This document shows positions 1 through 64,000 of a DNA stretch of 64,000 nucleotides, piece by piece; position 1 is the first letter of the stretch, and each line of letters opens with the position of its first letter. The notes beneath the pieces are model-generated. The model was not told where the DNA came from. It saw only the letters and a list, made by a program, of their open reading frames with translations, and did no database searches. The position numbers were made by a program, and so were the translations under genes. Source of the stretch: Paenibacillus sp. GM2 (GTDB lineage Bacteria > Bacillota > Bacilli > Paenibacillales > Paenibacillaceae); the NCBI RefSeq assembly GCF_900069005.2, contig NZ_LN831279.1:1253796-1317795 (forward strand). Direction: 5' to 3'.

Positions 1-335
1 CGCGCGTGCAGACGATTGTAACCGAACTACATGGGGAAAAGATCGACATCGTGCGCTATTCCGACAATATTGAAGAGTATGTAGCCAATGCGCTTAGCCC
101 TTCCAAGGTGCTGGAGGTGCAGGTATTCGAGCCCGAGAAGATGGCTCGTGTTATCGTGCCGGATTATCAGCTCTCGCTGGCGATTGGCATTAAGGGGCAG
201 AATGCAAGGCTTGCTGCTAAGCTGACAGGCTGGAAGATCGATATTAAGAGCGAAACTCAGGCAGAGGAAGAATTCGGTAGAGAGAAGACCGAGCAGGATG
301 AAATGCCGCAGGACTCCGTATCTATTGATTTTTAG
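1..335 (+). CDS. nusA: NusA, C-terminal part (5' end outside window)
   Basis: This is the end of transcription termination/antitermination factor NusA, which binds RNA polymerase and nascent RNA. The frame is open from the left edge, and the GTG at position 6 is only an internal codon. The visible residues contain the second KH RNA-binding domain, with the typical stretch [19 protein letters not shown], followed by a short acidic tail ending in SIDF. That short tail without the acidic repeats of proteobacterial NusA fits Bacillota. It is followed after 73 bp by ylxR, the standard order of the nusA-infB operon. Certain as a family assignment; the N-terminal and S1 domains are outside the window. 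Confidence 0.95.
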
Positions 336-408
336 TATATGAGTGCAACATGAACAACCTCTTTAAAGAGATATAGGCATAACCGGGAGTATGTATGGGG
401 GGCTTGAA

Positions 409-726
409 ATGAAAGCTAAAAAAATACCAATGCGCAAATGCGTAGCTTGCCAGCAAATGATGCCGAAAAAATCGTTGATTCGCGTCGTTCGTTCACCAGA
501 GGGTGAGGTTTCGATTGATTTGACTGGCAAAAAGTCGGGGCGTGGTGCTTATCTTTGCGGACAGGTTGCTTGCTTTAAGCTCGCCCATAAGAACCGCGCG
601 CTGGATCGGGCCTTGAAGGCTACGGTAGGAGCAGAGGTCTACGAACAGTTGGCCCATGATTTCCTGGCGATCGAGGATGAATTCCATCTCAGCCAGGAGC
701 AGGAAGAGGCAGATAGCGATGAGTAA
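409..726 (+). CDS. ylxR: YlxR (RnpM-like) RNA-binding protein
   Basis: A small basic protein of about 105 residues of the YlxR/DUF448 family, found between nusA and the L7Ae-like gene in nearly all Bacillota. The family signature is seen as PMRKCVACQ near the N terminus and GRGAYLCG in the middle; in the known YlxR structure these conserved stretches form a basic RNA-binding cleft. Work in B. subtilis links the protein to RNase P regulation. I place the start at ATG 409, behind the GGGGGG stretch, rather than at the upstream in-frame ATG 391, which would read through that ribosome binding site. Its end overlaps ylxQ by 8 bp, so the two are translationally coupled. Confidence 0.9.
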   Translation: MKAKKIPMRKCVACQQMMPKKSLIRVVRSPEGEVSIDLTGKKSGRGAYLCGQVACFKLAHKNRALDRALKATVGAEVYEQLAHDFLAIEDEFHLSQEQEEADSDE

Positions 727-1042
727 AATGTTGTCCCGGCTTGGCCTGGCCATGCGTGCTGGCAAGTTGGTGACCGGTGATGAGATCGTAATGAAAGCCA
801 TTCGGTCGAAAGAGGCCAAACTGGTTATCGTTGCGGGGGACGCTTCAAATAATACCCACAAGAAATTCCGCGATAAATGCGGCACATACAAAGTCCCTTT
901 GATCATCGGGCCGGATCGGATCCGTCTCGGTTCAAGTATTGGAAAACCAGAGCGGGTCGTAATAGCACTGACGGATCAAGGGTTTGCCGATATGATTCGA
1001 GAAGAAATCGAGAAAACGCCGGAGGTGGAGTATATTGAGTAA
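719..1042 (+). CDS. ylxQ: YlxQ, L7Ae-family ribosomal-type protein
   Basis: A 107-residue L7Ae/L30e/S12e/Gadd45-family protein (YlxQ, also called RplGA) expected to bind kink-turn RNA. The motif [14 protein letters not shown] near the N terminus and the stretch [17 protein letters not shown] are characteristic. The start is ATG 719, which overlaps the end of ylxR; the longer open frame upstream is only the ylxR sequence read in another frame. The stop overlaps the infB start by 8 bp. In B. subtilis, YlxQ is a non-essential protein of the nusA-infB operon; its cellular role remains unclear. Confidence 0.9.
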
Positions 1043-3659
1043 ACAAGAAAACAAAGATAAACTCAGAGTCTATGAATATGCGAAGTCACTTAATATGAGC
1101 AGCAAGGAAATTATAACCATTCTTAAGCGCCTGAATATCCCAGTTAACAATCATATGAGCGTTATGGAGAATGACACCGTTACAAAAGTGGAGCAATTCT
1201 TCAAGGATATTAAGAGCAATGCAGCAGCCAAACGTGATGGAGGCGGGCGCAATGAGGCTTCTTCTAAGCCGGCTTCAGCCAACGCCAAGCCAGAACCAGC
1301 GAAGAGTGGTGCTGATCATCATGGGAACCAGGCCCACGCTGCGTCAACCAATCAAGGAACAAGCAACAACAAAAATCAACAAGAAAAGCAGGTAAGCATG
1401 AATACAAAAACAAATTCCAATAGACCATCTGCCACAGGCAGCAATACAGCGACACAAGATAGAAGTCAACGTTCCAACGGGGGGAGCCAGCAAGGCTCAC
1501 GTCCGCAACAGGGCGGCTCACGTCCACAACAGAATTCAAACCAACCTGGGAACCGTGGCCAGCAATCAGGCCGTCCTCAGGGGCAAGGTGGTGGCGGACA
1601 ACAGCAACGCCCCAATTCATCGCAGCAAACTCGCAGCGGTTCTACACCTTCAACCCAGGCTAGTTCTGATAAGGGAGGCAAGAAGTTTGACCGCGAGAAG
1701 CCGGCATTTAACACTGACCGTAGCAATAACAGCAATAGTGGACAAAATCAAGGTGCCAAAAAAGGCAAATTCACGAATAACAACAATAAGTCCAAAGGCT
1801 TTGATGATAATCGCCAGGGCGGATTCAGAAATAACCGCGGTGGTAGAGGCGGTAAAGGCGGCAGAGGCGGCAATCAACAGCCTCCGCGCGAGAAGATTGA
1901 TAATACACCGAAGAAGATCATTGTGCGCGGCACAATGACCGTTGGTGAGGCGGCCAAGCTGCTGCATAAGGATGCTTCGGAAGTTATTAAGAAGCTTATG
2001 CTGCTCGGCGTCATGGCAGCAATCAACCAGGAGCTTGATATCGATACAATCCTGCTGTTGGCCGGTGAATTCGGTGTAGAAGTAGAAGTGAAGATCCCTG
2101 TTGAGGATGATCGCTTCGAGACGGTAGAGGAAGTTGATGATGAAGCAGACTTGAAAGCACGTCCGCCAGTCGTTACGATTATGGGTCACGTTGACCACGG
2201 TAAAACGACGTTGCTTGATGCTATCCGCTCGACGAATGTATCCAGTGGAGAAGCCGGCGGCATTACTCAGCATATCGGTGCATATCAAGTTGAAATCAAC
2301 GGCAAGAAAATCTCATTCCTCGATACACCGGGTCACGAAGCGTTTACAGCGATGCGTGCTCGCGGTGCGCAATTGACGGACATTACAATTATCGTTGTTG
2401 CTGCAGATGACGGCGTCATGCCGCAGACCGTTGAGGCGATCAACCACGCCAAGGCAGCCGGACTGCCGATTATCGTTGCTGTCAATAAGATCGATAAACC
2501 CGAAGCTAATCCAGATAAAGTGAAGCAAGAATTGACCGAATACGAACTTGTTCCGGAGGAATGGGGCGGAGATACGATCTTCGTAAACGTATCAGCCAAG
2601 CAAAGAATGGGTCTTGAGGAACTGCTCGAAATGATTCTTCTCGTAGCAGAGGTTAACGAGTATAAAGCAAATCCTAACAAGCGCGCCCGTGGAGCAGTCA
2701 TTGAGGCGGAGCTTGATAAGAATCGCGGACCGGTTGCACGGGTGCTCGTGCAGCATGGTACATTTAAGGTTGGCGATGCCTTTGTAGCCGGCAACTGCTT
2801 TGGCCGCGTGCGTGCCATGGTGAATGACAAGGGACGCCGCATTAAGGAAGCAGGGCCTTCAACACCGGTTGAAATTACCGGTCTGAATGAAGTGCCGCAA
2901 GCTGGCGATCCGTTCATGGTGTTTGAGGATGAGCGCAAGGCTCGTTCGATCGCCGATAAACGGGCGACGACTGAACGTCAATCCTCGCTTGGAGCCAATA
3001 CCCGCGTTACGCTTGATGACCTATTCCGCCATATCAAGGAAGGCGAGATTAAGGATTTGAACGTTATTATCAAAGCGGACGTCCAAGGTTCCGTCGAGGC
3101 GCTTAAGGGGTCGCTCGAGAAGATCGAGGTTGAAGGCGTACGCGTGAAGATTATTCATAGCGGTGCCGGAGCGATTACAGAATCGGATATTATTTTGGCA
3201 GCGGCATCGAACGCGATTGTTATCGGCTTTAACGTTCGTCCGGATAGTCAGACTAAAGCGACTGCCGAGCAAGAAAATGTAGATATCAGGCTTCATCGCG
3301 TCATCTACAATGCCATCGAAGAGATTGAGCAAGCGATGAAGGGAATGCTGGATCCGGTTTATAAAGAATCGGTTATCGGGCATGCTGAAGTAAGAAATAC
3401 GTTCAAGGTCAGCAAGGTCGGAACGATTGCAGGTTGTATGGTTACTTCCGGCAAGATTACCCGTTCCGCAGAAGCACGCTTGATTCGCGACGGCATCGTG
3501 GTGTACGAGGGCAAGATCGATTCCCTCAAACGCTTCAAGGATGATGCTAAGGAAGTGGCTCAAGGTTATGAGTGCGGTATTACCTTGGACAATTACCATG
3601 ATGTTAAAGAGGGCGACGTGATCGAAGCATTTATTATGGAAACCGTCGAACCTAAGTAA
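1035..3659 (+). CDS. infB: Translation initiation factor IF-2
   Basis: GTPase that brings initiator fMet-tRNA to the 30S subunit and promotes subunit joining. The 874 residues show an N-terminal IF2N helix domain (about 1-55), a long low-complexity linker rich in N, Q, G, R and S (about 60-285), a second IF2N domain (about 295-350), then the G domain with GHVDHGKT at about 384, DTPGHEAF and NKID, followed by the beta-barrel and fMet-tRNA binding C2 domain. Translation starts at TTG 1035 behind GGAGGTGG at 1021-1028 and overlaps ylxQ. The linker carries short tandem repeats such as GSRPQQ. An internal in-frame ATG at 1398 follows an AGGT-like sequence and could give a shorter form. Confidence 0.97.
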
Positions 3660-3674
3660 GGTGAGGTGTCATCA

Positions 3675-4028
3675 ATGGCCAAGAATCGTACCGGCCGGGT
3701 AGGCGAAGAGATCAAGAAGGAACTTAGCGTGATGATCCAACGCGAATTGAAGGATCCGCGCATTGGATTTGTTACAGTCACAGGTGTCGATGTAACCAAT
3801 GATTTATCGCAAGCCAAAGTGTATTTAAGCGTGTTTGGCGATGAAGAACAGAAGAAGGATACGCTCAAAGCACTCGACAAAGCAACCGGCTTCCTGCGGA
3901 CTGAAATCGGTAAGCGAATCAGATTGCGCCATACACCTGAGCTGATCTTCAAGATCGACGAGTCAATTGCTTATGGTAGCCGTATCGAGAAGCTGCTCGA
4001 TGAAATTTCGGATGAAGGCGAAAATTAA
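3675..4028 (+). CDS. rbfA: Ribosome-binding factor A
   Basis: A 117-residue KH-like 30S maturation factor that acts on the 5' end of 16S rRNA and is needed for growth in the cold. Family features visible are [12 protein letters not shown] at the start, [16 protein letters not shown], and [10 protein letters not shown] near the end. I chose ATG 3675, spaced correctly from AGGTGAGG at 3660-3667, over the GTG at 3666, which lies inside that ribosome binding site. It follows infB by 15 bp in the same operon. Confidence 0.93.
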
Positions 4029-4034
4029 CAACAA

Positions 4035-4070
4035 GGTGGATTCAAAAGATGTAAGTCTTTTGGATTCACC
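4035..4070 (+). other. Intergenic hairpin between rbfA and nrnA
   Basis: A near-perfect inverted repeat with arms of about 15 bases, GGTGGATTCAAAAGA and TCTTTTGGATTCACC, around a 6-base loop. The mismatches can form G-U pairs in RNA. It is followed by CTCTTAAAGGAG, that is, by the nrnA ribosome binding site, not by a run of T, so it looks like an RNA processing or stability element rather than a strong terminator. Confidence 0.5.
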
Positions 4071-4087
4071 TCTTAAAGGAGACGGCA

Positions 4088-5065
4088 ATGCAAACCAAAG
4101 AACGTGAGTTCCAGCAGGTAAAACAATTCCTGATGGAGCATGACGATTTCCTGGTCGTAGCGCATATTCAGCCGGATGGAGATGCAGTCAGTTCCACGTT
4201 AGCAGTGGGCTGGCTTCTCTCTTGTTTGGGCAAAAATTATAGAATGGCGAATGAGGGGCCGATCCCTCGCCGTATGAGCTATTTATGGGAAGCTAAGCAG
4301 ATTGTAGATCTCTCGTTGGCTCCGCTTGATACCAAATTCAGCCATGTCATCTGCGTAGATTGCGCAGATTTTAAGCGAGTTGGTCGGACTGCGGAATGGT
4401 TCGCTGATGATGCCCTTATCTTGAATATTGATCATCATCCAACCAATGATGCATACGGTGCCGTCAATTTAATTGTGCCTGAGGCGGCTGCGACCGCGGA
4501 GATTTTATATGATTTACTAAAATATATGGAGATTCCGTTGAACTTTGAGGTTGCAACGGCGATCTATACCGGAATGTTAACCGATACCGGAGGATTCAGA
4601 TATTCCAACACGACGCCGAAGGTGATGGCGATTGCTTCAGATCTGCTTGAATACAAGGTGGATGGTCCGGGCTTGTCCGAGCTGCTGCTTGAACAAATGA
4701 CTTTGCCTCAATTGAAGCTCTTGACGAGAGCGTTGAACGAGCTGCAGATCACGGAGGATGGCAAGATCAGTTGGGTAGTGATCCAGGACGGGGATATGAA
4801 AGAAACCGGGGCGATACATGAGGATCTTGAAGGTATTGTGAATTACCCTCGCAATATTCAAGGGGTCGAAGTCGGGATGCTGTTCAAGGTGATTCACGAA
4901 AGCGCCGTGAAAGTCAGTCTTCGATCCGCGGGCAAGGTAGATGTGGCCAAGGTTGCCCAAAGCTTTGGGGGTGGCGGCCATGTGCGTGCGGCTGGAGCGC
5001 GGATCGAGGGGGATCTGGCACAGATCGTGTCCCGTGTTGTGGAGCAGGTGAAATTACAGCTATGA
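4088..5065 (+). CDS. nrnA: NrnA, DHH-family oligoribonuclease / pAp phosphatase
   Basis: A 325-residue DHH/DHHA1 phosphoesterase. NrnA degrades 2-5 nucleotide RNA fragments and also hydrolyses 3'-phosphoadenosine 5'-phosphate. The metal-binding motifs are visible in order: HIQPDGDAVS near residue 25, the DHH motif as DHHPTND at about 115, and the DHHA1 glycine-rich motif GGGGHVRAAG near 296. The start ATG follows AAAGGAG. The stop overlaps the truB ATG by 4 bp (ATGA), so the two are translationally coupled. The gene sits between rbfA and truB as in B. subtilis (ytqI-type paralogues sit elsewhere). Confidence 0.92.
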   Translation: MQTKEREFQQVKQFLMEHDDFLVVAHIQPDGDAVSSTLAVGWLLSCLGKNYRMANEGPIPRRMSYLWEAKQIVDLSLAPLDTKFSHVICVDCADFKRVGRTAEWFADDALILNIDHHPTNDAYGAVNLIVPEAAATAEILYDLLKYMEIPLNFEVATAIYTGMLTDTGGFRYSNTTPKVMAIASDLLEYKVDGPGLSELLLEQMTLPQLKLLTRALNELQITEDGKISWVVIQDGDMKETGAIHEDLEGIVNYPRNIQGVEVGMLFKVIHESAVKVSLRSAGKVDVAKVAQSFGGGGHVRAAGARIEGDLAQIVSRVVEQVKLQL

Positions 5066-5985
5066 TACCTTATGAAGGAATTCTTCCTATCGCCAAGCCG
5101 GTTGGCTTCACCTCACACGATGTTGTTGCCAAAGCGCGCGGCATTTTAAAAATGAAGCGGATCGGCCATACAGGGACGCTTGATCCGGCGGTGACTGGAG
5201 TCTTGCCGCTATGCCTCGGAAGAGCAACTAGAATGGTTGAGTATTTGCAAGAATTGCCCAAGGAATATGAAGCCACGCTCGTGCTAGGCATTGCCACTGA
5301 TACAGAGGATATGACCGGAACGGTAATTGAACGTAGGGAGCATGCCGCTGTAAATGAAGAACAGGTGTCTGCCGTCTTGTCTCAATTCATCGGTACAATA
5401 TCACAGGTTCCTCCGATGTATTCGGCCGTGAAGCAGGATGGGAAGCGACTCTATGAGCTGGCCCGCGAGGGGAAGGTCGTAGATCGCAAGGCGCGTGAAG
5501 TGACGATACATGAGCTGGAGCTGATTTCCTATCAAGCGGATCTTGAATATCCGGAACTGTCATTTCGCGTGCTGTGCTCCAAGGGGACCTATATCCGCAC
5601 GCTTTGTGTGGACATCGGGCGGGCTCTAGGCATTCCAGCGTCGATGCTTCGACTCAAGCGCACAATGTCCGCCGGAATTCGGGATGAGCATTGCCTGACG
5701 CTGGAACAGGTAGCTGAGCAAGTTCAAGCTGGAACCTTGCAGTCTTGCCTGTTGCCAATCGATCGGGCTGTTCAGCATTTGCCGGCCCATATCGTGCAAG
5801 AGGAAAAGGTACAGGCGGCCCTGCAAGGACAACGCCTCTCCCCTTATGCGATCAAGCCTTCAGCGAATCGTGGGGACGTCATCCGTCTATACAGTCCTGC
5901 CGAGCAGTTTTTAGGCATTTTTCGTATTGGGGAAGAGACCGGGGCGATTACCCCTGTGAAAGTATTTCTGCCCGATTCGAATTAG
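5062..5985 (+). CDS. truB: tRNA pseudouridine(55) synthase TruB
   Basis: Forms pseudouridine 55 in the T-loop of tRNA. The 307-residue protein begins with ILPIAKPVGFTSHDVV and contains the catalytic motif GHTGTLDP with the nucleophilic Asp at residue 41. Other family motifs are PMYSAVKQDGKRLYE and SKGTYIRTLC. A C-terminal PUA-like part is present. It overlaps nrnA by 4 bp and precedes ribF by about 95 bp. Confidence 0.96.
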   Translation: MIPYEGILPIAKPVGFTSHDVVAKARGILKMKRIGHTGTLDPAVTGVLPLCLGRATRMVEYLQELPKEYEATLVLGIATDTEDMTGTVIERREHAAVNEEQVSAVLSQFIGTISQVPPMYSAVKQDGKRLYELAREGKVVDRKAREVTIHELELISYQADLEYPELSFRVLCSKGTYIRTLCVDIGRALGIPASMLRLKRTMSAGIRDEHCLTLEQVAEQVQAGTLQSCLLPIDRAVQHLPAHIVQEEKVQAALQGQRLSPYAIKPSANRGDVIRLYSPAEQFLGIFRIGEETGAITPVKVFLPDSN

Positions 5986-6080
5986 GCTTGGAGCAGGCTC
6001 AGCCTCTAATCTGCTCCGTGATCAAAAAGTGGACTTTTTTTCAAACTATCTCTATATCAGTGAAATTGCAGGTGAGACAA

Positions 6081-7028
6081 GTGGAAACGATATATTTGAC
6101 CTATCCTTTAACTGAAGATGTGATCGCACGGTGTGCTAGAAAGCAGGTCATTGCCATCGGACAATTCGATGGACTGCATCTAGGTCATGCGAGTGTCATT
6201 AAATCTGCATTACGGGTTGCTGCTGAGCAGGGCCTCCCCTCCGGCGTAATGACGTTTCATCCCCATCCGAAAGAAGTCATGAAGAAAGGTGACTATGAAG
6301 GATACCTGACCCCACCGGCGGAGAAAGAGAAGATTATCCGCGATATGGGTGTGGATTATTTATATATTGTTGAATTCAATGACAGCTTCTCGCGAGTAAG
6401 TCCGCAGAACTTCGTCAGCGGCATGCTGATGCCGCTTGAGATTCATACCGCTGTCGTTGGCTTTGATTTTCATTTTGGATACCGTGGTGAAGGCCATGCG
6501 GGAATGCTGCGCGAGCTGAGCGATTACAAGCTTGATGTCGCGATTGTGCCTCCTTTTCTGATCGAAGGCGATAAAGTAAGCAGCTCCAACATCCGCCTTG
6601 ATCTTCAAGAAGGCAATGTGAAGCAAGTGCGGCGGTTATTAGGCCGTCCTTACTCCTTGTCGGGAATCGTTATGCACGGTGAAAAGCGCGGACGGACCAT
6701 TGGTTTCCCGACGGCCAATTTGAAGATGGATGAGCATTTTGTCTTACCGAAAAAAGGAGTTTATGCCGTAAAGGTTGGCTACGAGGCTCAGGTGCTGCAT
6801 GGAGTTATGAATGTAGGAGTCAAGCCGACCTTCCATGAGAATGAGACGGTTCCCTCCATCGAAATTCATCTGCTAGACTTCAGTGGAGATCTGTACGGAA
6901 AACCGCTAGCAGTCGAGCTAATCGATTTTATTCGCGAGGAACGTAAATTCGGTTCTATTGAGCAATTGATTGCGCAAATTACCAAGGATGCCGAGACGGC
7001 GAAGCAAATATTACCTTCGGCAGAATAA
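6081..7028 (+). CDS. ribF: Bifunctional riboflavin kinase / FAD synthetase
   Basis: Converts riboflavin to FMN and then to FAD. The N-terminal nucleotidyltransferase domain carries GQFDGLHLGH (residues 27-36), and the C-terminal riboflavin kinase domain carries GEKRGRTIGFPTANL and a typical NVGVKPTF. I place the start at GTG 6081 behind AGGTGAGA, giving 315 residues, the usual family length. The open frame extends upstream to 5745 but that part overlaps truB and has no family similarity. GTG 6072 is an alternative start three residues longer. It lies between truB and rpsO as in B. subtilis (ribC). Confidence 0.94.
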   Translation: METIYLTYPLTEDVIARCARKQVIAIGQFDGLHLGHASVIKSALRVAAEQGLPSGVMTFHPHPKEVMKKGDYEGYLTPPAEKEKIIRDMGVDYLYIVEFNDSFSRVSPQNFVSGMLMPLEIHTAVVGFDFHFGYRGEGHAGMLRELSDYKLDVAIVPPFLIEGDKVSSSNIRLDLQEGNVKQVRRLLGRPYSLSGIVMHGEKRGRTIGFPTANLKMDEHFVLPKKGVYAVKVGYEAQVLHGVMNVGVKPTFHENETVPSIEIHLLDFSGDLYGKPLAVELIDFIREERKFGSIEQLIAQITKDAETAKQILPSAE

Positions 7029-7043
7029 TGCGAACAAGCATCA

Positions 7044-7073
7044 TTTACTTTTATCTCTTATCTATGTTATACT
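7044..7073 (+). promoter_or_regulatory. Sigma-A-type promoter of rpsO
   Basis: A TATACT -10 hexamer at 7068-7073 is preceded by TTTACT at 7044-7049, spacing 18. It lies just after the ribF stop and about 120 bp before the rpsO start codon, leaving room for a structured leader. Confidence 0.55.
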
Positions 7074-7190
7074 GATTTACGTTGCTCATGCAGGAGTTTC
7101 CGCATGTCAACATACAACCTTGGCTTGGTTGTCAGGTCTCACCGTCCGACTACTAGGCTAATGGCGATTCTTGTAAAGGAGGTGGATAGG
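7074..7190 (+). promoter_or_regulatory. rpsO mRNA leader, possible S15 autoregulatory structure
   Basis: This untranslated leader of about 110 nucleotides between the promoter and the rpsO ATG contains an ACAACC/GGTTGT hairpin at about 7112-7132 and further GC-rich sequence up to the ribosome binding site AAAGGAGGTGG. S15 represses its own translation through leader structures in several bacteria, including Geobacillus. That this leader does the same is an inference from position and length; I did not match a known S15 motif base by base. Confidence 0.35.
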
Positions 7191-7460
7191 ATGGCATTAA
7201 CTCAAGAGCGTAAACAACAATTGATCGAAGAGTACAAAACTCATGAATCCGACACCGGATCACCAGAGGTACAAATTGCTATCCTCACGGAGAACATCGT
7301 GAATTTGACGGATCACTTGCGTTCCCATAAGAAGGATCATCACTCTCGTCGTGGTCTTCTGAAGATGGTTGGTCAACGCCGCAAGCTGTTGGCTTACTTG
7401 AAGAACAAAGACGTTAGACGTTACTCCGCGTTGATCGAAAGACTCGGATTGCGCCGTTAA
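7191..7460 (+). CDS. rpsO: 30S ribosomal protein S15
   Basis: The 89-residue primary 16S rRNA-binding protein S15. The family sequence is clear: [35 protein letters not shown] and the C-terminal [13 protein letters not shown]. Start is ATG 7191 after AAAGGAGGTGG. The open frame continues upstream to 7104 but that part is leader sequence. It has its own promoter and is followed by a strong terminator, then by pnp, an order conserved across bacteria. Confidence 0.98.
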
Positions 7461-7476
7461 TTTTCCTTTGTTTGAG

Positions 7477-7537
7477 AAGCAGCCTGGTAGCCGCCGAGCG
7501 CTATTACAGCGAATGGCCGGCAGCCGGGTTGCTTTTT
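7477..7537 (+). terminator. Terminator after rpsO
   Basis: A long imperfect GC-rich stem starts with AAGCAGCCTGG and ends in CCGGGTTGCTT, closing on a run of five T. A second short hairpin, GCTCC-GTGA-GGAGC followed by TTTT, lies at 7597-7614. Confidence 0.7.
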
Positions 7538-7732
7538 ACGAAGAAATACAATACGTACCGTTTCCTGAAATAATGACGCATATATGCTAATGAAGGGCTC
7601 CGTGAGGAGCTTTTGTTTTAGCTATAATGAGAAAAACAAACAATAATCATTTTTGTTGCTTTATGAATCGGATAGAAGCAGGAAATAATGAGATTTGTAA
7701 CGAAGTTTTATTTGTGAATAAGGAGGGATTTC

Positions 7733-9835
7733 ATGGAAAAGCATGTGAAGATGGAGTTGGGAGGAAGACCTCTTACATTGGAGACCGGGCGTCTGGCCAA
7801 GCAGGCTAACGCTGCGGTAATGGTCCGGTATGGGGATACAGCTGTGCTGTGTACTGTTACAGCATCTGCGGAACCTAAGGACCTGGATTTTTTCCCATTG
7901 ACCGTGAACTATGAAGAGAAGTTGTACGCTGTAGGTAAAATTCCTGGCGGCTTTATCAAGCGCGAAGGACGCCCTAGCGAGAAAGCCATTCTTGCAAGCC
8001 GGTTGACCGACCGCCCGATCCGCCCGCTGTTCCCAGAAGGGTTCCGCAATGATGTACAGATCGTGAATCTGGTTATGAGTGTGGACCAGGACTGTGAGCC
8101 TGAAATTGCTGCAATGATCGGTACTTCGGCCGCACTGAGCATATCGGATGTGCCTTTTAATGGACCGATTGGCGGCGTTGCTGTAGGACGTGTAAATGGC
8201 GAATTCGTCATTAACCCGAATATTGCTCAGCAAGAAGCAAGCGATATCTATGTTGTTGTCTCCGGCACCAAAGATGCAATCATGATGGTTGAAGCCGAAG
8301 CTAATGAGGTTCCGGAAGAAGTGATGCTGGAAGCGATTATGTTCGGACATGATGAGATCAAGAAGATCATCGCCGTTATTGAAGAGCTGGTTGCTGTTGC
8401 AGGCAAAGAAAAAATGGAAGTGAAGCTGCACGCTGTTAATGCTGAGGTAAATAGCGAGGTTCGCGCTTATGCTTCCGAGCGTTTGGTTGCAGCGGTTAAG
8501 ATTGCGGAGAAGCATGCCCGTCAGGATGCGATCGATGCGATCAATGATGAGACGGTCGCTTATTTTGAGGAGAAGTACATAGAATCTCCTGAGTTATTGG
8601 ATGATGTGAAGGAAGTGCTGCATGACATCGTCAAAGAAGAAGTGCGCCGCTTAATCACTCACGATAAAGTTCGTCCGGACGGACGCAAATTAAATGAGAT
8701 TCGTCCGATCGAATGCGACATCAATTTGCTGCCGCGTACCCATGGCTCTGGTCTGTTCACTCGTGGTCAGACGCAAGCGCTTAGCATTTGTACGCTTGGA
8801 GCATTGGGCGATGTACAAATCCTCGACGGCATCGACCTTGAGGAATCAAAGCGATTCATGCATCATTACAACTTCCCGCCATTTAGTGTGGGCGAGGCTC
8901 GTCCTCTGCGCGCACCAGGCCGTCGTGAAATTGGGCATGGCGCATTGGGTGAACGGGCGCTGTCAAAGGTTATTCCGCCAGAATCGGAATTCCCTTACAC
9001 GATTCGCCTTGTATCTGAAGTTTTGGAATCGAACGGCTCTACTTCACAAGCGAGCATCTGTGCCAGCACACTGGCTATGATGGATGCTGGTGTTCCGATC
9101 AAAGCGCCTGTTGCCGGTGTAGCTATGGGCTTGATCAAGGACGGAGAGCATGTATCGATCCTAACAGATATTCAAGGGATGGAAGATCATCTCGGCGATA
9201 TGGACTTCAAGGTAGCAGGTACAGCAGAAGGCGTAACCGCGATTCAAATGGATATCAAGATCGACGGAATCGATCGTCAAATTTTGTCCGAAGCCTTGGA
9301 GCAAGCAAAAGAAGGCCGTATGTTCATCCTGGGCAAAATGCAGGAACGCATCCATGCTCCGAAGGAGCATTTGTCTCCGTATGCCCCTAAGATTACAATC
9401 ATGAACATTAATCCGGACAAAATCCGCGATGTTATCGGTGCTGGTGGCAAGATCATTAACAAGATCATTGAGGAAACCGGCGTTAAGATTGATATTGAGC
9501 AGGATGGACGAGTCTTCATCGCTTCAACCGATGAAGAGATGAATAACAAAGCACGCTCAATTATCGAAGGCATCGTTAAGGAAGTTGTCGTTGGCGAGAT
9601 TTACGTAGGTACGGTTAAACGGATTGAGAAATTCGGCGCCTTCGTTGAAATCCTGCCGGGCAAGGACGGATTAGTGCACATCTCCCAGCTTTCAACGGAA
9701 CGTGTTGCAAAAGTAGAGGATGTCATTGCGATCGGGGACACAATTACTGTTAAAGTAACCGAGATTGATCAACAGGGACGTGTTAACCTTTCCCGTAAAG
9801 CGGTATTAACCGCGGAGGAAAAATCACACTCTTAA
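7733..9835 (+). CDS. pnp: Polyribonucleotide nucleotidyltransferase (PNPase)
   Basis: Phosphate-dependent 3'-5' exoribonuclease of mRNA decay. The 700 residues show two RNase PH-like halves (the second with [16 protein letters not shown] and the active-site region [20 protein letters not shown]), a KH domain around residue 571 ([15 protein letters not shown]) and a C-terminal S1 domain ([18 protein letters not shown]). The ATG follows AAGGAGG. A TATAAT hexamer at 7623-7628, just after the second hairpin of the rpsO region, may belong to its promoter, though no clear -35 is visible. Confidence 0.98.
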
Positions 9836-9867
9836 GCTCTAACTTTGAACAGATACCGTTACGGGAA

Positions 9868-9899
9868 AAGAGGCAGAATGATTATTCTGGCTCTTTTTT
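9868..9899 (+). terminator. Terminator after pnp
   Basis: The stem AAGAGGCAGAAT / ATTCTGGCTCTT (one mismatch, 4-base loop) is followed by six T. It isolates pnp from the ABC transporter genes. Confidence 0.85.
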
Positions 9900-10013
9900 G
9901 CGTGCTCATTTATTTATACTTGTTTTTTACTTTGAATCTGCGGTTGAATTCATGCCATAATTAATAAATATTCTGCCATCGCAATTAGGGTTGCCAAGAA
10001 TGGGAGGGGCGAG

Positions 10014-11759
10014 ATGGCTACAAAAGAGAAATTATCAATGACCTGGCTCTTAACCTATTTGAAGCCGGTCAGGGGGAAGCTGGCGCTTCTGCTTGTCATG
10101 CTGCTTGCCTCAACAGCTTTGCAGCTTATTCATCCGCAGATTGTGGCACGCTTTATCGATACAGCCGCTGCGGACGGTCTCGTATCCAGCCTGCTGGTGC
10201 TTGCGGGCGCTTTTCTCGTGGTGGCTGTAAGCAATCAGTTAATTACAGTAGCCGTAAGCTACATAGGCAATGATGTCGCCTGGAGGTCAACGAACAAGCT
10301 GCGTGGCGATTTGCTCAGACACTGTCTGAAGCTGGATATGCGGTTCCATAATCTGAAGACCCCAGGAGAAATGATCGAGCGAGTTGATGGCGATGTAACG
10401 GGGATCTCAAATTTTTTTGCTATGTTCATTGTTCAAGTTATCGGGAGCTTTGTACTGCTGGCCGGAATCCTAGGATATATGTATAATGTTAACGCGCTAA
10501 TCGCTGGCGTAATGACCTTGTTCACCCTGCTTGCGATTCTGTTCATGGTCATCATCCGCAATTTGGGTGTACAGTCGTCCAAGAAAGAGCGGGAAGCGAG
10601 TGCGGCTCTATTTGGTCTGATCGAGGAGCGAATCGCCGGGATCGAGGATGTGCAGGCCAACGGGCATGTGCCTTATGTGATGAATCGCTTCTACCGCGCG
10701 ATGCGCTCGGTAGCGATAACGGGACGAAGGGCATGGATGCTGCGAATCATTCCCTGGAACACGACGGTCGTCCTGTTTGCGCTTGCCGTAACTGCAGTGC
10801 TGCTGCTTGGCGTTCATTATTATTTAACGGGGAGAATATCGCTTGGCATGCTGTTCCTCATCTATCAATATACACAGATGCTGAATGATCCGATTGAGAT
10901 GCTTGGCGATCAGGTGCAGGAGTTCCAAAAGGCGAAATCGGGTATGCTCCGCTCCAGAGAACTGCTGTCAAGCCGCAGCGAGATTATTGGCGGGGATCAG
11001 GCGTTATTGCCTGAATGTGCTCTAAGTCTGGAATTTGAAGCGGTCTCGTTCCATTATAGCGAGGATAAGCCCGTCTTGAACAATCTGTCGTTCCGGGTTG
11101 AAGCCGGGGAGAGACTGGGGATTATTGGTCGTACGGGGAGTGGCAAATCGAGTCTTAGCCGTGTTCTGCTACGACTCTATAACATCAATCAAGGGGTAAT
11201 CCGAATCGGAGGCATCGATATTACGAAGCTGGATCTGCCTTCGCTCTATCAGCGTGTAGGGATGGTTACTCAGGACGTACAGCTATTCGACGGGACGCTG
11301 CGTGACAATCTAACGCTGTTTAATACAGAGGTAACGGATGAACAAATACTGGAGACGACGGGACGCCTTGGGCTGAGTACATGGATTGAAGCTTTGCCGG
11401 ATGGACTGGATACTCATCTCTCCTCGGGAGGCTCTTCCTTGTCAGCCGGAGAAGCCCAGCTGTTCGCCTTGACACGTGTATTTCTAACCGAGCCGAGTCT
11501 CGTCGTTCTGGATGAGCCGTCGTCAAGATTGGACGCAGCTACGGAATCGATGCTTCAGATCGCTGTGGACTCGCTGATGGAGCATTGCACCGGAGTCGTT
11601 ATCGCACACCGCCTGGCTACGTTGGAGCAGGTTGACAAGATCCTAGTGCTCGGTGATGGGCAGATCCTGGAGTTCGGTGATCGGAAGGAGCTGGCTGACC
11701 GTCCGGATTCGCACTACGCCAAATTGCTGGCAACCGGCCGAGAGGAGGAATTGGCATGA
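10014..11759 (+). CDS. ABC exporter half-transporter, subunit with canonical Walker B
   Basis: A 581-residue fusion of a six-helix type IV exporter membrane domain (about 1-320) and an ATPase domain. The ATPase has Walker [10 protein letters not shown] (about 372), Q-loop [11 protein letters not shown], Walker [10 protein letters not shown] with the catalytic Glu present, and H-loop IAHR. Its signature motif is altered to LSAGE instead of LSGGQ. It overlaps the next half-transporter by 4 bp, so the two form a heterodimer. The substrate cannot be told from sequence; multidrug, peptide or lipid export are all possible. The pair is inserted between pnp and ylxY, which are neighbours in B. subtilis. 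Confidence 0.88.
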
Positions 11760-13552
11760 ATATTACAGGCTTTATCAGCCGCCTATTCCGATATAAGCCA
11801 GTCCTGTTTATTTTAAATGGATTGCTGTGGGGAGTATTTCACTCTTTACCGCTCCTGTTTGGACTCGGAATGCAGTGGTTTTTTGACCGTGCGACGATGG
11901 GGAGCGATAATTATTTGTGGCTTGCCACGCCACTGATCTTCCTGGCGGTGGTCAGATTTCTGCGTGTGGGAACCTTCTTCACCGCTTTCTATCAATGGGT
12001 AACTTATATTTTTCATATTCAAGCAATTTTGCGTACAAATATGCTGGCGGGAATTATGCGCTGGCCGGGTCGGAACCTGCCTGCGACTCCCGGGGAGGCT
12101 ATGAGCCGTTTTCGGGATGATGTAAATGAGGTGGTCGAATATGTGGAGTCCTGGGTTGATTTCTGGGGCCGGCTGATATTTGCCGCCGCATCCATTATCA
12201 TTATGGCCAATATTAACTGGAAGATCACACTGGTTGCGATTCTCCCTCTGCTTATCGTCACCTTGCTGAACAATCTGTCTGGCAATAAAGCGCGCAAATA
12301 CGGCCAGATGAACCGTGAGGCAACCGGACGCATTACGAGCTTCATTGCTGAGACTTTTGGGGCGGTGCAGGCGCTCAAGCTTGGCCAGGCCGAGGAGCAT
12401 GTGCATCGCAAGTTTACTGAGCTTAATGAGGAGCGGCGTCAGGCGGCGCTGAAGGACAATTTGTTCAAGCAGTGGATGAGATCACTGAACCAGCATGTGC
12501 TAAGCATATGCACAGGGTTGATCTTGCTCATGTGTGCGGCAGAGATGAAGGCGGGGCGGTTTACAGTAGGGGATTTCGCCTTATATACGACCTATCTTAC
12601 CAATATTGGCTTCAGTATTTCGTTATTTGGCTATATGGTATATCAGCATAAACGTCTAAAAGTATCTTTTGATAGAATGCGTAATTTGTTCAGGCCAGGT
12701 GAAGAGGATCGAATTATCGAAGCGAGAGAGACTTATCTGAACAGTGAGCCTCCGGAGCTGCCGGTACGTCAGAAAAAGCCGGAGGAGCGTCTGCGAAGTC
12801 TTGAGGTGAATAACTTGTCCTACCATTACCCGGAATCGGACAGCGGGATATCGCAAGTGAATCTGCGGCTTGAGCGGGGACAATTCCTCGTAATTACCGG
12901 TCGGATCGGCTCGGGTAAATCAACGTTGGTACGGACGCTGCTAGGGCTTCTGCCTAAAGAAGAAGGAGAGATTCTGTGGAATGGCCAGGAGGTGCACACC
13001 GCCGAGTTCCTGATCCCTCCAAGAGCAGCCTACACTCCACAGGTGCCTCGTCTGTTCAGTGATACATTGAAGGAGAATATCGTGCAGGGTGGACCGGATG
13101 AGCAAACTCTGGAACGGGCGATCCGCCTGTCCGTCATGGACAAAGATATAGCCGATCTTGATGACGGACTGGATACTTATGTAGGTCCACGTGGAGTTAT
13201 GTTGTCTGGCGGGCAGATTCAACGGGCAGCGACAGCCAGGATGCTGATGACAGATTCGGACTTGTGTATATTTGATGATCTCTCTAGCGCGCTAGATGTA
13301 GAGACCGAGCAGAAGGTATGGGAAGGACTGTTCCAGGAAACGGATGTAACCTGTATTGCCGTATCGCACCGGCGCGCAGCGTTAAGTAGGGCGGATCATA
13401 TAATAGTTATGAAAGAAGGGCAAATCGAAGCTGAAGGTACTTTGCAGGACCTGTTAGCCTCCTGTGAAGAAATGCGCCTGCTGTGGCAAGGTGAATCTGC
13501 GGATTCGGATCGGGCGGAAATCGTTAAAAAGGTGGAATTGAGCTCGATATAA
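11756..13552 (+). CDS. ABC exporter half-transporter, subunit with degenerate Walker B
   Basis: The partner half-transporter of 598 residues, with a membrane domain (about 1-330) and an ATPase domain with Walker [10 protein letters not shown] (about 382), signature LSGGQ (about 483) and H-loop SHRR. Its Walker B reads LCIFDDLSS, with Asp in place of the catalytic Glu. Together with the LSAGE signature of the upstream subunit this gives one intact and one degenerate ATP site, as in characterised heterodimeric exporters such as BmrCD and TM287/288. It starts within the ATGA overlap with the upstream gene. Confidence 0.88.
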
Positions 13553-13581
13553 AGAAGATAAATTTAAGCTATAAATTGGAC

Positions 13582-13609
13582 GTACCCGGCGATTAGAATC
13601 GCCGGGTAC
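13582..13609 (+). terminator. Terminator-like hairpin after the ABC pair
   Basis: A perfect 13-base stem, GTACCCGGCGATT / AATCGCCGGGTAC, with a 2-base gap, followed by a weak T-rich stretch. Confidence 0.75.
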
Positions 13610-13631
13610 TTGTGTATTATGCGCTATTAGA

Positions 13632-13750
13632 GTTGTTCAAAAGGTATGCATCCGAGATCGCTTTCTACGAAAACATACCAGACTAAACGCCTCAGCCCTT
13701 GGCTTGATCCAGCCCTTTTGGTGCTGAAAAGCGAACTTTTGAACATGAAC
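13632..13750 (-). repeat. Dispersed intergenic element, copy a
   Basis: A segment of about 120 bp bounded by GTTGTTCAAAAGG on the left and GAACTTTTGAACATGAAC on the right, which are inverted relative to each other. Read on the minus strand it contains GGCTGGATCAAGCCAAGGGC and GTTTTCGTAGAAAGCGATCTC, matching the middle of the copies at 24476, 55568 and 58329. No coding potential was seen. Confidence 0.6.
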
Positions 13751-13770
13751 TATGAATAAAGCGACTCTTA

Positions 13771-14041
13771 TAAATTTAACCTCTGACAGCACAATAGAAA
13801 AAATGCTGTACACGGTTCCGTATTTGTGAAGTTCATCAATCGGTACATTACTTCTAAAACAACAAAAGCCCTGCCTCTCTTTCGTCCTTGCGGCTCCGAA
13901 GACCGCTCCAGCGTGAATCAGAAAATTTCAAACGTTCCGTAAACTAGAAACTCTTACTTTGTAGGGTTATCAAATAGGAATTTTCTTCACTTCTAGATGG
14001 GTTAATTAGAAAACTTAGAGGAACTTACGAGGTTAAATTTA
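13771..14041. repeat. Intergenic segment bounded by 13-bp inverted repeats
   Basis: TAAATTTAACCTC at 13771-13783 and its exact reverse complement GAGGTTAAATTTA at 14029-14041 enclose about 245 bp of non-coding sequence. No transposase or target-site duplication is visible. The rest of this 620 bp gap before ylxY, to 14172, holds no gene that I can support. Confidence 0.45.
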
Positions 14042-14172
14042 CTCAACGAATGTAATTATAACATAAGTTTTCTGAAAAGGACAGGATTATTTCCAAACTG
14101 TGCTTATTTCGCATATTCCGGGACTTGTCTTCATAAGATTAGGACAAAACCCGCTGAAGGGGTGAGTCTGTC

Positions 14173-15165
14173 ATGAGTCGAAAAAAACTGGTGGTTATCG
14201 TAGCAACAACCTTGCTCGTGATGATGCTGGGTCAGTTTGCCGGAATTCACAAATTTGTAGCAGGCGGAGACCCTGAGAAGGGCAATAAGCTTGTGCTCGG
14301 TTTACTTGGGGAGCAGAAAGAGGATGATCCCTTGCTGGCGCAAATACGCGCCGAGGCAGATAAACGGAGAATCGAGCCTATCGATGCAGTCAATGACCGG
14401 GTATGGAAAGCTGTTCCCGGATACAATGGTCGTGAGGTAGACATAGATAAGACCTATGAAAAGGCTAAAGCAGCAGGTCCCGGCCAGAAGCTTGAGTTCG
14501 TCTATCGCGAGCTGAAGCCGAAGGTCAGCCTGGATGATCTGGGGGCGGTGCCGATCTTTCGCGGTAATCCCAACAAGCCGATGGCTGCATTTATGATTAA
14601 TGTGGCCTGGGGCAACGAGTATATTACTCCAATGCTGGACACGCTCGATGAAGCTAATGTGAAAGCAACCTTTTTCTTTGATGGAAGCTGGCTGAAGAAG
14701 AATACCGATCTGGCGCTGGAAATTCAAAAAAGAGGGCATCAGCTTGAGAATCATGCTTATTCCCATCCGAACATGAGTCAACTGGACGATAGCCGGGCCC
14801 GGCTGGAAATATCGAAGACGAAGGATCTGCTGAAGGAGAAGTTAGGGGTAGAGAATCGCTGGTTCGCACCGCCGTCCGGGGATTACAATCAGAGAACGGT
14901 CGATCTGGCGGCTGAGCAAGGACTAAAAACGGTATTATGGACCGTAGATACGGTTGATTGGCAGAAGCCTGCAGCAAGCACAATTATACAAAAAATCGCT
15001 CAAAAGGTGGAGCCCGGATCGTTGATTCTGATGCATCCCACCGCATCCTCACGAGATGCCCTAAAAGGGATGATTCAGGTGATTGAGCGCAAGGGGATCA
15101 AGCTGGGCACGGTGGCAGAGACCTTGTCCTCAGAACGAATCGATACGCCTGGAGTTGAGCGGTAG
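14173..15165 (+). CDS. ylxY: YlxY, polysaccharide-deacetylase-fold protein
   Basis: A 330-residue membrane-anchored or secreted protein with an N-terminal hydrophobic segment (LVVIVATTLLVMML) and a NodB-fold carbohydrate esterase family 4 domain from about residue 135. The zinc motif is present as NHAYSHP and the next motif as RWFAPPSGDYN. The first motif, normally TFDDGP with the catalytic Asp, reads INVAWGNE, so catalysis may be lost or altered. It lies directly upstream of the M16 protease, exactly as ylxY precedes mlpA in B. subtilis. Start ATG follows GAAGGGGTGAG. Confidence 0.88.
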   Translation: MSRKKLVVIVATTLLVMMLGQFAGIHKFVAGGDPEKGNKLVLGLLGEQKEDDPLLAQIRAEADKRRIEPIDAVNDRVWKAVPGYNGREVDIDKTYEKAKAAGPGQKLEFVYRELKPKVSLDDLGAVPIFRGNPNKPMAAFMINVAWGNEYITPMLDTLDEANVKATFFFDGSWLKKNTDLALEIQKRGHQLENHAYSHPNMSQLDDSRARLEISKTKDLLKEKLGVENRWFAPPSGDYNQRTVDLAAEQGLKTVLWTVDTVDWQKPAASTIIQKIAQKVEPGSLILMHPTASSRDALKGMIQVIERKGIKLGTVAETLSSERIDTPGVER

Positions 15166-15285
15166 CCTTTTTTTTGATAGGATAGGATTGCATTTATCAA
15201 TTCGCGGGTTGCTGGTCAAGCTATCCGTTTAAATGATGGTTCACGAAACAAGTTTTGCGGGGCAAAACCTTTAGGAGGATCCTTA

Positions 15286-16539
15286 GTGAATAAGACGCAA
15301 TTAAGCAATGGCCTGCGGGTCGTTACGGAGAAAATTCCATCCTGTCGATCGGTCTCCTTCGGAATTTGGGTGAAAACCGGATCGCGTAATGAAACGCCGG
15401 AGCAGGGCGGGATTTCTCATTTTATTGAACACATGCTGTTCAAGGGAACGTCAAAATACAGCGCCAAAGACATCGCTGAGGAATTTGATGCCATCGGCGG
15501 CAATGTTAATGCGTTCACCTCAAAAGAGTATACTTGCTTCTATGCCAAGGTACTTGATGAACATCTGCCGATTGCAGTTGATGTGCTATCGGATATGTTC
15601 TTTCATTCGCTGTTTGATGCCGAAGAGCTTCGCAAAGAGAAGAACGTCATCCTGGAGGAAATCTCGATGTATGAAGATACGCCGGACGACATGGTTCATG
15701 ATCTTATAACAGAAGCCGCCTATGGGGGACATCCTCTGGCTCTGCCTATTCTCGGAACCGAGGAGAAGCTTCTGGCGATGACGCCAGATCATCTTCGCCA
15801 ATATATGAGAGAGAAGTATACGATCGAGAATACTGTGATCAGTGTTGCAGGCAATATCGATGACTCTCTGATGGAGCTGCTAGAGAAATATTTCGGAAGT
15901 TTCAGCAATCATGGTATTAGCGATCCATTGGTTGTGCCCGAATTCCTGGGCGAGCTCAAGTTCTATAAGAAGAAGACGGAGCAAAATCATATCTGTCTCT
16001 CTTTCCCGGGACTTGCTACTGGGGATGACAGACAATATGCGATGGTGCTGCTTAACAATGCGATTGGCGGCGGCATGAGCTCTCGCCTGTTCCAGGAAAT
16101 TCGCGAGAAGCGCGGCCTGGCCTACTCTGTCTATTCCTATCATAGCTCCAGTGCGGATAGCGGCCTGTTTACGGTCTATGCCGGAACTGCCCCTAAGCAG
16201 ACCGAGGATGTTCTGAGCTTGACGAAAGAAATTTTGCAAGATATCGCCCAAAACGGACTGACTGATAACGAGCTCCGCAAGGGCAAGGAGCAGCTTAAGG
16301 GCAGCCTGATTCTAAGTTTGGAGAGTACGGGGAGCCGGATGAACCGCCTCGGTAAGAATGAATTGATGCTGGGACGTCATTTTACCCTCGATCAAATGAT
16401 AGATCGTATTGATGCGGTAACGATGGATGATGTAAACTATTGTATTATGGAAATGTTCAAGAAGCCGTTCGCACTTGCCATGGTAGGTGCTTCGGACCGG
16501 GCAATATCCGGATTAAGGAGAGATGAACTTGTCATTTGA
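15286..16539 (+). CDS. mlpA: M16-family zinc metallopeptidase MlpA (YmxG)
   Basis: A 417-residue processing-peptidase-like protease. The inverted zinc motif HxxEH is seen as HFIEH at residues 45-49, with the downstream Glu in [12 protein letters not shown]. The second half holds the conserved [18 protein letters not shown]. Start GTG 15286 follows TTTAGGAGGATC. Its last 17 bases overlap dut. In B. subtilis the homologue sits between ylxY and ymxH and has been linked to control of extracellular protease expression; that role is not shown here. Confidence 0.93.
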
Positions 16540-16978
16540 TGTACAGCTAAAACGTATGCCAGGCAATGAGGATGTAGAGCTTCCCCGCAAAATGTCTGAA
16601 CTTGCCTCTGGTTTTGATCTTTATGCAGCAGTAACACAGGATATCAGATTGCAGCCGGGAGAACGGTTCCTCGTACCGACCGGCATTGCAATCGCCATGC
16701 CAGCCGGGCTTGAGGCGCAAGTCCGTCCGCGCAGCGGATTGGCATTGAAGCATGGTATTACATGCCTTAACACGCCCGGGACGATCGATGCCGATTATCG
16801 CGGAGAGATCAAAGTGCTTTTGATTAATCTGGGGCATGAGGCGTTCACAATTACACGCAATGAGCGGATTGCGCAGATGGTGTTTCAGACTGTGCCTGTG
16901 GTCAACCTGGTTGCCGTGGACGAGCTGTCCGATACAGAGCGTGGGGCCGGTGGATTTGGCCATACGGGAACGAAGTAA
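16523..16978 (+). CDS. dut: dUTP diphosphatase (dUTPase)
   Basis: Hydrolyses dUTP to dUMP, keeping uracil out of DNA. All five motifs of trimeric dUTPases are visible in 151 residues: [43 protein letters not shown], and the C-terminal P-loop-like [10 protein letters not shown]. It overlaps the end of mlpA by 17 bp, with AAGGAGAG as ribosome binding site. In B. subtilis this position is held by ymxH, which is missing here. Confidence 0.96.
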
Positions 16979-17052
16979 AAGCTCCGTAGAAGTTGGCCTG
17001 GATTTGAAACTTCAGGTCAGCATATCATGTGAAGAGACATACTTAAAACAAG

Positions 17053-17103
17053 CAAGCATCCTGCCTTCGGTTGGAAAAACCGGGGCCGGATGCTTGTTTT
17101 TTT
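17053..17103 (+). terminator. Terminator after dut
   Basis: The stem AAGCATCC / GGATGCTT, with a possible inner stem around GGTTGGAAAAACC, is followed by seven T. Confidence 0.85.
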
Positions 17104-17145
17104 ATATGTAACTTGAGCCGCGCAAAAAGATAACCCCCCCTCCAT

Positions 17146-17174
17146 CACCACTTGGTAGGCAACGGCATACTATG
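17146..17174 (+). promoter_or_regulatory. Candidate mother-cell (sigma-K-like) promoter of dpaA
   Basis: CACC at 17146-17149 and GCATACTATG at 17165-17174 are separated by 16 bp. Sigma-K promoters are described as AC-type -35 and CATANNNTA -10 elements, so this matches except for the last -10 base. The spoVF operon is sigma-K dependent in B. subtilis, which is why I looked here. The sequence match alone is weak. Confidence 0.35.
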
Positions 17175-17211
17175 CTCTATACTGTATTGCCTGGAAGGAG
17201 TGGCGTCCTGA

Positions 17212-18111
17212 ATGCTGACCGGTCTTACAATTGTGTTCCTGGGTGGAGATGCCAGGCAGATCGAAGTCATTAATAAGTGCATTGAACTGGATGCCTCAGT
17301 TCGTCTGGTTGGCTTCGACAAGTTGGAAAATCCGCCATCCGGAGTGAGGCATGAAGCATTGTCTTCTGTTTTGCTGCAAGAGGCGGATATTATCGTCATG
17401 CCGGTGATTGGCTGCGATGACAATGGAATTATCGCTGCGCCGTTCGGAAGCGGAGATCTGGTGATGAAGCAGGAGCTGTTCATGGCCATACGGGAGGGAG
17501 GCCTGGTCTACACGGGCATGGCCAAGAGTTTGCTGCGACGGATGAGCAGCGAGTATGGTTTCCGGCTCATCGAACTCCTTGATCGTGATGATGTGGCGAT
17601 ATACAATTCGATTCCGACGGCAGAGGGAGCCCTTATGATGGCAATTCAGAATACTGATATTACCATTCACGGCTCGACCTGTGTCGTGCTTGGAATTGGG
17701 AGAACAGGCTTCACTCTGGCGAAGACTTTGCAGGGATTAGGAGCGAAAATCAGGGTAGGTGTCCGCAGGGAGGCGGATGCTGCGAGAGCGGCCGTTATGG
17801 GCTGGGAGCCTTTTATGACAAGGGATTTGACCGCTTGCACCAGCGATATTGACTTGATTTTTAATACAATACCGACTATGATAATCACAGCGCAAATCAT
17901 ATCGAAATTGCCCAGAAGAACGGTAATTATCGACCTTGCCTCAGCTCCTGGCGGAACGGATTTCCGCTTCGCCGAGAAGCGTGGAATCAAAGCGCTCCTT
18001 GCTCCCGGATTACCTGGAATCGTAGCTCCTAAAACGGCTGGAATTATTATAGCGAACACATTGTGTCAGTCGATTACGGAAGAGTTCCATTTACGGGGGG
18101 ATGAAGAGTGA
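17212..18111 (+). CDS. dpaA: Dipicolinate synthase subunit A
   Basis: Together with DpaB it turns dihydrodipicolinate, or its precursor from DapA, into dipicolinic acid in the mother cell during sporulation. The 299-residue protein has an N-terminal domain followed by a Rossmann NAD(P)-binding domain with VLGIGRTGFTLAKTLQGLGA at about 160-180, as in SpoVFA. ATG 17212 lies 13 bases after GGAAGGAG, a slightly long spacing. It ends in a 4-bp overlap with dpaB. A dipicolinate operon is strong evidence of an endospore former. Confidence 0.95.
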   Translation: MLTGLTIVFLGGDARQIEVINKCIELDASVRLVGFDKLENPPSGVRHEALSSVLLQEADIIVMPVIGCDDNGIIAAPFGSGDLVMKQELFMAIREGGLVYTGMAKSLLRRMSSEYGFRLIELLDRDDVAIYNSIPTAEGALMMAIQNTDITIHGSTCVVLGIGRTGFTLAKTLQGLGAKIRVGVRREADAARAAVMGWEPFMTRDLTACTSDIDLIFNTIPTMIITAQIISKLPRRTVIIDLASAPGGTDFRFAEKRGIKALLAPGLPGIVAPKTAGIIIANTLCQSITEEFHLRGDEE

Positions 18112-18701
18112 ATTGGCAAGGTGTAACAGTAGGTTATGCGGTAACAGGCTCACATTGTACACTTGCTGAGGTGATGCCGCAAATCCAGCGTTTTGTGGAT
18201 GATGGTGCTAAAGTTGTTCCGATCATATCCCAATCGGTACTAACAACGGATACCCGTTTTGGCAAATCAGAGGATTGGCAGGAGCAGTTAAGAGATATTA
18301 CCGGGAATAATATCATTTCTACAATTGTCGAGGCCGAGCCGCTCGGACCTAAGAAATTGCTGGATATTATGGTTATAGCGCCTTGTACAGGAACTACGAC
18401 CAGTAAACTTGCGAATGCGGTAACAGACAGTCCTGTCCTGATGGCAGCAAAAGCGCAAATGCGCAATGGGCGTCCGCTAGTGGTCGCTATTTCAACGAAT
18501 GATGGTCTGGGGTTTAATCTGGCGAATATCGCCAAGCTTATCGTCGCGAAGAATATATACTTCGTTCCTTTCGGTCAGGATAATCCGGCAGAGAAGCCGA
18601 ATTCTCTGGTGGCACGGATGGAACTGGTTCCTGAGGCCTGCTTCGCGGCGCTTGAAGGTAAGCAATTGCAGCCGCTCATTGTAGAACGGTTCAATTCATA
18701 G
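18108..18701 (+). CDS. dpaB: Dipicolinate synthase subunit B
   Basis: A 197-residue flavoprotein-like subunit of dipicolinate synthase (SpoVFB). The flavodoxin-type fold is suggested by VGYAVTGSHCTLAEVMPQI at the start and MVIAPCTGTTTSKLANAVTD in the middle, similar to phosphopantothenoylcysteine decarboxylase-like flavoproteins. It starts with GTG in a GTGA overlap with dpaA. Downstream, where B. subtilis has asd, only a decayed remnant is found. Confidence 0.95.
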   Translation: MNWQGVTVGYAVTGSHCTLAEVMPQIQRFVDDGAKVVPIISQSVLTTDTRFGKSEDWQEQLRDITGNNIISTIVEAEPLGPKKLLDIMVIAPCTGTTTSKLANAVTDSPVLMAAKAQMRNGRPLVVAISTNDGLGFNLANIAKLIVAKNIYFVPFGQDNPAEKPNSLVARMELVPEACFAALEGKQLQPLIVERFNS

Positions 18702-18727
18702 GGGCATATGAAGGATTATTAACTTAG

Positions 18728-19054
18728 GTAACAGCAACCTGCGTGCGTATTCCGGTTGTTTATGGGCATTTTGAGGTCGGTCTATTGTCAAAGTTGGCAC
18801 GGGTCACGATCTGGATGAAGTGAGAAGCTTGCTGTCCGATGCACCGGGTGTGACGCTTGTTGACGATCCGGCAGTGCAGAGCTGGAGCTCTGGTTACGGA
18901 AACTGCCGTCAAGACGGAGGTGTTCATAGAGCGTCTGCGTCGTAATCTTGGCAATGCACGGGCGCTAAATTGTAGATTGTGTCCGATAATCTGCTGAAAA
19001 GGCGCAGCATGGAACGCTGTTTAAATTGCAGAGATTATTGCAGCTAATGGATAA
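18728..19054 (+). pseudogene. asd: asd remnant (aspartate-semialdehyde dehydrogenase), 3' third, frameshifted
   Basis: Pieces of the C-terminal third of Asd can be read in order on the plus strand by switching frame: TATCVRIPVVYGHFE from 18731, LLSDAPGVTLVDDPAVQ at about 18829-18879, KTEVFIERLRRNLGNARALN from 18911, IVSDNLLK at 18976-18999, and KGAAWNAV from 18998, then an in-frame TAA at 19022 where Gln is normal, and IAEIIAANG ending at a TAA at 19052. At least four frame changes and one internal stop are needed, and the first two thirds of the gene are absent. Position between dpaB and dapG is where asd lies in B. subtilis. DapA needs aspartate semialdehyde, so an intact asd is expected elsewhere in the genome. 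Confidence 0.88.
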
Positions 19055-19131
19055 AACTTGATACCATAGCAGCCTAGAACAACGGAATAAAGTCAAGCTT
19101 TACTCCGCATACGTAAATTGGAGGAATACCC

Positions 19132-20355
19132 ATGCGCATCTTAGTGCAAAAATTCGGTGGCACTTCTCTCTCCACTCCGGAGGCAAGAGATTACGTCATC
19201 TCACATATTCGCCGGGAGCTGGCTAACGGTTTCCGGCTCGTTGTGGTGGTGTCAGCAATGGGCCGCAAAGGCGACCCGTATGCAACAGACACGCTTCTTG
19301 ATCTTATTGCTGGCAGCGGGGGATCATTGGAGCCGCGGGAACAGGATCTGCTGTTAGCCTGTGGTGAAATGATCTCCGCTTCCATGCTTAGCAGCCTGCT
19401 AAATAGAGAGAATATCTCTTCTTCCGTATTAACGGGAGCGCAGGCGGGGTTCCGAACGGATAGCCATTATGGCAACGCCAGAATTCTCGATATTGTACCT
19501 ACCCGAGTGCTGGAGCAGTTGGAGCAGAAAGATGTTGTGATTGTAACCGGGTTCCAGGGGCAAAATCAGATCGGCGATTTTACGACGCTGGGACGCGGTG
19601 GAAGCGACACTTCGGCAACAGCGCTGGGTGCGGCGCTTCATGCTGAAATGGTCGATATTTATACGGATGTGAACGGCATCCTTACAGCAGACCCTAGAAT
19701 CGTAGAGGATGCAAGACAGCTTGACTATGTGAGTTATGCTGAAATATGCAATATGGCTCATCAAGGGGCTAAGGTCATTCATCCGCGGGCAGTTGAAATT
19801 GCCATGCAATCAGGTATACCTGTGCGCGTACGTTCCACTTTCTCGGAAAGCGAAGGAACGCTCGTTGCGAATCCGGAAGGGTTCAAGGATGTGCAACTTG
19901 GCATTCTGGACCGTTATGTTACCGGCATCGCCTATGTGAACAATGTGACACAGATCAAGGTTGATGCATCGGGTAGTAACAATAAGGAGTCCTTGCAGCT
20001 GCAAGTCTTCAAGACGATGGCAGAAAATTCAATCAGTGTCGATTTTATTAATGTTACCCCGTCAGGAGTCGTTTATACGGTATTTGACCATGATTCCGAT
20101 AAAGCGGTACAGGTATTGGAGCAGCACGGCTTGAAGCCGGATGTATTGACAGGCTGTGCCAAAGTATCGGTCATCGGCGGTGGAATCAATGGGGTTCCGG
20201 GAATTATGGCCAAAATCGTTGAAGCCTTAACGGAGCAAAAGGTACAGATTTTGCAATCTGCAGACTCCAATACGACGATTTGGGTGCTAGTTAATCAGGA
20301 TGATATGGTGGCGGCATTGCGGGCTTTGCATACCAAGTTTGAACTGGGCCGGTAG
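19132..20355 (+). CDS. dapG: Aspartokinase (DapG type)
   Basis: Phosphorylates aspartate, the first step toward lysine, diaminopimelate and dipicolinate. The 407-residue protein opens with the amino-acid kinase motif VQKFGGTSL, continues with GRGGSDTSATALGAAL and ends in two ACT regulatory domains (about 265-400; VIGGGINGVPGIMAKI). Length and position match DapG, the diaminopimelate-controlled isozyme of B. subtilis. ATG follows TTGGAGGA. It is followed after 63 bp by dapA. Confidence 0.94.
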   Translation: MRILVQKFGGTSLSTPEARDYVISHIRRELANGFRLVVVVSAMGRKGDPYATDTLLDLIAGSGGSLEPREQDLLLACGEMISASMLSSLLNRENISSSVLTGAQAGFRTDSHYGNARILDIVPTRVLEQLEQKDVVIVTGFQGQNQIGDFTTLGRGGSDTSATALGAALHAEMVDIYTDVNGILTADPRIVEDARQLDYVSYAEICNMAHQGAKVIHPRAVEIAMQSGIPVRVRSTFSESEGTLVANPEGFKDVQLGILDRYVTGIAYVNNVTQIKVDASGSNNKESLQLQVFKTMAENSISVDFINVTPSGVVYTVFDHDSDKAVQVLEQHGLKPDVLTGCAKVSVIGGGINGVPGIMAKIVEALTEQKVQILQSADSNTTIWVLVNQDDMVAALRALHTKFELGR

Positions 20356-20418
20356 ATCGCTTAAGCCTATAAATAAGTTTTATTCCGCTTATTCAGCGAA
20401 TTGAGAGGGGAGACGAAG

Positions 20419-21282
20419 ATGGATTTCGGTAGATTGATTACAGCGATGGTTACACCATTTGATGAACAGAATCGAATTCATTGGGGCGAGACAGCTCGTC
20501 TTATCGATTATCTAATTGAGGAACAGAAGTCCGACAGCCTGGTAGTATGCGGTACGACCGGCGAGTCTCCAACATTGACAGACGAGGAAAAGCTGGAGTT
20601 ATTTCGCTTTACAGTAGAACATGTGGCTGGCAGATGCAAAGTGATTGCGGGGACAGGAAGCAACAATACAGCCCACACTATTGAATTGTCCAAAGAAGCG
20701 GAGAAGCTGGGTGTAGATGGACTGCTGCTTGTAGCCCCATACTATAATAAGCCTTCCCAGGAAGGCTTATATCAACATTTCTCTGCAATTGCTAATTCGG
20801 TTTCATTACCAGCAGTACTGTATAATATCCCAGGTCGTACGGGGATAAGCATCAGTGCCGAGACCACCTTGAGATTAGCGCAAATCCCTAATATTGTTGC
20901 CACGAAGGAGTGTGCTCCCCTGGATCAGGTAGCCGAGATTGCCAGCGGCGCACCGGCCGGTTTCATAGTGTATTCCGGTGATGATGCGGCTGCGCTTCCG
21001 GCTCTGGCCGTAGGGGCCTATGGGGTTGTAAGTGTGGCAAGCCATATCGTGGGCAGCCCGATGAAGGAAATGATCACTGGCTTCCTGGCAGGTCAGGTAG
21101 AAGAAGCTGCAAAGCTGCATCAAAGACTGCTGCCTGTGTTTAAGGGATTGTTCGAATGCCCGAATCCGGTTGCTGTGAAGTACGCGCTTAATCTGCGCGG
21201 ATATTTGGTGGGTTCGGTGCGACTGCCGCTTATTCCTCCGACAGAGGCGGAAGCAGAGCGCATTCGCGAGTTGCTGAACTAG
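20419..21282 (+). CDS. dapA: 4-hydroxy-tetrahydrodipicolinate synthase
   Basis: Condenses pyruvate with aspartate semialdehyde. The 287-residue TIM-barrel shows CGTTGESPTLTDEEK, the conserved Tyr region PYYNKPSQEGLY, NIPGRTG and the Schiff-base Lys in VATKE. I chose ATG 20419, placed well behind GAGGGGAG at 20405-20412; the TTG at 20401 lies before that site. With dpaAB and dapG it forms the lysine/dipicolinate group. The product is the DpaAB substrate. Confidence 0.96.
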   Translation: MDFGRLITAMVTPFDEQNRIHWGETARLIDYLIEEQKSDSLVVCGTTGESPTLTDEEKLELFRFTVEHVAGRCKVIAGTGSNNTAHTIELSKEAEKLGVDGLLLVAPYYNKPSQEGLYQHFSAIANSVSLPAVLYNIPGRTGISISAETTLRLAQIPNIVATKECAPLDQVAEIASGAPAGFIVYSGDDAAALPALAVGAYGVVSVASHIVGSPMKEMITGFLAGQVEEAAKLHQRLLPVFKGLFECPNPVAVKYALNLRGYLVGSVRLPLIPPTEAEAERIRELLN

Positions 21283-21315
21283 TTCGCGACAACCAAATTT
21301 ATGATACTTAACCAT

Positions 21316-21348
21316 AAAGCGATGCCTTGAATGAGGCATTGCTTTTTT
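21316..21348 (+). terminator. Terminator after dapA
   Basis: The stem GCGATGCCT / AGGCATTGC with a 6-base loop is followed by seven T. Confidence 0.88.
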
Positions 21349-21390
21349 TATTATGGAGCAATGTAGAGGTATGCGGTAAATTCGGCTGAC

Positions 21391-21420
21391 TTGTTTTTTA
21401 TCTTTTTAATCATGTATAAT
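21391..21420 (+). promoter_or_regulatory. Sigma-A-type promoter of the RNase J gene
   Basis: A perfect TATAAT at 21415-21420 is preceded by TTGTTT at 21391-21396, spacing 18, about 125 bp upstream of the RNase J start. Confidence 0.6.
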
Positions 21421-21544
21421 GTAATTCAAGTGACTGGGTGCGGTTAAGTTTTTTATAGTTTCATTTAAATGAGCACTGATCGGGTGCATAACAACAAATT
21501 CAAAAATTTTTGACGTCCAAACAAATTAGGAGGGTTAGATTCAC

Positions 21545-23224
21545 TTGTCCAAAAAAATGAATAATGATAAACTGATGATCTTTTCATTGGGCGGCGTTGC
21601 CGAAATCGGAAAGAACATGTACGTCGTTCAATATGCCAATGATATCGTCGTCATCGATGCCGGTTTGAAATTCCCGGAGGAAGATATGCTTGGCATTGAC
21701 ATCGTCATTCCTGATATTACTTACTTGACGGAGAACCGTGATAAAGTAAGGGGTATCTTGATTACCCATGGTCATGAAGATCATATCGGTGGCTTGCCAT
21801 ACGTTCTCAAAAACCTGAATGTACCTGTCTACGGTACTAAGCTTACATTGGGGCTGGTTGAGAACAAGCTGAAGGAGGCAGGTCTGCTTGGTGAGACGAA
21901 GCGGGTGCTTATTAACGCCGATTCCGAAGTTCAATTGGGGTCTACGATGAAGGCCACCTTCTTCAGAACGAACCATAGTATTCCGGATTCCGTCGGGGTA
22001 TGTCTGGAGACACCAGAAGGCAATGTCGTTCACACGGGGGACTTCAAATTCGACCATACGCCGGTGAACAATCAGTTTGCCGATCTTCATCGCATGGGTG
22101 AAATCGGGAAGAAAGGCGTGCTCGCCTTACTATCGGATAGTACGAATGCGGAGAGACCCGGTTTTACGCCATCTGAGAAAAATGTAGGCATCGTGCTTGA
22201 CGATATCTTCAGCAAGGCCGCACAGCGGGTAGTTGTCGCGACCTTCGCTTCCAACGTTCATCGGATTCAGCAGGTCATTGATGCGGCTTATACAACGGGA
22301 CGCAAGGTAACTATCATCGGGCGCAGCATGGTGAACGTGGTGACGATTGCCTCTGAGCTTGGTTATCTGAATGTACCTGACGGCTTGTTGATTGAGCCGG
22401 AAGAGATCAATAAAATGGCCGCAGATCGTGTAGTCATTCTCTGTACAGGCAGCCAAGGCGAACCTATGTCCGCTCTGACGCGGATGGCGCGCTCAACACA
22501 TCGCAAGGTCGATATTTTGCCTGGGGATACCGTTATCATCGCTGCTACTCCAGTACCTGGTAATGAGAAGTATGTTGGAAGAACGATTGATGAATTATTC
22601 CGTCTAGGTGCGGAAGTAATATATAGCGGTTCAAATTCCGGAGTCCACGTATCGGGTCACGGCAGTCAGGAAGAGCTTAAGCTGATGCTGAACCTGATGC
22701 GTCCGAAATATTTCATCCCAATACACGGTGAATACCGGATGCTTCGCAAGCATGCGCTTCTTGGGGAATCCGTTGGCGTTGATCCAGACAATATCTTTCT
22801 GGTTGATATCGGAGATATTGTCGAGATCCAGAACGGTGTAGCCCGCAAGGCAGGCAAAGTTCCGTCCGGTAATGTACTGATTGACGGGCTTGGCGTTGGT
22901 GACGTAGGTAATATTGTACTGCGCGACCGCAAGCTTCTGTCACAGGACGGAATTCTGGTTGTCGTTGTCACGCTGAGTAAGCAGGATGGCACTATCGTCT
23001 CTGGGCCGGACATTATATCCAGAGGTTTCGTATATGTGCGTGAGTCTGAAGGGCTCTTGGAAGAAGCGAACCGGATCGTATCCAGCACACTGGAGAAATT
23101 GATGAGCGAGAACGTGAATGAGTGGGCTTCGTTGAAGACCAGCGTCAAAGATGCGCTCGGACGTTTCCTATATGAACAGACACGTCGCAGACCGATGATT
23201 TTGCCAATCATCATGGAAGTGTAA
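21545..23224 (+). CDS. rnjB: Ribonuclease J (YmfA/RnjB position)
   Basis: Metallo-beta-lactamase/beta-CASP ribonuclease with 5'-3' exo- and endonuclease activity in RNA decay. The 559 residues contain LGGVAEIGKNMYV, the metal motif HGHEDHIGG, HTGDFKFD and the beta-CASP region. The C-terminal part ending PMILPIIMEV and the dapA-tepA position match B. subtilis RNase J2. From memory, B. subtilis J2 has a degenerate metal motif while this protein keeps HxHxDH intact, so it may be fully active like J1. TTG 21545 is 10 bases after AGGAGGG; the ATG at 21557 would be 22 bases away. Confidence 0.88.
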   Translation: MSKKMNNDKLMIFSLGGVAEIGKNMYVVQYANDIVVIDAGLKFPEEDMLGIDIVIPDITYLTENRDKVRGILITHGHEDHIGGLPYVLKNLNVPVYGTKLTLGLVENKLKEAGLLGETKRVLINADSEVQLGSTMKATFFRTNHSIPDSVGVCLETPEGNVVHTGDFKFDHTPVNNQFADLHRMGEIGKKGVLALLSDSTNAERPGFTPSEKNVGIVLDDIFSKAAQRVVVATFASNVHRIQQVIDAAYTTGRKVTIIGRSMVNVVTIASELGYLNVPDGLLIEPEEINKMAADRVVILCTGSQGEPMSALTRMARSTHRKVDILPGDTVIIAATPVPGNEKYVGRTIDELFRLGAEVIYSGSNSGVHVSGHGSQEELKLMLNLMRPKYFIPIHGEYRMLRKHALLGESVGVDPDNIFLVDIGDIVEIQNGVARKAGKVPSGNVLIDGLGVGDVGNIVLRDRKLLSQDGILVVVVTLSKQDGTIVSGPDIISRGFVYVRESEGLLEEANRIVSSTLEKLMSENVNEWASLKTSVKDALGRFLYEQTRRRPMILPIIMEV

Positions 23225-23271
23225 TACTTCTGTAAATTTAGCTAATTAAATAATATTTTAGGCACACAGTC

Positions 23272-23327
23272 GCCTCTCTCCCAAAGGTAATATTGGACGG
23301 TTCCCCGTGGGAGGGGGGCTTTTTTTG
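23272..23327 (+). terminator. Terminator after the RNase J gene
   Basis: A 12-base stem, GCCTCTCTCCCA / TGGGAGGGGGGC, complete if G-U pairs are counted, is followed by seven T. Confidence 0.75.
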
Positions 23328-23441
23328 TGTTGCGGCACTTCTTCTGCTTGGTATTGTAATGAGGCCATAGGAATAACGGCATACTAAACCTTATGGACGC
23401 AAGATTAGATTACAGGCTAATGCCGGAAGGAAAGGTGCATC

Positions 23442-24209
23442 ATGCATAGACATAGTGAAGTATCAATGAGGCAGGAGATCGAGCCCGGGGAAAAGCCCGA
23501 GGTACAGCAGCCGATGCCTGAGGATAAACCCGATGTAACTGAGATGATCCAGCAGCTTGGTCAAACGGCTGTACCGACTCCAGGAGAGTCCAACATATAT
23601 TGCTTGACGATAATCGGTCAGATCGAAGGTCATCTTGTGCTGCCTCCGCAGAATAAGACGACGAAGTATGAGCATTTGATTCCGCAATTGGTTGCAGCTG
23701 AACAAAATCCGAAGATTGAGGGCTTGCTCATCATTTTAAATACGGTTGGCGGTGATGTAGAAGCAGGGCTGGCCATCGCCGAGATGATCGCTTCCCTTAC
23801 TAAACCTACGGTCACAGTCGTTATAGGAGGCGGACATAGCATTGGCGTACCTATTGCTGTTGCTTCTAATTATTCGCTGATCGCCGAGAGTGCGACGATG
23901 ACCATTCATCCGATTCGCATGACCGGGCTGGTTATCGGTGTTCCGCAGACATTCGAGTACATCGAGAAAATGCAGGAGCGCGTGGTCCGTTTCGTAACGT
24001 CGCATTCTAATATTACTGAACAAATGTTCAAGGAGCTGATGTTCAAGACGGGCGAGCTTAATCGGGATATCGGAACCTCGGTCGGGGGAAACGATGCAGT
24101 CAAATATGGCCTGATTGACGGGGTTGGCGGGATCGGTGAAGGTTTGCTTCAATTGAACAGTCTGATCGATTCGCGAAGAAAAACTGCCCAAGGAGGACCG
24201 AAGCAATGA
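23442..24209 (+). CDS. tepA: TepA/YmfB, ClpP-like serine protease
   Basis: A 255-residue ClpP-fold protein of the translocation-enhancing protein family. The N-terminal 45 residues are acidic and variable; the ClpP domain follows with [18 protein letters not shown] and the serine motif [14 protein letters not shown] (Ser in GHS), then an acid-base region around [11 protein letters not shown]. subtilis TepA has been described both in protein export and in degradation of small acid-soluble spore proteins. It lies upstream of ylzJ and spoIIIE as in B. subtilis and overlaps ylzJ by 4 bp. Confidence 0.9.
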
Positions 24210-24430
24210 CGCATTATACCATTATGCCGGAAGAGGAATACTGGGCCCAGCCTGAGGTTCAGGAAATGTATACGGAGCTCGAGATGGGAGGCGTTCTGAT
24301 GCAGGTCCGGATGGAACAGGGCAATCGGGCTACAATTATCAGGCTGCTGCGCTGTAATCTTGAGGATTATTTGAACCCGCGGCTCGCTCCCGGCCAGCAA
24401 ATCATCTATATGCCAACCTTGTTTAATTAA
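24206..24430 (+). CDS. ylzJ: YlzJ-like small protein
   Basis: A 74-residue protein of unknown function, recognised by its position between tepA and spoIIIE and by the sequence [13 protein letters not shown] and [10 protein letters not shown], typical of YlzJ-like proteins. It overlaps tepA by 4 bp (ATGA), so the two are co-translated. No membrane segment or signal peptide is visible. Confidence 0.82.
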
Positions 24431-24475
24431 GTGTGTGACCCAAAAGCAGCCTTTTGAACCGCCTCAATTAAATCA

Positions 24476-24763
24476 AGTTCAAAAAGCGGGTTTTCAAAAC
24501 CGAGAAGGTTGGATGAAGCTAGGGCGTGAGGAGCGGAGCGTACGTGGTTTGTACGAGAGCACCGGGAGGGCTCGGTTGAATTTAAGATTCGATGTCGAGT
24601 AACTTCTTGGTAAATCTTCGTGTTAGATATAGAATTTATTCGTTATCAGCGGAAGCTGATGAAATTCTATATCGCAAGAAACCCTACCTCTGGATCGCGG
24701 TCGCTCATCCTTGAATTACCTCGGGCGGTTTTCTTATCAAAAGCAGCCTTTTTGAACGACCTC
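24476..24763 (+). repeat. Dispersed intergenic element, copy b
   Basis: This is the fullest copy, about 290 bp, bounded by AGTTCAAAAAGCGGG and AGCCTTTTTGAACGACCT (inverted to each other). It contains AAGGTTGGATGAAGCTAGGG, GAGGAGCGGAGCGTACGT and AAGATTCGATGTCGAG, all found again at 63319-63492. A further AAAAGCAGCCTTTTGAAC end lies just outside at 24442. It fills most of the 400 bp gap between ylzJ and spoIIIE and ends just before the spoIIIE promoter. Confidence 0.75.
24626..24673. other. Strong hairpin inside copy b
   Basis: Perfect 12-base arms GATATAGAATTT and AAATTCTATATC enclose an inner hairpin ATCAGC-GGAA-GCTGAT with a stable GGAA tetraloop. No T-run follows, so this does not look like a simple terminator. 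Confidence 0.8.
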
Positions 24764-24796
24764 AAAGAAAGGGGTAGCGGTTTTATCGGGTGAATA

Positions 24797-24805
24797 TGGT
24801 ATAAT
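24797..24805 (+). promoter_or_regulatory. Extended -10 promoter of spoIIIE
   Basis: TGG directly followed by TATAAT (24800-24805), 25 bp before the TTG start. The -35 region is poor, which is usual for extended -10 promoters. Confidence 0.6.
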
Positions 24806-24829
24806 ATTCATCTGGGGGGTGTTCCTGTT

Positions 24830-27493
24830 TTGGCAAAAAAAAGGAAGAAGAAAAAGGCTGTTGCCATAGGCAATTTACTAAAATATGAAATTTATGGGAT
24901 CATCCTGATTACTCTATCTATAATAGCGCTATCCGGCGAAGCTGCGGTGGGGAGAACACTGTCCAAGATGTCGGCTCTTTTGCTGGGCAAGTTCTATTTC
25001 GTGATTCCTTTAATAGGTATTTATGTTGGACTAGCCGTTATGATCAATCGCAAATGGCCATCCCGCTGGACGACTAGACGCAGCGGGGGCCTTCTTGCTG
25101 TGCTCGCGCTCGCTCTGATGAGCACTCTAATTTCGATGCAGCAAAGGCTGGAGCCGGTTGTTCCGATGACCTTTGGCAATATTTTGAATCAGATTCATAT
25201 CGATCTGCGCACCTCATTATTTCAGCCGACAGCGATTGAAGCGGGCTTCAGCATGCTGAATTTAAATATCAGTGGAGGATATATTGGCGGTATTGAATTT
25301 GCGTTGCTTTACTCTCTGTTTGGTCCTGCTGGAGCTACGCTGATTATGATCGTTATGCTGGCGATCAGCTTTATGCTGATTACCGGTTTATCCTACGTGG
25401 ATATTGTTCGTCTGCTTCGTGGCAGATTGGGGGAGCTGGGCAAACAGATGGGCGAGAAAGTGCGAATGCTGCGCCCTGTTCCCGTGAAGAACCGGAATCG
25501 GCGGGAGGCGAAGCCGGTGGCAGTATCGCCAGAGGACATGGAAGACGATGCAGGTTATATGCTGGCTGATGAGGAACCGCCGTCTACGCCAAAGAAGAAA
25601 CCGGTATTTTTCCAGTTGTTTGGCTTTAAAGGCGTTTCTGCAAACCAAGCTGAGACCGCGAATGATTACATAGATGAAGACCAGCAGACGGAACCATTGG
25701 AATCAGACGCTTCCCAAGGCATTAACTGGAACGAATTGAAATATGAAGGCCAGCAGAACGGGGAGCTCGCCGCTGAGGATAGAGGCCCAATCATTCGAGA
25801 TTTCTTCGACAATATTCAGCGGGAGAGTCGTCTGCATGAAGAGGATGAAGCCATGGAGGAAGATCTAGACTTAGAAGGCTTCGATCATGCGGCGACTTAT
25901 CCAGAAGAGGAGCAAATTCCTTCCGGCCCCCTTGCTGAAGAAAGCTTCATGAATGAGGCGGCGGACTTGGATGAGATAGACTCCAGTCCTGAAGCGGAAG
26001 CTTCCTCGGGAGAACAGGAAACCGAAACGGATGTGCCGATAGCACCTCCCAAGCCTGCACCAAAGCCATATAAATTGCCATCGTTCCGTTTGCTCTCGAA
26101 GCCTGCCGGATCAGGCAAAGCCGGCGATCAGGCAGATTATATGCAAACTGCTCGCAAGCTTGAAGCTACGCTGGAGAGCTTCGGGGTGCGCGCGCGCGTG
26201 CTTGAAGTGGTAAGGGGGCCTGCGGTAACCCGTTATGAGGTGCAGCCGGATATCGGCGTGAAGGTTAGCCGGATTGTCAATCTGACTGACGATATTGCGC
26301 TGGCGCTTGCCGCCAAAGATATCCGCATGGAAGCGCCGATACCTGGTAAATCCGCGATTGGCATTGAAGTGCCCAATAATGAAGTTTCTCTTGTCACGAT
26401 GCGTGAAGTTATGGAGACGCCGACCTTTATGAATTCGGAGGCTCGATTAACGATCGCCTTTGGTCGCGATATTTCAGGACAGACCATCGTTGGCAATCTG
26501 GCCAAGATGCCGCATTTGCTCGTTGCCGGAGCAACTGGCTCAGGCAAATCGGTATGTATTAACGGGATCATCACAAGTATTCTGTACAAAGCCAAACCGG
26601 ATGAGGTCAAGTTTATGATGGTTGACCCGAAAATGGTCGAGCTTAATGTATATAACGGTATTCCTCATTTGCTGACTCCGGTAGTTACCGATCCACGCCG
26701 CGCTTCACTGGCGCTGAAGAAGATTGTTGTTGAGATGGAGAAGCGCTATGAGCTGTTCTCCAAATCGGGAGCCCGCAATATTGAAGGTTATAACCAAATG
26801 ATGCAAGATAATCCCGAGGCTGTACTGCCTTATATCGTCGTCATTGTGGACGAGCTTGCCGATTTGATGATGGTAGCTGCGCATGATGTAGAGGATGCCA
26901 TTGCACGTCTTGCACAAATGGCGCGGGCCGCGGGTATTCATTTGATTATTGCTACACAACGGCCTTCGGTTGACGTTATTACCGGGGTGATTAAAGCTAA
27001 TATTCCGTCGCGAATTGCCTTTGGGGTCTCCTCACAGGTCGATTCCCGTACGATTCTCGACATGGCCGGTGCTGAGAAGCTGCTTGGCCGTGGTGATATG
27101 CTGTATATGCCGATGGGCGCCTCGAAGCCGATCCGCGTACAAGGTGCATTTATGAGTGATCAGGAGGTCGAGACCATCGTCTCTTATGTGCGGACTCAAG
27201 GCCAAGCGGAATATGATGAGAGCCTGGTTCCGGAAATCGATGAGGAGTCGACAGAGCCGGAAGAGGTTCTCGATGAATTGTATGATCAGGCGGTGCAGAT
27301 TGTCCTTGAGGCGAAGCAGGCTTCGGTATCGCTTCTGCAGCGAAGAATGCGCGTTGGCTATACCCGGGCCGCAAGATTAATCGATTCGATGGAAGCGCGG
27401 GGGATCGTAGGTCCCTATGAAGGAAGTAAACCGCGGGAAGTGCTGCTTACAATGGAGCAATTCAAAATGAATAATAATAAAATCTCATCGTAG
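24830..27493 (+). CDS. spoIIIE: SpoIIIE/FtsK-family DNA translocase
   Basis: Septum-anchored ATPase that pumps chromosomal DNA, in sporulation into the forespore. The 887 residues show an N-terminal membrane domain of about four helices (to about residue 190), an acidic low-complexity linker rich in E, D, P (about 220-410), then the FtsK motor with Walker [10 protein letters not shown] at about 567 and Walker [12 protein letters not shown], and a C-terminal winged-helix gamma domain ([21 protein letters not shown]) that reads DNA polarity sequences. TTG start follows TGGGGGGTG. The tepA-ylzJ-spoIIIE order supports SpoIIIE over the vegetative paralogue SftA. Confidence 0.93.
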
Positions 27494-27653
27494 AGCAGTT
27501 TTTTTAAAAAGCCACCTCAGCTCTATGCTCATATCATAGCTGCAAAACCTCATTTGTTGCTGCCTTTTTTGGAGTGCATAGGAAGTGGTCGGGCTTGTCA
27601 TACTAAAGTCAACCATCCATGTTAATCCACAACAGAAAGGTAGAGCTAAACGA

Positions 27654-28481
27654 ATGATAAAAGCGAAAATATGGTATGCCGCCGGTTTAGTGCTGCTTTT
27701 ATTTGGCATCGGGTTCGGGATATATCATTTTACCCAGGCCAACGATGTAAAGGCAAATCAAGAGGTTCCCAAGCAGGCCGTGCCTGTATTTAGTGAACAG
27801 GTTATCAACTATGGTGCATTTGGACAGGATGTATACGAGCTCCAAGGCCGTCTGGCTTTTTTGGGTTTTTATTACGGGAAGATCGACAGTAAATTCGGAG
27901 ATAAGACCCGGGATTCCTTAAAGTGGTTCCAATCCGAGTTCGGACTCAAGGTGGATGGTCTAGCAGGTCCGAAAACGAAGCTTATGCTATGGAAAGCAAC
28001 CAAGGAATGGAAGCCGGGTATGGAGTCAGGCCAGGGAACGGGCAAGGAGACGGCAAAGACTCCGTCGAAGGAACCGGAGAAAGGGAAGGAAAGTGAGGAG
28101 TTATCGCCTTCCAATGCGATGGGACTTTCACAAAATGATTTGAACATAATGGCGAATGCCGTATATGGTGAATCACGCGGAGAGCCGTTTGAAGGTCAGG
28201 TTGCGGTTGCCGCTGTCATTCTGAATCGGGTCAAATCGCCAAGCTTTCCGAATACCGTCTCAGGGGTTATCTTCCAGCCAGGGGCCTTTACAGCGGTTGC
28301 TGACGGGCAAATCTGGCTGACGCCGAACGAGACTGCCAAGAAGGCGGTTCAGCAAGCATTAAATGGTTGGGATCCTTCCGGAGGCTGCCTCTATTATTTC
28401 AATCCGGAGACAGCAACTTCTAAATGGATCTGGACCAGACCGCAGGTTAAGACGATTGGAAAGCATATTTTCTGTATGTAA
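27654..28481 (+). CDS. SleB/CwlJ-type cell wall hydrolase with peptidoglycan-binding domain
   Basis: A 275-residue exported wall hydrolase. An N-terminal signal anchor (IWYAAGLVLLLFGIGFGIYHF) is followed by a peptidoglycan-binding domain 1 repeat (DVYELQGRLAFLGFYYGKID, DGLAGPKTK), a charged K/E/P-rich linker and the Hydrolase_2 domain with the presumed catalytic Glu in NAVYGESRGE and the VAAVILNRVKSPSFP motif. SleB is a lytic transglycosylase of spore cortex germination; this protein could do that or work in growing cells. No ypeB partner is adjacent. ATG 27654 follows AAAGGTAG; the longer frame from 27585 has no signal peptide. Confidence 0.88.
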   Translation: MIKAKIWYAAGLVLLLFGIGFGIYHFTQANDVKANQEVPKQAVPVFSEQVINYGAFGQDVYELQGRLAFLGFYYGKIDSKFGDKTRDSLKWFQSEFGLKVDGLAGPKTKLMLWKATKEWKPGMESGQGTGKETAKTPSKEPEKGKESEELSPSNAMGLSQNDLNIMANAVYGESRGEPFEGQVAVAAVILNRVKSPSFPNTVSGVIFQPGAFTAVADGQIWLTPNETAKKAVQQALNGWDPSGGCLYYFNPETATSKWIWTRPQVKTIGKHIFCM

Positions 28482-28493
28482 ATAGATCTAAAT

Positions 28494-28530
28494 GAAGAGC
28501 AGCCGCTTGCTTGATGGGCGGTTGCTTCTT
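28494..28530 (+). terminator. Terminator after the SleB-like gene
   Basis: The stem GCAGCCGC / GCGGTTGC is followed by TTCTTTCC, a weak T-rich tail. An additional nested inverted repeat, ATTCGAAG (28572) and CTTCGAAT (28622), lies farther down before ymfF. Confidence 0.6.
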
Positions 28531-28697
28531 TCCTTTCCAATGGTATAGAATGGAACTAATTTCATTGTTAAATTCGAAGTGGTCCACATCTGGCCACTGA
28601 TTTTTAAGCGGGTGGATTTAGCTTCGAATCTTCATTTCGCCTGTTTTTTACACATGCATGATTTGCATTTTAAGTCTTTTGTAAAGGAGTTTTGGTC

Positions 28698-29978
28698 TTG
28701 AACAAGATGATTTTTGAACGGGGCAGCGTGGGTCAAATTCGGATTCATGTAATGCCGACTACCAGATTCAAGACGTTTGCAGTGTCGCTCTATGCAGGTA
28801 TTCCTCTGGCCAGAGAGACGGTTACTGCGACAGCTCTAACGCCGTTTGTACTTCGTCGCGGTACCGCTTCATATCCGGAGACAACCCAGTTTAGAGAGCA
28901 GTTAGAGCGTTTGTACGGCGCGGGATTCGGTTTTGATGTCTACAAAAGGGGTAATTATCAGATCGTTCAGTTTCGGATGGATACAATAAATGATTCGTTT
29001 GTGCAGAGCGAGCAGTCGCTCCTGTCGCAGAGCTTTGAATTTCTTGGTGAAGTCGTAACGAAGCCCGTGACAGAGTCAAATGCTTTTCGCCCATCTTATG
29101 TCGCTTCGGAGCGCGAGAATGTGCGCAAGAAGCTTGAGGCGATCATCAACGACAAAATGCGTTATGCTGCTGAGCGCTGTATTGAGGAAATGTTCCGCAA
29201 TGACAGCTATCGGTTGCATCCTCTTGGCGAGCGCAGCGATCTTGAACAAAATACACCTGAATCGTTATATAACGCTTATCAAGAATGGCTGAAGAACGCA
29301 AGCCTTGATCTATATGTTGTAGGGGATACGACGCTGGCTGAGGTTGAAGAGCTGGTGACGCATCATTTTCAATTGAATCGTTCTGCCTCCCCGGGTTATG
29401 AGCCGGAGCGAGTGAAGCTATCCAATACCGAACCACGAACAATTACTGAAAAGCTGGATGTAAGCCAGGGCAAGCTAAATCTTGGACTTCGCACGGATAT
29501 CACCTATGGGGATGAACGCTATGCTGCTGCATTGTTGTATAACGGAATTCTCGGAAGTTATCCGCATTCCAAGCTTTTCGTAAATGTACGGGAGAAGGAA
29601 AGTCTGGCTTATTATGCAGCTTCGAGATTTGATGGCCATAAGGGAATGATCGGCATTCAATCCGGCATTGAGATCGCTAACTATGAAAAAGCTTTAGATA
29701 TTATCAAGGCCCAATTAGCTAGCCTGCAAGCCGGCGAGATCAGTGAGATGGAAATGACACAGACCAAAGCGATGATCCGCAACAGTCTGCTGGAAATGCA
29801 GGACTCGGCGTTTGAAATGATCGCTTATGATTTCAACCGGATACTTTCCGGCAAGGATCGTCCGGTAGAGCAATTGCTAAGCGAGGTAGAACAGGTGCAG
29901 CCTGCCGATGTTGTTGAAGCAGCGAATACGGTTCGGCTTGACACGATATACTTTTTGACAGGGCAGAAGGAGGGATAA
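28698..29978 (+). CDS. ymfF: YmfF (YfmF), catalytically inactive M16-family protein
   Basis: A 426-residue M16 peptidase-fold protein lacking the HxxEH zinc motif in its first half (the matching region reads TPFVLRRGTASYPETTQFRE), so it is probably a non-catalytic partner. It is followed 3 bp later by the active M16 protein YmfH, as in two-subunit processing peptidases. In B. subtilis these genes are annotated as associated with the 5-aminopentanol modification of elongation factor P. I chose TTG 28698, 8 bases from AAAGGAG, over the TTG at 28692. Confidence 0.88.
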   Translation: MNKMIFERGSVGQIRIHVMPTTRFKTFAVSLYAGIPLARETVTATALTPFVLRRGTASYPETTQFREQLERLYGAGFGFDVYKRGNYQIVQFRMDTINDSFVQSEQSLLSQSFEFLGEVVTKPVTESNAFRPSYVASERENVRKKLEAIINDKMRYAAERCIEEMFRNDSYRLHPLGERSDLEQNTPESLYNAYQEWLKNASLDLYVVGDTTLAEVEELVTHHFQLNRSASPGYEPERVKLSNTEPRTITEKLDVSQGKLNLGLRTDITYGDERYAAALLYNGILGSYPHSKLFVNVREKESLAYYAASRFDGHKGMIGIQSGIEIANYEKALDIIKAQLASLQAGEISEMEMTQTKAMIRNSLLEMQDSAFEMIAYDFNRILSGKDRPVEQLLSEVEQVQPADVVEAANTVRLDTIYFLTGQKEG

Positions 29979-29981
29979 CCT

Positions 29982-31262
29982 GTGGAAGCTATCACTTATG
30001 ATCGATTACAGGAAACCTTATATCACGAGACGATGAGCAACGGTTTGCAGGTTTATGTACTTCCCAAGCCCGGATTCCAAAAGACTTACGCTACTTTTTC
30101 CACAAAGTACGGTTCGATCGATAATCATTTCAGGGTAGAAGGCGAATCGGAAATATCAGTGCCGGATGGCATAGCCCATTTTCTTGAGCATAAAATGTTC
30201 GAGGAGCCAGAGGGCGATATCTTCACCAAATTCGCTATGCAAGGGGCTTCGGCTAACGCCTTTACCAGCTTTGATCAGACGGTATACCTGTTCTCGGCTA
30301 CGGAAAATATTATGGCCAATCTGGAAACTCTTGTGAACTTTGTGCAGCATCCTTATTTCACGGATCAGAATGTGGAGAAGGAAAAGGGAATTATCGGCCA
30401 GGAAATCGGTATGTATGGAGATAATCCGGATTGGAGAGTGTATTTCGGCTTAATTGAAGCGATGTATGCGGTGCATCCAGTTCGCATCGATATTGCCGGA
30501 ACGGTGGAATCAATCGCCACGATTACGAAGGAGACGTTATACACTTGTTATAATGCCTTCTACCATCCAAGCAACATGCTGCTGTTTGTCGTGGGCGGGG
30601 TGGATCCTGAAGAAGTATTCCGAATGATTCGGGACAATCAGGCGGCCAAGGATTACAAGCCGCAGGGTGCGATTGAACGTTTGTTTGACCAAGAGCCCAC
30701 TGCTGTACACCAGGCTCGTAAAGTTTCCAAGCTGCCGGTTTCGCTGCCAAAATGTCTGTTTGGCTTCAAAGAGACGCAACTGGGGGTTTCTGGAGAAGAA
30801 CTGTTACGCCGGGATTTAACGACAAAGCTGGCGATGGATCTGCTGCTTGGCTCAAGCACGAAGCTTTACCAGAAGCTCTATGATATGGATTTGATATCGG
30901 ACGGCTTCTCTTATGAATATAACAGTAATCCGCATTACTGTTTCTCGGCGATTGGCGGGGATACCAAAGACCCGGATCAATTGCTGGAAGTCATCAAGAG
31001 CGAGATCGAGGCTGTCAAGGCCAGCGGATTCCGGGCGGAGGATTTTGTACGGGCCAAGAACAAGAAGATCGGTGGTTATCTGCGGATGCTGAACTATCCG
31101 GAGAATATCGCCCATGAATTTACCAGATATAACTTCCGGGGCGGGGACCTGTTCAAGGTACTGCCGATTTATGAAACCTTGACACTGGAGGATGTAAACG
31201 AACGTCTGCGCGAGCATATTGACTGGAATCAATTAGCTGTATCACTAGTGGTGAGTCCGTAA
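29982..31262 (+). CDS. ymfH: YmfH (YfmH), M16-family zinc peptidase
   Basis: The 426-residue active partner of YmfF, with the inverted zinc motif as HFLEHKMFEEPEGD at about residue 65 and the downstream Glu in GIIGQEIGMYGDNPDW. GTG start follows AAGGAGGG. The pair ymfF-ymfH followed by ymfI is conserved in Bacillota and named for its link to EF-P 5-aminopentanol modification; how a peptidase takes part in that is not settled, and nothing here settles it. Confidence 0.9.
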   Translation: MEAITYDRLQETLYHETMSNGLQVYVLPKPGFQKTYATFSTKYGSIDNHFRVEGESEISVPDGIAHFLEHKMFEEPEGDIFTKFAMQGASANAFTSFDQTVYLFSATENIMANLETLVNFVQHPYFTDQNVEKEKGIIGQEIGMYGDNPDWRVYFGLIEAMYAVHPVRIDIAGTVESIATITKETLYTCYNAFYHPSNMLLFVVGGVDPEEVFRMIRDNQAAKDYKPQGAIERLFDQEPTAVHQARKVSKLPVSLPKCLFGFKETQLGVSGEELLRRDLTTKLAMDLLLGSSTKLYQKLYDMDLISDGFSYEYNSNPHYCFSAIGGDTKDPDQLLEVIKSEIEAVKASGFRAEDFVRAKNKKIGGYLRMLNYPENIAHEFTRYNFRGGDLFKVLPIYETLTLEDVNERLREHIDWNQLAVSLVVSP

Positions 31263-31263
31263 T

Positions 31264-32031
31264 ATGACAATACAACATGGGAGCGAGAAAAGCATCGGGG
31301 ATATGACGGTTCTCGTTACGGGAGCCAGCCGAGGGATTGGAGCGCAAATTGCGCTCCGATTCGCGTCGGTGGGGATGAATGTAGTGATTCACTATTTGAA
31401 TTCGCATGAAAGAGCGAATGAAGTAGCCAGACAATGCATGGAGATGGGGGCGAAGGTACATACCATCTCTGCAGATTTGCGGAGCAAGACGGAGATTGAA
31501 CGGATGAAGGAGAGGCTGGCGGGCTACGGATTGCATCCGGATATTCTTGTGAATAATGCGGGAATTTCCCATTACGGACTGCTGACGGATGTCGAGGAGG
31601 CTAAATGGGACGAGATTATGGATGTTAACTTGAAGAGTGTCTTTCTGCTGAGTCAGGCTTTTTTGCCCTACATGATATCGCAGCGTTTCGGGCGGATCAT
31701 TAATGTGTCCTCCGTCTGGGGCATCTCCGGCGGCTCTTGCGAGGTTGTCTATTCCGCCGCCAAAGGCGGCGTTAACGCCTTTACGAAAGCGCTGGCCAAG
31801 GAAGCAGCCCCTTCCGGCGTAACCGTAAATGCGGTCGCTCCGGGGGCTGTGAAGACGGATATGATGGACCGCTTCGATGCCGAAGAACTGAAACAATTGG
31901 AGGAGGATATTCCGGTGGGCAGGCTCGCCGCACCGGAGGAGATATCCTCTCTGGTTTATTTTTTGGCTTTGCCGGAGTCCAGCTATATTACAGGTCAGAT
32001 CATTAGCCCGAACGGGGGCTGGATTACCTGA
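31264..32031 (+). CDS. ymfI: YmfI, SDR-family EF-P 5-aminopentanone reductase
   Basis: A 255-residue short-chain dehydrogenase/reductase. The cofactor motif TGASRGIGAQIA, NNAG, the catalytic Ser in NVSSVWG and the YSAAKGG catalytic Tyr-Lys motif are all present. In B. subtilis YmfI reduces the 5-aminopentanone on elongation factor P Lys32 to 5-aminopentanol. The start lies one base after the ymfH stop, which supports the same role here. The sequence alone would also fit a 3-oxoacyl-ACP reductase, so context decides the call. Confidence 0.85.
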   Translation: MTIQHGSEKSIGDMTVLVTGASRGIGAQIALRFASVGMNVVIHYLNSHERANEVARQCMEMGAKVHTISADLRSKTEIERMKERLAGYGLHPDILVNNAGISHYGLLTDVEEAKWDEIMDVNLKSVFLLSQAFLPYMISQRFGRIINVSSVWGISGGSCEVVYSAAKGGVNAFTKALAKEAAPSGVTVNAVAPGAVKTDMMDRFDAEELKQLEEDIPVGRLAAPEEISSLVYFLALPESSYITGQIISPNGGWIT

Positions 32032-32124
32032 TTTAGGCTGTGCTGTCTCGTGAATAAATGAGCAGGGAATAACGAATATTACGACTGTTGATTATAATTT
32101 ACCGACATTGAGGAGGAGTTAATT

Positions 32125-32379
32125 TTGTCAACAGTACTCAAAAATTTTGATACATGGAAGAAGTTCCTGGGTGAGCGCGTAAAACATGCGGAGAACGCAG
32201 GTTTTAGCGGGGAAGCCATCGCCAATCTTGCTTATGAGATTGGGGGATTTCTGGAGGACAAGGTTGATCCGCAAAATGATTCCAACCGTACTCTGAAAGA
32301 ACTGTGGGATGTCGGGGATGAATCGGAGCGCAAGGCAATCGCTCGTCTGATGGTTAAATTGGCGAAGAAAAACGCATAG
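32125..32379 (+). CDS. ymfJ: YmfJ, DUF3243 protein
   Basis: An 84-residue soluble protein of unknown function, mostly helical, with the family stretch ENAGFSGEAIANLAYEIGGFL. It starts with TTG behind GAGGAGG and is followed by its own terminator. Position between ymfI and ymfK matches B. subtilis. No catalytic motif was recognised. Confidence 0.88.
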   Translation: MSTVLKNFDTWKKFLGERVKHAENAGFSGEAIANLAYEIGGFLEDKVDPQNDSNRTLKELWDVGDESERKAIARLMVKLAKKNA

Positions 32380-32389
32380 ACTTGCCTGG

Positions 32390-32415
32390 AAAGCTCCCGA
32401 AATCTGGGGGCTTTT
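32390..32415 (+). terminator. Terminator after ymfJ
   Basis: The stem AAAGCTCCC / GGGGGCTTTT with a short loop runs into a T-rich stretch. Confidence 0.75.
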
Positions 32416-32587
32416 CTCCCATTTTTTACAACTACTTGCCTTTCAAAAATTTTTTCTTTATTATTAGACACGTATTGTTTTATACGTTTCGGCGAGAAAG
32501 TATCCATTTATGTTCGAAAGGCAGGACATTTGGATGATTTTGTCGAAAAAGAGTAGTCTGTAAGGAATATAAGAAGGTGTATGTTTG

Positions 32588-33352
32588 ATGGGTCAAAGAC
32601 AGTGGTATTTGGAGTATAGAATACATAAGAACCGCCCGGGCTTGTTAGGTGATATTGCATCGATGCTCGGTATGCTGGAAGTCAATATTTTGACCATTAA
32701 CGGGGTAGAAGGAGATACGCGCGGACTGCTGCTGGAAAGCGATGAAGATGAGAAGATTGAGCAGATTGGAAAAATGCTGGCCAAAGTGGACAGTATAACC
32801 GTAACTGCGCTCCGCAGCCCTCGACTGGTTGATTTGTTAGCGGTTCGACATGGTCGGTATATTGAGCGGGACTCAGACGATTTGAAGACATTTCGTTTTA
32901 GCCGTGATGAATTAGGTCTTTTGGTGGACTTTCTAGGTGAAGTGCTTAAGAAGGATGGCCATCAAATGATTGGTCTCAAAGGAATGCCCCGTGTAGGCAA
33001 GACGGAATCCATCATTGCCGGAAGCGTCTGCGCAATGAAGCGCTGGACGTTCGTATCTTCCACACTGCTGCGGCAGACGATACGAACACAGCTCTCTGAA
33101 GAGGAAAATAATCCACAGCATGTATTTATTATAGATGGAATTATGAGCACGATGCGATCCAATGAGAAGCATAATCAGCTGATCAAACAAATTATGGAGA
33201 TGCCTTCCACGAAGGTGATTGAGCACCCGGATGTATTTATAGAGCATACGGATTATAGTTATGACGATTTTGACATTATTATCGAATTACGTAACAATCC
33301 GGAAGAGAAAATCGTTAAAGATACGTTTGCTACGCAATATCCGGAGGATTAA
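32588..33352 (+). CDS. ymfK: YmfK, DUF3388 protein with ACT-like N terminus
   Basis: A 254-residue protein of unknown function. Residues 5-75 (YRIHKNRPGLLGDIASMLGM and onward) look like an ACT-type ligand-binding domain, as in regulators and amino-acid enzymes. The C-terminal part has LKGMPRVGKTESIIAG, a P-loop-like GxxxxGKT/S motif, and VFIIDGIM further on that could be a Walker B-like strand. Position matches B. subtilis ymfK. I chose ATG 32588, 8 bases from AGAAGGTG; the TTG at 32585 is directly in front of it. No function is known to me. Confidence 0.85.
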   Translation: MGQRQWYLEYRIHKNRPGLLGDIASMLGMLEVNILTINGVEGDTRGLLLESDEDEKIEQIGKMLAKVDSITVTALRSPRLVDLLAVRHGRYIERDSDDLKTFRFSRDELGLLVDFLGEVLKKDGHQMIGLKGMPRVGKTESIIAGSVCAMKRWTFVSSTLLRQTIRTQLSEEENNPQHVFIIDGIMSTMRSNEKHNQLIKQIMEMPSTKVIEHPDVFIEHTDYSYDDFDIIIELRNNPEEKIVKDTFATQYPED

Positions 33353-33444
33353 ACTTTAGATTAAATGAAGCTCTTGTATTGACAGTGTTATGTCAATTGG
33401 TGTGATAGAAGAGGGAGTATAAATAATATCAGGAGGTGATGGTC

Positions 33445-34461
33445 GTGTCGGATTTGGGACAACAGTTAAAAGAAGCTCGTCTATCTATGGGCCTATCATT
33501 GGATGACGTTCAGGAAATAACAAAGATACGCAAGCGATACTTGGAAGCCATCGAGGCGGGAGACTATAAGGTTTTACCGGGGAGTTTTTATGTCCGGGCA
33601 TTTATCAAAACATATGCGGAAGCAGTAGGGATTAACGCGGATGAACTTCTGGCCGAACATAAACAGAATGTGCCGGAAGCGGTACCGGACACAACCATGG
33701 AACCTGTGCTTCAGAAGCGTCGCAGCAGACAGACCACTGAACGCAATTCGAAGTGGCTTACGACTGCTTTGATGTGGTCTTTCTTTGCGCTGATTGTGAT
33801 CGTCATTTATTTATATTTCACCGTATGGAGTCAGTCGAATGAGGCAAAGACCAAAGAGCCTGATCCAACAGCGATTACTAACAATTCGGAAAATCCGCAA
33901 AATAATACAAAGCCGAATTCCAATACAGGAACTGATCAAGATGGCGCGACAAATACGAATGCCGGTACGGATGATCAGACGGGAACTCCTGGTGATGGAA
34001 ATGCAACGGATACAAATACAACGGGGCCTGATGATACGAATACGGATAATACGGCTAACAAAGAAGTTGTCGTAGCTCCTGACGGCAAGGAAGGAAGTAC
34101 GACGAAGTTCAAGGTACAACCTGTAGGCAGTGAACCGGTGAAAATCGTCATTACAGCGAAGGGCAGCAGCTGGGTTGAAGTGCGCAAGGGCGATAAGCGC
34201 GGCGAGAAGCTTTACTATCAGACGATGCAAGATGGTGAAGTGCTGAACTTTGATCTTGGCGAGGAAGGGATGTTTATCAAGTCCGGAGCCTCTCCGAATA
34301 CGACGATTACCGTTGGAGGACAGGTCGTTGATGACGGCAAGAATACTTCGAAAATTCAATTGAACCTGGGTACCGTGGATACTTCTTCGGATTCAAATAG
34401 TGCAAATACAGGCACTAATAGTTCCAATGCCAGTACTGACGGAACGGTAACGGGTCAATAA
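33445..34461 (+). CDS. rodZ: RodZ/YmfM, membrane HTH cell-shape protein
   Basis: A 338-residue RodZ-family protein that couples the MreB cytoskeleton to the membrane. The N terminus is a Cro/C1-type HTH_25 domain (GQQLKEARLSMGLSLDDVQ, KRYLEAIEAGDYKVLPGSFY). One membrane segment (WSFFALIVIVIYLYFTVW, about residues 112-129) is followed by an extracellular linker rich in T, N, D, G and a beta-rich DUF4115 domain (SSWVEVRKGDKRGEKLYYQ). GTG 33445 is 6 bases after AGGAGGTG; the GTG at 33436 lies inside that site. B. subtilis ymfM lies in the same place. Confidence 0.9.
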   Translation: MSDLGQQLKEARLSMGLSLDDVQEITKIRKRYLEAIEAGDYKVLPGSFYVRAFIKTYAEAVGINADELLAEHKQNVPEAVPDTTMEPVLQKRRSRQTTERNSKWLTTALMWSFFALIVIVIYLYFTVWSQSNEAKTKEPDPTAITNNSENPQNNTKPNSNTGTDQDGATNTNAGTDDQTGTPGDGNATDTNTTGPDDTNTDNTANKEVVVAPDGKEGSTTKFKVQPVGSEPVKIVITAKGSSWVEVRKGDKRGEKLYYQTMQDGEVLNFDLGEEGMFIKSGASPNTTITVGGQVVDDGKNTSKIQLNLGTVDTSSDSNSANTGTNSSNASTDGTVTGQ

Positions 34462-34469
34462 TAAAATAT

Positions 34470-34515
34470 AACAGGTGTAGGCTGAGCAGAGGGTTCAGTC
34501 ACACCTGTTTTTTTA
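34470..34515 (+). terminator. Terminator after rodZ
   Basis: The stem AACAGGTGT / ACACCTGTT, with an inner CTGA/TCAG pairing, is followed by a run of T. Confidence 0.85.
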
Positions 34516-34637
34516 TTATGAAGGGGCTTAATACTCGACTTTGCTAAATTTATTACATATAATTAGGAGACATAGGATTATAGTGTGTTCATTGGTAATT
34601 TTGCCTGAGCACCCTTATAGAGAAAGGAATGTGAAAG

Positions 34638-35129
34638 ATGGCTTCAGAAAGCTCTTTTGATATTGTCTCCAAAATGGACATGCAGGAACTATCCAATGCC
34701 ATTGACCAAACGGAGCGTGAAATTGCGAACCGGTTTGACTTCAAGGGCAGCAAAAGTGAACTTAAGGTAGAGAAGGATGTACTGGTCGTTATTTCCGATG
34801 ATGAGTACAAGCTTGGTGCAGTCATAGATATTCTGCAGTCGAAGATGATCAAGCGCGGTCTGCCGATCAAGAATCTGGATTATGGCAAGGTCGAGCCGGC
34901 CTCCCTGGGCACCGTTCGTCAACGGATCAAGTTGAAGCAAGGGATCGATCAGGAAAATGCGAAGAAGATTAATGTCCTGATCCGCGACTCGAAGCTGAAG
35001 GTGAAGAGCCAGATCCAGGGGGATCAAATTCGCGTAACCGGCAAGAGCAGAGATGATTTGCAGCAAGTAATCCAAATGCTTCGCAAAGCGGATCTTACTG
35101 TCGATCTACAGTTTACGAATATGAAGTAA
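34638..35129 (+). CDS. yajQ: YajQ-family nucleotide-binding protein
   Basis: A 163-residue UPF0234/YajQ protein. The family start [27 protein letters not shown] and the central [15 protein letters not shown] are diagnostic. YajQ proteins have two RRM-like domains; some members bind cyclic di-GMP (Xanthomonas, Pseudomonas), others tRNA or GTP. The function in this organism is open. It has its own ribosome binding site (GAAAGGAATG) and terminator. The gene is not part of this locus in B. subtilis. Confidence 0.92.
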
Positions 35130-35169
35130 GCAGAATTATGATTGTGTCTTCGATAGTTCATGACATGCG

Positions 35170-35207
35170 GTCTCTCGTAGCGGCCAAGCCGCGACGTGAG
35201 ACTTTTT
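35170..35207 (+). terminator. Terminator after yajQ
   Basis: The GC-rich imperfect stem GTCTCTCGTAGCGG / CCGCGACGTGAGAC is followed by five T. Confidence 0.85.
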
Positions 35208-35285
35208 CATGTTTTTGACAGCGGTATTCACGAAATATTATACTTATACAGGGTATTATGGTTGTAAAATGGAGGGGCTCATAGC

Positions 35286-36620
35286 ATGATGACTGAAAAG
35301 GTGAAGATCGTTACATTAGGCTGCGAGAAAAATATGGTTGACTCCGAGATTATGTCCGGTCTGATTGATCAGCGCGGATATTCACTTGTAGAGCAGGCAG
35401 AGGACGCAACCGTTATTATCGTAAATACTTGCGGATTTATTGATGCCGCCAAAGAGGAGTCCGTAAATACGATTCTTGATTTGGCCGAGCTCAAAGAGAC
35501 AGGTAAGCTGAAGGCGCTTATCGTATCGGGCTGCTTAACGCAGCGTTATAAACAGGCACTGATGGAAGAAATGCCGGAGATTGATGGGATCGTTGGTACC
35601 GGCGACTTCTATAACATTAATCAGATCGTCGATGAAGCGTTAGGAGGTAAGAAACCGGCATTTGTCGGGAATCCTGTATTTAACTACGAGGAGATCTTGC
35701 CTCGCAAGTTATCGACGGAGAAATATACAACCTATGTGAAGATCGCGGAAGGCTGCGACAATAACTGTACCTTCTGCAGCATTCCTATTATGCGGGGGGC
35801 ATTCCGCAGTCGCTCTATGGAGTCCATTGTTGCGGAAGTGACCGGGCTTGCGGCTCAAGGTGTGAAGGAGATCAGCTTGATCGCCCAAGATACAACGAAT
35901 TACGGAACTGATCTGTACGATGGAGAGTATAAGCTGGCAGAGCTGATCAACAAGGCCAGTGAGGTGCCAGGTATCGAGTGGGTCAGACTGCACTACGCTT
36001 ATCCGGGCTTCTTCACAGACGAACTGATCGAGACGATGGCCTCTAATCCGAAGGTCTGCAAATATATCGACATGCCACTGCAGCATAGTGAGGATGCGGT
36101 GTTAAAGCGTATGAGGAGACCGGGCCGAAATCGTGATATACGTGAGCTTATCGCCAAGATCCGCTCGCGGATCCCGGGTGTGGCGCTGCGTACTTCATTG
36201 ATCGTAGGTTTCCCAGGAGAGACGGAAGAGGACTTTGAACGGTTATGCGATTTTGTTAGAGAGGTTAAATTTGATCGCCTGGGCGTCTTTACATACTCCA
36301 AGGAGGACGATACCCCTGCTTCGCGTCTGCCAAACCAAATCGACGAGGAAGTTAAGGAGTGGCGGGCGAATACGCTTATGGAAATTCAGCGGCAGGTGTC
36401 CAATGAGAACAACGGAAAATATGTTGGACAGGTGCTGGAGGTATTGATCGAAAGCTATGATGGTCGCAGCGATGTGTTTGTCGGCCGTTCGCAGTATGAT
36501 GCACCGGAAATTGACGGAGATGTCTATGTCTCGAATTGCAAAGTTGAAATTGGTGAGATTATTCCAGTACGAATTACTCATGCCTATGAATATGATATGT
36601 CCGGGGAGGGTGTACTTTGA
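35286..36620 (+). CDS. rimO: Ribosomal protein S12 methylthiotransferase RimO
   Basis: Radical SAM enzyme that methylthiolates Asp88 of ribosomal protein S12. The 444 residues show the N-terminal UPF0004 domain with three cluster cysteines (LGCEKNMVDSE, VNTCGFIDAAKEE, VSGCLTQRY), the radical SAM motif CDNNCTFC at about residue 157, and a C-terminal TRAM domain. LGCEKNMVDSE distinguishes RimO from MiaB, which is encoded separately in this window. The start follows GGAGGGG. It overlaps pgsA by 4 bp. Confidence 0.95.
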   Translation: MMTEKVKIVTLGCEKNMVDSEIMSGLIDQRGYSLVEQAEDATVIIVNTCGFIDAAKEESVNTILDLAELKETGKLKALIVSGCLTQRYKQALMEEMPEIDGIVGTGDFYNINQIVDEALGGKKPAFVGNPVFNYEEILPRKLSTEKYTTYVKIAEGCDNNCTFCSIPIMRGAFRSRSMESIVAEVTGLAAQGVKEISLIAQDTTNYGTDLYDGEYKLAELINKASEVPGIEWVRLHYAYPGFFTDELIETMASNPKVCKYIDMPLQHSEDAVLKRMRRPGRNRDIRELIAKIRSRIPGVALRTSLIVGFPGETEEDFERLCDFVREVKFDRLGVFTYSKEDDTPASRLPNQIDEEVKEWRANTLMEIQRQVSNENNGKYVGQVLEVLIESYDGRSDVFVGRSQYDAPEIDGDVYVSNCKVEIGEIIPVRITHAYEYDMSGEGVL

Positions 36621-37204
36621 ATCTGCCCAATCGTATCACTTTAGCGCGTATTTTCATGATCCCGCTGATGTTGGTGTTCTTGCTGTTTGATTTTGAGTGG
36701 TGGTCTCATGAATTGATTCTGGGGAGTTACTCACTGTCTGTGAATCATCTGATTGCAGCTATTCTGTTCATTATTGCCGCGAGCACAGATGGCATCGATG
36801 GACATATTGCCCGTAAACGCAATCTTGTCACTAATCTTGGCAAGCTGCTTGATCCCCTTGCTGATAAGCTGCTTGTAGCGGCTGCGCTAATATCGCTCGT
36901 AGCCCTCGATAAGGTGAACGGATGGGTGGTCGTCATCATTATCAGTCGTGAGTTTGCAGTTACGGGTTTGCGTGAGATCGCCTTGCTGGAAGGCTCGGTG
37001 ATTGCTGCCAGCAATTGGGGAAAAGCGAAGACGATTACGCAGATTATTGCCATCTCGGCTTTGCTGCTTAACAATTTCCCGTTCGAATGGATCGGATTTC
37101 CATTTGCGGACATTATGATTTGGCTTGCGACGATCATTACGGTGTATTCCGGGATTGATTACTTCGTCAAGAACAAGCATGTGCTGAACTTTTCAAAAAT
37201 GTAA
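36617..37204 (+). CDS. pgsA: CDP-diacylglycerol-glycerol-3-phosphate 3-phosphatidyltransferase
   Basis: Membrane enzyme for the committed step of phosphatidylglycerol synthesis. The 195-residue protein begins LPNRITLARIFMIPLM and carries the full CDP-alcohol phosphotransferase motif with DGIDGHIARKRN, then GKLLDPLADK. Several membrane helices are visible. TTG start lies within the TTGA overlap with rimO. The pgsA-cinA-recA order is conserved in Bacillota. Confidence 0.95.
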   Translation: MNLPNRITLARIFMIPLMLVFLLFDFEWWSHELILGSYSLSVNHLIAAILFIIAASTDGIDGHIARKRNLVTNLGKLLDPLADKLLVAAALISLVALDKVNGWVVVIIISREFAVTGLREIALLEGSVIAASNWGKAKTITQIIAISALLLNNFPFEWIGFPFADIMIWLATIITVYSGIDYFVKNKHVLNFSKM

Positions 37205-37293
37205 TCGCTAATGGAACTTTTGCTGGGGGTTATAATACCTCTTATCCAATTGGAGAAAGAGACAACTTCGAGAAGGTAGCTTAATTATAGCTA

Positions 37294-37317
37294 TGTGTTC
37301 AAGTACTTTTTGAACAA
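37294..37317. repeat. Minimal intergenic element with GTTCAA/TTGAAC ends
   Basis: GTGTTCAAGTACTTTTTGAACAA: the two inverted ends seen in the larger dispersed elements, here joined with about 7 bases between them, directly upstream of cinA. It may be a deleted copy or a seed palindrome. Confidence 0.45.
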
Positions 37318-37342
37318 TCTCTAAAAGGGAGAAATGACTTGA

Positions 37343-38614
37343 ATGAAAGCGGAAATTATTGCCGTAGGAACGGAACTGCTGCTGGGGCAAATCGTCAATT
37401 CCAACGCCCAATATTTGTCTCAGGAGCTGGCTTCGCTAGGGATTGATGTCTACTTCCAGACCGTAGTGGGCGATAATACATCCCGGCTCAAGCAAGCGAT
37501 CGAGCTGGCCGCAGGACGGGCGGACGTATTGATCTTTACTGGGGGGCTCGGTCCCACTCAGGATGATCTAACGAAAGATGTAGTGGGCGAGGTGCTGGAC
37601 AGATCCTTACATATCGACCGGATGGCCATGGATAATATAGAGCGGTTCTTCAAGGATCGCGACGTGCCGATGACGGAAAATAATCGTAGGCAGGCGCTGT
37701 CTATAGACGGGGCAACCCCGCTGGCCAATGAAACAGGTCTTGCTGTAGGAAATGCTCTCGCTGAGGGCGGGAAATTTTATATTTTGCTGCCCGGACCGCC
37801 TAGCGAGATGAAGCCGATGTTCGAGCAACAGGCTAAGCCCTGGATGATGCAGCATGTGCTGACGAATGAATCTCCAATCTATTCGCGAATGCTTAAATTC
37901 GCCGGTATCGGTGAATCGGCTTTAGAGACCAAGCTGCTTGATCTGATTGAAAGTCAAACCGATCCTACAATAGCTCCTTATGCCAAGGAGAGCGAGGTAA
38001 CGATCCGCATCTCGACAAAGGCGGACAGCCAGAGCGCCGCCGAGGGCAAGCTGGACGTGATGGAGAAGCAGATCGCTTCTCGCCTGCCGGAGCATTTCTA
38101 TGCGAATGAGGATGTGCCGATCGAGAAGACCATCGTCGATATGATGACGGAGCAGGGACTTACAGTCAGTTGTGCGGAGAGCTGTACCGGTGGCATGCTG
38201 ATGCAGACAATCACGACGATCCCTGGCAGCGCCACCGTTTTCCTCGGCGGAATCGTGTGCTATTCCAATGCCATGAAGGAGAAGCTGCTCAACGTACCGC
38301 ATGATCTGCTGGAGGGCGAGAACGCGCCCGGAGCCGTCAGCGCTGAGACAGCGAAGGTGCTGGCTGAACAGGTGCGGATGATCGTGGATACCGATTTTGG
38401 CCTCGCCGTTACCGGCGTAGCTGGACCTGCCTATTCCGAGCGCAAGCCGGTGGGGCTGGTCTATATCGCGATGTCTCGCCGTAATGGCGATACCGAGGTG
38501 CACGAACTGCATCTGAAGGGGAACCGCAACACGATCCGTCTGCGCTCCACCAAGGCTGTTCTTTACCATCTCTGGAAGCAGCTTAAACGGAATGAGAACC
38601 AAGCTGGCAAATAA
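37343..38614 (+). CDS. cinA: Competence/damage-inducible protein CinA
   Basis: A 423-residue protein with an N-terminal MoCF/COG1058 domain (about 1-170; GTELLLGQIVNSNAQYLS, TGGLGPTQDDLT) and a C-terminal CinA/PncC domain (about 255-415; SCAESCTGGMLMQTITTIPG). CinA domains hydrolyse NMN amide and ADP-ribose-type compounds in characterised homologues. It lies between pgsA and recA as in B. subtilis. ATG follows AAAGGGAG. Confidence 0.94.
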   Translation: MKAEIIAVGTELLLGQIVNSNAQYLSQELASLGIDVYFQTVVGDNTSRLKQAIELAAGRADVLIFTGGLGPTQDDLTKDVVGEVLDRSLHIDRMAMDNIERFFKDRDVPMTENNRRQALSIDGATPLANETGLAVGNALAEGGKFYILLPGPPSEMKPMFEQQAKPWMMQHVLTNESPIYSRMLKFAGIGESALETKLLDLIESQTDPTIAPYAKESEVTIRISTKADSQSAAEGKLDVMEKQIASRLPEHFYANEDVPIEKTIVDMMTEQGLTVSCAESCTGGMLMQTITTIPGSATVFLGGIVCYSNAMKEKLLNVPHDLLEGENAPGAVSAETAKVLAEQVRMIVDTDFGLAVTGVAGPAYSERKPVGLVYIAMSRRNGDTEVHELHLKGNRNTIRLRSTKAVLYHLWKQLKRNENQAGK

Positions 38615-38655
38615 CCATTGCCGGACTCCTAAATATTGGATATAATCGAATTACG

Positions 38656-38704
38656 GAAGAACCGTAGCCCAACTTGCTTCAAGTTGCTGCTGCGGTTCTT
38701 TTTT
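38656..38704 (+). terminator. Terminator after cinA
   Basis: The stem AGAACCG / CGGTTCT encloses a second pairing AACTTG / CAAGTT and is followed by six T. Confidence 0.85.
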
Positions 38705-38849
38705 GCGTAATTGCGTGATGAAGTATGGAGAGAGAAGAGAGGAGGCTTTGATCGCTGCTGGAACCAATGGAGAACCAAAGGTGATCTAAAGACAGGGCTG
38801 ATGCAGCAATTGATATGTAATATAATATCCCGGACTATCGTATACCGCA

Positions 38850-39220
38850 CGAAGTAGAGCGAATCCCGCAGGGAGAGCGCCGATCAAGTTCTCGAAGTAG
38901 CACCATAAGTGTATTAAGGAAGTGAGGCGGACGAAGCCACGGACGTCACAATGGAAGTGCCGCGCGCCGCCCGAAGTAGAGCGAATCCCGCAGGGAGAGC
39001 GCCATTAGAACTCCAACATAGCACCAAGGGCAGGAGCACAAAAAGTAAAGCGTGCCCGAAGGGAGGAAAGCGTTGATTGGAGACCGTATACCCGGGTGCC
39101 TCGAAAGCAGCAGAACTCCCCAGCCCAGGTAACCAAGGAGATCCAAAAGTAGGACGTGCCCGAAGGGGGAAAAGCGTGCCACGTGCCAAAGTAGAGCTCT
39201 CCCCATTGGGGAGAGCGGCT
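38850..39220. repeat. Cluster of five hairpin modules between cinA and recA
   Basis: Two identical 32-bp units lie at 38850-38881 and 38972-39003 (start CGAAGTAGAGCGAATCCC, end AGAGCGCC). Three related units lie at 39042-39074, 39145-39180 and 39188-39220. Each has the frame AAGTA(G/A)AGC or similar, a CCC-loop-GGG hairpin, and AGAGCG or AAAGCG. The two identical units are each followed by a TAGCACCA sequence. The gap from 38615 to 39334 contains no convincing gene; minus-strand frames open across it in more than one phase because of the repeats. Confidence 0.65.
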
Positions 39221-39291
39221 AAGGAGCGCCTGTTCCCCATCCACCCGTTAGTTCAGTTTGCAGGAGTCCAGAGGGCGGCAGGCCCTTTGGA

Positions 39292-39320
39292 GCCCTCCCT
39301 TACGGTAAGGGAGGGTTTGG
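39292..39320 (+). terminator. GC-rich hairpin upstream of the recA promoter
   Basis: A perfect 10-base stem, CCCTCCCTTA / TAAGGGAGGG, with a 3-base loop, followed by TTTGGG. It may end transcription from the repeat region or shield recA from read-through. Confidence 0.6.
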
Positions 39321-39334
39321 GTGGGTTGAGACTA

Positions 39335-39348
39335 CGAATGTATGTTCG
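39335..39348 (+). promoter_or_regulatory. SOS box (LexA/DinR site) of recA
   Basis: CGAATGTATGTTCG differs by one base from the Bacillota LexA consensus CGAACNNNNGTTCG and sits 9 bp upstream of the recA -35 box. This predicts LexA repression and DNA-damage induction. Confidence 0.82.
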
Positions 39349-39357
39349 AAAAAATGC

Positions 39358-39386
39358 TTGGCAAACGTTTCAAAACAAGGTACAAT
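39358..39386 (+). promoter_or_regulatory. Sigma-A promoter of recA
   Basis: TTGGCA at 39358-39363 and TACAAT at 39381-39386 are spaced by exactly 17 bp, right behind the SOS box. The leader to the TTG start is about 85 nucleotides. Confidence 0.8.
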
Positions 39387-39479
39387 TGTTGTATAAAAGA
39401 AATTGATTTTCTTATTTAACTAATTTGTCATCAATCAAATTTGTGTAAATTTCTAATCATTGAGAAGGATGTGAGCTGA

Positions 39480-40541
39480 TTGTCAGACCGCCGTGCTGCG
39501 CTGGAAATGGCGCTTCGTCAAATAGAAAAACAATTCGGAAAAGGTTCGATCATGAAGTTGGGAGAATCCACCCATATGCAGGTGGAAATTGTACCCAGCG
39601 GATCGATAGCATTGGATATCGCGCTTGGAACCGGGGGATTGCCTCGGGGGAGAATTATTGAAGTATACGGACCGGAATCATCCGGTAAGACTACCGTAGC
39701 CTTGCATGCAATCGCGGAAGTTCAAAAGGTTGGTGGACAAGCTGCATTTATCGATGCCGAGCACGCGCTTGACCCTTCCTATGCAAGTAAGCTAGGTGTA
39801 AATATTGATGAGTTGCTGTTGTCTCAGCCGGACACAGGCGAGCAGGCGTTGGAAATCGCCGAAGCGCTTGTTCGCAGCGGCGCAGTAGATATCATTGTTA
39901 TAGACTCCGTAGCAGCCTTGGTACCTAAGGCTGAAATCGAAGGCGAGATGGGCGATTCTCATGTCGGCTTGCAAGCTCGTCTGATGTCCCAGGCACTTCG
40001 TAAACTGTCCGGGGCGATCAGTAAATCCAAGACGATTGCCATCTTTATCAACCAGCTTCGTGAGAAGGTGGGCGTAATGTTCGGTAATCCGGAGACCACT
40101 CCAGGTGGACGAGCACTCAAGTTCTATTCGACGGTTCGCCTTGATGTTCGCCGGGTAGAGACGATCAAGATGGGTAATGACATGGTCGGTAACCGGACCC
40201 GGATTAAAGTTGTAAAGAATAAGGTAGCTCCGCCGTTCAAACAGGCAGAGATTGATATTATGTATGGTGAAGGGATCTCCAAGGAAGGCAGCATTATCGA
40301 TATCGGCGTTGAGCAGGATATTGTGGATAAGAGCGGCGCTTGGTATTCCTTTGCTGGCGAGCGTCTCGGTCAGGGACGTGAGAATGCGAAGCAGTATTTG
40401 AAGGAGCATCCGGAAATTGCAAATACGATTGAGCAGAAGATTCGCGAGAACAGCAACCTGACGACTTCAGTTGCGCCATCGTCTTCAAGCGAGCAGGAAG
40501 AAGAAGCTAAGGAAGAGCAGGCACTTTTCGAAGAAGAGTAA
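39480..40541 (+). CDS. recA: Recombinase A
   Basis: Strand-exchange recombinase and SOS co-protease. The 353 residues contain [17 protein letters not shown], Walker [10 protein letters not shown] at about 64, the [20 protein letters not shown] region and a short acidic tail ([14 protein letters not shown]). TTG start lies behind GAAGGATGTGAG. It has its own promoter with SOS box and is followed by a hairpin and recX. Confidence 0.98.
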
Positions 40542-40551
40542 GAATGATATG

Positions 40552-40596
40552 GAGCGCTCTGCCGCCAGTAAACACTGGTTCGGACAGGGCGCTCTT
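40552..40596 (+). terminator. Hairpin between recA and recX
   Basis: The stem GAGCGC / GCGCTC encloses an inner CCAGT / ACTGG stem. The tail TTGTCT is poor in T, so partial read-through into recX is likely, as expected for an operon with a much more abundant first product. Confidence 0.6.
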
Positions 40597-40620
40597 GTCT
40601 AATAAAGGAGCGTAAACCTG

Positions 40621-41475
40621 GTGGAGCAACGATTTGGGAAGTCTAGATCCAAACCGTATACAGGAGCGGGCAAGGATAATGAGAAGGACGAAATCATCGA
40701 CATTTCTGATCCTGGCTCATGGGAGAATCGCCTTTCATATAAGAATGAAGAATCGGAAAAAGCAGCAAGCCCAGCGGCAGCAGAGGGAAATGATCTGTCT
40801 GCTTTCCCTGAGGATAAAGAGCTGACCATTACATCGGTGCAGCTGCTGAAATCGCCAAAATTCCGATACCGTATTTACTTCGGTACTTTCCAGGTGGAAG
40901 TGCATGAAGATGTGATGGTCAAGTATCGCATGATGAAGGGCGCTGTATTTACCAAACTTGAATTGGAAGAGATCGTAATTGCCGATGAACGGCAGCGGGG
41001 ATATGGAGAAGCCTTGAAATATCTTAGCCGCAAACCGCGAACTTCTTTTGAAATCGCTACTCGACTTAAAGAGAAGGGATGGAGCGAGGAGACGATTGGT
41101 GAAGTAATCGAACGGTTGATCCAAGAGCGTTGGATCAATGACGCCGCATACGCTCAGGAATGGGCAGGACAACGTCTTCGCAGCCGCGGGAAGGGTAAGG
41201 CATGGATCAGATATGAACTGCGTCAGAAGGGCATTTCCAAGCCTTTGATTGAAGAGGCGCTAGGGCAGGTCAGCGAAGACGAGGAGTATGACAGCGCCAT
41301 GCAGCTCGCGCAGCGTAAATGGCGGACTACGTCCGGAGAGACGGCGGACAAGAAGCGCAAGATAGGCGCATTTTTAATGCGGAGGGGCTTCTCCGGCCAG
41401 CTCGCTGGCAAGGTACTCCGTGAGCTGATTCAAAAAGATGGTATAGAAGACAGGGATGAGTGGGAAGAATTATAA
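40621..41475 (+). CDS. recX: Regulatory protein RecX
   Basis: RecA modulator of 284 residues. The first 70 residues are charged and low in complexity; the tandem three-helix RecX repeats follow, for example ALKYLSRKPRTSFEIATRLKEKG reduced here to its core RKPRTSFEI, then INDAAYAQEWAGQRLRSRGKG and KRKIGAFLMRRGFSG. GTG start follows AAAGGAG. Its place right after recA supports the call; in B. subtilis recX lies elsewhere. Confidence 0.92.
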   Translation: MEQRFGKSRSKPYTGAGKDNEKDEIIDISDPGSWENRLSYKNEESEKAASPAAAEGNDLSAFPEDKELTITSVQLLKSPKFRYRIYFGTFQVEVHEDVMVKYRMMKGAVFTKLELEEIVIADERQRGYGEALKYLSRKPRTSFEIATRLKEKGWSEETIGEVIERLIQERWINDAAYAQEWAGQRLRSRGKGKAWIRYELRQKGISKPLIEEALGQVSEDEEYDSAMQLAQRKWRTTSGETADKKRKIGAFLMRRGFSGQLAGKVLRELIQKDGIEDRDEWEEL

Positions 41476-41790
41476 ATTCATAGCGATATAGAGGGACACA
41501 GATTGTACAATCATGTCCTTTGCTTGACAATTTCTTTCATTAAATAATAAAATGGTCATGAATCTATATCATGTGGATCCTTATTCCTTCCAAATGATGG
41601 ATCTAACTAGATTCTATTCGCAATCATGGGGCCAAGATTCCGGCATTTTAACGGAATATTCATGCTGATTTGGCGTGATAGCCTGTCTGAATCGGCAAGA
41701 AATCGATTCTTTGTATGATGATGAATGAAAACTGAAAACTAACAAGCATCCCAGGGAATGCCTTGGAGGAAACAGCGGGGAGGTGAACAG
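41476..41790 (+). other. Intergenic region recX-rny, long untranslated leader
   Basis: No gene is visible in these 315 bp. A promoter lies near the start (see 41524-41553), leaving a leader of more than 220 nucleotides before rny. I could not identify a known riboswitch or terminator in it. Confidence 0.5.
41524..41553 (+). promoter_or_regulatory. Sigma-A promoter of rny
   Basis: A perfect TTGACA at 41524-41529 is followed by TAAAAT at 41548-41553 (spacing 18) or TAATAA at 41545 (spacing 15). Confidence 0.65.
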
Positions 41791-43335
41791 ATGGACACAG
41801 TAATCTGGATCATTCTCGTTGCCGTCGCCGCTTTATTCTTTGGGTTCGGGATCGGATATTTTATTCGCAAATCTCTTGCAGAGGCTAAAATTTCCAGTGC
41901 GGAACATGCAGCAAGTCAAATTTTGGAAAGTGCAAAAAAAGACGCAGAAGCACTGAAAAAGGAAACGGTTCTTGAAGCGAAAGACGAAATTCATAAACTG
42001 AGAACCGAAGCTGACAAAGACATTCGTGAACGTCGGAATGAAATTCAACGACAAGAAAGACGATTGTTGCAAAAAGAAGAGTCGCTGGATAAAAAAATTG
42101 AATCACTGGAACGTAAAGAAGAACAAGTAGCTGGCAAAGAGAAGAGAATTGAAGAAACCCAGCAACAGATCGATCTGCTCTATAAGAGTCAGGTTCAGGA
42201 ACTTGAGCGTATTTCCAATTTGAGCATGGAGGACGCCCGCACGATCATTCTTAATAATGTCGAGCAGGAGGTTCGCCATGAAACGGCTCAAATGATTAAA
42301 GACATTGAGTTGCAGGCGAAGGAAGAAGCCGATAAGAAATCGCGTGAAATTATTACACTAGCTATTCAGCGGTGTGCCGCTGATCACGTTGCTGAGACGA
42401 CCGTCTCGGTAGTTGCTCTTCCGAATGAAGAGATGAAGGGCCGGATTATCGGGCGTGAAGGCCGCAACATCAGAGCACTGGAAACGTTGACTGGTATTGA
42501 CTTGATTATCGATGACACGCCGGAAGCGGTTATCCTGTCAGGTTTTGATCCAATCCGTCGTGAAATCGCCCGCACAGCGCTGGAGAAACTGGTAGCTGAC
42601 GGACGAATTCACCCAGCACGGATCGAAGAGATGGTTGAGAAATCACGTCGTGAAGTGGACGAAAGAATTCGTGAATACGGTGAACAAGCGACATTTGAGG
42701 TTGGTGTTCACGCGCTGCACCCGGATTTAATCAAGATTTTGGGTCGTCTCAAGTTCCGGACAAGCTATGGTCAGAACGTGCTGAAGCACTCGATGGAAGT
42801 AGCTTACTTGGCCGGACTTATGGCCGCCGAGTTGGGCGAGGATATTGCGCTTGCCAAACGTGCCGGACTGTTGCATGACATCGGGAAAGCGCTGGATCAT
42901 GAAGTGGAAGGATCTCATGTCGAAATCGGCGTGGAACTGGCGAAGAAATACAAGGAACATCCGGTTGTTATCAATAGCATCGCTTCCCACCACGGAGATT
43001 GTGAAGCTACTTCGGTTATCGCTATGCTGGTTGGTGCGGCTGATGCATTGTCGGCAGCTAGACCTGGCGCTCGGCGTGAAACGTTGGAAACCTATATCCG
43101 TCGTTTGGAGAAGCTGGAAGAGATTTCGGAATCATTCGAAGGTGTGGAGAAGTCATTCGCAATTCAGGCAGGTCGCGAGGTTCGCGTTATGGTACAGCCT
43201 GAGAAAATCGATGATGCTGAAGCGTTCCGTCTGGCGCGTGACATTACGAAGAAGATTGAGAGTGAGCTGGATTATCCGGGTCACATCAAGGTTACGGTTA
43301 TTCGTGAGACGAGAGCGGTTGAATATGCGAAGTAA
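41791..43335 (+). CDS. rny: Ribonuclease Y
   Basis: Membrane-anchored endoribonuclease that initiates mRNA decay. The 514 residues show an N-terminal transmembrane segment ([21 protein letters not shown]), a long coiled coil rich in E, K, R, Q (about 30-190), a KH domain ([19 protein letters not shown]) and the HD domain with [10 protein letters not shown] at about 363. ATG 41791 follows GGGGAGGTGAAC; the frame extends upstream to 41758 but that part lies before the ribosome binding site. RicA/YmcA, a known modulator of RNase Y, is encoded at 54.5 kb. Confidence 0.97.
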
Positions 43336-43351
43336 AGGTTATGCTGATGAA

Positions 43352-43375
43352 GTGGCCCCTCGTGGGCCGCTTTTT
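43352..43375 (+). terminator. Terminator after rny
   Basis: The short stem GTGGCCC / GGGCCGC is followed by five T. Confidence 0.8.
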
Positions 43376-43485
43376 CATTGAAAGCTCTATATTGAGAGGT
43401 TCAATCGATCCACTTACGTTAAGCAAAACCTCTCATCAGCACCTATGGATGAGCGGCCACGATGTGTAGACAGATCTATGAAAAC

Positions 43486-43672
43486 TCTAACGAAACTACG
43501 TATCGTTATTTCCTTAAAAACAGAGGCAAAAAAAATCTAACGAAACGTCATATCGTTATTCAGGAGAAATCCCTGCTTTTAACCGCTAATTTGCAAAAAT
43601 AGCGCTACCCAGTTTCGTTAAAAATCCCAGGAGCCCGTTATGGGTCAAATAGCGCTACCCAGTTTCGTTAGA
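43486..43672. repeat. Four inverted copies of a 23-25 bp repeat before ymdB
   Basis: Two forward copies, 43486-43510 and 43536-43560, read CTAACGAAAC, a few variable bases, then ATCGTTATT. Two reverse copies, 43598-43620 and 43648-43672, read AATAGCGCTACCCAGTTTCG and end in TTA(GA). The reverse complement of the latter is CTAACGAAACTGGGTAGCGC plus TATT, clearly related to the former. They can fold into a large hairpin and occupy most of the 380 bp gap between rny and ymdB. Confidence 0.75.
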
Positions 43673-43717
43673 GATTCTACTAAGAAACAGCAGTGTACGG
43701 AATGGAGGAGAGACATT

Positions 43718-44512
43718 ATTAAACTTTTATTTATTGGAGATATTGTTGGCAGTACGGGGCGGAAAGCAGTGCGGGAATCCCTTCCTCGCTTAAAATCTAA
43801 ATACAGTCCCCATATTATTATCGCAAACGGGGAGAACGCGGCGTCCGGACGCGGAATTACGGAGAAGATTGCTAAGGAATTTTTCGATCTAGGCATCCAC
43901 GGTTTGACGATGGGCAATCATACCTGGGATAACAAGGAGATCTTCGACTTTATTGACCGTGAGCCGCGAATGGTTCGTCCGGCCAACTTCCCTCCAGGGA
44001 CACCCGGGATCGGTCATACCGTTATTAAGGGGAATGGCAAGGAACTGGCGGTGGTCAATCTGATGGGGCGCACGTTCTTGCCGGCGATTGATGATCCGTT
44101 CCGGGTAGCGGATGATATTCTAGCCGAGCTGTCGAAGAAGCATAAATGCATCATGGTTGATTTCCATGCCGAAGCAACATCGGAGAAGATTGCTATGGGC
44201 TGGTATTTAGATGGCAGAACTTCCTTCGTTGTAGGAACACATACGCATGTGCAGAGCAATGACGATATTATTTTGCCGCAGGGCACCGCTTATTTGACGG
44301 ATTCCGGCATGGTTGGATCTCGTGAAGGAGTGCTGGGGATGGAGCGTTCGGCGGTGATTCGCAAGTTCACGACGCAGCTGCCGGTTCGGTTCCAGGTATG
44401 TGAAGGTAAATGGCATTTCCACGCTGTGTTCGTCGAGATCGATGAAGCCACCGGCAAAGCGAAAAAGATCGAGAAGATAAAAATGCTTGAAGATGAATGG
44501 TTCATGGACTAA
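43718..44512 (+). CDS. ymdB: YmdB-family metallophosphoesterase (TIGR00282)
   Basis: A 264-residue calcineurin-like phosphodiesterase; B. subtilis YmdB hydrolyses cyclic nucleotides and affects the choice between motility and biofilm formation. The metal motifs are visible: LLFIGDIVG, IIANGENAASGRGI, GNHTWDN, DFHAEATSEK and GTHTHVQS. Family members begin MKxLFIGD, which aligns with ATT AAA CTT here, and GGAGGAG at 43704-43710 sits at the right distance, so the start is probably the non-standard ATT at 43718. No ATG, GTG or TTG lies between the ribosome binding site and this point. The upstream in-frame ATG 43640 falls within the repeat array. Confidence 0.9.
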   Translation: MKLLFIGDIVGSTGRKAVRESLPRLKSKYSPHIIIANGENAASGRGITEKIAKEFFDLGIHGLTMGNHTWDNKEIFDFIDREPRMVRPANFPPGTPGIGHTVIKGNGKELAVVNLMGRTFLPAIDDPFRVADDILAELSKKHKCIMVDFHAEATSEKIAMGWYLDGRTSFVVGTHTHVQSNDDIILPQGTAYLTDSGMVGSREGVLGMERSAVIRKFTTQLPVRFQVCEGKWHFHAVFVEIDEATGKAKKIEKIKMLEDEWFMD

Positions 44513-44538
44513 CGGATCAGATATACTCTAAAAATAGG

Positions 44539-44738
44539 TCTTCAAAAGGCGGCTTTCAGCATGAATGCAGTGCTTCCGATACTGTTTTCCCAAAAGACGG
44601 CTTTCAATACTAAAGCTGATGCTTCCGATGCGCGTTTTTTTCAAAACATTTCAGGAGTATGAGGCCAGAGCCTGTTGCTCATCCTTGGATGAGTTCGATC
44701 CCTTTTCTCGTGAGGAATGGACTTTTTGAACGACCTTC
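44539..44738 (+). repeat. Dispersed intergenic element, copy c
   Basis: About 200 bp bounded by TCTTCAAAAGGCGGC and GACTTTTTGAACGACCTT. It contains two tandem versions of the left-end sequence, starting CAAAAGGCGGCTTTCAGCAT at 44543 and CAAAAGACGGCTTTCAATAC at 44591, each followed by TGCTTCCGAT. It fills the 320 bp gap between ymdB and spoVS together with the spoVS promoter. Confidence 0.65.
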
Positions 44739-44757
44739 AAGGTACCTCCCAAAAAAG

Positions 44758-44783
44758 AAGGAATTATTTTGCAGCTCACGAAT
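44758..44783 (+). promoter_or_regulatory. Sigma-H-like promoter of spoVS
   Basis: AAGGAATT at 44758-44765 and CGAATAT at 44779-44785, with 13 bp between, fit the sigma-H pattern (AGGA-type -35 and GAAT -10). spoVS is transcribed by sigma-H in B. subtilis, so sequence and biology agree. Confidence 0.65.
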
Positions 44784-44832
44784 ATCTTCTAAGTAGTGGA
44801 GTCAAACCATTATTCCCAGGGAGGTACTTACC

Positions 44833-45093
44833 ATGGAAGTATTAAAAGTTTCAGCAAAGTCCAATCCCAACTCCGTTGCCGGTGCTCTAGCTGGAGTTCT
44901 AAGAGAGCGTGGTGCTGCTGAACTTCAGGCTATTGGAGCGGGTGCTCTTAACCAGGCCATCAAGGCGGTAGCCATAGCCCGGGGATTCGTTGCACCTAGC
45001 GGCGTAGATCTGATATGCATTCCGGCTTTTACGGATATTGTGATTGATGGTGAGGATCGCACGGCGATCAAGCTCATAGTTGAACCTAGATAA
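44833..45093 (+). CDS. spoVS: Stage V sporulation protein S
   Basis: An 86-residue Alba-like nucleic-acid-binding sporulation protein, among the most conserved proteins of spore formers. The sequence MEVLKVSAKSNPNSVAGALA and GAGALNQAIKAVAIARGFVA is nearly identical to B. subtilis SpoVS. In B. subtilis it affects septation and coat assembly late in sporulation. ATG follows AGGGAGG. A sigma-H-like promoter and a terminator flank it, making it a single-gene unit. Confidence 0.97.
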   Translation: MEVLKVSAKSNPNSVAGALAGVLRERGAAELQAIGAGALNQAIKAVAIARGFVAPSGVDLICIPAFTDIVIDGEDRTAIKLIVEPR

Positions 45094-45114
45094 GGTCTTG
45101 TAGGAATGTAGGTG

Positions 45115-45147
45115 AACCTGTTTACTCATAAGTAGACAGGTTTTTTT
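45115..45147 (+). terminator. Terminator after spoVS
   Basis: The stem AACCTGT / ACAGGTT with a loop that can pair partly (TTACT / AGTAG) is followed by seven T. Confidence 0.88.
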
Positions 45148-45226
45148 GCTTTTTTGTAAAAAATGAATATGTATAAGCAAGATTTAAAATATACTGGAAA
45201 ATAGAGTGATGAAGGAGGGGGACGTA

Positions 45227-46174
45227 TTGAAAATTGTTGACTTCCATTGTGATGTGCTTAGCAAAATACAGCTGGATCGCAGTCTGGACTTCAAGGGTGA
45301 TAATGGACTTGATGTCAATCTAGAGCGTATGAAGCAAGGAGGGGTAGATCTGCAATGCTTTGCCATCTACCTATCGGAGAAATTAGGCCCGCCGGGCATT
45401 GAACATATCATGGAGCAGCTTGATCTATTTCAGGAGCGTATCGCATCGGAAGGAATCGGTCTCATTAGAAATACTGCTGATTTGGAACGGGTCGCAGCTT
45501 CGGGAGAGAGGAGCGGCTTGCTCTCTATTGAAGGAGCGGATGGCCTGGAGGGGGATTTATTCTACTTACGGCTTTGTTATGAACGGGGAGTGCGCTTTCT
45601 CGGGATTACCTGGAATTATGCGAATTGGGCGGCGGATGGTGTGATGGAGCTGCGTAATGGCGGCTTCACTCGTAAGGGGCTTGAGCTGGTGCAGGTCTGT
45701 CACGAGCTAGGAATTATACTAGATGTATCACATTTATCTCAGAAGGGCTTCTGGGAGCTGGTAGAGCTGTCTGAGAGTGCGAAGCGGCCTTTTATTGCCT
45801 CTCATTCGAATGCCTATCATATTTGCGCTCATGCCCGGAATTTGCACGATGAACAAATCAGAGCGATAATAGATAGCGGCGGTCGGATCGGTGTGACATT
45901 TGTCCCTTGGTTTGTAAAAGACAGCACAGTGGTACATAGTGAGGATCTGCTGCCGCATCTCGATCATATTTGCCAGCTGGGCGGCGAGAAGCAAATTATG
46001 TTTGGCTCCGATTTTGACGGAATTGATACCCATATAGATGATTTGCGGCATGCAGGTGATTATTACAGATGGGTAGAGACCCTGCTTAAACACTATCCGG
46101 AAGAGCTTGTAAAGGGCTGGATGTCCGGCAATGCCCTGGAATTTTTGCAAAAGTGGCTACCCTCAGATAAGTAA
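45227..46174 (+). CDS. Membrane dipeptidase (renal dipeptidase, M19) family protein
   Basis: A 315-residue zinc amidohydrolase-fold protein. The metal motif HxD appears as DFHCD at the N terminus, with the bridging Glu in SIEGADGLEGD, further His in DVSHLSQKGFW and ASHSNAYHICAHARN, and Asp in FGSDFDGID. M19 enzymes hydrolyse dipeptides, including D-amino-acid and wall-derived ones. Despite the family name no membrane segment or signal peptide is present. TTG start at 45227 follows AAGGAGGGGG. In other spore formers the same gene lies near spoVS. Confidence 0.88.
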   Translation: MKIVDFHCDVLSKIQLDRSLDFKGDNGLDVNLERMKQGGVDLQCFAIYLSEKLGPPGIEHIMEQLDLFQERIASEGIGLIRNTADLERVAASGERSGLLSIEGADGLEGDLFYLRLCYERGVRFLGITWNYANWAADGVMELRNGGFTRKGLELVQVCHELGIILDVSHLSQKGFWELVELSESAKRPFIASHSNAYHICAHARNLHDEQIRAIIDSGGRIGVTFVPWFVKDSTVVHSEDLLPHLDHICQLGGEKQIMFGSDFDGIDTHIDDLRHAGDYYRWVETLLKHYPEELVKGWMSGNALEFLQKWLPSDK

Positions 46175-46410
46175 GCGCTTTAATTAATCCAATTACGAGA
46201 TCGTTATGATCGAAAACAACTATATGAAAAAGGGTGGAAAACGCTTGCTTTTTATATGTCTTCGACATAAAATTGACATGACTCTGAAACAGAATGTTCA
46301 CAAGTGTCACGGTAAAGTGTGATAGTTAACATGTCGATGTTCTGGGAGTGCTATTATTATTTTAATTTTATATCTTTTATAGTGCGATACGATTAAAGGG
46401 GTGGGCGATC

Positions 46411-48186
46411 TTGATTAGTCAATTGTCTTGGAAGATCGGTGGACAGCAAGGCGAAGGGGTTGAAAGTACGGACCGGATTTTTTCGACAGCCTTGAATAGA
46501 CTTGGGTATTATTTGTACGGATACCGTCATTTTTCCTCGCGTATTAAAGGTGGTCATACGAACAACAAAATCCGGATTAGTACCAAGCCGATTCGAGCTA
46601 TTTCCGACGACTTGGACATCTTAGTCGCTTTTGACCAAGAAAGTATCGATTTGAATGCGCATGAGCTATGCAGCGGTGGAGTCATTGTTGCAGACGCCAA
46701 GTTTAATCCGTCTGTTCCTGAAGGAATCGATGCGAAGCTGTTCCCTGTTCCAATTACGAGCATTGCGGAGGAACTGGGCACTTCGCTGATGAAGAATATG
46801 GTTGCTTCAGGCGCCTCTTGGGCCCTCTTGGGATTGCCGCTTGAAGTATTTAATAAAGCGGTTGAAGAGGAATTTGGCCGTAAAGGTCAAGCCATTGTGG
46901 ACAAAAATATCGAAGCGGTGAAGCGCGGTGCCGATTTTGTACTGGAGCTGGCCGGGGGACCTCTTGATAACTTCAAGCTGGAACCGGCTGACGGCAAGCA
47001 GAAGCTGTTCATGATCGGTAACGATGCGATCGGACTTGGTGCGGTTGCGGCAGGCTGCCGAATCATGAGTGCATATCCGATTACACCGGCTTCCGAAATT
47101 ATGGAATATTTGATTAAGAAATTGCCTAAGCTTGGCGGCACCGTTGTACAAACGGAGGATGAAATTGCCGCCATTACGATGGCTATCGGTTCGAACTATG
47201 CCGGTGTACGCTCTATGACCGCATCAGCGGGCCCTGGATTGTCGCTGATGATGGAGGCGATCGGACTTGCCGGCATGACCGAGACGCCGGTCGTTATCGT
47301 TGATACACAGCGTGGCGGCCCAAGTACCGGGCTTCCGACAAAGCAGGAGCAGAGCGATATCAATGCCCTGATCTACGGAACGCATGGCGAAATTCCAAAG
47401 ATCGTCATTGCGCCTAGCTCGATCGAGGAATGCTTCTATGATACCGTTGAAGCGTTCAATCTGGCTGAGAAGTATCAGGTTCCGGTCATCGTGGCTACCG
47501 ATCTGCAATTATCCTTGGGCAAGCAGTCCTGTGAAATGCTGGATTATAACAAGATTCAAATCGAACGCGGTTATATCGTGAAGGATATTCCGGAACGTGA
47601 AGATAAGAGTATGTTCAACCGTTACGCGGTGACGGACAATGGTATTTCTCCTCGGGTATTGCCTGGCGAGAAGAATGGTATTCACCATGTTACTGGCGTA
47701 GAGCATGATGAAGCCGGACGTCCGTCCGAATCGACGGCCAACCGGAAGAAAATGATGGATAAACGTCTGCGTAAGCTGGACGAAATGCAGATTACGAACC
47801 CGATTCATCTGCATTCCCCGCATGCCGAGCCCGATCTTCTGATCGTAGGCATGGGCTCAACAGGCGGCACAATCGATCAAGCTCGCCTTCGCCTGAATGG
47901 TGAAGGAGTGACATCGAACCATATGACGGTACGCCAAATGCATCCGTTCCCAACGGAACTGATCCTTCCGGAAATCGAGAAGGCGAAGAAGGTTCTCGTA
48001 TTTGAGAATAACGCGACGGGCCAATTGGCGAACCTGATGAAGCTGCATTGCGGCAACCATGACAAAATTCTGAATGCATTAAAATATGATGGCAGTCCGT
48101 TCCTGCCTTCGGAAGTATTCGAAGAATGCGCAAAGGCCGCCGGCTATAAACCGCACGAGGAGTTGGTACAAAATGGCAACCTTTAA
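46411..48186 (+). CDS. korA: 2-oxoacid:ferredoxin oxidoreductase, fused gamma-alpha subunit (KorA type)
   Basis: Oxidatively decarboxylates a 2-oxoacid, probably 2-oxoglutarate, to acyl-CoA, reducing ferredoxin. The 591 residues are a fusion: a gamma domain first (about 1-185; WKIGGQQGEGVEST, SRIKGGHTNNKIR), then the alpha pyrimidine-binding domain (from about 205; GCRIMSAYPITPASEIMEYL, SMTASAGPGLSLMMEAIG) and a C-terminal CoA/transketolase-like domain. TTG start follows AAAGGGGTGG. It overlaps the beta gene by 14 bp. Substrate choice cannot be read with certainty; 2-oxoglutarate is the usual one for this two-gene type. Confidence 0.9.
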   Translation: MISQLSWKIGGQQGEGVESTDRIFSTALNRLGYYLYGYRHFSSRIKGGHTNNKIRISTKPIRAISDDLDILVAFDQESIDLNAHELCSGGVIVADAKFNPSVPEGIDAKLFPVPITSIAEELGTSLMKNMVASGASWALLGLPLEVFNKAVEEEFGRKGQAIVDKNIEAVKRGADFVLELAGGPLDNFKLEPADGKQKLFMIGNDAIGLGAVAAGCRIMSAYPITPASEIMEYLIKKLPKLGGTVVQTEDEIAAITMAIGSNYAGVRSMTASAGPGLSLMMEAIGLAGMTETPVVIVDTQRGGPSTGLPTKQEQSDINALIYGTHGEIPKIVIAPSSIEECFYDTVEAFNLAEKYQVPVIVATDLQLSLGKQSCEMLDYNKIQIERGYIVKDIPEREDKSMFNRYAVTDNGISPRVLPGEKNGIHHVTGVEHDEAGRPSESTANRKKMMDKRLRKLDEMQITNPIHLHSPHAEPDLLIVGMGSTGGTIDQARLRLNGEGVTSNHMTVRQMHPFPTELILPEIEKAKKVLVFENNATGQLANLMKLHCGNHDKILNALKYDGSPFLPSEVFEECAKAAGYKPHEELVQNGNL

Positions 48187-49039
48187 GGAGTTCCGTAACA
48201 ATATCAAACCTAACTGGTGTCCAGGTTGTGGAGATTTTTCAGTGCAGGCCGCGATTCAGCGCGCTGCAGCGAATGTAGGACTTGAACCGGAGAACTTGGC
48301 TGTAATCTCAGGCATCGGTTGCTCCGGGCGGATTTCGGGGTACATTAACGCGTATGGTCTTCACGGCATTCATGGCCGTGCGCTCCCGATCGCACAAGGC
48401 GTGAAGCTGGCTAACCGCGATCTGACGGTGATCGCATCCGGCGGTGACGGTGATGGGTTCGCGATCGGTATCGGGCATACCATCCATGCGATCCGCAGAA
48501 ATATTAATATGACCTACATCGTTATGGATAATCAGATTTATGGCCTGACGAAGGGGCAAACTTCACCGCGCAGCGGTGAGGGCTTCAAGACGAAGAGCAC
48601 GCCGGAAGGCTCGATTGAATCGACGCTTTCCCCGCTTGAGCTGGCGATTTCAGCCGGGGCGACCTTCGTGGCTCAATCGTTCTCCAGCGATCTGAAGCAA
48701 CTGACTTCCTTGATCGAACAAGGCATTCAGCATGAAGGCTTCTCGTTAATCAACGTATTCAGCCCGTGCGTCACCTTTAACAAGGTGAACACATACGATT
48801 GGTTCAAAGAACATATTACGAATCTCGACACGATGCCGGATTATGATCCTAGCAACCGCACGCAGGCCATGACGACGTTGATGGATACGGGCAGCATGAT
48901 TACGGGTCTGATCTATCAGAACAAAGACAGGAAGTGCTATGAGGACCTGGTTCATGGCTTTAAGCCAGAGCCGCTTGTGAATCAGCCGCTGGCATTAAGC
49001 GAGACTGAGTTTGACAATCTTGTTGCAGAATTCAGATAA
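48173..49039 (+). CDS. korB: 2-oxoacid:ferredoxin oxidoreductase, beta subunit (KorB type)
   Basis: The 288-residue thiamine-diphosphate and [4Fe-4S] subunit. WCPGCGDFSVQAAIQ contains cluster cysteines; the thiamine-diphosphate motif is GGDGDGFAIG to MDNQIYGLTKGQ. There is no bacterial-ferredoxin 8-cysteine domain in either gene of this pair, so it must donate to a separate ferredoxin. ATG 48173 overlaps the end of korA. A terminator follows. Confidence 0.92.
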   Translation: MATFKEFRNNIKPNWCPGCGDFSVQAAIQRAAANVGLEPENLAVISGIGCSGRISGYINAYGLHGIHGRALPIAQGVKLANRDLTVIASGGDGDGFAIGIGHTIHAIRRNINMTYIVMDNQIYGLTKGQTSPRSGEGFKTKSTPEGSIESTLSPLELAISAGATFVAQSFSSDLKQLTSLIEQGIQHEGFSLINVFSPCVTFNKVNTYDWFKEHITNLDTMPDYDPSNRTQAMTTLMDTGSMITGLIYQNKDRKCYEDLVHGFKPEPLVNQPLALSETEFDNLVAEFR

Positions 49040-49045
49040 TTGGTA

Positions 49046-49077
49046 AAAAGATGCCCGTATTTTACGGACATCTTTTT
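49046..49077 (+). terminator. Terminator after korB
   Basis: The stem AAAGATGCCCGTA / ACGGACATCTTT with one bulge and a TTTT loop is followed by five T. Confidence 0.88.
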
Positions 49078-49162
49078 CTTTTTACATGAAAAAGGTGTAT
49101 AATAAGGGGCGATGTAGAAATGTCACACCCGTGATAGAGAAAAAACGAGGAGTGTTTACAAA

Positions 49163-49735
49163 ATGAGCAAGACTGTACCTGTCGGCGTATCAGCACGTCA
49201 TATTCATTTAACTCAAGAGCATATTGAAGCTTTGTTTGGACAAGGTTATCAGCTTACTGAATTCAAGCCGTTGTCCCAACCAGGACAATTTGCGTCTAAC
49301 GAGACAGTAGCTGTCGTTGGACCGAAAGGCCAATTTGACAAAGTTCGCATTTTGGGCCCTGCACGTCCGGCTTCCCAATTGGAAATTTCCCGTACGGATT
49401 CCTTTGCTATCGGCGTTAAGGCTCCGGTTCGTGAGTCCGGCAAGATTGACGGAACGCCTGGAATCAAAGTAGTGGGTCCTGCTGGCGAAGTTGAACTGGA
49501 GCAAGGCGTGATCGTAGCAGCGCGTCATATCCACTTCCACACTTCCGATGCTGCGAAATGGGGCATCCAGGATAAAGAATTGCTGAAGGTTCGTTTCGGC
49601 GGAGAACGCGGTATGATTATGGAAAATGTCATCGCGCGTGTATCGGATTCCTTCGCACTTGATATGCATATCGATACAGATGAAGCGAATGCTGCTGGCG
49701 CCAAAAATGGCGATATCGCAGAAATCGTAGAATAA
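49163..49735 (+). CDS. pduL: Phosphate propanoyltransferase, PduL type
   Basis: A 190-residue PduL-family phosphotransacylase, which interconverts acyl-CoA and acyl phosphate. The two half-domains each begin with the zinc-binding motif, seen as SARHIHLT at about 10 and AARHIHFH at about 120. The sequence begins right at the catalytic domain and has no N-terminal encapsulation peptide, and no shell-protein gene is present, so it is expected to be cytosolic. Standing directly after korAB, it could turn the acyl-CoA made there into acyl phosphate for ATP formation (inference). ATG follows GAGGAGTG. Confidence 0.92.
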   Translation: MSKTVPVGVSARHIHLTQEHIEALFGQGYQLTEFKPLSQPGQFASNETVAVVGPKGQFDKVRILGPARPASQLEISRTDSFAIGVKAPVRESGKIDGTPGIKVVGPAGEVELEQGVIVAARHIHFHTSDAAKWGIQDKELLKVRFGGERGMIMENVIARVSDSFALDMHIDTDEANAAGAKNGDIAEIVE

Positions 49736-49753
49736 TCATCGGTTATTATAGAC

Positions 49754-49792
49754 AAGGGTCTCGCTCGATCGTAACAGATCGGCGAGACCCTT
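49754..49792. terminator. Shared bidirectional terminator between pduL and spoVAD
   Basis: Perfect outer arms AAGGGTCTCGC / GCGAGACCCTT and an inner stem CGATC / GATCG. It lies between two converging genes with T on the right and A on the left, so it can serve both strands. Confidence 0.88.
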
Positions 49793-49821
49793 TATTCATT
49801 AGGAGGATTTTGCAGGTTGAA

Positions 49822-50829
49822 TTAATCGCTTTCGATCGCTACGGCATGAGCGATGCATGGAATGCTCTCTCCTTGCTGAAAGGATAGCGGGGAGAGGAGG
49901 GCGCCGGTAGCAACGACAAGCAGTCGCTTCAACTCGCCGCGCTTCATACGATTCAGCAAATGGCCGTAAGTAACAACAGCGGAGCAGGCGCACCCGCTCG
50001 CCCCAGCCTGTACATTCTGCTTATCGTAGTTATAAATCATCATCCCGCAGTCCTGATAATCCGTCTGGTCGATCGGGAAGTTATTGCGCTTGAATAATTC
50101 CTTGGCGATCTTATAGCCAACTTTGGATAGATCGCCAGTAACGATCAGATCATAATACGAAGGTTCAATCTGCATATCTCGGAAGTGAGCCTGGATGGTG
50201 TCGACTGCCGCCGGTGCCATCGCTGCGCCCATATTAAAGGGGTCCGTGATTCCCATATCGATCACGCGGCCAATCGTCGCTGAAGTAATTTTCGGACCGC
50301 TCCCTTCCAGCGACAGGACGGCTGAACCTGAACCGGTGACTGTAAATTGCGCGGTTGGCGGCTTTTGCGAACCGTATTCCGTCGGATATCTGAACTGCTT
50401 CTCCACACTGGCATTATGACTGCAAGTCCCGGCCAGCGCGTGCTTGGCACCGTTATAATTCACAATATATGCTGCCAAGGCCAGGCTTTCCATCGAGGTA
50501 GAGCAGGCCCCGAATACACCCAGATAAGGGATGCTTAGCGTCCGGGCAGCAAAGCTGCTGCTAATAATCTGGTTCATCAGATCGCCGCCGAAGTAGAATT
50601 GAATTTGTTCCTTCGTCAGTCCAGCCTTCTCAATAGCTTTCTTGGCGGACTCTTCAAGCAACGTTTTCTCCGCCTTTTCCCAGCTGTCTTGACCTAAGTA
50701 CAGATCGCCATGAATGATGTCGAAGTCATTGGCTAAGGGCCCCTGCCCTTCGAAGGGGCCGACGATGGTAGCGCTGCTTATAATGGTTGGCTTATTCTCG
50801 AACACCCAGCTTTGATGGCCTTTTAGCAT
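49822..50829 (-). CDS. spoVAD: Stage V sporulation protein AD
   Basis: A 335-residue thiolase-fold protein of the SpoVA channel; SpoVAD binds dipicolinic acid and is needed for its uptake into the forespore and release in germination. Family features are GHQSWVFENKPTIISSATIVG at the start, LGVFGACSTSMESL, and AGASGCACSAVV near the end. It starts 2 bp after the spoVAC stop. Its product acts on the compound made by DpaAB, also encoded in this window. Confidence 0.95.
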   Translation of the reverse strand: MLKGHQSWVFENKPTIISSATIVGPFEGQGPLANDFDIIHGDLYLGQDSWEKAEKTLLEESAKKAIEKAGLTKEQIQFYFGGDLMNQIISSSFAARTLSIPYLGVFGACSTSMESLALAAYIVNYNGAKHALAGTCSHNASVEKQFRYPTEYGSQKPPTAQFTVTGSGSAVLSLEGSGPKITSATIGRVIDMGITDPFNMGAAMAPAAVDTIQAHFRDMQIEPSYYDLIVTGDLSKVGYKIAKELFKRNNFPIDQTDYQDCGMMIYNYDKQNVQAGASGCACSAVVTYGHLLNRMKRGELKRLLVVATGALLSPLSFQQGESIPCIAHAVAIESD

Positions 50830-50831
50830 AG

Positions 50832-51320
50832 TTAATGACCTCCCCCGGCAAAATCTGGAATGAAGATAGCGTAAAATAAACCTACGATAAACGCTGCAAA
50901 GGTACCGAACACGATGACGGAACCGGCGAGCTGGAACATGCCGGCGCCAACGCCGAGAACCATTCCTTCCGCGCGATGCTCAAGCGCAGACGAGGTCATG
51001 GAATTGGCGAATCCGGTGACCGGCACGGCTGTGCCTGCCCCGGCCCACTGTGCGATCTTATCATAGACCCCCAGGCAGGTCAGAATAACAGCGATCAGAA
51101 CGAGCACGGCAACCGTCGGATTAGAGGCGCTCTTCTCGTCAAATCCGCCAAAAGCGATAAAGGCCTGGCGAATGCACTCGCCGAGCAAACAGATCATCCC
51201 ACCGACCAGGAAAGCACGAAGACAGTTTTTGAGCACCGGGCGTTTAGGCTCCATGGATGAAGCCAGGCGCTGGTACTTTTGCTGCGTAGGAGTCATTTTT
51301 TTGTTTTTTGCATTAGCCAT
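50832..51320 (-). CDS. spoVAC: Stage V sporulation protein AC
   Basis: A 162-residue membrane protein of the SpoVA complex; B. subtilis SpoVAC is a mechanosensitive-type channel for dipicolinic acid release. Several hydrophobic helices are visible (for example NPTVAVLVLIAVILTCLGVY and SVIVFGTFAAFIVGLFYAI). I chose ATG 51320, 8 bases after AAAGGAAG on the minus strand, over the GTG at 51329. It lies between the DUF421 gene and spoVAD. Confidence 0.93.
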   Translation of the reverse strand: MANAKNKKMTPTQQKYQRLASSMEPKRPVLKNCLRAFLVGGMICLLGECIRQAFIAFGGFDEKSASNPTVAVLVLIAVILTCLGVYDKIAQWAGAGTAVPVTGFANSMTSSALEHRAEGMVLGVGAGMFQLAGSVIVFGTFAAFIVGLFYAIFIPDFAGGGH

Positions 51321-51334
51321 GTTACGCACTTCCT

Positions 51335-52198
51335 TTATTGTTGTATCAACACTTGCCTCGTGTCATCAATGACGTGCTGCAATTGCTCGGAGCAGGTGGT
51401 ATATATTTGCTTATTCGTCTCGTTCTCCGTCGAGAGGGCGAACATTTCGAGATCCGCTTGACATTTCTTGAGTGTTGCCAGAAGCAGCGGTTTCTCTTGA
51501 GGTTGCGGAATTTTGATTTTATCATCGTACAGGTCGACATAGAGCTGCCCATAGCCATCGACCTGGCCAAGATAGACATTTTCAAGGGACACGCCTTGCT
51601 TCTCCAGCTCGGTATTTAGCCATTGCCGACCGAAGCCAGCTGTTGCCAGAGGTTCGTCCATGATTTTGCCGTCAAGGATGACGGTTTGCGGCTCGGCTTC
51701 GGTCGGGATCGAAATCCCCAGCTGCGCCAGCGTAATCGGTTGATATTGATCCTTCAGCAAGGCGTTAACCTGGCCATCCGGTTCGATGACGGCATATTCG
51801 ACCTGGGATACCTTAAAGATGCTCTTCCTGCGAAGCTGCTCCATGAGCTCTTCATTGGTCAGCTTCTCTTTCATCAGATTGTCCTCGAGGACTTTGCCAT
51901 CTTTAATAAGAACTGTGCCTTTGCTGTCGATGACATCCCGTGATTTCTTGCTCTTCATCTGCAGGAACTCGATTCCCAGGGAGACTAAGAACCAGGTCAC
52001 GATAGCGACAAGCGCAATGTACCAATCTTGGTCGTGATTTATGGATAGGAAAGCCGCTAAATCCCCTATTGTTATCCCCGTAACATATTCGAAGAAGGTT
52101 AATTGCGAGAGCTGCCTTTTTCCAAGAATACGGGTCATGAGAAAGAGCACGAAGGCGGCGGATAAAGTTCTGATGATAATTTCTAACCACACGGGCAT
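51335..52198 (-). CDS. DUF421 (YetF-type) membrane protein with DUF1657-like tail
   Basis: A 287-residue protein with three N-terminal membrane helices (IIIRTLSAAFVLFLMTRIL, then EYVTGITIGDLAAFL, then WYIALVAIVTWFLVSLGIE), followed by the DUF421 cytoplasmic domain. The last 50 residues (ATLKKCQADLEMFALSTENE and on) clearly resemble the 68-residue protein encoded divergently at 52398, which has LKSAQASLESFALSTQNQE, so this is a DUF421-DUF1657 fusion. YetF-type proteins are linked to spore germination in Bacillus. The start is ATG 52198 after AAAGGAG. Confidence 0.88.
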   Translation of the reverse strand: MPVWLEIIIRTLSAAFVLFLMTRILGKRQLSQLTFFEYVTGITIGDLAAFLSINHDQDWYIALVAIVTWFLVSLGIEFLQMKSKKSRDVIDSKGTVLIKDGKVLEDNLMKEKLTNEELMEQLRRKSIFKVSQVEYAVIEPDGQVNALLKDQYQPITLAQLGISIPTEAEPQTVILDGKIMDEPLATAGFGRQWLNTELEKQGVSLENVYLGQVDGYGQLYVDLYDDKIKIPQPQEKPLLLATLKKCQADLEMFALSTENETNKQIYTTCSEQLQHVIDDTRQVLIQQ

Positions 52199-52397
52199 AG
52201 CGAGAAAGCTCCTTTCAGCATGCATGCGCAATTTGACATTTACTTATCAGATTTTTGAACAGTCATTGTATCCCAATTATGCGCAACTTGCGTTATTTTA
52301 CTAACACAATATATGGCAAGAGGCTGATGAATCAGTCCGAGCGAATATGGCAAAATTAATGCTTGTTCAAATTGAATCAGATAAGGTGGTGAACAAA

Positions 52398-52604
52398 TTG
52401 ACTGTAGCATCCCAAGTGAAGACAACCGTTGCATCCCTCAAAAGTGCCCAGGCCAGCCTTGAGTCATTTGCTCTAAGCACTCAAAACCAGGAAGCCAAGC
52501 AACTGTTCACTAATGCTGCCCAGCAAACGCAGCAAATCGTGGATCAAGTGCAATCCCGCGTTCAACAGCTGGAGCAGGAAGAGCCACAGTATAAAGGTTT
52601 CTAA
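52398..52604 (+). CDS. DUF1657 small protein
   Basis: A 68-residue helical protein of the DUF1657 family, which occurs almost only in spore formers and often beside spoVA and DUF421 genes. TTG 52398 lies 6 bases after AAGGTGGTG and gives the usual family length; the longer frame from 52347 includes that ribosome binding site. The sequence has a heptad-like pattern (SAQASLESFALSTQNQEAKQ). It diverges from the DUF421-spoVAC-spoVAD unit across a 200 bp region. Confidence 0.85.
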   Translation: MTVASQVKTTVASLKSAQASLESFALSTQNQEAKQLFTNAAQQTQQIVDQVQSRVQQLEQEEPQYKGF

Positions 52605-52622
52605 GCATTAAAAGGGTATAAA

Positions 52623-52662
52623 GAGAAGCTTCGTTCTGACCGGAACGGGGTTTCTTTTTTTT
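52623..52662 (+). terminator. Terminator after the DUF1657 gene
   Basis: The stem GAAGCTTCGTTC / GGAACGGGGTTTC (with wobble pairs) is followed by eight T. Confidence 0.8.
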
Positions 52663-52740
52663 GTGGAATAAGTGTGTGCGTTAAGGACTGTGGAAAAAGA
52701 CCTTTTCGCGGGCACCCAGGTAGATAAGCACTATAAATCA

Positions 52741-52749
52741 TGTTATAAT
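52741..52749 (+). promoter_or_regulatory. Extended -10 promoter of miaB
   Basis: TGT followed by TATAAT (52744-52749), 80 bp upstream of the GTG start, with a poor -35. Confidence 0.5.
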
Positions 52750-52828
52750 TTAGTGTAATGCATTTTTATAAGGTTGCTGAACCTCATGGGTACACACATA
52801 GATTGGTAAAAGGGAGTGAGCCGACACC

Positions 52829-54382
52829 GTGGCTAAAGAAACCAAGGATTACTCCAAGTATTTTGATTTTTCGGACGCTAAAGTCATCTCGGAGGACGAA
52901 CGAGGGAAGAAGATCAGAATCCGCGGACGGGAGATCCAAATCTTGTCGGAACCGAACAGCCGAATTGAGAAGCAGCGTGGCAAGGAAGAGATCAAAGTGC
53001 TATATGACAATATGGTACCGGAGGAGCTTCGGCATATTGGACTCGGCAAGCACTATATTGTGTATACGTTTGGTTGCCAAATGAATGAGCATGACAGTGA
53101 GACGATCAAGGGCCTTCTGGAGCAGATGGGTTATCAGCCCACGGAGGATCGTAAGGAAGCGGATATTATTCTGTACAATACCTGTGCGATCCGCGAGAAT
53201 GCCGAAGACAAAGTATTCGGTGAACTTGGGCATATGAAAGTATTGAAAATGGAGAAGCCGGATTTACTGCTCGGCGTATGCGGCTGCATGTCGCAGGAAG
53301 AGGGCATTGTCAACCGGATCTTGCAGAAGCATGGTTTTGTAGATATGATCTTCGGTACGCATAATATTCATCGTCTGCCTTATTTGATTCAGGAGGCACT
53401 GTTCGGTAAAGAGATGGTGGTCGAGGTCTGGTCCAAGGAAGGCGACATTATCGAAAACCTGCCGAAGAAACGCGAAGGCATGCGCGCTTGGGTGAATATT
53501 ATGTATGGCTGTGACAAGTTCTGTACATATTGCATTGTTCCATTCACACGTGGGAAGGAGCGAAGCCGCAGGCCAGAGGATGTCATCGCCGAAGTGAGGG
53601 AACTGGCACGGCAGGGCTTCAAGGAGATTACGCTACTGGGTCAGAATGTGAATGCTTACGGCAAGGATTTTACCGATATCGATTACCGATTCGGGGATTT
53701 AATGGATGACATCCATAAGATCAATATTCCGCGCATTCGCTTTACGACCTCACATCCGCGCGATTTCGATGATCATCTGATTGAAGTATTGGCGAAGGGC
53801 GGCAATTTGGTGGAGCATATTCACCTTCCGGTACAGTCGGGCAGCAGCGCTGTTCTGAAGAAAATGAGCCGCAAATATACGCGCGAGAGCTATTTGGAGC
53901 TCGCTGCGAAAATTAAGGCTGCAATACCCAATGTAGTGCTGACAACAGACATCATCGTTGGCTTCCCGGGGGAGACGGATGAGCAGTTCGAGGAGACGTT
54001 GTCCTTGGTTCGTGAAGTCGGTTTTGATTCGGCATTTACATTTATATATTCGCCGCGGGAAGGCACACCGGCAGCGGTCATGGAAGATAATGTGCCGATG
54101 GAAGTGAAGAAGCAGCGACTGCAGCGGTTGAATGAGACGATCAACGAATACAGCCGCAAGTTTAATGATGCGCTTCGTGGTGAAATTGTTGAAGTATTGG
54201 TCGAAGGGGAGAGCAAGCGGAATTCGAATATCCTCTCCGGCCGAACAAGAACGAACAAGCTCGTTCATTTTGAAGGAAGCACCGATTTGATTGGCAAATT
54301 CGTCATGGTAGAAATCACCGAGCCGATGACCTGGTATATTAAGGGGAATATCTTACCGGAGAGCATCACTTCCGTGTCTTGA
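52829..54382 (+). CDS. miaB: tRNA-2-methylthio-N6-dimethylallyladenosine synthase MiaB
   Basis: Radical SAM methylthiotransferase acting on i6A37 of tRNA. The 517 residues include an N-terminal extension of about 70 residues typical of Bacillota MiaB, the UPF0004 domain with [23 protein letters not shown] and CGCMSQEEG, the radical SAM motif CDKFCTYC at about 228 and a C-terminal TRAM domain. GTG start follows AAAGGGAGTGAG. It precedes ymcA as in B. subtilis (ymcB-ymcA). Confidence 0.96.
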
Positions 54383-54453
54383 TTAGGCGATGGAAACCGC
54401 CCGAACGAATAAGAACTCTACTAACCGAAAGCATATGATGAGGAGGGAAAACC

Positions 54454-54912
54454 TTGACGCAGCAACATCAACAGCAAACCGATTGCGGGATTCCAAAGTT
54501 TGATTCCCGGGATACGGTAATTCGCGAAGATATTATGGCAAAAGCGAAGGAATTGGCCGCCTTGATCGGCACTAGCGAGGAAGTTCAGCAATTTAAGAAA
54601 GCCGAGCAAAAAATTCAGAGGCATGATAAGGTGCAAAGTTTAATTAGCACCATCAAGAAGAAGCAGAAGGAAATCGTTGCCTTCGAAAGCTTTCAGAACA
54701 AAGCAATGGTGGATAAGATCGAAGCTGAAATTTCAGCATTGCAGGATGAATTAGACAATATTCCACTCGTTACTGATTTTCAGCAAAGCCAGAGTGATAT
54801 CAACTATTTGCTGCAGCTTGTCATTTCGGTAATAAGCGATACTGTGTCACAGAAGGTAAATGTAGAGACAGGAAGCGGAGAGCCGGCAACGACTTCCGGC
54901 TATGGAGATTAA
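54454..54912 (+). CDS. ricA: RicA (YmcA), RNase Y/development regulator
   Basis: A 152-residue helical YlbF/YmcA-family protein. In B. subtilis RicA forms the Y-complex with RicF and RicT, which carries Fe-S clusters and steers RNase Y, affecting biofilm formation, competence and sporulation. The core AKELAALIGTSEEVQQFKKA and LDNIPLVTDFQQSQSDINYL matches YmcA. The only cysteine is at residue 11 (TDCGIPK), in an N-terminal extension; the C-terminal tail has none. TTG start follows GAGGAGGG. Confidence 0.88.
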   Translation: MTQQHQQQTDCGIPKFDSRDTVIREDIMAKAKELAALIGTSEEVQQFKKAEQKIQRHDKVQSLISTIKKKQKEIVAFESFQNKAMVDKIEAEISALQDELDNIPLVTDFQQSQSDINYLLQLVISVISDTVSQKVNVETGSGEPATTSGYGD

Positions 54913-54926
54913 TGACGTAATTAGTC

Positions 54927-54955
54927 GGTGCGGAAGTATGCTTCCGCACCTTTTT
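54927..54955 (+). terminator. Terminator after ricA
   Basis: A perfect 10-base stem, GGTGCGGAAG / CTTCCGCACC, with a 4-base loop, followed by five T. Confidence 0.92.
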
Positions 54956-55017
54956 ATTGATTGCTGAATCGGCGCCTTGAAGAGAAGATGGCCTAGAAAA
55001 TAAGGAGGTAGCGATTC

Positions 55018-55410
55018 ATGGATTGGTCAGAAATTATGCTGAAGGAGCAAATGAGCTTCTCAGGCGATTTGGGTATGAAATTCAACCAGATTGATAAGGA
55101 ATGTGTGGAGCTCGAGCTGGAGATCCAGGAGAAGCATTTAAACTATGTTGGCATCGTGCATGGAGGGGTTTTGTCCTCGCTGATGGATCAAGCAATGGGA
55201 ACCCTGGTTGGCGCGATTAAGGGACGCCTTGGGGTTACGACGCATTTGAATGTTAATTTCCTGCATGCAGCTAAAGCAGGGGCCATCAAAACCTATGCTT
55301 ATCCTGTACACGAGACTTTCCGTACGATGACCTGCCGTGCAGAAGTGCGTGACTGCAATGATGAGCTTTGCTGCGTGGCTACCGGTACTTTCCGTTTGCC
55401 TCGCGAGTGA
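55018..55410 (+). CDS. PaaI/YdiI-family hotdog thioesterase
   Basis: A 130-residue hotdog-fold acyl-CoA thioesterase. The family motif with the catalytic region is YVGIVHGGVLSSLMDQAMGT, followed by VTTHLNVNFLHAAKAG. The substrate cannot be told; PaaI-type enzymes act on phenylacetyl-CoA ring-hydroxylated products, others on short to medium acyl-CoA. ATG follows AAGGAGG. It stands alone between ricA and a repeat element. Confidence 0.88.
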   Translation: MDWSEIMLKEQMSFSGDLGMKFNQIDKECVELELEIQEKHLNYVGIVHGGVLSSLMDQAMGTLVGAIKGRLGVTTHLNVNFLHAAKAGAIKTYAYPVHETFRTMTCRAEVRDCNDELCCVATGTFRLPRE

Positions 55411-55567
55411 GCGAAGATAAACGACGGGACAGATTATGGCAGGCAAACACATGTGATTAACCCTATTATTGATTAATAAGATTAATAAGGAAGCTGTATT
55501 TTCTTTTATTGCATTTTTCGTCCTTAGGGTAGAATGTTATATAATAATAGGTTCTAGTAAGTGCTCC

Positions 55568-55846
55568 AACGGTTGGGTTTTCAGCATCAAAGCGGATGCT
55601 TCCGAAGTGCGTTTTTCCATTAAGCTTCACCCGGTTGATGTTAGGGACAAGCGGAGCTACAGGTTTTCACAGAAACGACTTCGGAAGCATGTGCTTAAAG
55701 TTTTTACATGAGCATCTGAGATGTTTGCAGAGGAAACATAATCCGGCAAGCATATGCATGTGCTCGGCTGAATTCAGGATTCGATGTTGGGTTACTGCTT
55801 CTTGGGGTTACTTGCGTAATCAAAAGGGGACCTTTGAATGAACTTA
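55568..55846 (+). repeat. Dispersed intergenic element, copy d
   Basis: About 280 bp. The left part, GGTTTTCAGCATCAAAGCGG then ATGCTTCCGAAGTGCG, matches copies c and f; the right part, GCTCGGCTGAATTCAGGATT then CGATGTTGGG, matches copies b and e. It ends in AAAGGGGACCTTTGAATGAACTT, a weakened version of the usual end. It thus links the two halves of the family. Short open frames inside it are not believable genes. It fills the 480 bp gap before the Nudix gene. Confidence 0.65.
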
Positions 55847-55888
55847 AGGGCGTTATCATTATGACTGATGTGGTGATGGTGAATCGTG

Positions 55889-56674
55889 ATGAGTAAAGAA
55901 CAAGAGCAAGAGAGGACCAAGGGTGTGATGGAGGTTAAGAAATATCGCACTCCGGACGGAATTCCGGCGGATATCGTGATGTTTACTTTGACCCGTCAGG
56001 AGAGAAAGGCCTCGACCAAATCTTTGCCAAGGTTTGATCTGAAGGTCATGCTGATTCGCAGAAGAAGCTGGCCGTTTGCGGGGGCATGGGCATTGCCGGG
56101 CGGATTTTGCCAGGAGGATGAATCGCTGTACGAGACGGCGAGAAGAGAACTGAAGGAAGAGACCGGGGTTGACGGACATCATCTGGAATATCTCGGCGTA
56201 TACAGTAAGCCAGGCCGCGACCCGCGCGGGTGGATTATTTCACACGCTTTCTTCGCCCTGGTTGAGGAATGGGTGATCGAGAAGCGGCAAGCTGCGGATG
56301 ATGCCCAGGAAGTGGGGCTGTTTCCGGTGCGCGAGGCGCTTGAAGAGCTGCAGCTGGCTTTTGACCATCGTGAAATATTGCAGGATGCCTATTTAAGAAT
56401 CCAGCAGCAGATGCTGCATACAACCATTGCCAAGCAGTTCCTGCCCCCCCATTTTACGCTGGGCGAGCTTTATCAGGTGATTCAGACGGTGGTACCTGAT
56501 TTTGCAGAGCTCAATTTTATTCGTAAAATTACTTCCACACGGAGCAGGCAGGGCATTCTGGAAGAGGTTCGCGACGAAAACGGCAAGCCGATGTTGTCCA
56601 ACCAGTATTCCCAGCGTCCGGCACAGCTCTATCGATTTACGGATTTTACACCTCAGTTATCGATTTACACATAG
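55889..56674 (+). CDS. Nudix hydrolase with C-terminal winged helix (NrtR-like)
   Basis: A 261-residue protein. The N-terminal part is a Nudix domain with an intact box GGFCQEDESLYETARRELKE followed by ETGV (about residues 70-95). The C-terminal third (about 165-255; PPHFTLGELYQVIQTVV, LNFIRKITS, SQRPAQLYRF) looks like the winged helix of NrtR, the transcriptional regulator of NAD metabolism. It directly precedes a nicotinate phosphoribosyltransferase gene, a typical NrtR target. The intact Nudix box means it may also be an ADP-ribose pyrophosphatase. The start is the GTG-ATG pair at 55886/55889. Confidence 0.82.
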   Translation: MSKEQEQERTKGVMEVKKYRTPDGIPADIVMFTLTRQERKASTKSLPRFDLKVMLIRRRSWPFAGAWALPGGFCQEDESLYETARRELKEETGVDGHHLEYLGVYSKPGRDPRGWIISHAFFALVEEWVIEKRQAADDAQEVGLFPVREALEELQLAFDHREILQDAYLRIQQQMLHTTIAKQFLPPHFTLGELYQVIQTVVPDFAELNFIRKITSTRSRQGILEEVRDENGKPMLSNQYSQRPAQLYRFTDFTPQLSIYT

Positions 56675-56722
56675 AGTAAGTATTTAAGTAGCTCGGCCGG
56701 ATTTTGGCCTCATTTATGAATA

Positions 56723-56754
56723 GGGCAGAGGGGATTACCTGCTGCCTCTTTTTT
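56723..56754 (+). terminator. Terminator after the Nudix gene
   Basis: The imperfect stem GGGCAGAGG / CCTGCTGCC is followed by six T. Confidence 0.7.
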
Positions 56755-56785
56755 GTCATCAGGATGGATAGAGAGGGCGAGGACC

Positions 56786-58249
56786 ATGTACTGTACAGAT
56801 ATGGCGTTACATACGGATAAGTATCAAATCAATATGATCTATGCACACTGGCTGAATGGTACCCATCTGAAGCAAACCGTATTCGAAGCTTACTTTCGCA
56901 AGTTGCCGTTCGGGAATGGATATGCGGTATTTGCGGGGTTGGAACGGATTGTAAACTATATATCCGGTTTGAAATTTACGGAAGAGGACCTCAGCTATTT
57001 GGCAACGCAGGAGGAGAATTATCAGCCGGAATTCCTGGACCTGCTGCGCAGCTTCCGCTTTAGCGGCAATATCTATTCCTTTAAAGAGGGGGCTTTGTGC
57101 TTCCCGAATGAGCCTTTGATTCGTGTGGAAGGCACCATTATGGAGACTCAGCTTGTGGAGACGGCGCTGCTTAACTTCATGAACTTCCAGACGTTGATCG
57201 CGACCAAGGCATCGCGCATTAAGCGAGTGGCTGAGCATGATACCTTGATGGAGTTCGGAACGCGCCGTGCTCAGGAAGCCGATGCGGCGATCTGGGGAGC
57301 GAGGGCCACATATATCTCGGGATTTGATGCAACATCAAACCTGTTGGCCGGCAAAGTATTTGGAATCCCGACCAAAGGGACGCACGCGCATTCCTGGGTC
57401 CAGATTTTCGATTCCGAGGAAGAGGCATTTGATATCTATGCCAAGGCGCTGCCGGATCAGGTATCGCTGTTAGTTGATACGTTCGATACGCTGGAGAGCG
57501 GTGTGCCAAATGCCATCAAGACGGCACACAAGCTTGAGGAAGCCGGCAAACGTCTCGGCAGCATCCGTATTGATAGCGGCGACCTTGCCTATCTGTCTAT
57601 TAAGGCCCGCAGGATGCTGGATGATGCTGGACTTCCTTATGTGAAGATTGTCGCCTCCAACGACTTGGACGAGAATACGATCTTTAACCTGAAGGCACAA
57701 GGGGCGAGAATCGATTCCTGGGGAGTCGGAACACAGCTCATAACAGCAGCGGACCAGCCGGCGCTAGGCGGGGTGTATAAGCTGGTGGAGCGCGAGTATA
57801 ATGGCGTGATGGAGCCAACGATCAAGATCTCCGGCAATCCGGAGAAGGTAACTTCTCCAGGCAAGAAGGATGTGCTGCGGATTGTCAGCAAGGAGAGCTG
57901 CAAGTGCATCGCCGACTACGTTTGCTTCCCGCATGAACAGCAGGCCCGGACAGGCGGCAATTTGCGGCTGTTCGATCCTGTGCATCCTTATATTAAGAAG
58001 TCCGTGAAAGATTATGAGGCAATCCCGATGCTGCAACCGATTTTTGAGCAGGGGGAATTAGTTTATGATATGCCTACTTTGGAGGAGATCAAAGCCTACC
58101 ATAAAGAGCAGGTTGACATGTTCTGGCCGGAATATTTGCGCAAATTAAATCCAGAAATCTATCGTGTCAGATTAAGCCAGGAGGCATGGGAGCTTCGGCA
58201 GAGAATGATTGAGGAACGGCTTAGCGTACATGAGGTTATAGAGGAATAA
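56786..58249 (+). CDS. pncB: Nicotinate phosphoribosyltransferase
   Basis: Converts nicotinate and PRPP to nicotinate mononucleotide in NAD salvage. The 487 residues show LHTDKYQINMIYAHW at the start, EFGTRRAQEADAA with the phosphorylatable-His-type region, GTHAHSWV, RIDSGDLAYLS and DSWGVGTQLITA. ATG 56786 follows GAGGGCGAGG; the in-frame start at 56753 lies in the preceding terminator. The upstream Nudix/NrtR-like gene suggests NAD-dependent control. Confidence 0.95.
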   Translation: MYCTDMALHTDKYQINMIYAHWLNGTHLKQTVFEAYFRKLPFGNGYAVFAGLERIVNYISGLKFTEEDLSYLATQEENYQPEFLDLLRSFRFSGNIYSFKEGALCFPNEPLIRVEGTIMETQLVETALLNFMNFQTLIATKASRIKRVAEHDTLMEFGTRRAQEADAAIWGARATYISGFDATSNLLAGKVFGIPTKGTHAHSWVQIFDSEEEAFDIYAKALPDQVSLLVDTFDTLESGVPNAIKTAHKLEEAGKRLGSIRIDSGDLAYLSIKARRMLDDAGLPYVKIVASNDLDENTIFNLKAQGARIDSWGVGTQLITAADQPALGGVYKLVEREYNGVMEPTIKISGNPEKVTSPGKKDVLRIVSKESCKCIADYVCFPHEQQARTGGNLRLFDPVHPYIKKSVKDYEAIPMLQPIFEQGELVYDMPTLEEIKAYHKEQVDMFWPEYLRKLNPEIYRVRLSQEAWELRQRMIEERLSVHEVIEE

Positions 58250-58264
58250 TCTATTTATAGACCA

Positions 58265-58302
58265 GGACTGCTTGCAGGCGTTCGCTTGCGGCAGTCTTTT
58301 TT
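58265..58302 (+). terminator. Terminator after pncB
   Basis: The stem GACTGC / GCAGTC extends through TTGC and GCG pairings to a TTCG-type loop, followed by six T. Confidence 0.85.
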
Positions 58303-58328
58303 GCGTGCAATAAAATTATTTCTCGGGA

Positions 58329-58543
58329 AAGCGCAAAAATCGATTTTTTTAGAGATTAGCTGCTCCTGTACCCCAACAAGGATAGTTTCCGAAGTCGTTT
58401 TCTGCGAAAACGTGGAGCTCCTCGCTTCCGGCTCTAGCTTCATCCAACTGAATGCAAAAAGACGCAGGTCCGAAGCATCAATTTGGTGTTTCGGTGCTGC
58501 AGTACTGCGGGACTTCGTTACTGAAAACGGGCCTTTTTGAGGC
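58329..58543 (-). repeat. Dispersed intergenic element, copy f (inverted)
   Basis: Read on the minus strand it gives ATGCTTCGGACCTGCG, then AGTTGGATGAAGCTAGAGCC, CGAGGAGCTCCACGTTTTCG and ACGACTTCGGAAAC, the same order as in copies b and d. Its plus-strand end is AAACGGGCCTTTTTGAGG. This is the clearest inverted copy. The rest of the gap to 58762 is AT-rich and holds GACAATC (58595) and its inverted copy GATTGTC (58623). Confidence 0.68.
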
Positions 58544-58762
58544 CTTAATTTTAGACACAAACAGTGACGAAATTCGACAATACTTAAATTTTGTGACAAT
58601 CCAAGTAAAAAGCTCTAAATGAGATTGTCCATATGACATTTGTTACATTCGTCACACTGCTTCTATGATAGATTGAAAAATTAAGTAAGGTCTATTTTTT
58701 ATCAAATTAATTACTGATTAACGTCGTTATGATCTCGCATTTGCGAAGAAGGGAGCTATGAC

Positions 58763-59770
58763 GTGGCACAGTTACCGAAAAAGAACAAGCTTGGATTTTT
58801 TGAGATTCGTCTGGAATCCATTGGGGGATTAGGCGCTAATCTGGCTGGCAAAATGCTGGCGGAGGCTGGCGTAGAAGGAGCGGGCTTCAACGGAGTCAGC
58901 TTCTCGTCTTATGGTTCGGAGAAGAAGGGATCGGCGGTTAAGGCGCATATCCGCTTCTGTGATCTGGATACTCCGATCCGTGATACCTCACCGGTAGAGC
59001 GTCCGCATATTGTCGGAATTTTTCAGGAGGCGCTGGCCAAAACCGTAAATGTAATTAGCGGTATATATGAAGATAGCACGGTCCTCGTGAATTCAACGAA
59101 AACACCCAAAGAGCTAAAAGAGAAAATGAAATTAATCGGCGGAACGATCGCAGTGGTTGATGCTACGGGCATCGCGCTCGAAGAGAAAAACCGCGTAAAT
59201 ATGGCCATGCTGGGGGCTATGTTCAGACTTTGTCCATTCCTTGATCCGCAGACGATGAAGGATGTTATCCGCAAGTCGCTGGAGAAGAAGTATCCGCAGA
59301 CGGTTGCACCGGCTTTGGCTACTTTTGAGCGAGGCTATCAGGAGGTAACGTTCGAGACGTTCGATCTTCCGGAAGGAGCAAGCATGCCGGAATTTGTACG
59401 GATGGACACGCCGGTGCTTGGCTACGAGACGCAACCTATCGGAGGTATTATCTCAAATCCGGGCAATAGTATTTTGAAGGACTTGAGCATTTCCCGTTCA
59501 GGGATGATGCCCCATTTCGAGGCGGCTTCCTGTATTCATTGCGCCCAGTGCGATAATGTATGTCCTGATAATTGCTTCGTCTGGGAAGAACTCCCGGATA
59601 AGAAGGGCAGACCCCAGATGTTCCTGAAGGGTATCGACTATCAATATTGCAAAGGCTGCCTGAAATGTATTCATGCTTGTCCTACAGACGCACTCTCCAA
59701 AGCTCGTGAAGAAGAAGGTTATGCAGAGGAGCATCGCGTTCCGCATTTATTCGACCTGGCCATTCAATAA
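58763..59770 (+). CDS. 2-oxoacid:ferredoxin oxidoreductase, fused gamma-delta subunit
   Basis: A 335-residue fusion of the gamma domain (about 1-190; EIRLESIGGLGANLAGKMLA, SSYGSEKKGSAVKAHIRF) and a delta domain with two [4Fe-4S] ferredoxin motifs, CIHCAQCDNVCPDNC at about 257 and CKGCLKCIHACPTD at about 297. It works with the alpha-beta protein encoded 27 bp downstream. GTG start follows GAAGAAGGGAG. Pyruvate, 2-oxoisovalerate or another 2-oxoacid may be the substrate. Confidence 0.9.
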   Translation: MAQLPKKNKLGFFEIRLESIGGLGANLAGKMLAEAGVEGAGFNGVSFSSYGSEKKGSAVKAHIRFCDLDTPIRDTSPVERPHIVGIFQEALAKTVNVISGIYEDSTVLVNSTKTPKELKEKMKLIGGTIAVVDATGIALEEKNRVNMAMLGAMFRLCPFLDPQTMKDVIRKSLEKKYPQTVAPALATFERGYQEVTFETFDLPEGASMPEFVRMDTPVLGYETQPIGGIISNPGNSILKDLSISRSGMMPHFEAASCIHCAQCDNVCPDNCFVWEELPDKKGRPQMFLKGIDYQYCKGCLKCIHACPTDALSKAREEEGYAEEHRVPHLFDLAIQ

Positions 59771-59797
59771 ATCTGAAACAGAAAGGCGGTAACATTG

Positions 59798-62104
59798 ATG
59801 GCAATCAATATGGAGAAGGAACAGAGATTAGCCAAGGTGGAAGAACGGATTGTCTATGAATCCGGCAATGAGATGGCAGCGTATGCCGCCCATCAGATTA
59901 ATTATCATATCATGGGGTATTTTCCAATCTCTCCATCGACAGAAGTGGCTCAATTTCTGGATTTGATGAAGGCGAACGGACAGCATGATATCAAGCTGAT
60001 CCCATCAGATGGCGAGCATAGCTCGGCCGGTATCTGCTATGGCGCATCCACGGCAGGCGGTCGTGTCTTTAATGCTACGAGTGCGAACGGTTATATGTAT
60101 ATGCTGGAGCAAATGAACGTGCAATCCGGCACCCGCTTCCCGATGGTCATGAACTTGGTCTGCCGTTCTATATCCGGCCCGCTCGATATTCATGGCGACC
60201 ATTCGGATTTGTATTTTGCCTTGAACACAGGCTGGCCTATTCTGATGTGCCGCGATCCGCAGGCTGTCTATGATATGAATATTCTGGCGCTTAAGCTTGC
60301 CGAGGATCCGGAGGTCAGATTGCCTGTTCTGGTTGCTTCGGACGGCTATTTCACGTCCCACCAAAAACGGCGGGTTCGCACCTTCGCACATAGTAAGGAT
60401 GTATTGAACTTTGTAGGTGAGCGTCCACCGGCAGGCTTCCCGGACACGCTGGACCGCAACCATCCGATTACGGTTGGGCCTTACATGAATGAACCGGATT
60501 ATATCAATAACAAATACCAGCAATCGGAAGCGATGTATAACGCCGAGAAAGTGTTTGAGAGAATCGCTGGCGAATATGCGGAGCTTACCGGCCGCAAATA
60601 CCAAATGCTTGATACGTACCGGATGGAGGATGCCGAGGTAGCTGTATTCCTCATGAATTCAGCTTCCGAGATCATTAAGGACGTCGTTGACGAGCTGCGG
60701 GCACAAGGCATCAAGGCGGGTTCCATCGCACCGAATATGATTCGTCCGTTCCCGCAGAGGCAAATTGCTGAAGCGCTCAAGAATGTCAAGGCAATTACGG
60801 TTGGCGACCGCGCTGATTCCTTTGGTGCCCATGGCGGTAATATGGTGAATGAGATCAAGGCGGCTTTGTTTACTTACGGCAATCACTCAACGAAAGTGAT
60901 CAGTCGTATTTACGGCCTTGGCGGCAAAGAGTTCTATGCTGAAGACGGACATAAGCTGTTCGAACTGGCGATTGAAGCGGCTAAGCATAATAAAGTGGAA
61001 GTTCCATTTGATTACTACGGACATACCCCTGGGGATAAGAGCAAAGAGCCCCAACGCGTATTGAAGCCGATGAAATTCGAGGATTTGAAGACCGGTCTGA
61101 TTCAGGTAAAAGTGAACGAAGAGACCGGTAAGCTTGGCGTACGGATTCCACCGCTGCGTGCCTTGACGAAGAAGCCGAAACGGATTGCCCCTGGGCATGG
61201 CGCTTGTCCCGGCTGCGGTATATTCTCGGGCCTGGAGTTGTTCTTCAAAGGGATTGAGGGCGATATCGTAGCGTTGTTCCATACAGGCTGTGCGATGGTG
61301 GTCACCACGGGCTACCCGTATTCGTCGCATAAGGCTACCTACATCCACAATCTGTTCCAGAACGGGGCAGCGACGCTATCCGGCGTAGTTGAGATGTTCT
61401 GGGAGCGCAAGCGCAGAGGCGAGCTGGATGAATTTGGACTGCAGGATGATTTCACCTTCGTGATGGTTACTGGCGACGGCGGGATGGATATCGGCATGGG
61501 GCCGGCGATTGGCGCAGCATTGCGCGGACATCGCATGATCATTGTCGAATATGATAATGAAGGTTATATGAATACAGGTGCCCAGCTCTCCTACTCGACA
61601 CCGCTCGGACATCGTACTTCGACTTCGAATATCGGTTCGGTGCAGAAGGGGAAGGTATTCCATCATAAAGATACGGCGCAAATTATGGCGGCGACGAATA
61701 TCCCTTATGTATTTACCGGCAGTGAAGCGTACCCGCAGGATCTGGTGAAGAAGGCTGCCAAAGCACAGTGGTATGCACAAAATGAAGGGCTCGTCTATGG
61801 CAAGATTCTAATCGCCTGCCCGTTGAACTGGATCTCCCCGGATGATGAAGGTACCAACATCGTAGATGCTGCGGTAAACTCCTGCTTCTTCCCGTTGTAT
61901 GAGGTCGAGCATGGACAGACAACGATAACTTATGATCCTGAGGAGAAGAACAAACGGGTTCCGCTTACGGATTGGCTGAAGACGATGGGCAAGACGCGCC
62001 ACCTGCTTAAGCCTGAAAATGCCGAAGCGTTAGCTGGATTCGAACAGGAAGTGGATCGTCGCTGGCAGATTCTGAAGGCGAAGCATGAGAATCCTCTCCT
62101 GTAG
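59798..62104 (+). CDS. 2-oxoacid:ferredoxin oxidoreductase, fused alpha-beta subunit
   Basis: A 768-residue fusion. The alpha part (about 1-410) has YFPISPSTEVAQFLDLMKAN and FNATSANGYMYMLEQMN; the beta part starts near residue 465 with GHGACPGCGIFSGLELF and carries the thiamine-diphosphate motif GDGGMDIGMGPAIG to YDNEGYMNTG. Together with the gamma-delta protein it makes a complete enzyme with its own ferredoxin clusters, unlike the korAB pair at 46-49 kb. I chose ATG 59798 after AAAGGCGG; the TTG at 59795 is directly in front. Confidence 0.9.
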   Translation: MAINMEKEQRLAKVEERIVYESGNEMAAYAAHQINYHIMGYFPISPSTEVAQFLDLMKANGQHDIKLIPSDGEHSSAGICYGASTAGGRVFNATSANGYMYMLEQMNVQSGTRFPMVMNLVCRSISGPLDIHGDHSDLYFALNTGWPILMCRDPQAVYDMNILALKLAEDPEVRLPVLVASDGYFTSHQKRRVRTFAHSKDVLNFVGERPPAGFPDTLDRNHPITVGPYMNEPDYINNKYQQSEAMYNAEKVFERIAGEYAELTGRKYQMLDTYRMEDAEVAVFLMNSASEIIKDVVDELRAQGIKAGSIAPNMIRPFPQRQIAEALKNVKAITVGDRADSFGAHGGNMVNEIKAALFTYGNHSTKVISRIYGLGGKEFYAEDGHKLFELAIEAAKHNKVEVPFDYYGHTPGDKSKEPQRVLKPMKFEDLKTGLIQVKVNEETGKLGVRIPPLRALTKKPKRIAPGHGACPGCGIFSGLELFFKGIEGDIVALFHTGCAMVVTTGYPYSSHKATYIHNLFQNGAATLSGVVEMFWERKRRGELDEFGLQDDFTFVMVTGDGGMDIGMGPAIGAALRGHRMIIVEYDNEGYMNTGAQLSYSTPLGHRTSTSNIGSVQKGKVFHHKDTAQIMAATNIPYVFTGSEAYPQDLVKKAAKAQWYAQNEGLVYGKILIACPLNWISPDDEGTNIVDAAVNSCFFPLYEVEHGQTTITYDPEEKNKRVPLTDWLKTMGKTRHLLKPENAEALAGFEQEVDRRWQILKAKHENPLL

Positions 62105-62145
62105 CAACGGGAATTATTCTATAGTTAATATGAAGTAAAGCATGG

Positions 62146-62200
62146 AGCTGGAGATTGAAATATGCCACAATGAGTGGGTAGATTTCAATCTCCAGCTTTT
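62146..62200 (+). terminator. Terminator after the oxidoreductase operon
   Basis: A perfect 16-base stem, AGCTGGAGATTGAAAT / ATTTCAATCTCCAGCT, around a 23-base loop, followed by TTTTATTG. Confidence 0.88.
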
Positions 62201-62276
62201 ATTGTTGTAAAATAGAAATAAATGATTACGACTGATAGATGGCCTTTACCAAGATAGATCTAAGGAGGAGTATAAG

Positions 62277-63275
62277 ATGGAGCAAGCCTATAGAGCTTTT
62301 CGAGTGAATCAGGACGAACGGGGATTTCGGACGGGGATAGAGACGATCCGGATTGCGGACCTTCCGGATGGGGACGTAACGATTCGGGTTCACTATTCGA
62401 GTGTCAATTATAAGGATGGACTGGCCAGCATTCCGGATGGGAAAATAGTACGAAGCTACCCGATCACTCCGGGAATCGATCTGGCTGGTGAAGTGCTGGA
62501 GTCGAGCGACAGCCGTTATCAGCCCGGCGACCTTGTGCTGTGCACCGGTTACGGACTTGGTGTGAGCCAGGACGGAGGATTGGCGGATATCGCCCGTATA
62601 CCTGGGGATTGGCTGGTAAAGATGCCTGAGGGGTTGACCCCCATGGAGACGATGGCTATTGGGACGGCTGGCTTCACAGCGGCCTTATCGGTCGAGCGGT
62701 TGATTGCGAACGGGCTCTCGCCTGACTGGGGGCCGGTTGTAGTGCTTGGCTCTTCCGGGGGCGTTGGAAGCATGGCGGTATCCATTCTAGGCAAGCTTGG
62801 TTACCATGTTATTGCCGTCACAGGAAAAGCACAGGCCCGTGAGAAATTGCGTGCGCTAGGCGCCGCTGAGGTCATTAGCCGTGAGGAAGCCACGGCTGGC
62901 GGGAAAGGGCCGCTGTCCAAAGAGCAATGGGCTGCTGTCGTTGATCCTGTGGGTGGCGCGGTGACAGGTGAAGTACTAAAGAAGATCAAATACGGCGGTT
63001 CGGTTGCCATCTCCGGCTTAACTGGAGGTAATAAAATTGATACTACGGTATTCCCGTTCATCCTGCGCGGGGTGAATCTGCTTGGTATCGATTCGGTGTT
63101 ATGTCCGATGCCGCTGCGCTCAAAATTGTGGCAGCAGCTAGCTGCTGAGTGGAAGCCGGAGACGGCGCTCGCTAATGGGATCACTGAACTTCCGCTTGAG
63201 CGGGTATCAGAGGCATTGACGACCGTTCTCGCCGGACAGGCCGTGGGAAGACAGGTTATTAATCTTATAAAGTAA
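62277..63275 (+). CDS. YhdH/AcuI-type zinc-free medium-chain reductase
   Basis: A 332-residue NADPH-dependent quinone oxidoreductase-like protein of the YhdH/YhfP family; AcuI members reduce acryloyl-CoA to propionyl-CoA. Visible are the N-terminal VHYSSVNYKDGLA, PGIDLAGEVLES, the nucleotide motif VLGSSGGVGSMAVSILGKLG and GSVAISGLTGGNKI. No structural zinc cysteines are present, as expected. ATG follows AAGGAGGAG. The natural substrate here is unknown; a link to acyl-CoA metabolism with the neighbouring oxidoreductase is only a guess. Confidence 0.88.
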   Translation: MEQAYRAFRVNQDERGFRTGIETIRIADLPDGDVTIRVHYSSVNYKDGLASIPDGKIVRSYPITPGIDLAGEVLESSDSRYQPGDLVLCTGYGLGVSQDGGLADIARIPGDWLVKMPEGLTPMETMAIGTAGFTAALSVERLIANGLSPDWGPVVVLGSSGGVGSMAVSILGKLGYHVIAVTGKAQAREKLRALGAAEVISREEATAGGKGPLSKEQWAAVVDPVGGAVTGEVLKKIKYGGSVAISGLTGGNKIDTTVFPFILRGVNLLGIDSVLCPMPLRSKLWQQLAAEWKPETALANGITELPLERVSEALTTVLAGQAVGRQVINLIK

Positions 63276-63318
63276 TTAAGGGCTTCAGGGTTAGATAATA
63301 TAGCAGGGATAGAAATGA

Positions 63319-63492
63319 GCGTTCAAAAAGGCTAGTTTACTGCAAGAAGGTTGGATGAATCCAGGGCATGAGGAGCGGAGTGTACGTTTTGGGTGCGAGA
63401 GCAGCGGAAGGCCGGCTGAATCCAAGATTCGATGTCGAGCTTGCTTCCTGATTCACTCCGTAATTTGAAGTAGATTTTTTGAACAACCTCTA
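63319..63492 (+). repeat. Dispersed intergenic element, copy e
   Basis: About 175 bp bounded by GCGTTCAAAAAGGC and GATTTTTTGAACAACCTC. Contains AAGGTTGGATGAATCCAGGG, TGAGGAGCGGAGTGTACGTT and CCAAGATTCGATGTCGAG, closely matching copy b. It occupies the gap between the YhdH-type gene and its terminator. Confidence 0.75.
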
Positions 63493-63507
63493 GAAGCAAG
63501 TGAAGCT

Positions 63508-63545
63508 AACAGATCAGGGGAAAAGTCCCTCTGATCTGTTTTTTA
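63508..63545 (+). terminator. Terminator after the YhdH-type gene, downstream of copy e
   Basis: The stem AACAGATCAGGGG / CCCTCTGATCTGTT with one bulge and an AAAAGT loop runs into five or more T. Confidence 0.85.
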
Positions 63546-63571
63546 TACCGTGCAGCGTTGTTAGGATATAG

Positions 63572-63601
63572 TTGTACCTTTGTCGTTATATTATATATAA
63601 T
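63572..63601 (+). promoter_or_regulatory. Candidate promoter of the Gfo/Idh/MocA gene
   Basis: TTGTAC at 63572-63577 and TATAAT at 63596-63601, spacing 18. TTGTCGTTATA and TTGTCGTATA form a short direct repeat across it and could be an operator. Confidence 0.4.
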
Positions 63602-63693
63602 TGTCGTATACTTTGACTAAAAAACAACGATTTATTGTGGTAACTTAATAACTAGATGTCAGGAAATTATATATACTTGGGAGGCTGGAATAG

Positions 63694-64000
63694 ATGACGA
63701 TTCGAATAGGCAAGGTTAGTTACTGGCATGTCCATGCTTGGGATTACACACGTCAAGCCCAGGAGCACCCAGACACAGCAATCACAGCAGTTTGGGATGA
63801 CAATGAGGTGCGCGGCCGGGAAGCGGCTGAACAACTAGGGGTTCCCTATTATGCGAAGCTTGATGAGATGTTGGCCAACCCGGACATCGATGCAGTCATT
63901 GTAGATGCTCCAACCGATAGACATGAAGACATCATTACCGCTGCTGCAAATGCGGGCAAGCATATTTTCACTGAGAAAGTGCTGGCTCCGACTGTTGAGG
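63694..64000 (+). CDS. Gfo/Idh/MocA-family oxidoreductase, N-terminal part (cut by window end)
   Basis: About 102 residues of an NAD(P)-dependent sugar or inositol dehydrogenase-like protein. ATG 63694 follows GGGAGGCTGG. The fold is seen from IRIGKVSYWHVHAW, the strand AITAVWDDNEVRGREAAEQL, DEMLANPDIDAVIVDAPTDR and the conserved Glu-Lys in GKHIFTEKVLAP. The first motif lacks the usual GxGxxG and reads GKVSYWHVHA, which is common in a subgroup of this family. The rest lies beyond the window, so the substrate cannot be suggested. Confidence 0.85.
   Translation, partial: MTIRIGKVSYWHVHAWDYTRQAQEHPDTAITAVWDDNEVRGREAAEQLGVPYYAKLDEMLANPDIDAVIVDAPTDRHEDIITAAANAGKHIFTEKVLAPTVE

Follow-up and report, generated by a model that had tools for sequence, protein, structure and literature searches.

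A decayed asd gene in the dipicolinate/dap operon of Paenibacillus sp. GM2 and its probable repeated displacement by an archaeal/fungal-type asd with a lysine T-box leader

The operon and the remnant within it

The window, that is, the whole stretch of DNA that was analysed, comprises 64,000 nucleotides of the genome of Paenibacillus sp. GM2 (G000; contig NZ_LN831279.1, positions 1,253,796 to 1,317,795). It includes an operon with the features listed below. The names dpaA, dpaB, dapG and dapA are those we take from a preliminary description of this DNA and from general knowledge of the families, rather than from a family search.

17212..18111, + strand: dpaA (dipicolinate synthase subunit A), intact, upstream gene of the operon; open reading frame, tblastn match in 40 of 40 loci of the genus
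18108..18701, + strand: dpaB (dipicolinate synthase subunit B), intact, ending 22 bp 5' of the remnant; open reading frame, tblastn
18724..19052, + strand: pseudogene remnant, last third of a bacterial-type asd (asd_B); DNA profile, TIGR01296, indels, shuffles
19132..20355, + strand: dapG (aspartokinase), intact, starting 79 bp 3' of the remnant; open reading frame, tblastn
20419..21282, + strand: dapA (4-hydroxy-tetrahydrodipicolinate synthase), intact, whose substrate is the Asd product; open reading frame, tblastn

The longest open frame between dpaB and dapG has at most 64 codons, and this stretch is confirmed to be what is left of a bacterial-type asd gene, its final third. A DNA profile built from the genus's 14 intact copies of asd_B matches it with nhmmer at 199.2 bits (E 8e-62) over profile positions 708-1033, so that about 707 of some 1035 nt are absent from the 5' side; the best score among 520 dinucleotide shuffles of the 26 dpaB-dapG gaps that lack an intact gene was -1.2 bits. 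An independent search with the TIGR01296 profile recovers the remnant at 33 bits (E 8.9e-8, model positions 233-338), with 5 stops in the stretch. Relative to asd_B of the nearest intact relative, G016, DNA identity is 66% over 343 sites and six indels change the frame. Its match to intact orthologues in the same syntenic position places the remnant in the TIGR01296 lineage. The preliminary description had placed here a decayed asd with ordered segments, the first two thirds gone, at least four frame changes and an internal stop, and all of this is borne out, as are its coordinates. The start of dapA, said to lie 1.4 kb downstream, is 1.37 kb from the end coordinate given there.

Neither a T-box nor a lysine riboswitch reaches its gathering score at the dap operon in the window. 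Elsewhere in the window, positions 13849-13936 (+ strand) match the BsrC small RNA family at 71.3 bits (gathering score 38), upstream of a gene that is presumably polysaccharide deacetylase-like.

A single intact asd of another branch

A search of the whole genome with TIGR01296 found no asd_B above cut-off, and a second copy of this type was therefore rejected as the source of Asd. One intact gene was found instead, belonging to the archaeal/fungal branch (asd_EA; TIGR00978) and located on the same contig about 1.2 Mb from the remnant (G000:C10:51886-52932). It scores 353.7 bits against a cut-off of 301.2 and covers positions 1-341 of 342, which is full length. Its best solved relatives are the Asd enzymes 3hsk, 5jw6 and 1ys4, with whole-length matches of 272.7 bits to 3hsk and 257.6 bits to 1ys4; the malonyl-CoA/succinyl-CoA reductase 4dpk is also a relative, at a lower 217.5 bits. 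The conserved Cys of its NCS motif, which we take to be the nucleophile, aligns with that of the solved Asd enzymes (C158, invariant in 9 of 9). On the strength of these matches, asd_EA is predicted to have aspartate-semialdehyde dehydrogenase activity. Another match to Semialdhyde_dhC in the genome (L002), with a score well short of the asd cut-offs and an argJ-like frame 0.2 kb downstream of it, was discarded as argC; both gene names are assumed from the sequence.

The preliminary description had deduced that a second asd elsewhere took over. Such a gene exists and could do so, but it is of a different branch, stands behind a T-box with a lysine specifier and bears signs of horizontal gain in its tree and context. 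Members of the archaeal/fungal branch of aspartate-semialdehyde dehydrogenases keep the active-site groups and have low reported activity (PMC3276109). The likeness of asd_EA to them extends over the whole length, and it differs from those covered in the accessible part of that source in that a Gram-positive spore former has it as its sole Asd.

The T-box leader of asd_EA

Directly upstream of asd_EA, a T-box leader (RF00230) was detected at 99.2 bits, over the gathering score of 93. It is matched at positions 9405-9668 of locus sequence L063, preceded by a promoter-like match (9365-9393) and overlapped at its end by a terminator-like stem (9653-9692), both of these being consensus matches. 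The leader has a specifier codon, AAA (Lys), for which a shift of one base gives AAG, also Lys, and the terminator-like stem overlaps the antiterminator. By these features the leader would respond to uncharged tRNA-Lys. Control of the pathway by a lysine riboswitch was considered and rejected, the sole lysine riboswitch found in the genome preceding a permease-like gene.

Among all 27 asd_EA loci of the genus, 26 have a T-box over the gathering score upstream of the gene, and in all 26 leaders AAA stands before the conserved G, with one base fewer in front in G031. The exception is G034, upstream of which no T-box was found in a search up to E 1. A further 13 of the 23 loci L129-L151 were searched, of which eight pass the gathering score, and L144, one of those that fail, has the motifs. 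By motif, ten asd_EA rows from Paenibacillaceae have no T-box motif or specifier, so that not every asd_EA in the family has a T-box. No T-box was found in 20 asd_B loci (14 of the genus and six of 28 others) within the flank of about 1.5 kb searched at each, which would leave leaders further upstream out of view.

Distribution of the two genes

The loss is not peculiar to this genome, since native asd_B is missing from 26 of the 40 genomes of the genus. Thirteen have asd_B only, 26 have asd_EA only and one (G008) has both. Accordingly asd_B is over cut-off in 14 of the 40, and asd_EA is present in 27, of which 25 pass the cut-off and two, G028 and G031, have a frame that is split; the rows of the latter two are translations joined across the frame break and were omitted from the distance ratios and AU tests below. 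In all 40 genomes dpaB adjoins dapG, with a gap of 1168-1258 bp in the 14 asd_B genomes as opposed to 74-801 bp in the other 26 (the value for G031 being inflated by a cut dapG match). Clear asd remnants (E<1e-6) occupy this gap in 18 of the 26, and that of G026 is doubtful (E 0.01); in the remaining seven, the DNA profile search found no remnant in the gap.

Wider samples were drawn evenly from the larger groups. In the family sample (n=245), asd_EA occurs in 158 genomes and asd_B in 121 at E<=1e-60; counted by hand, 35 genomes contain both and one contains neither (G055, 89% complete). Two of the 35 co-resident asd_B genes contain a stop, G119 (where the gene is also shortened) and G245. In the class sample, asd_EA was found in 33 of 398 genomes, 30 of which are from the same family, and in the phylum sample in 24 of 348, five of which are from that family.

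Outside the family, the closest asd_EA genes belong to Clostridia and to an unassigned Bacillota genome, at 72-81% identity, and to Bacillus niameyensis, at 83%. In B. niameyensis, asd_EA has a T-box and asd_B is retained; in G281, from another family of Bacilli, asd_EA has T-box motifs (by motif only) and asd_B is also present. This genome has two copies of asd_EA (G281:C58 and G281:C121). No T-box reached the gathering score in 17 of the 23 clostridial or unassigned loci, which were those searched, and none was found by motif in 42 asd_EA rows from non-Bacilli or unassigned genomes, two of which have short upstream DNA.

Age of the loss and mode of decay

A remnant with the identical 5' breakpoint (profile 706-707, nhmmer) is present in two other genomes of the genus, G011 and G031, and some of the frame breaks are common to all three. 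As the breakpoint is shared by three species, the loss predates their split. The preliminary description had proposed a comparison of the locus in related Paenibacillus genomes to date the loss and had supposed an operon in the course of losing one member; the comparison shows that the loss is old, the 5' deletion and some of the indels being common to the three species. Between G000 and G031, the remnants differ at 13, 14 and 19 sites at former codon positions 1, 2 and 3, respectively. In all four neighbouring genes, by contrast, this pair of genomes shows 18.8-38.7% difference at third positions and 1.9-8.7% at first and second ones. The spread in the remnant, based on small numbers, looks like decay without constraint, and the asd_B remnant thereby combines a disrupted frame with relaxed constraint.

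Trees, neighbourhoods and spread of asd_EA

In a tree of eight flanking proteins, which has the weakness of resting on genes beside the lost asd_B, 31 of 37 inner branches are starred. On this tree, the presence of asd_B takes seven changes and that of asd_EA six, counts that cannot separate gain from loss; since asd_B is unlikely to have returned to its former slot, the pattern is read most simply as about seven losses.

About seven gene neighbourhoods contain the asd_EA genes of the genus. When eight representatives with a T-box are compared, their DNA homology extends, counted from the start codon, from about -350 to -530 up to +1084 to +1090, with the stop codon at +1086; it is often interrupted between leader and gene and then falls into two pieces. 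These limits do not hold for the sister pair G000-G031, with homology to about +1305, or for the pair G010-G018, which has downstream genes in common. The gene of G034, which has no T-box, is homologous to the other representatives in the coding region only. In G004, G008 and G009, a malG that is 95-96% identical to the upstream neighbour of asd_EA in G000 is followed by unrelated DNA, the homology stopping a few bases past the malG stop. The maltodextrin-type permease beside asd_EA (L063:8478-9311; L303-L305) is closer than most flanking proteins of these three genomes, so that transfer between lineages may have affected this sugar cluster as well.

When asd_EA distances are divided by those of the flanking genes, G006 has low values (0.40-0.54, and 0.73 to G034), but low values also occur within groups in which vertical descent is expected (A7 0.51, B 0.54, C 0.15), which makes the ratio weak evidence, suggestive but not decisive. 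Many branches of the asd_EA tree are weakly supported.

Proposed explanation

These observations are most probably explained by horizontal gain of a self-contained unit that has repeatedly displaced an essential operon gene, the unit having the Lys T-box in 26 of 27 genomes of the genus. This explanation builds on what can be read from the sequences, namely the decay, the single intact replacement gene and its branch, the T-box and its specifier, the distribution, the differing contexts and the tree conflicts. The genome would have gained, at another chromosomal site, a transcription unit consisting of a promoter, a tRNA-Lys T-box leader with its terminator and an archaeal/fungal-type asd. The acquired unit would make the native asd of the dpaA-dpaB-asd-dapG-dapA operon dispensable, which would then lose its first two thirds and decay without constraint. 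From then on, lysine, cell-wall diaminopimelate, threonine/methionine and spore dipicolinate would all depend on the acquired enzyme, transcription of which would presumably increase in response to uncharged tRNA-Lys. Within the genus, such a displacement would have occurred about seven times, via several separate acquisitions. We infer that gain came before loss, because asd is essential and 35 genomes have both genes, and that the swap carries an advantage. The same 35 of 245 family genomes argue against a forced loss, asd_EA having been gained there alongside asd_B.

The preliminary description thus holds in so far as it saw that the asd here has decayed and that another exists elsewhere; it did not foresee the branch of the replacement, the loss is not ongoing as it assumed, and the event extends beyond the single genome it dealt with. 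A more far-reaching version can be entertained tentatively, in which the unit of about 1.5 kb (promoter, Lys T-box and asd_EA) would be a roaming replacement part in Paenibacillaceae, moving as one piece with its own sensing, suited to any site and repeatedly freeing the native asd, and in which the driver would be regulatory, moving asd out of the dipicolinate/dap operon and under control by tRNA-Lys charging.

The main rival is a single entry of asd_EA into the ancestor of Paenibacillaceae, followed by coexistence, chromosomal moves and differential loss, with no transfer between species. The asd_EA genes of the family do form one group, into which B. niameyensis and G281 alone enter from outside (97% local support), and both genes coexist in 35 of the 245 genomes of the family sample; within the genus, G008, which has both, is sister to six genomes with asd_EA only, and the downstream neighbours F1/F2 are common to seven of the nine A9 genomes and all seven A7 genomes, groups that may descend from a single acquisition. 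An early gain that was later sorted accounts for part of the pattern, as the Paenibacillaceae genes lie close to one clade. As the whole explanation it is nonetheless unlikely, because AU tests reject a single clade of the genus asd_EA (p 0.0088; p 0.0225 without G034) in a set of 55 chosen rows of 141, including 17 of the 27 genus rows; rows L201, L202, L206 and L207 may be of the same GTDB genus too. The gene of G006, a genome that branches deep in the genus on the flanking-protein tree, falls in one group with those of P. agricola, P. aceris and Cohnella silvisoli (97/89), and the T-box-less gene of G034 groups with the equally T-box-less L244, L250 and L247; the gene with its T-box is moreover found in B. 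niameyensis and, by motif, in G281. Clade A9+E, supported at 100/100 by the flanking genes, is also rejected for asd_EA (p 0.0235), while G006 and G034 as one asd_EA clade are not (p 0.374). With the native gene lost and the asd_EA tree in conflict with the species tree, the displacement is of the xenologous kind, some of the tests not being significant.

Two other alternatives concern the remnant rather than the newcomer. Frame breaks are a common kind of assembly error, and G031 shows one in its asd_EA too, but an error in an intact asd, against which the preliminary description had advised a check, is extremely improbable: the gene lacks two thirds of its length, and the independent genomes G011 and G031 have the same remnant, with its 5' breakpoint and some of its breaks, which excludes a fault of the G000 assembly. 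That the remnant has been kept for a job other than coding, as a leader, spacer or promoter region of dapG, has slightly more in its favour, given that some of the final ~150 nt of the gene survives in every one of the 18 clear remnants and that 5' sequence is clearly kept in G004 only (G035 has a weak 9-bit match there). It is still very unlikely, as seven of 26 genomes have no remnant, the gap is as short as 74 bp, the three closest remnants differ at sites that spread over the former codon positions and no promoter-like match lies inside the remnant. The 3' end is thus kept far more often than the 5' end among the 18 remnants, few of which retain other parts of the gene. Common ancestry links some of these remnants, with several lineages being separate; no sign of a function of the kept 3' parts was found, and seven genomes manage without them.

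Relation to known systems

Essential-gene displacement is usually inferred from patchy distribution. In this genus, a single syntenic slot shows every stage, from the native gene alone through the presence of both genes and a half-decayed native gene to a faint trace and finally nothing, which makes the order of events, the rate of decay and the role of the newcomer's regulator directly testable. Seven new cases of displacement in amino-acid pathways have been reported (PMC9026213), and the present one resembles such non-orthologous or xenologous displacements in that an essential step is taken by another protein while the usual gene is missing. It differs from those described in the accessible part of that report in that the corpse of the native gene still lies in the operon, the event recurs within one genus and the newcomer has an RNA regulator of its own.

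Departure of asd from the operon of its own pathway is also known from clostridial lysine operons: in Clostridium cellulovorans asd has split off, and in C. botulinum dapB and asd have been deleted (PMC5584792). Unlike at the Paenibacillus locus, no remnant or replacing branch is described for them in the part of that source at hand. The same source reports horizontal transfer of a lysine riboswitch with lysP/gabP or lysX-lysY, a parallel in that gene and cis RNA regulator are transferred together; here, by contrast, the regulator would be a tRNA-Lys T-box and the gene replaces an essential native one.

Lys specifiers, with those for Glu and Gln, are the least common in TBDB (PMC7778990), and a Lys T-box precedes a lysine permease in Bacillus halodurans (PMC2494555). 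The asd_EA leader is like these Lys-specific T-boxes in its AAA specifier, antiterminator sequence and terminator, and unlike those presented in the accessible parts of both sources in controlling asd. A literature search whose scope lay outside the main T-box surveys returned nothing on control of asd by a Lys T-box, which may be in print.

Asd has been discussed as an antibiotic target (PMC3276109), and close relatives here have Asd of two very different kinds. The spore dipicolinate operon has, in turn, lost its own Asd several times.

Records from phages and plasmids

Relatives of asd_EA with 65-72% identity occur in ten unannotated records of 'Bacteriophage sp.' from human faeces (MT835504, MT836426, MT836003 and seven others), which may reflect host DNA or true carriage. 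Seven plasmid records also have asd_EA relatives, one of them from Paenibacillus (897 kb). In the genome of P. cellulositrophicus KACC 16577, no asd_B is over cut-off and there is a single asd_EA cross-hit, at the plasmid-labelled locus; an essential gene, here the only Asd gene found and an asd_EA with a T-box (L218 / L339, NZ_CP045296.1:494284-495369), is located on a circular 897-kb replicon labelled plasmid.
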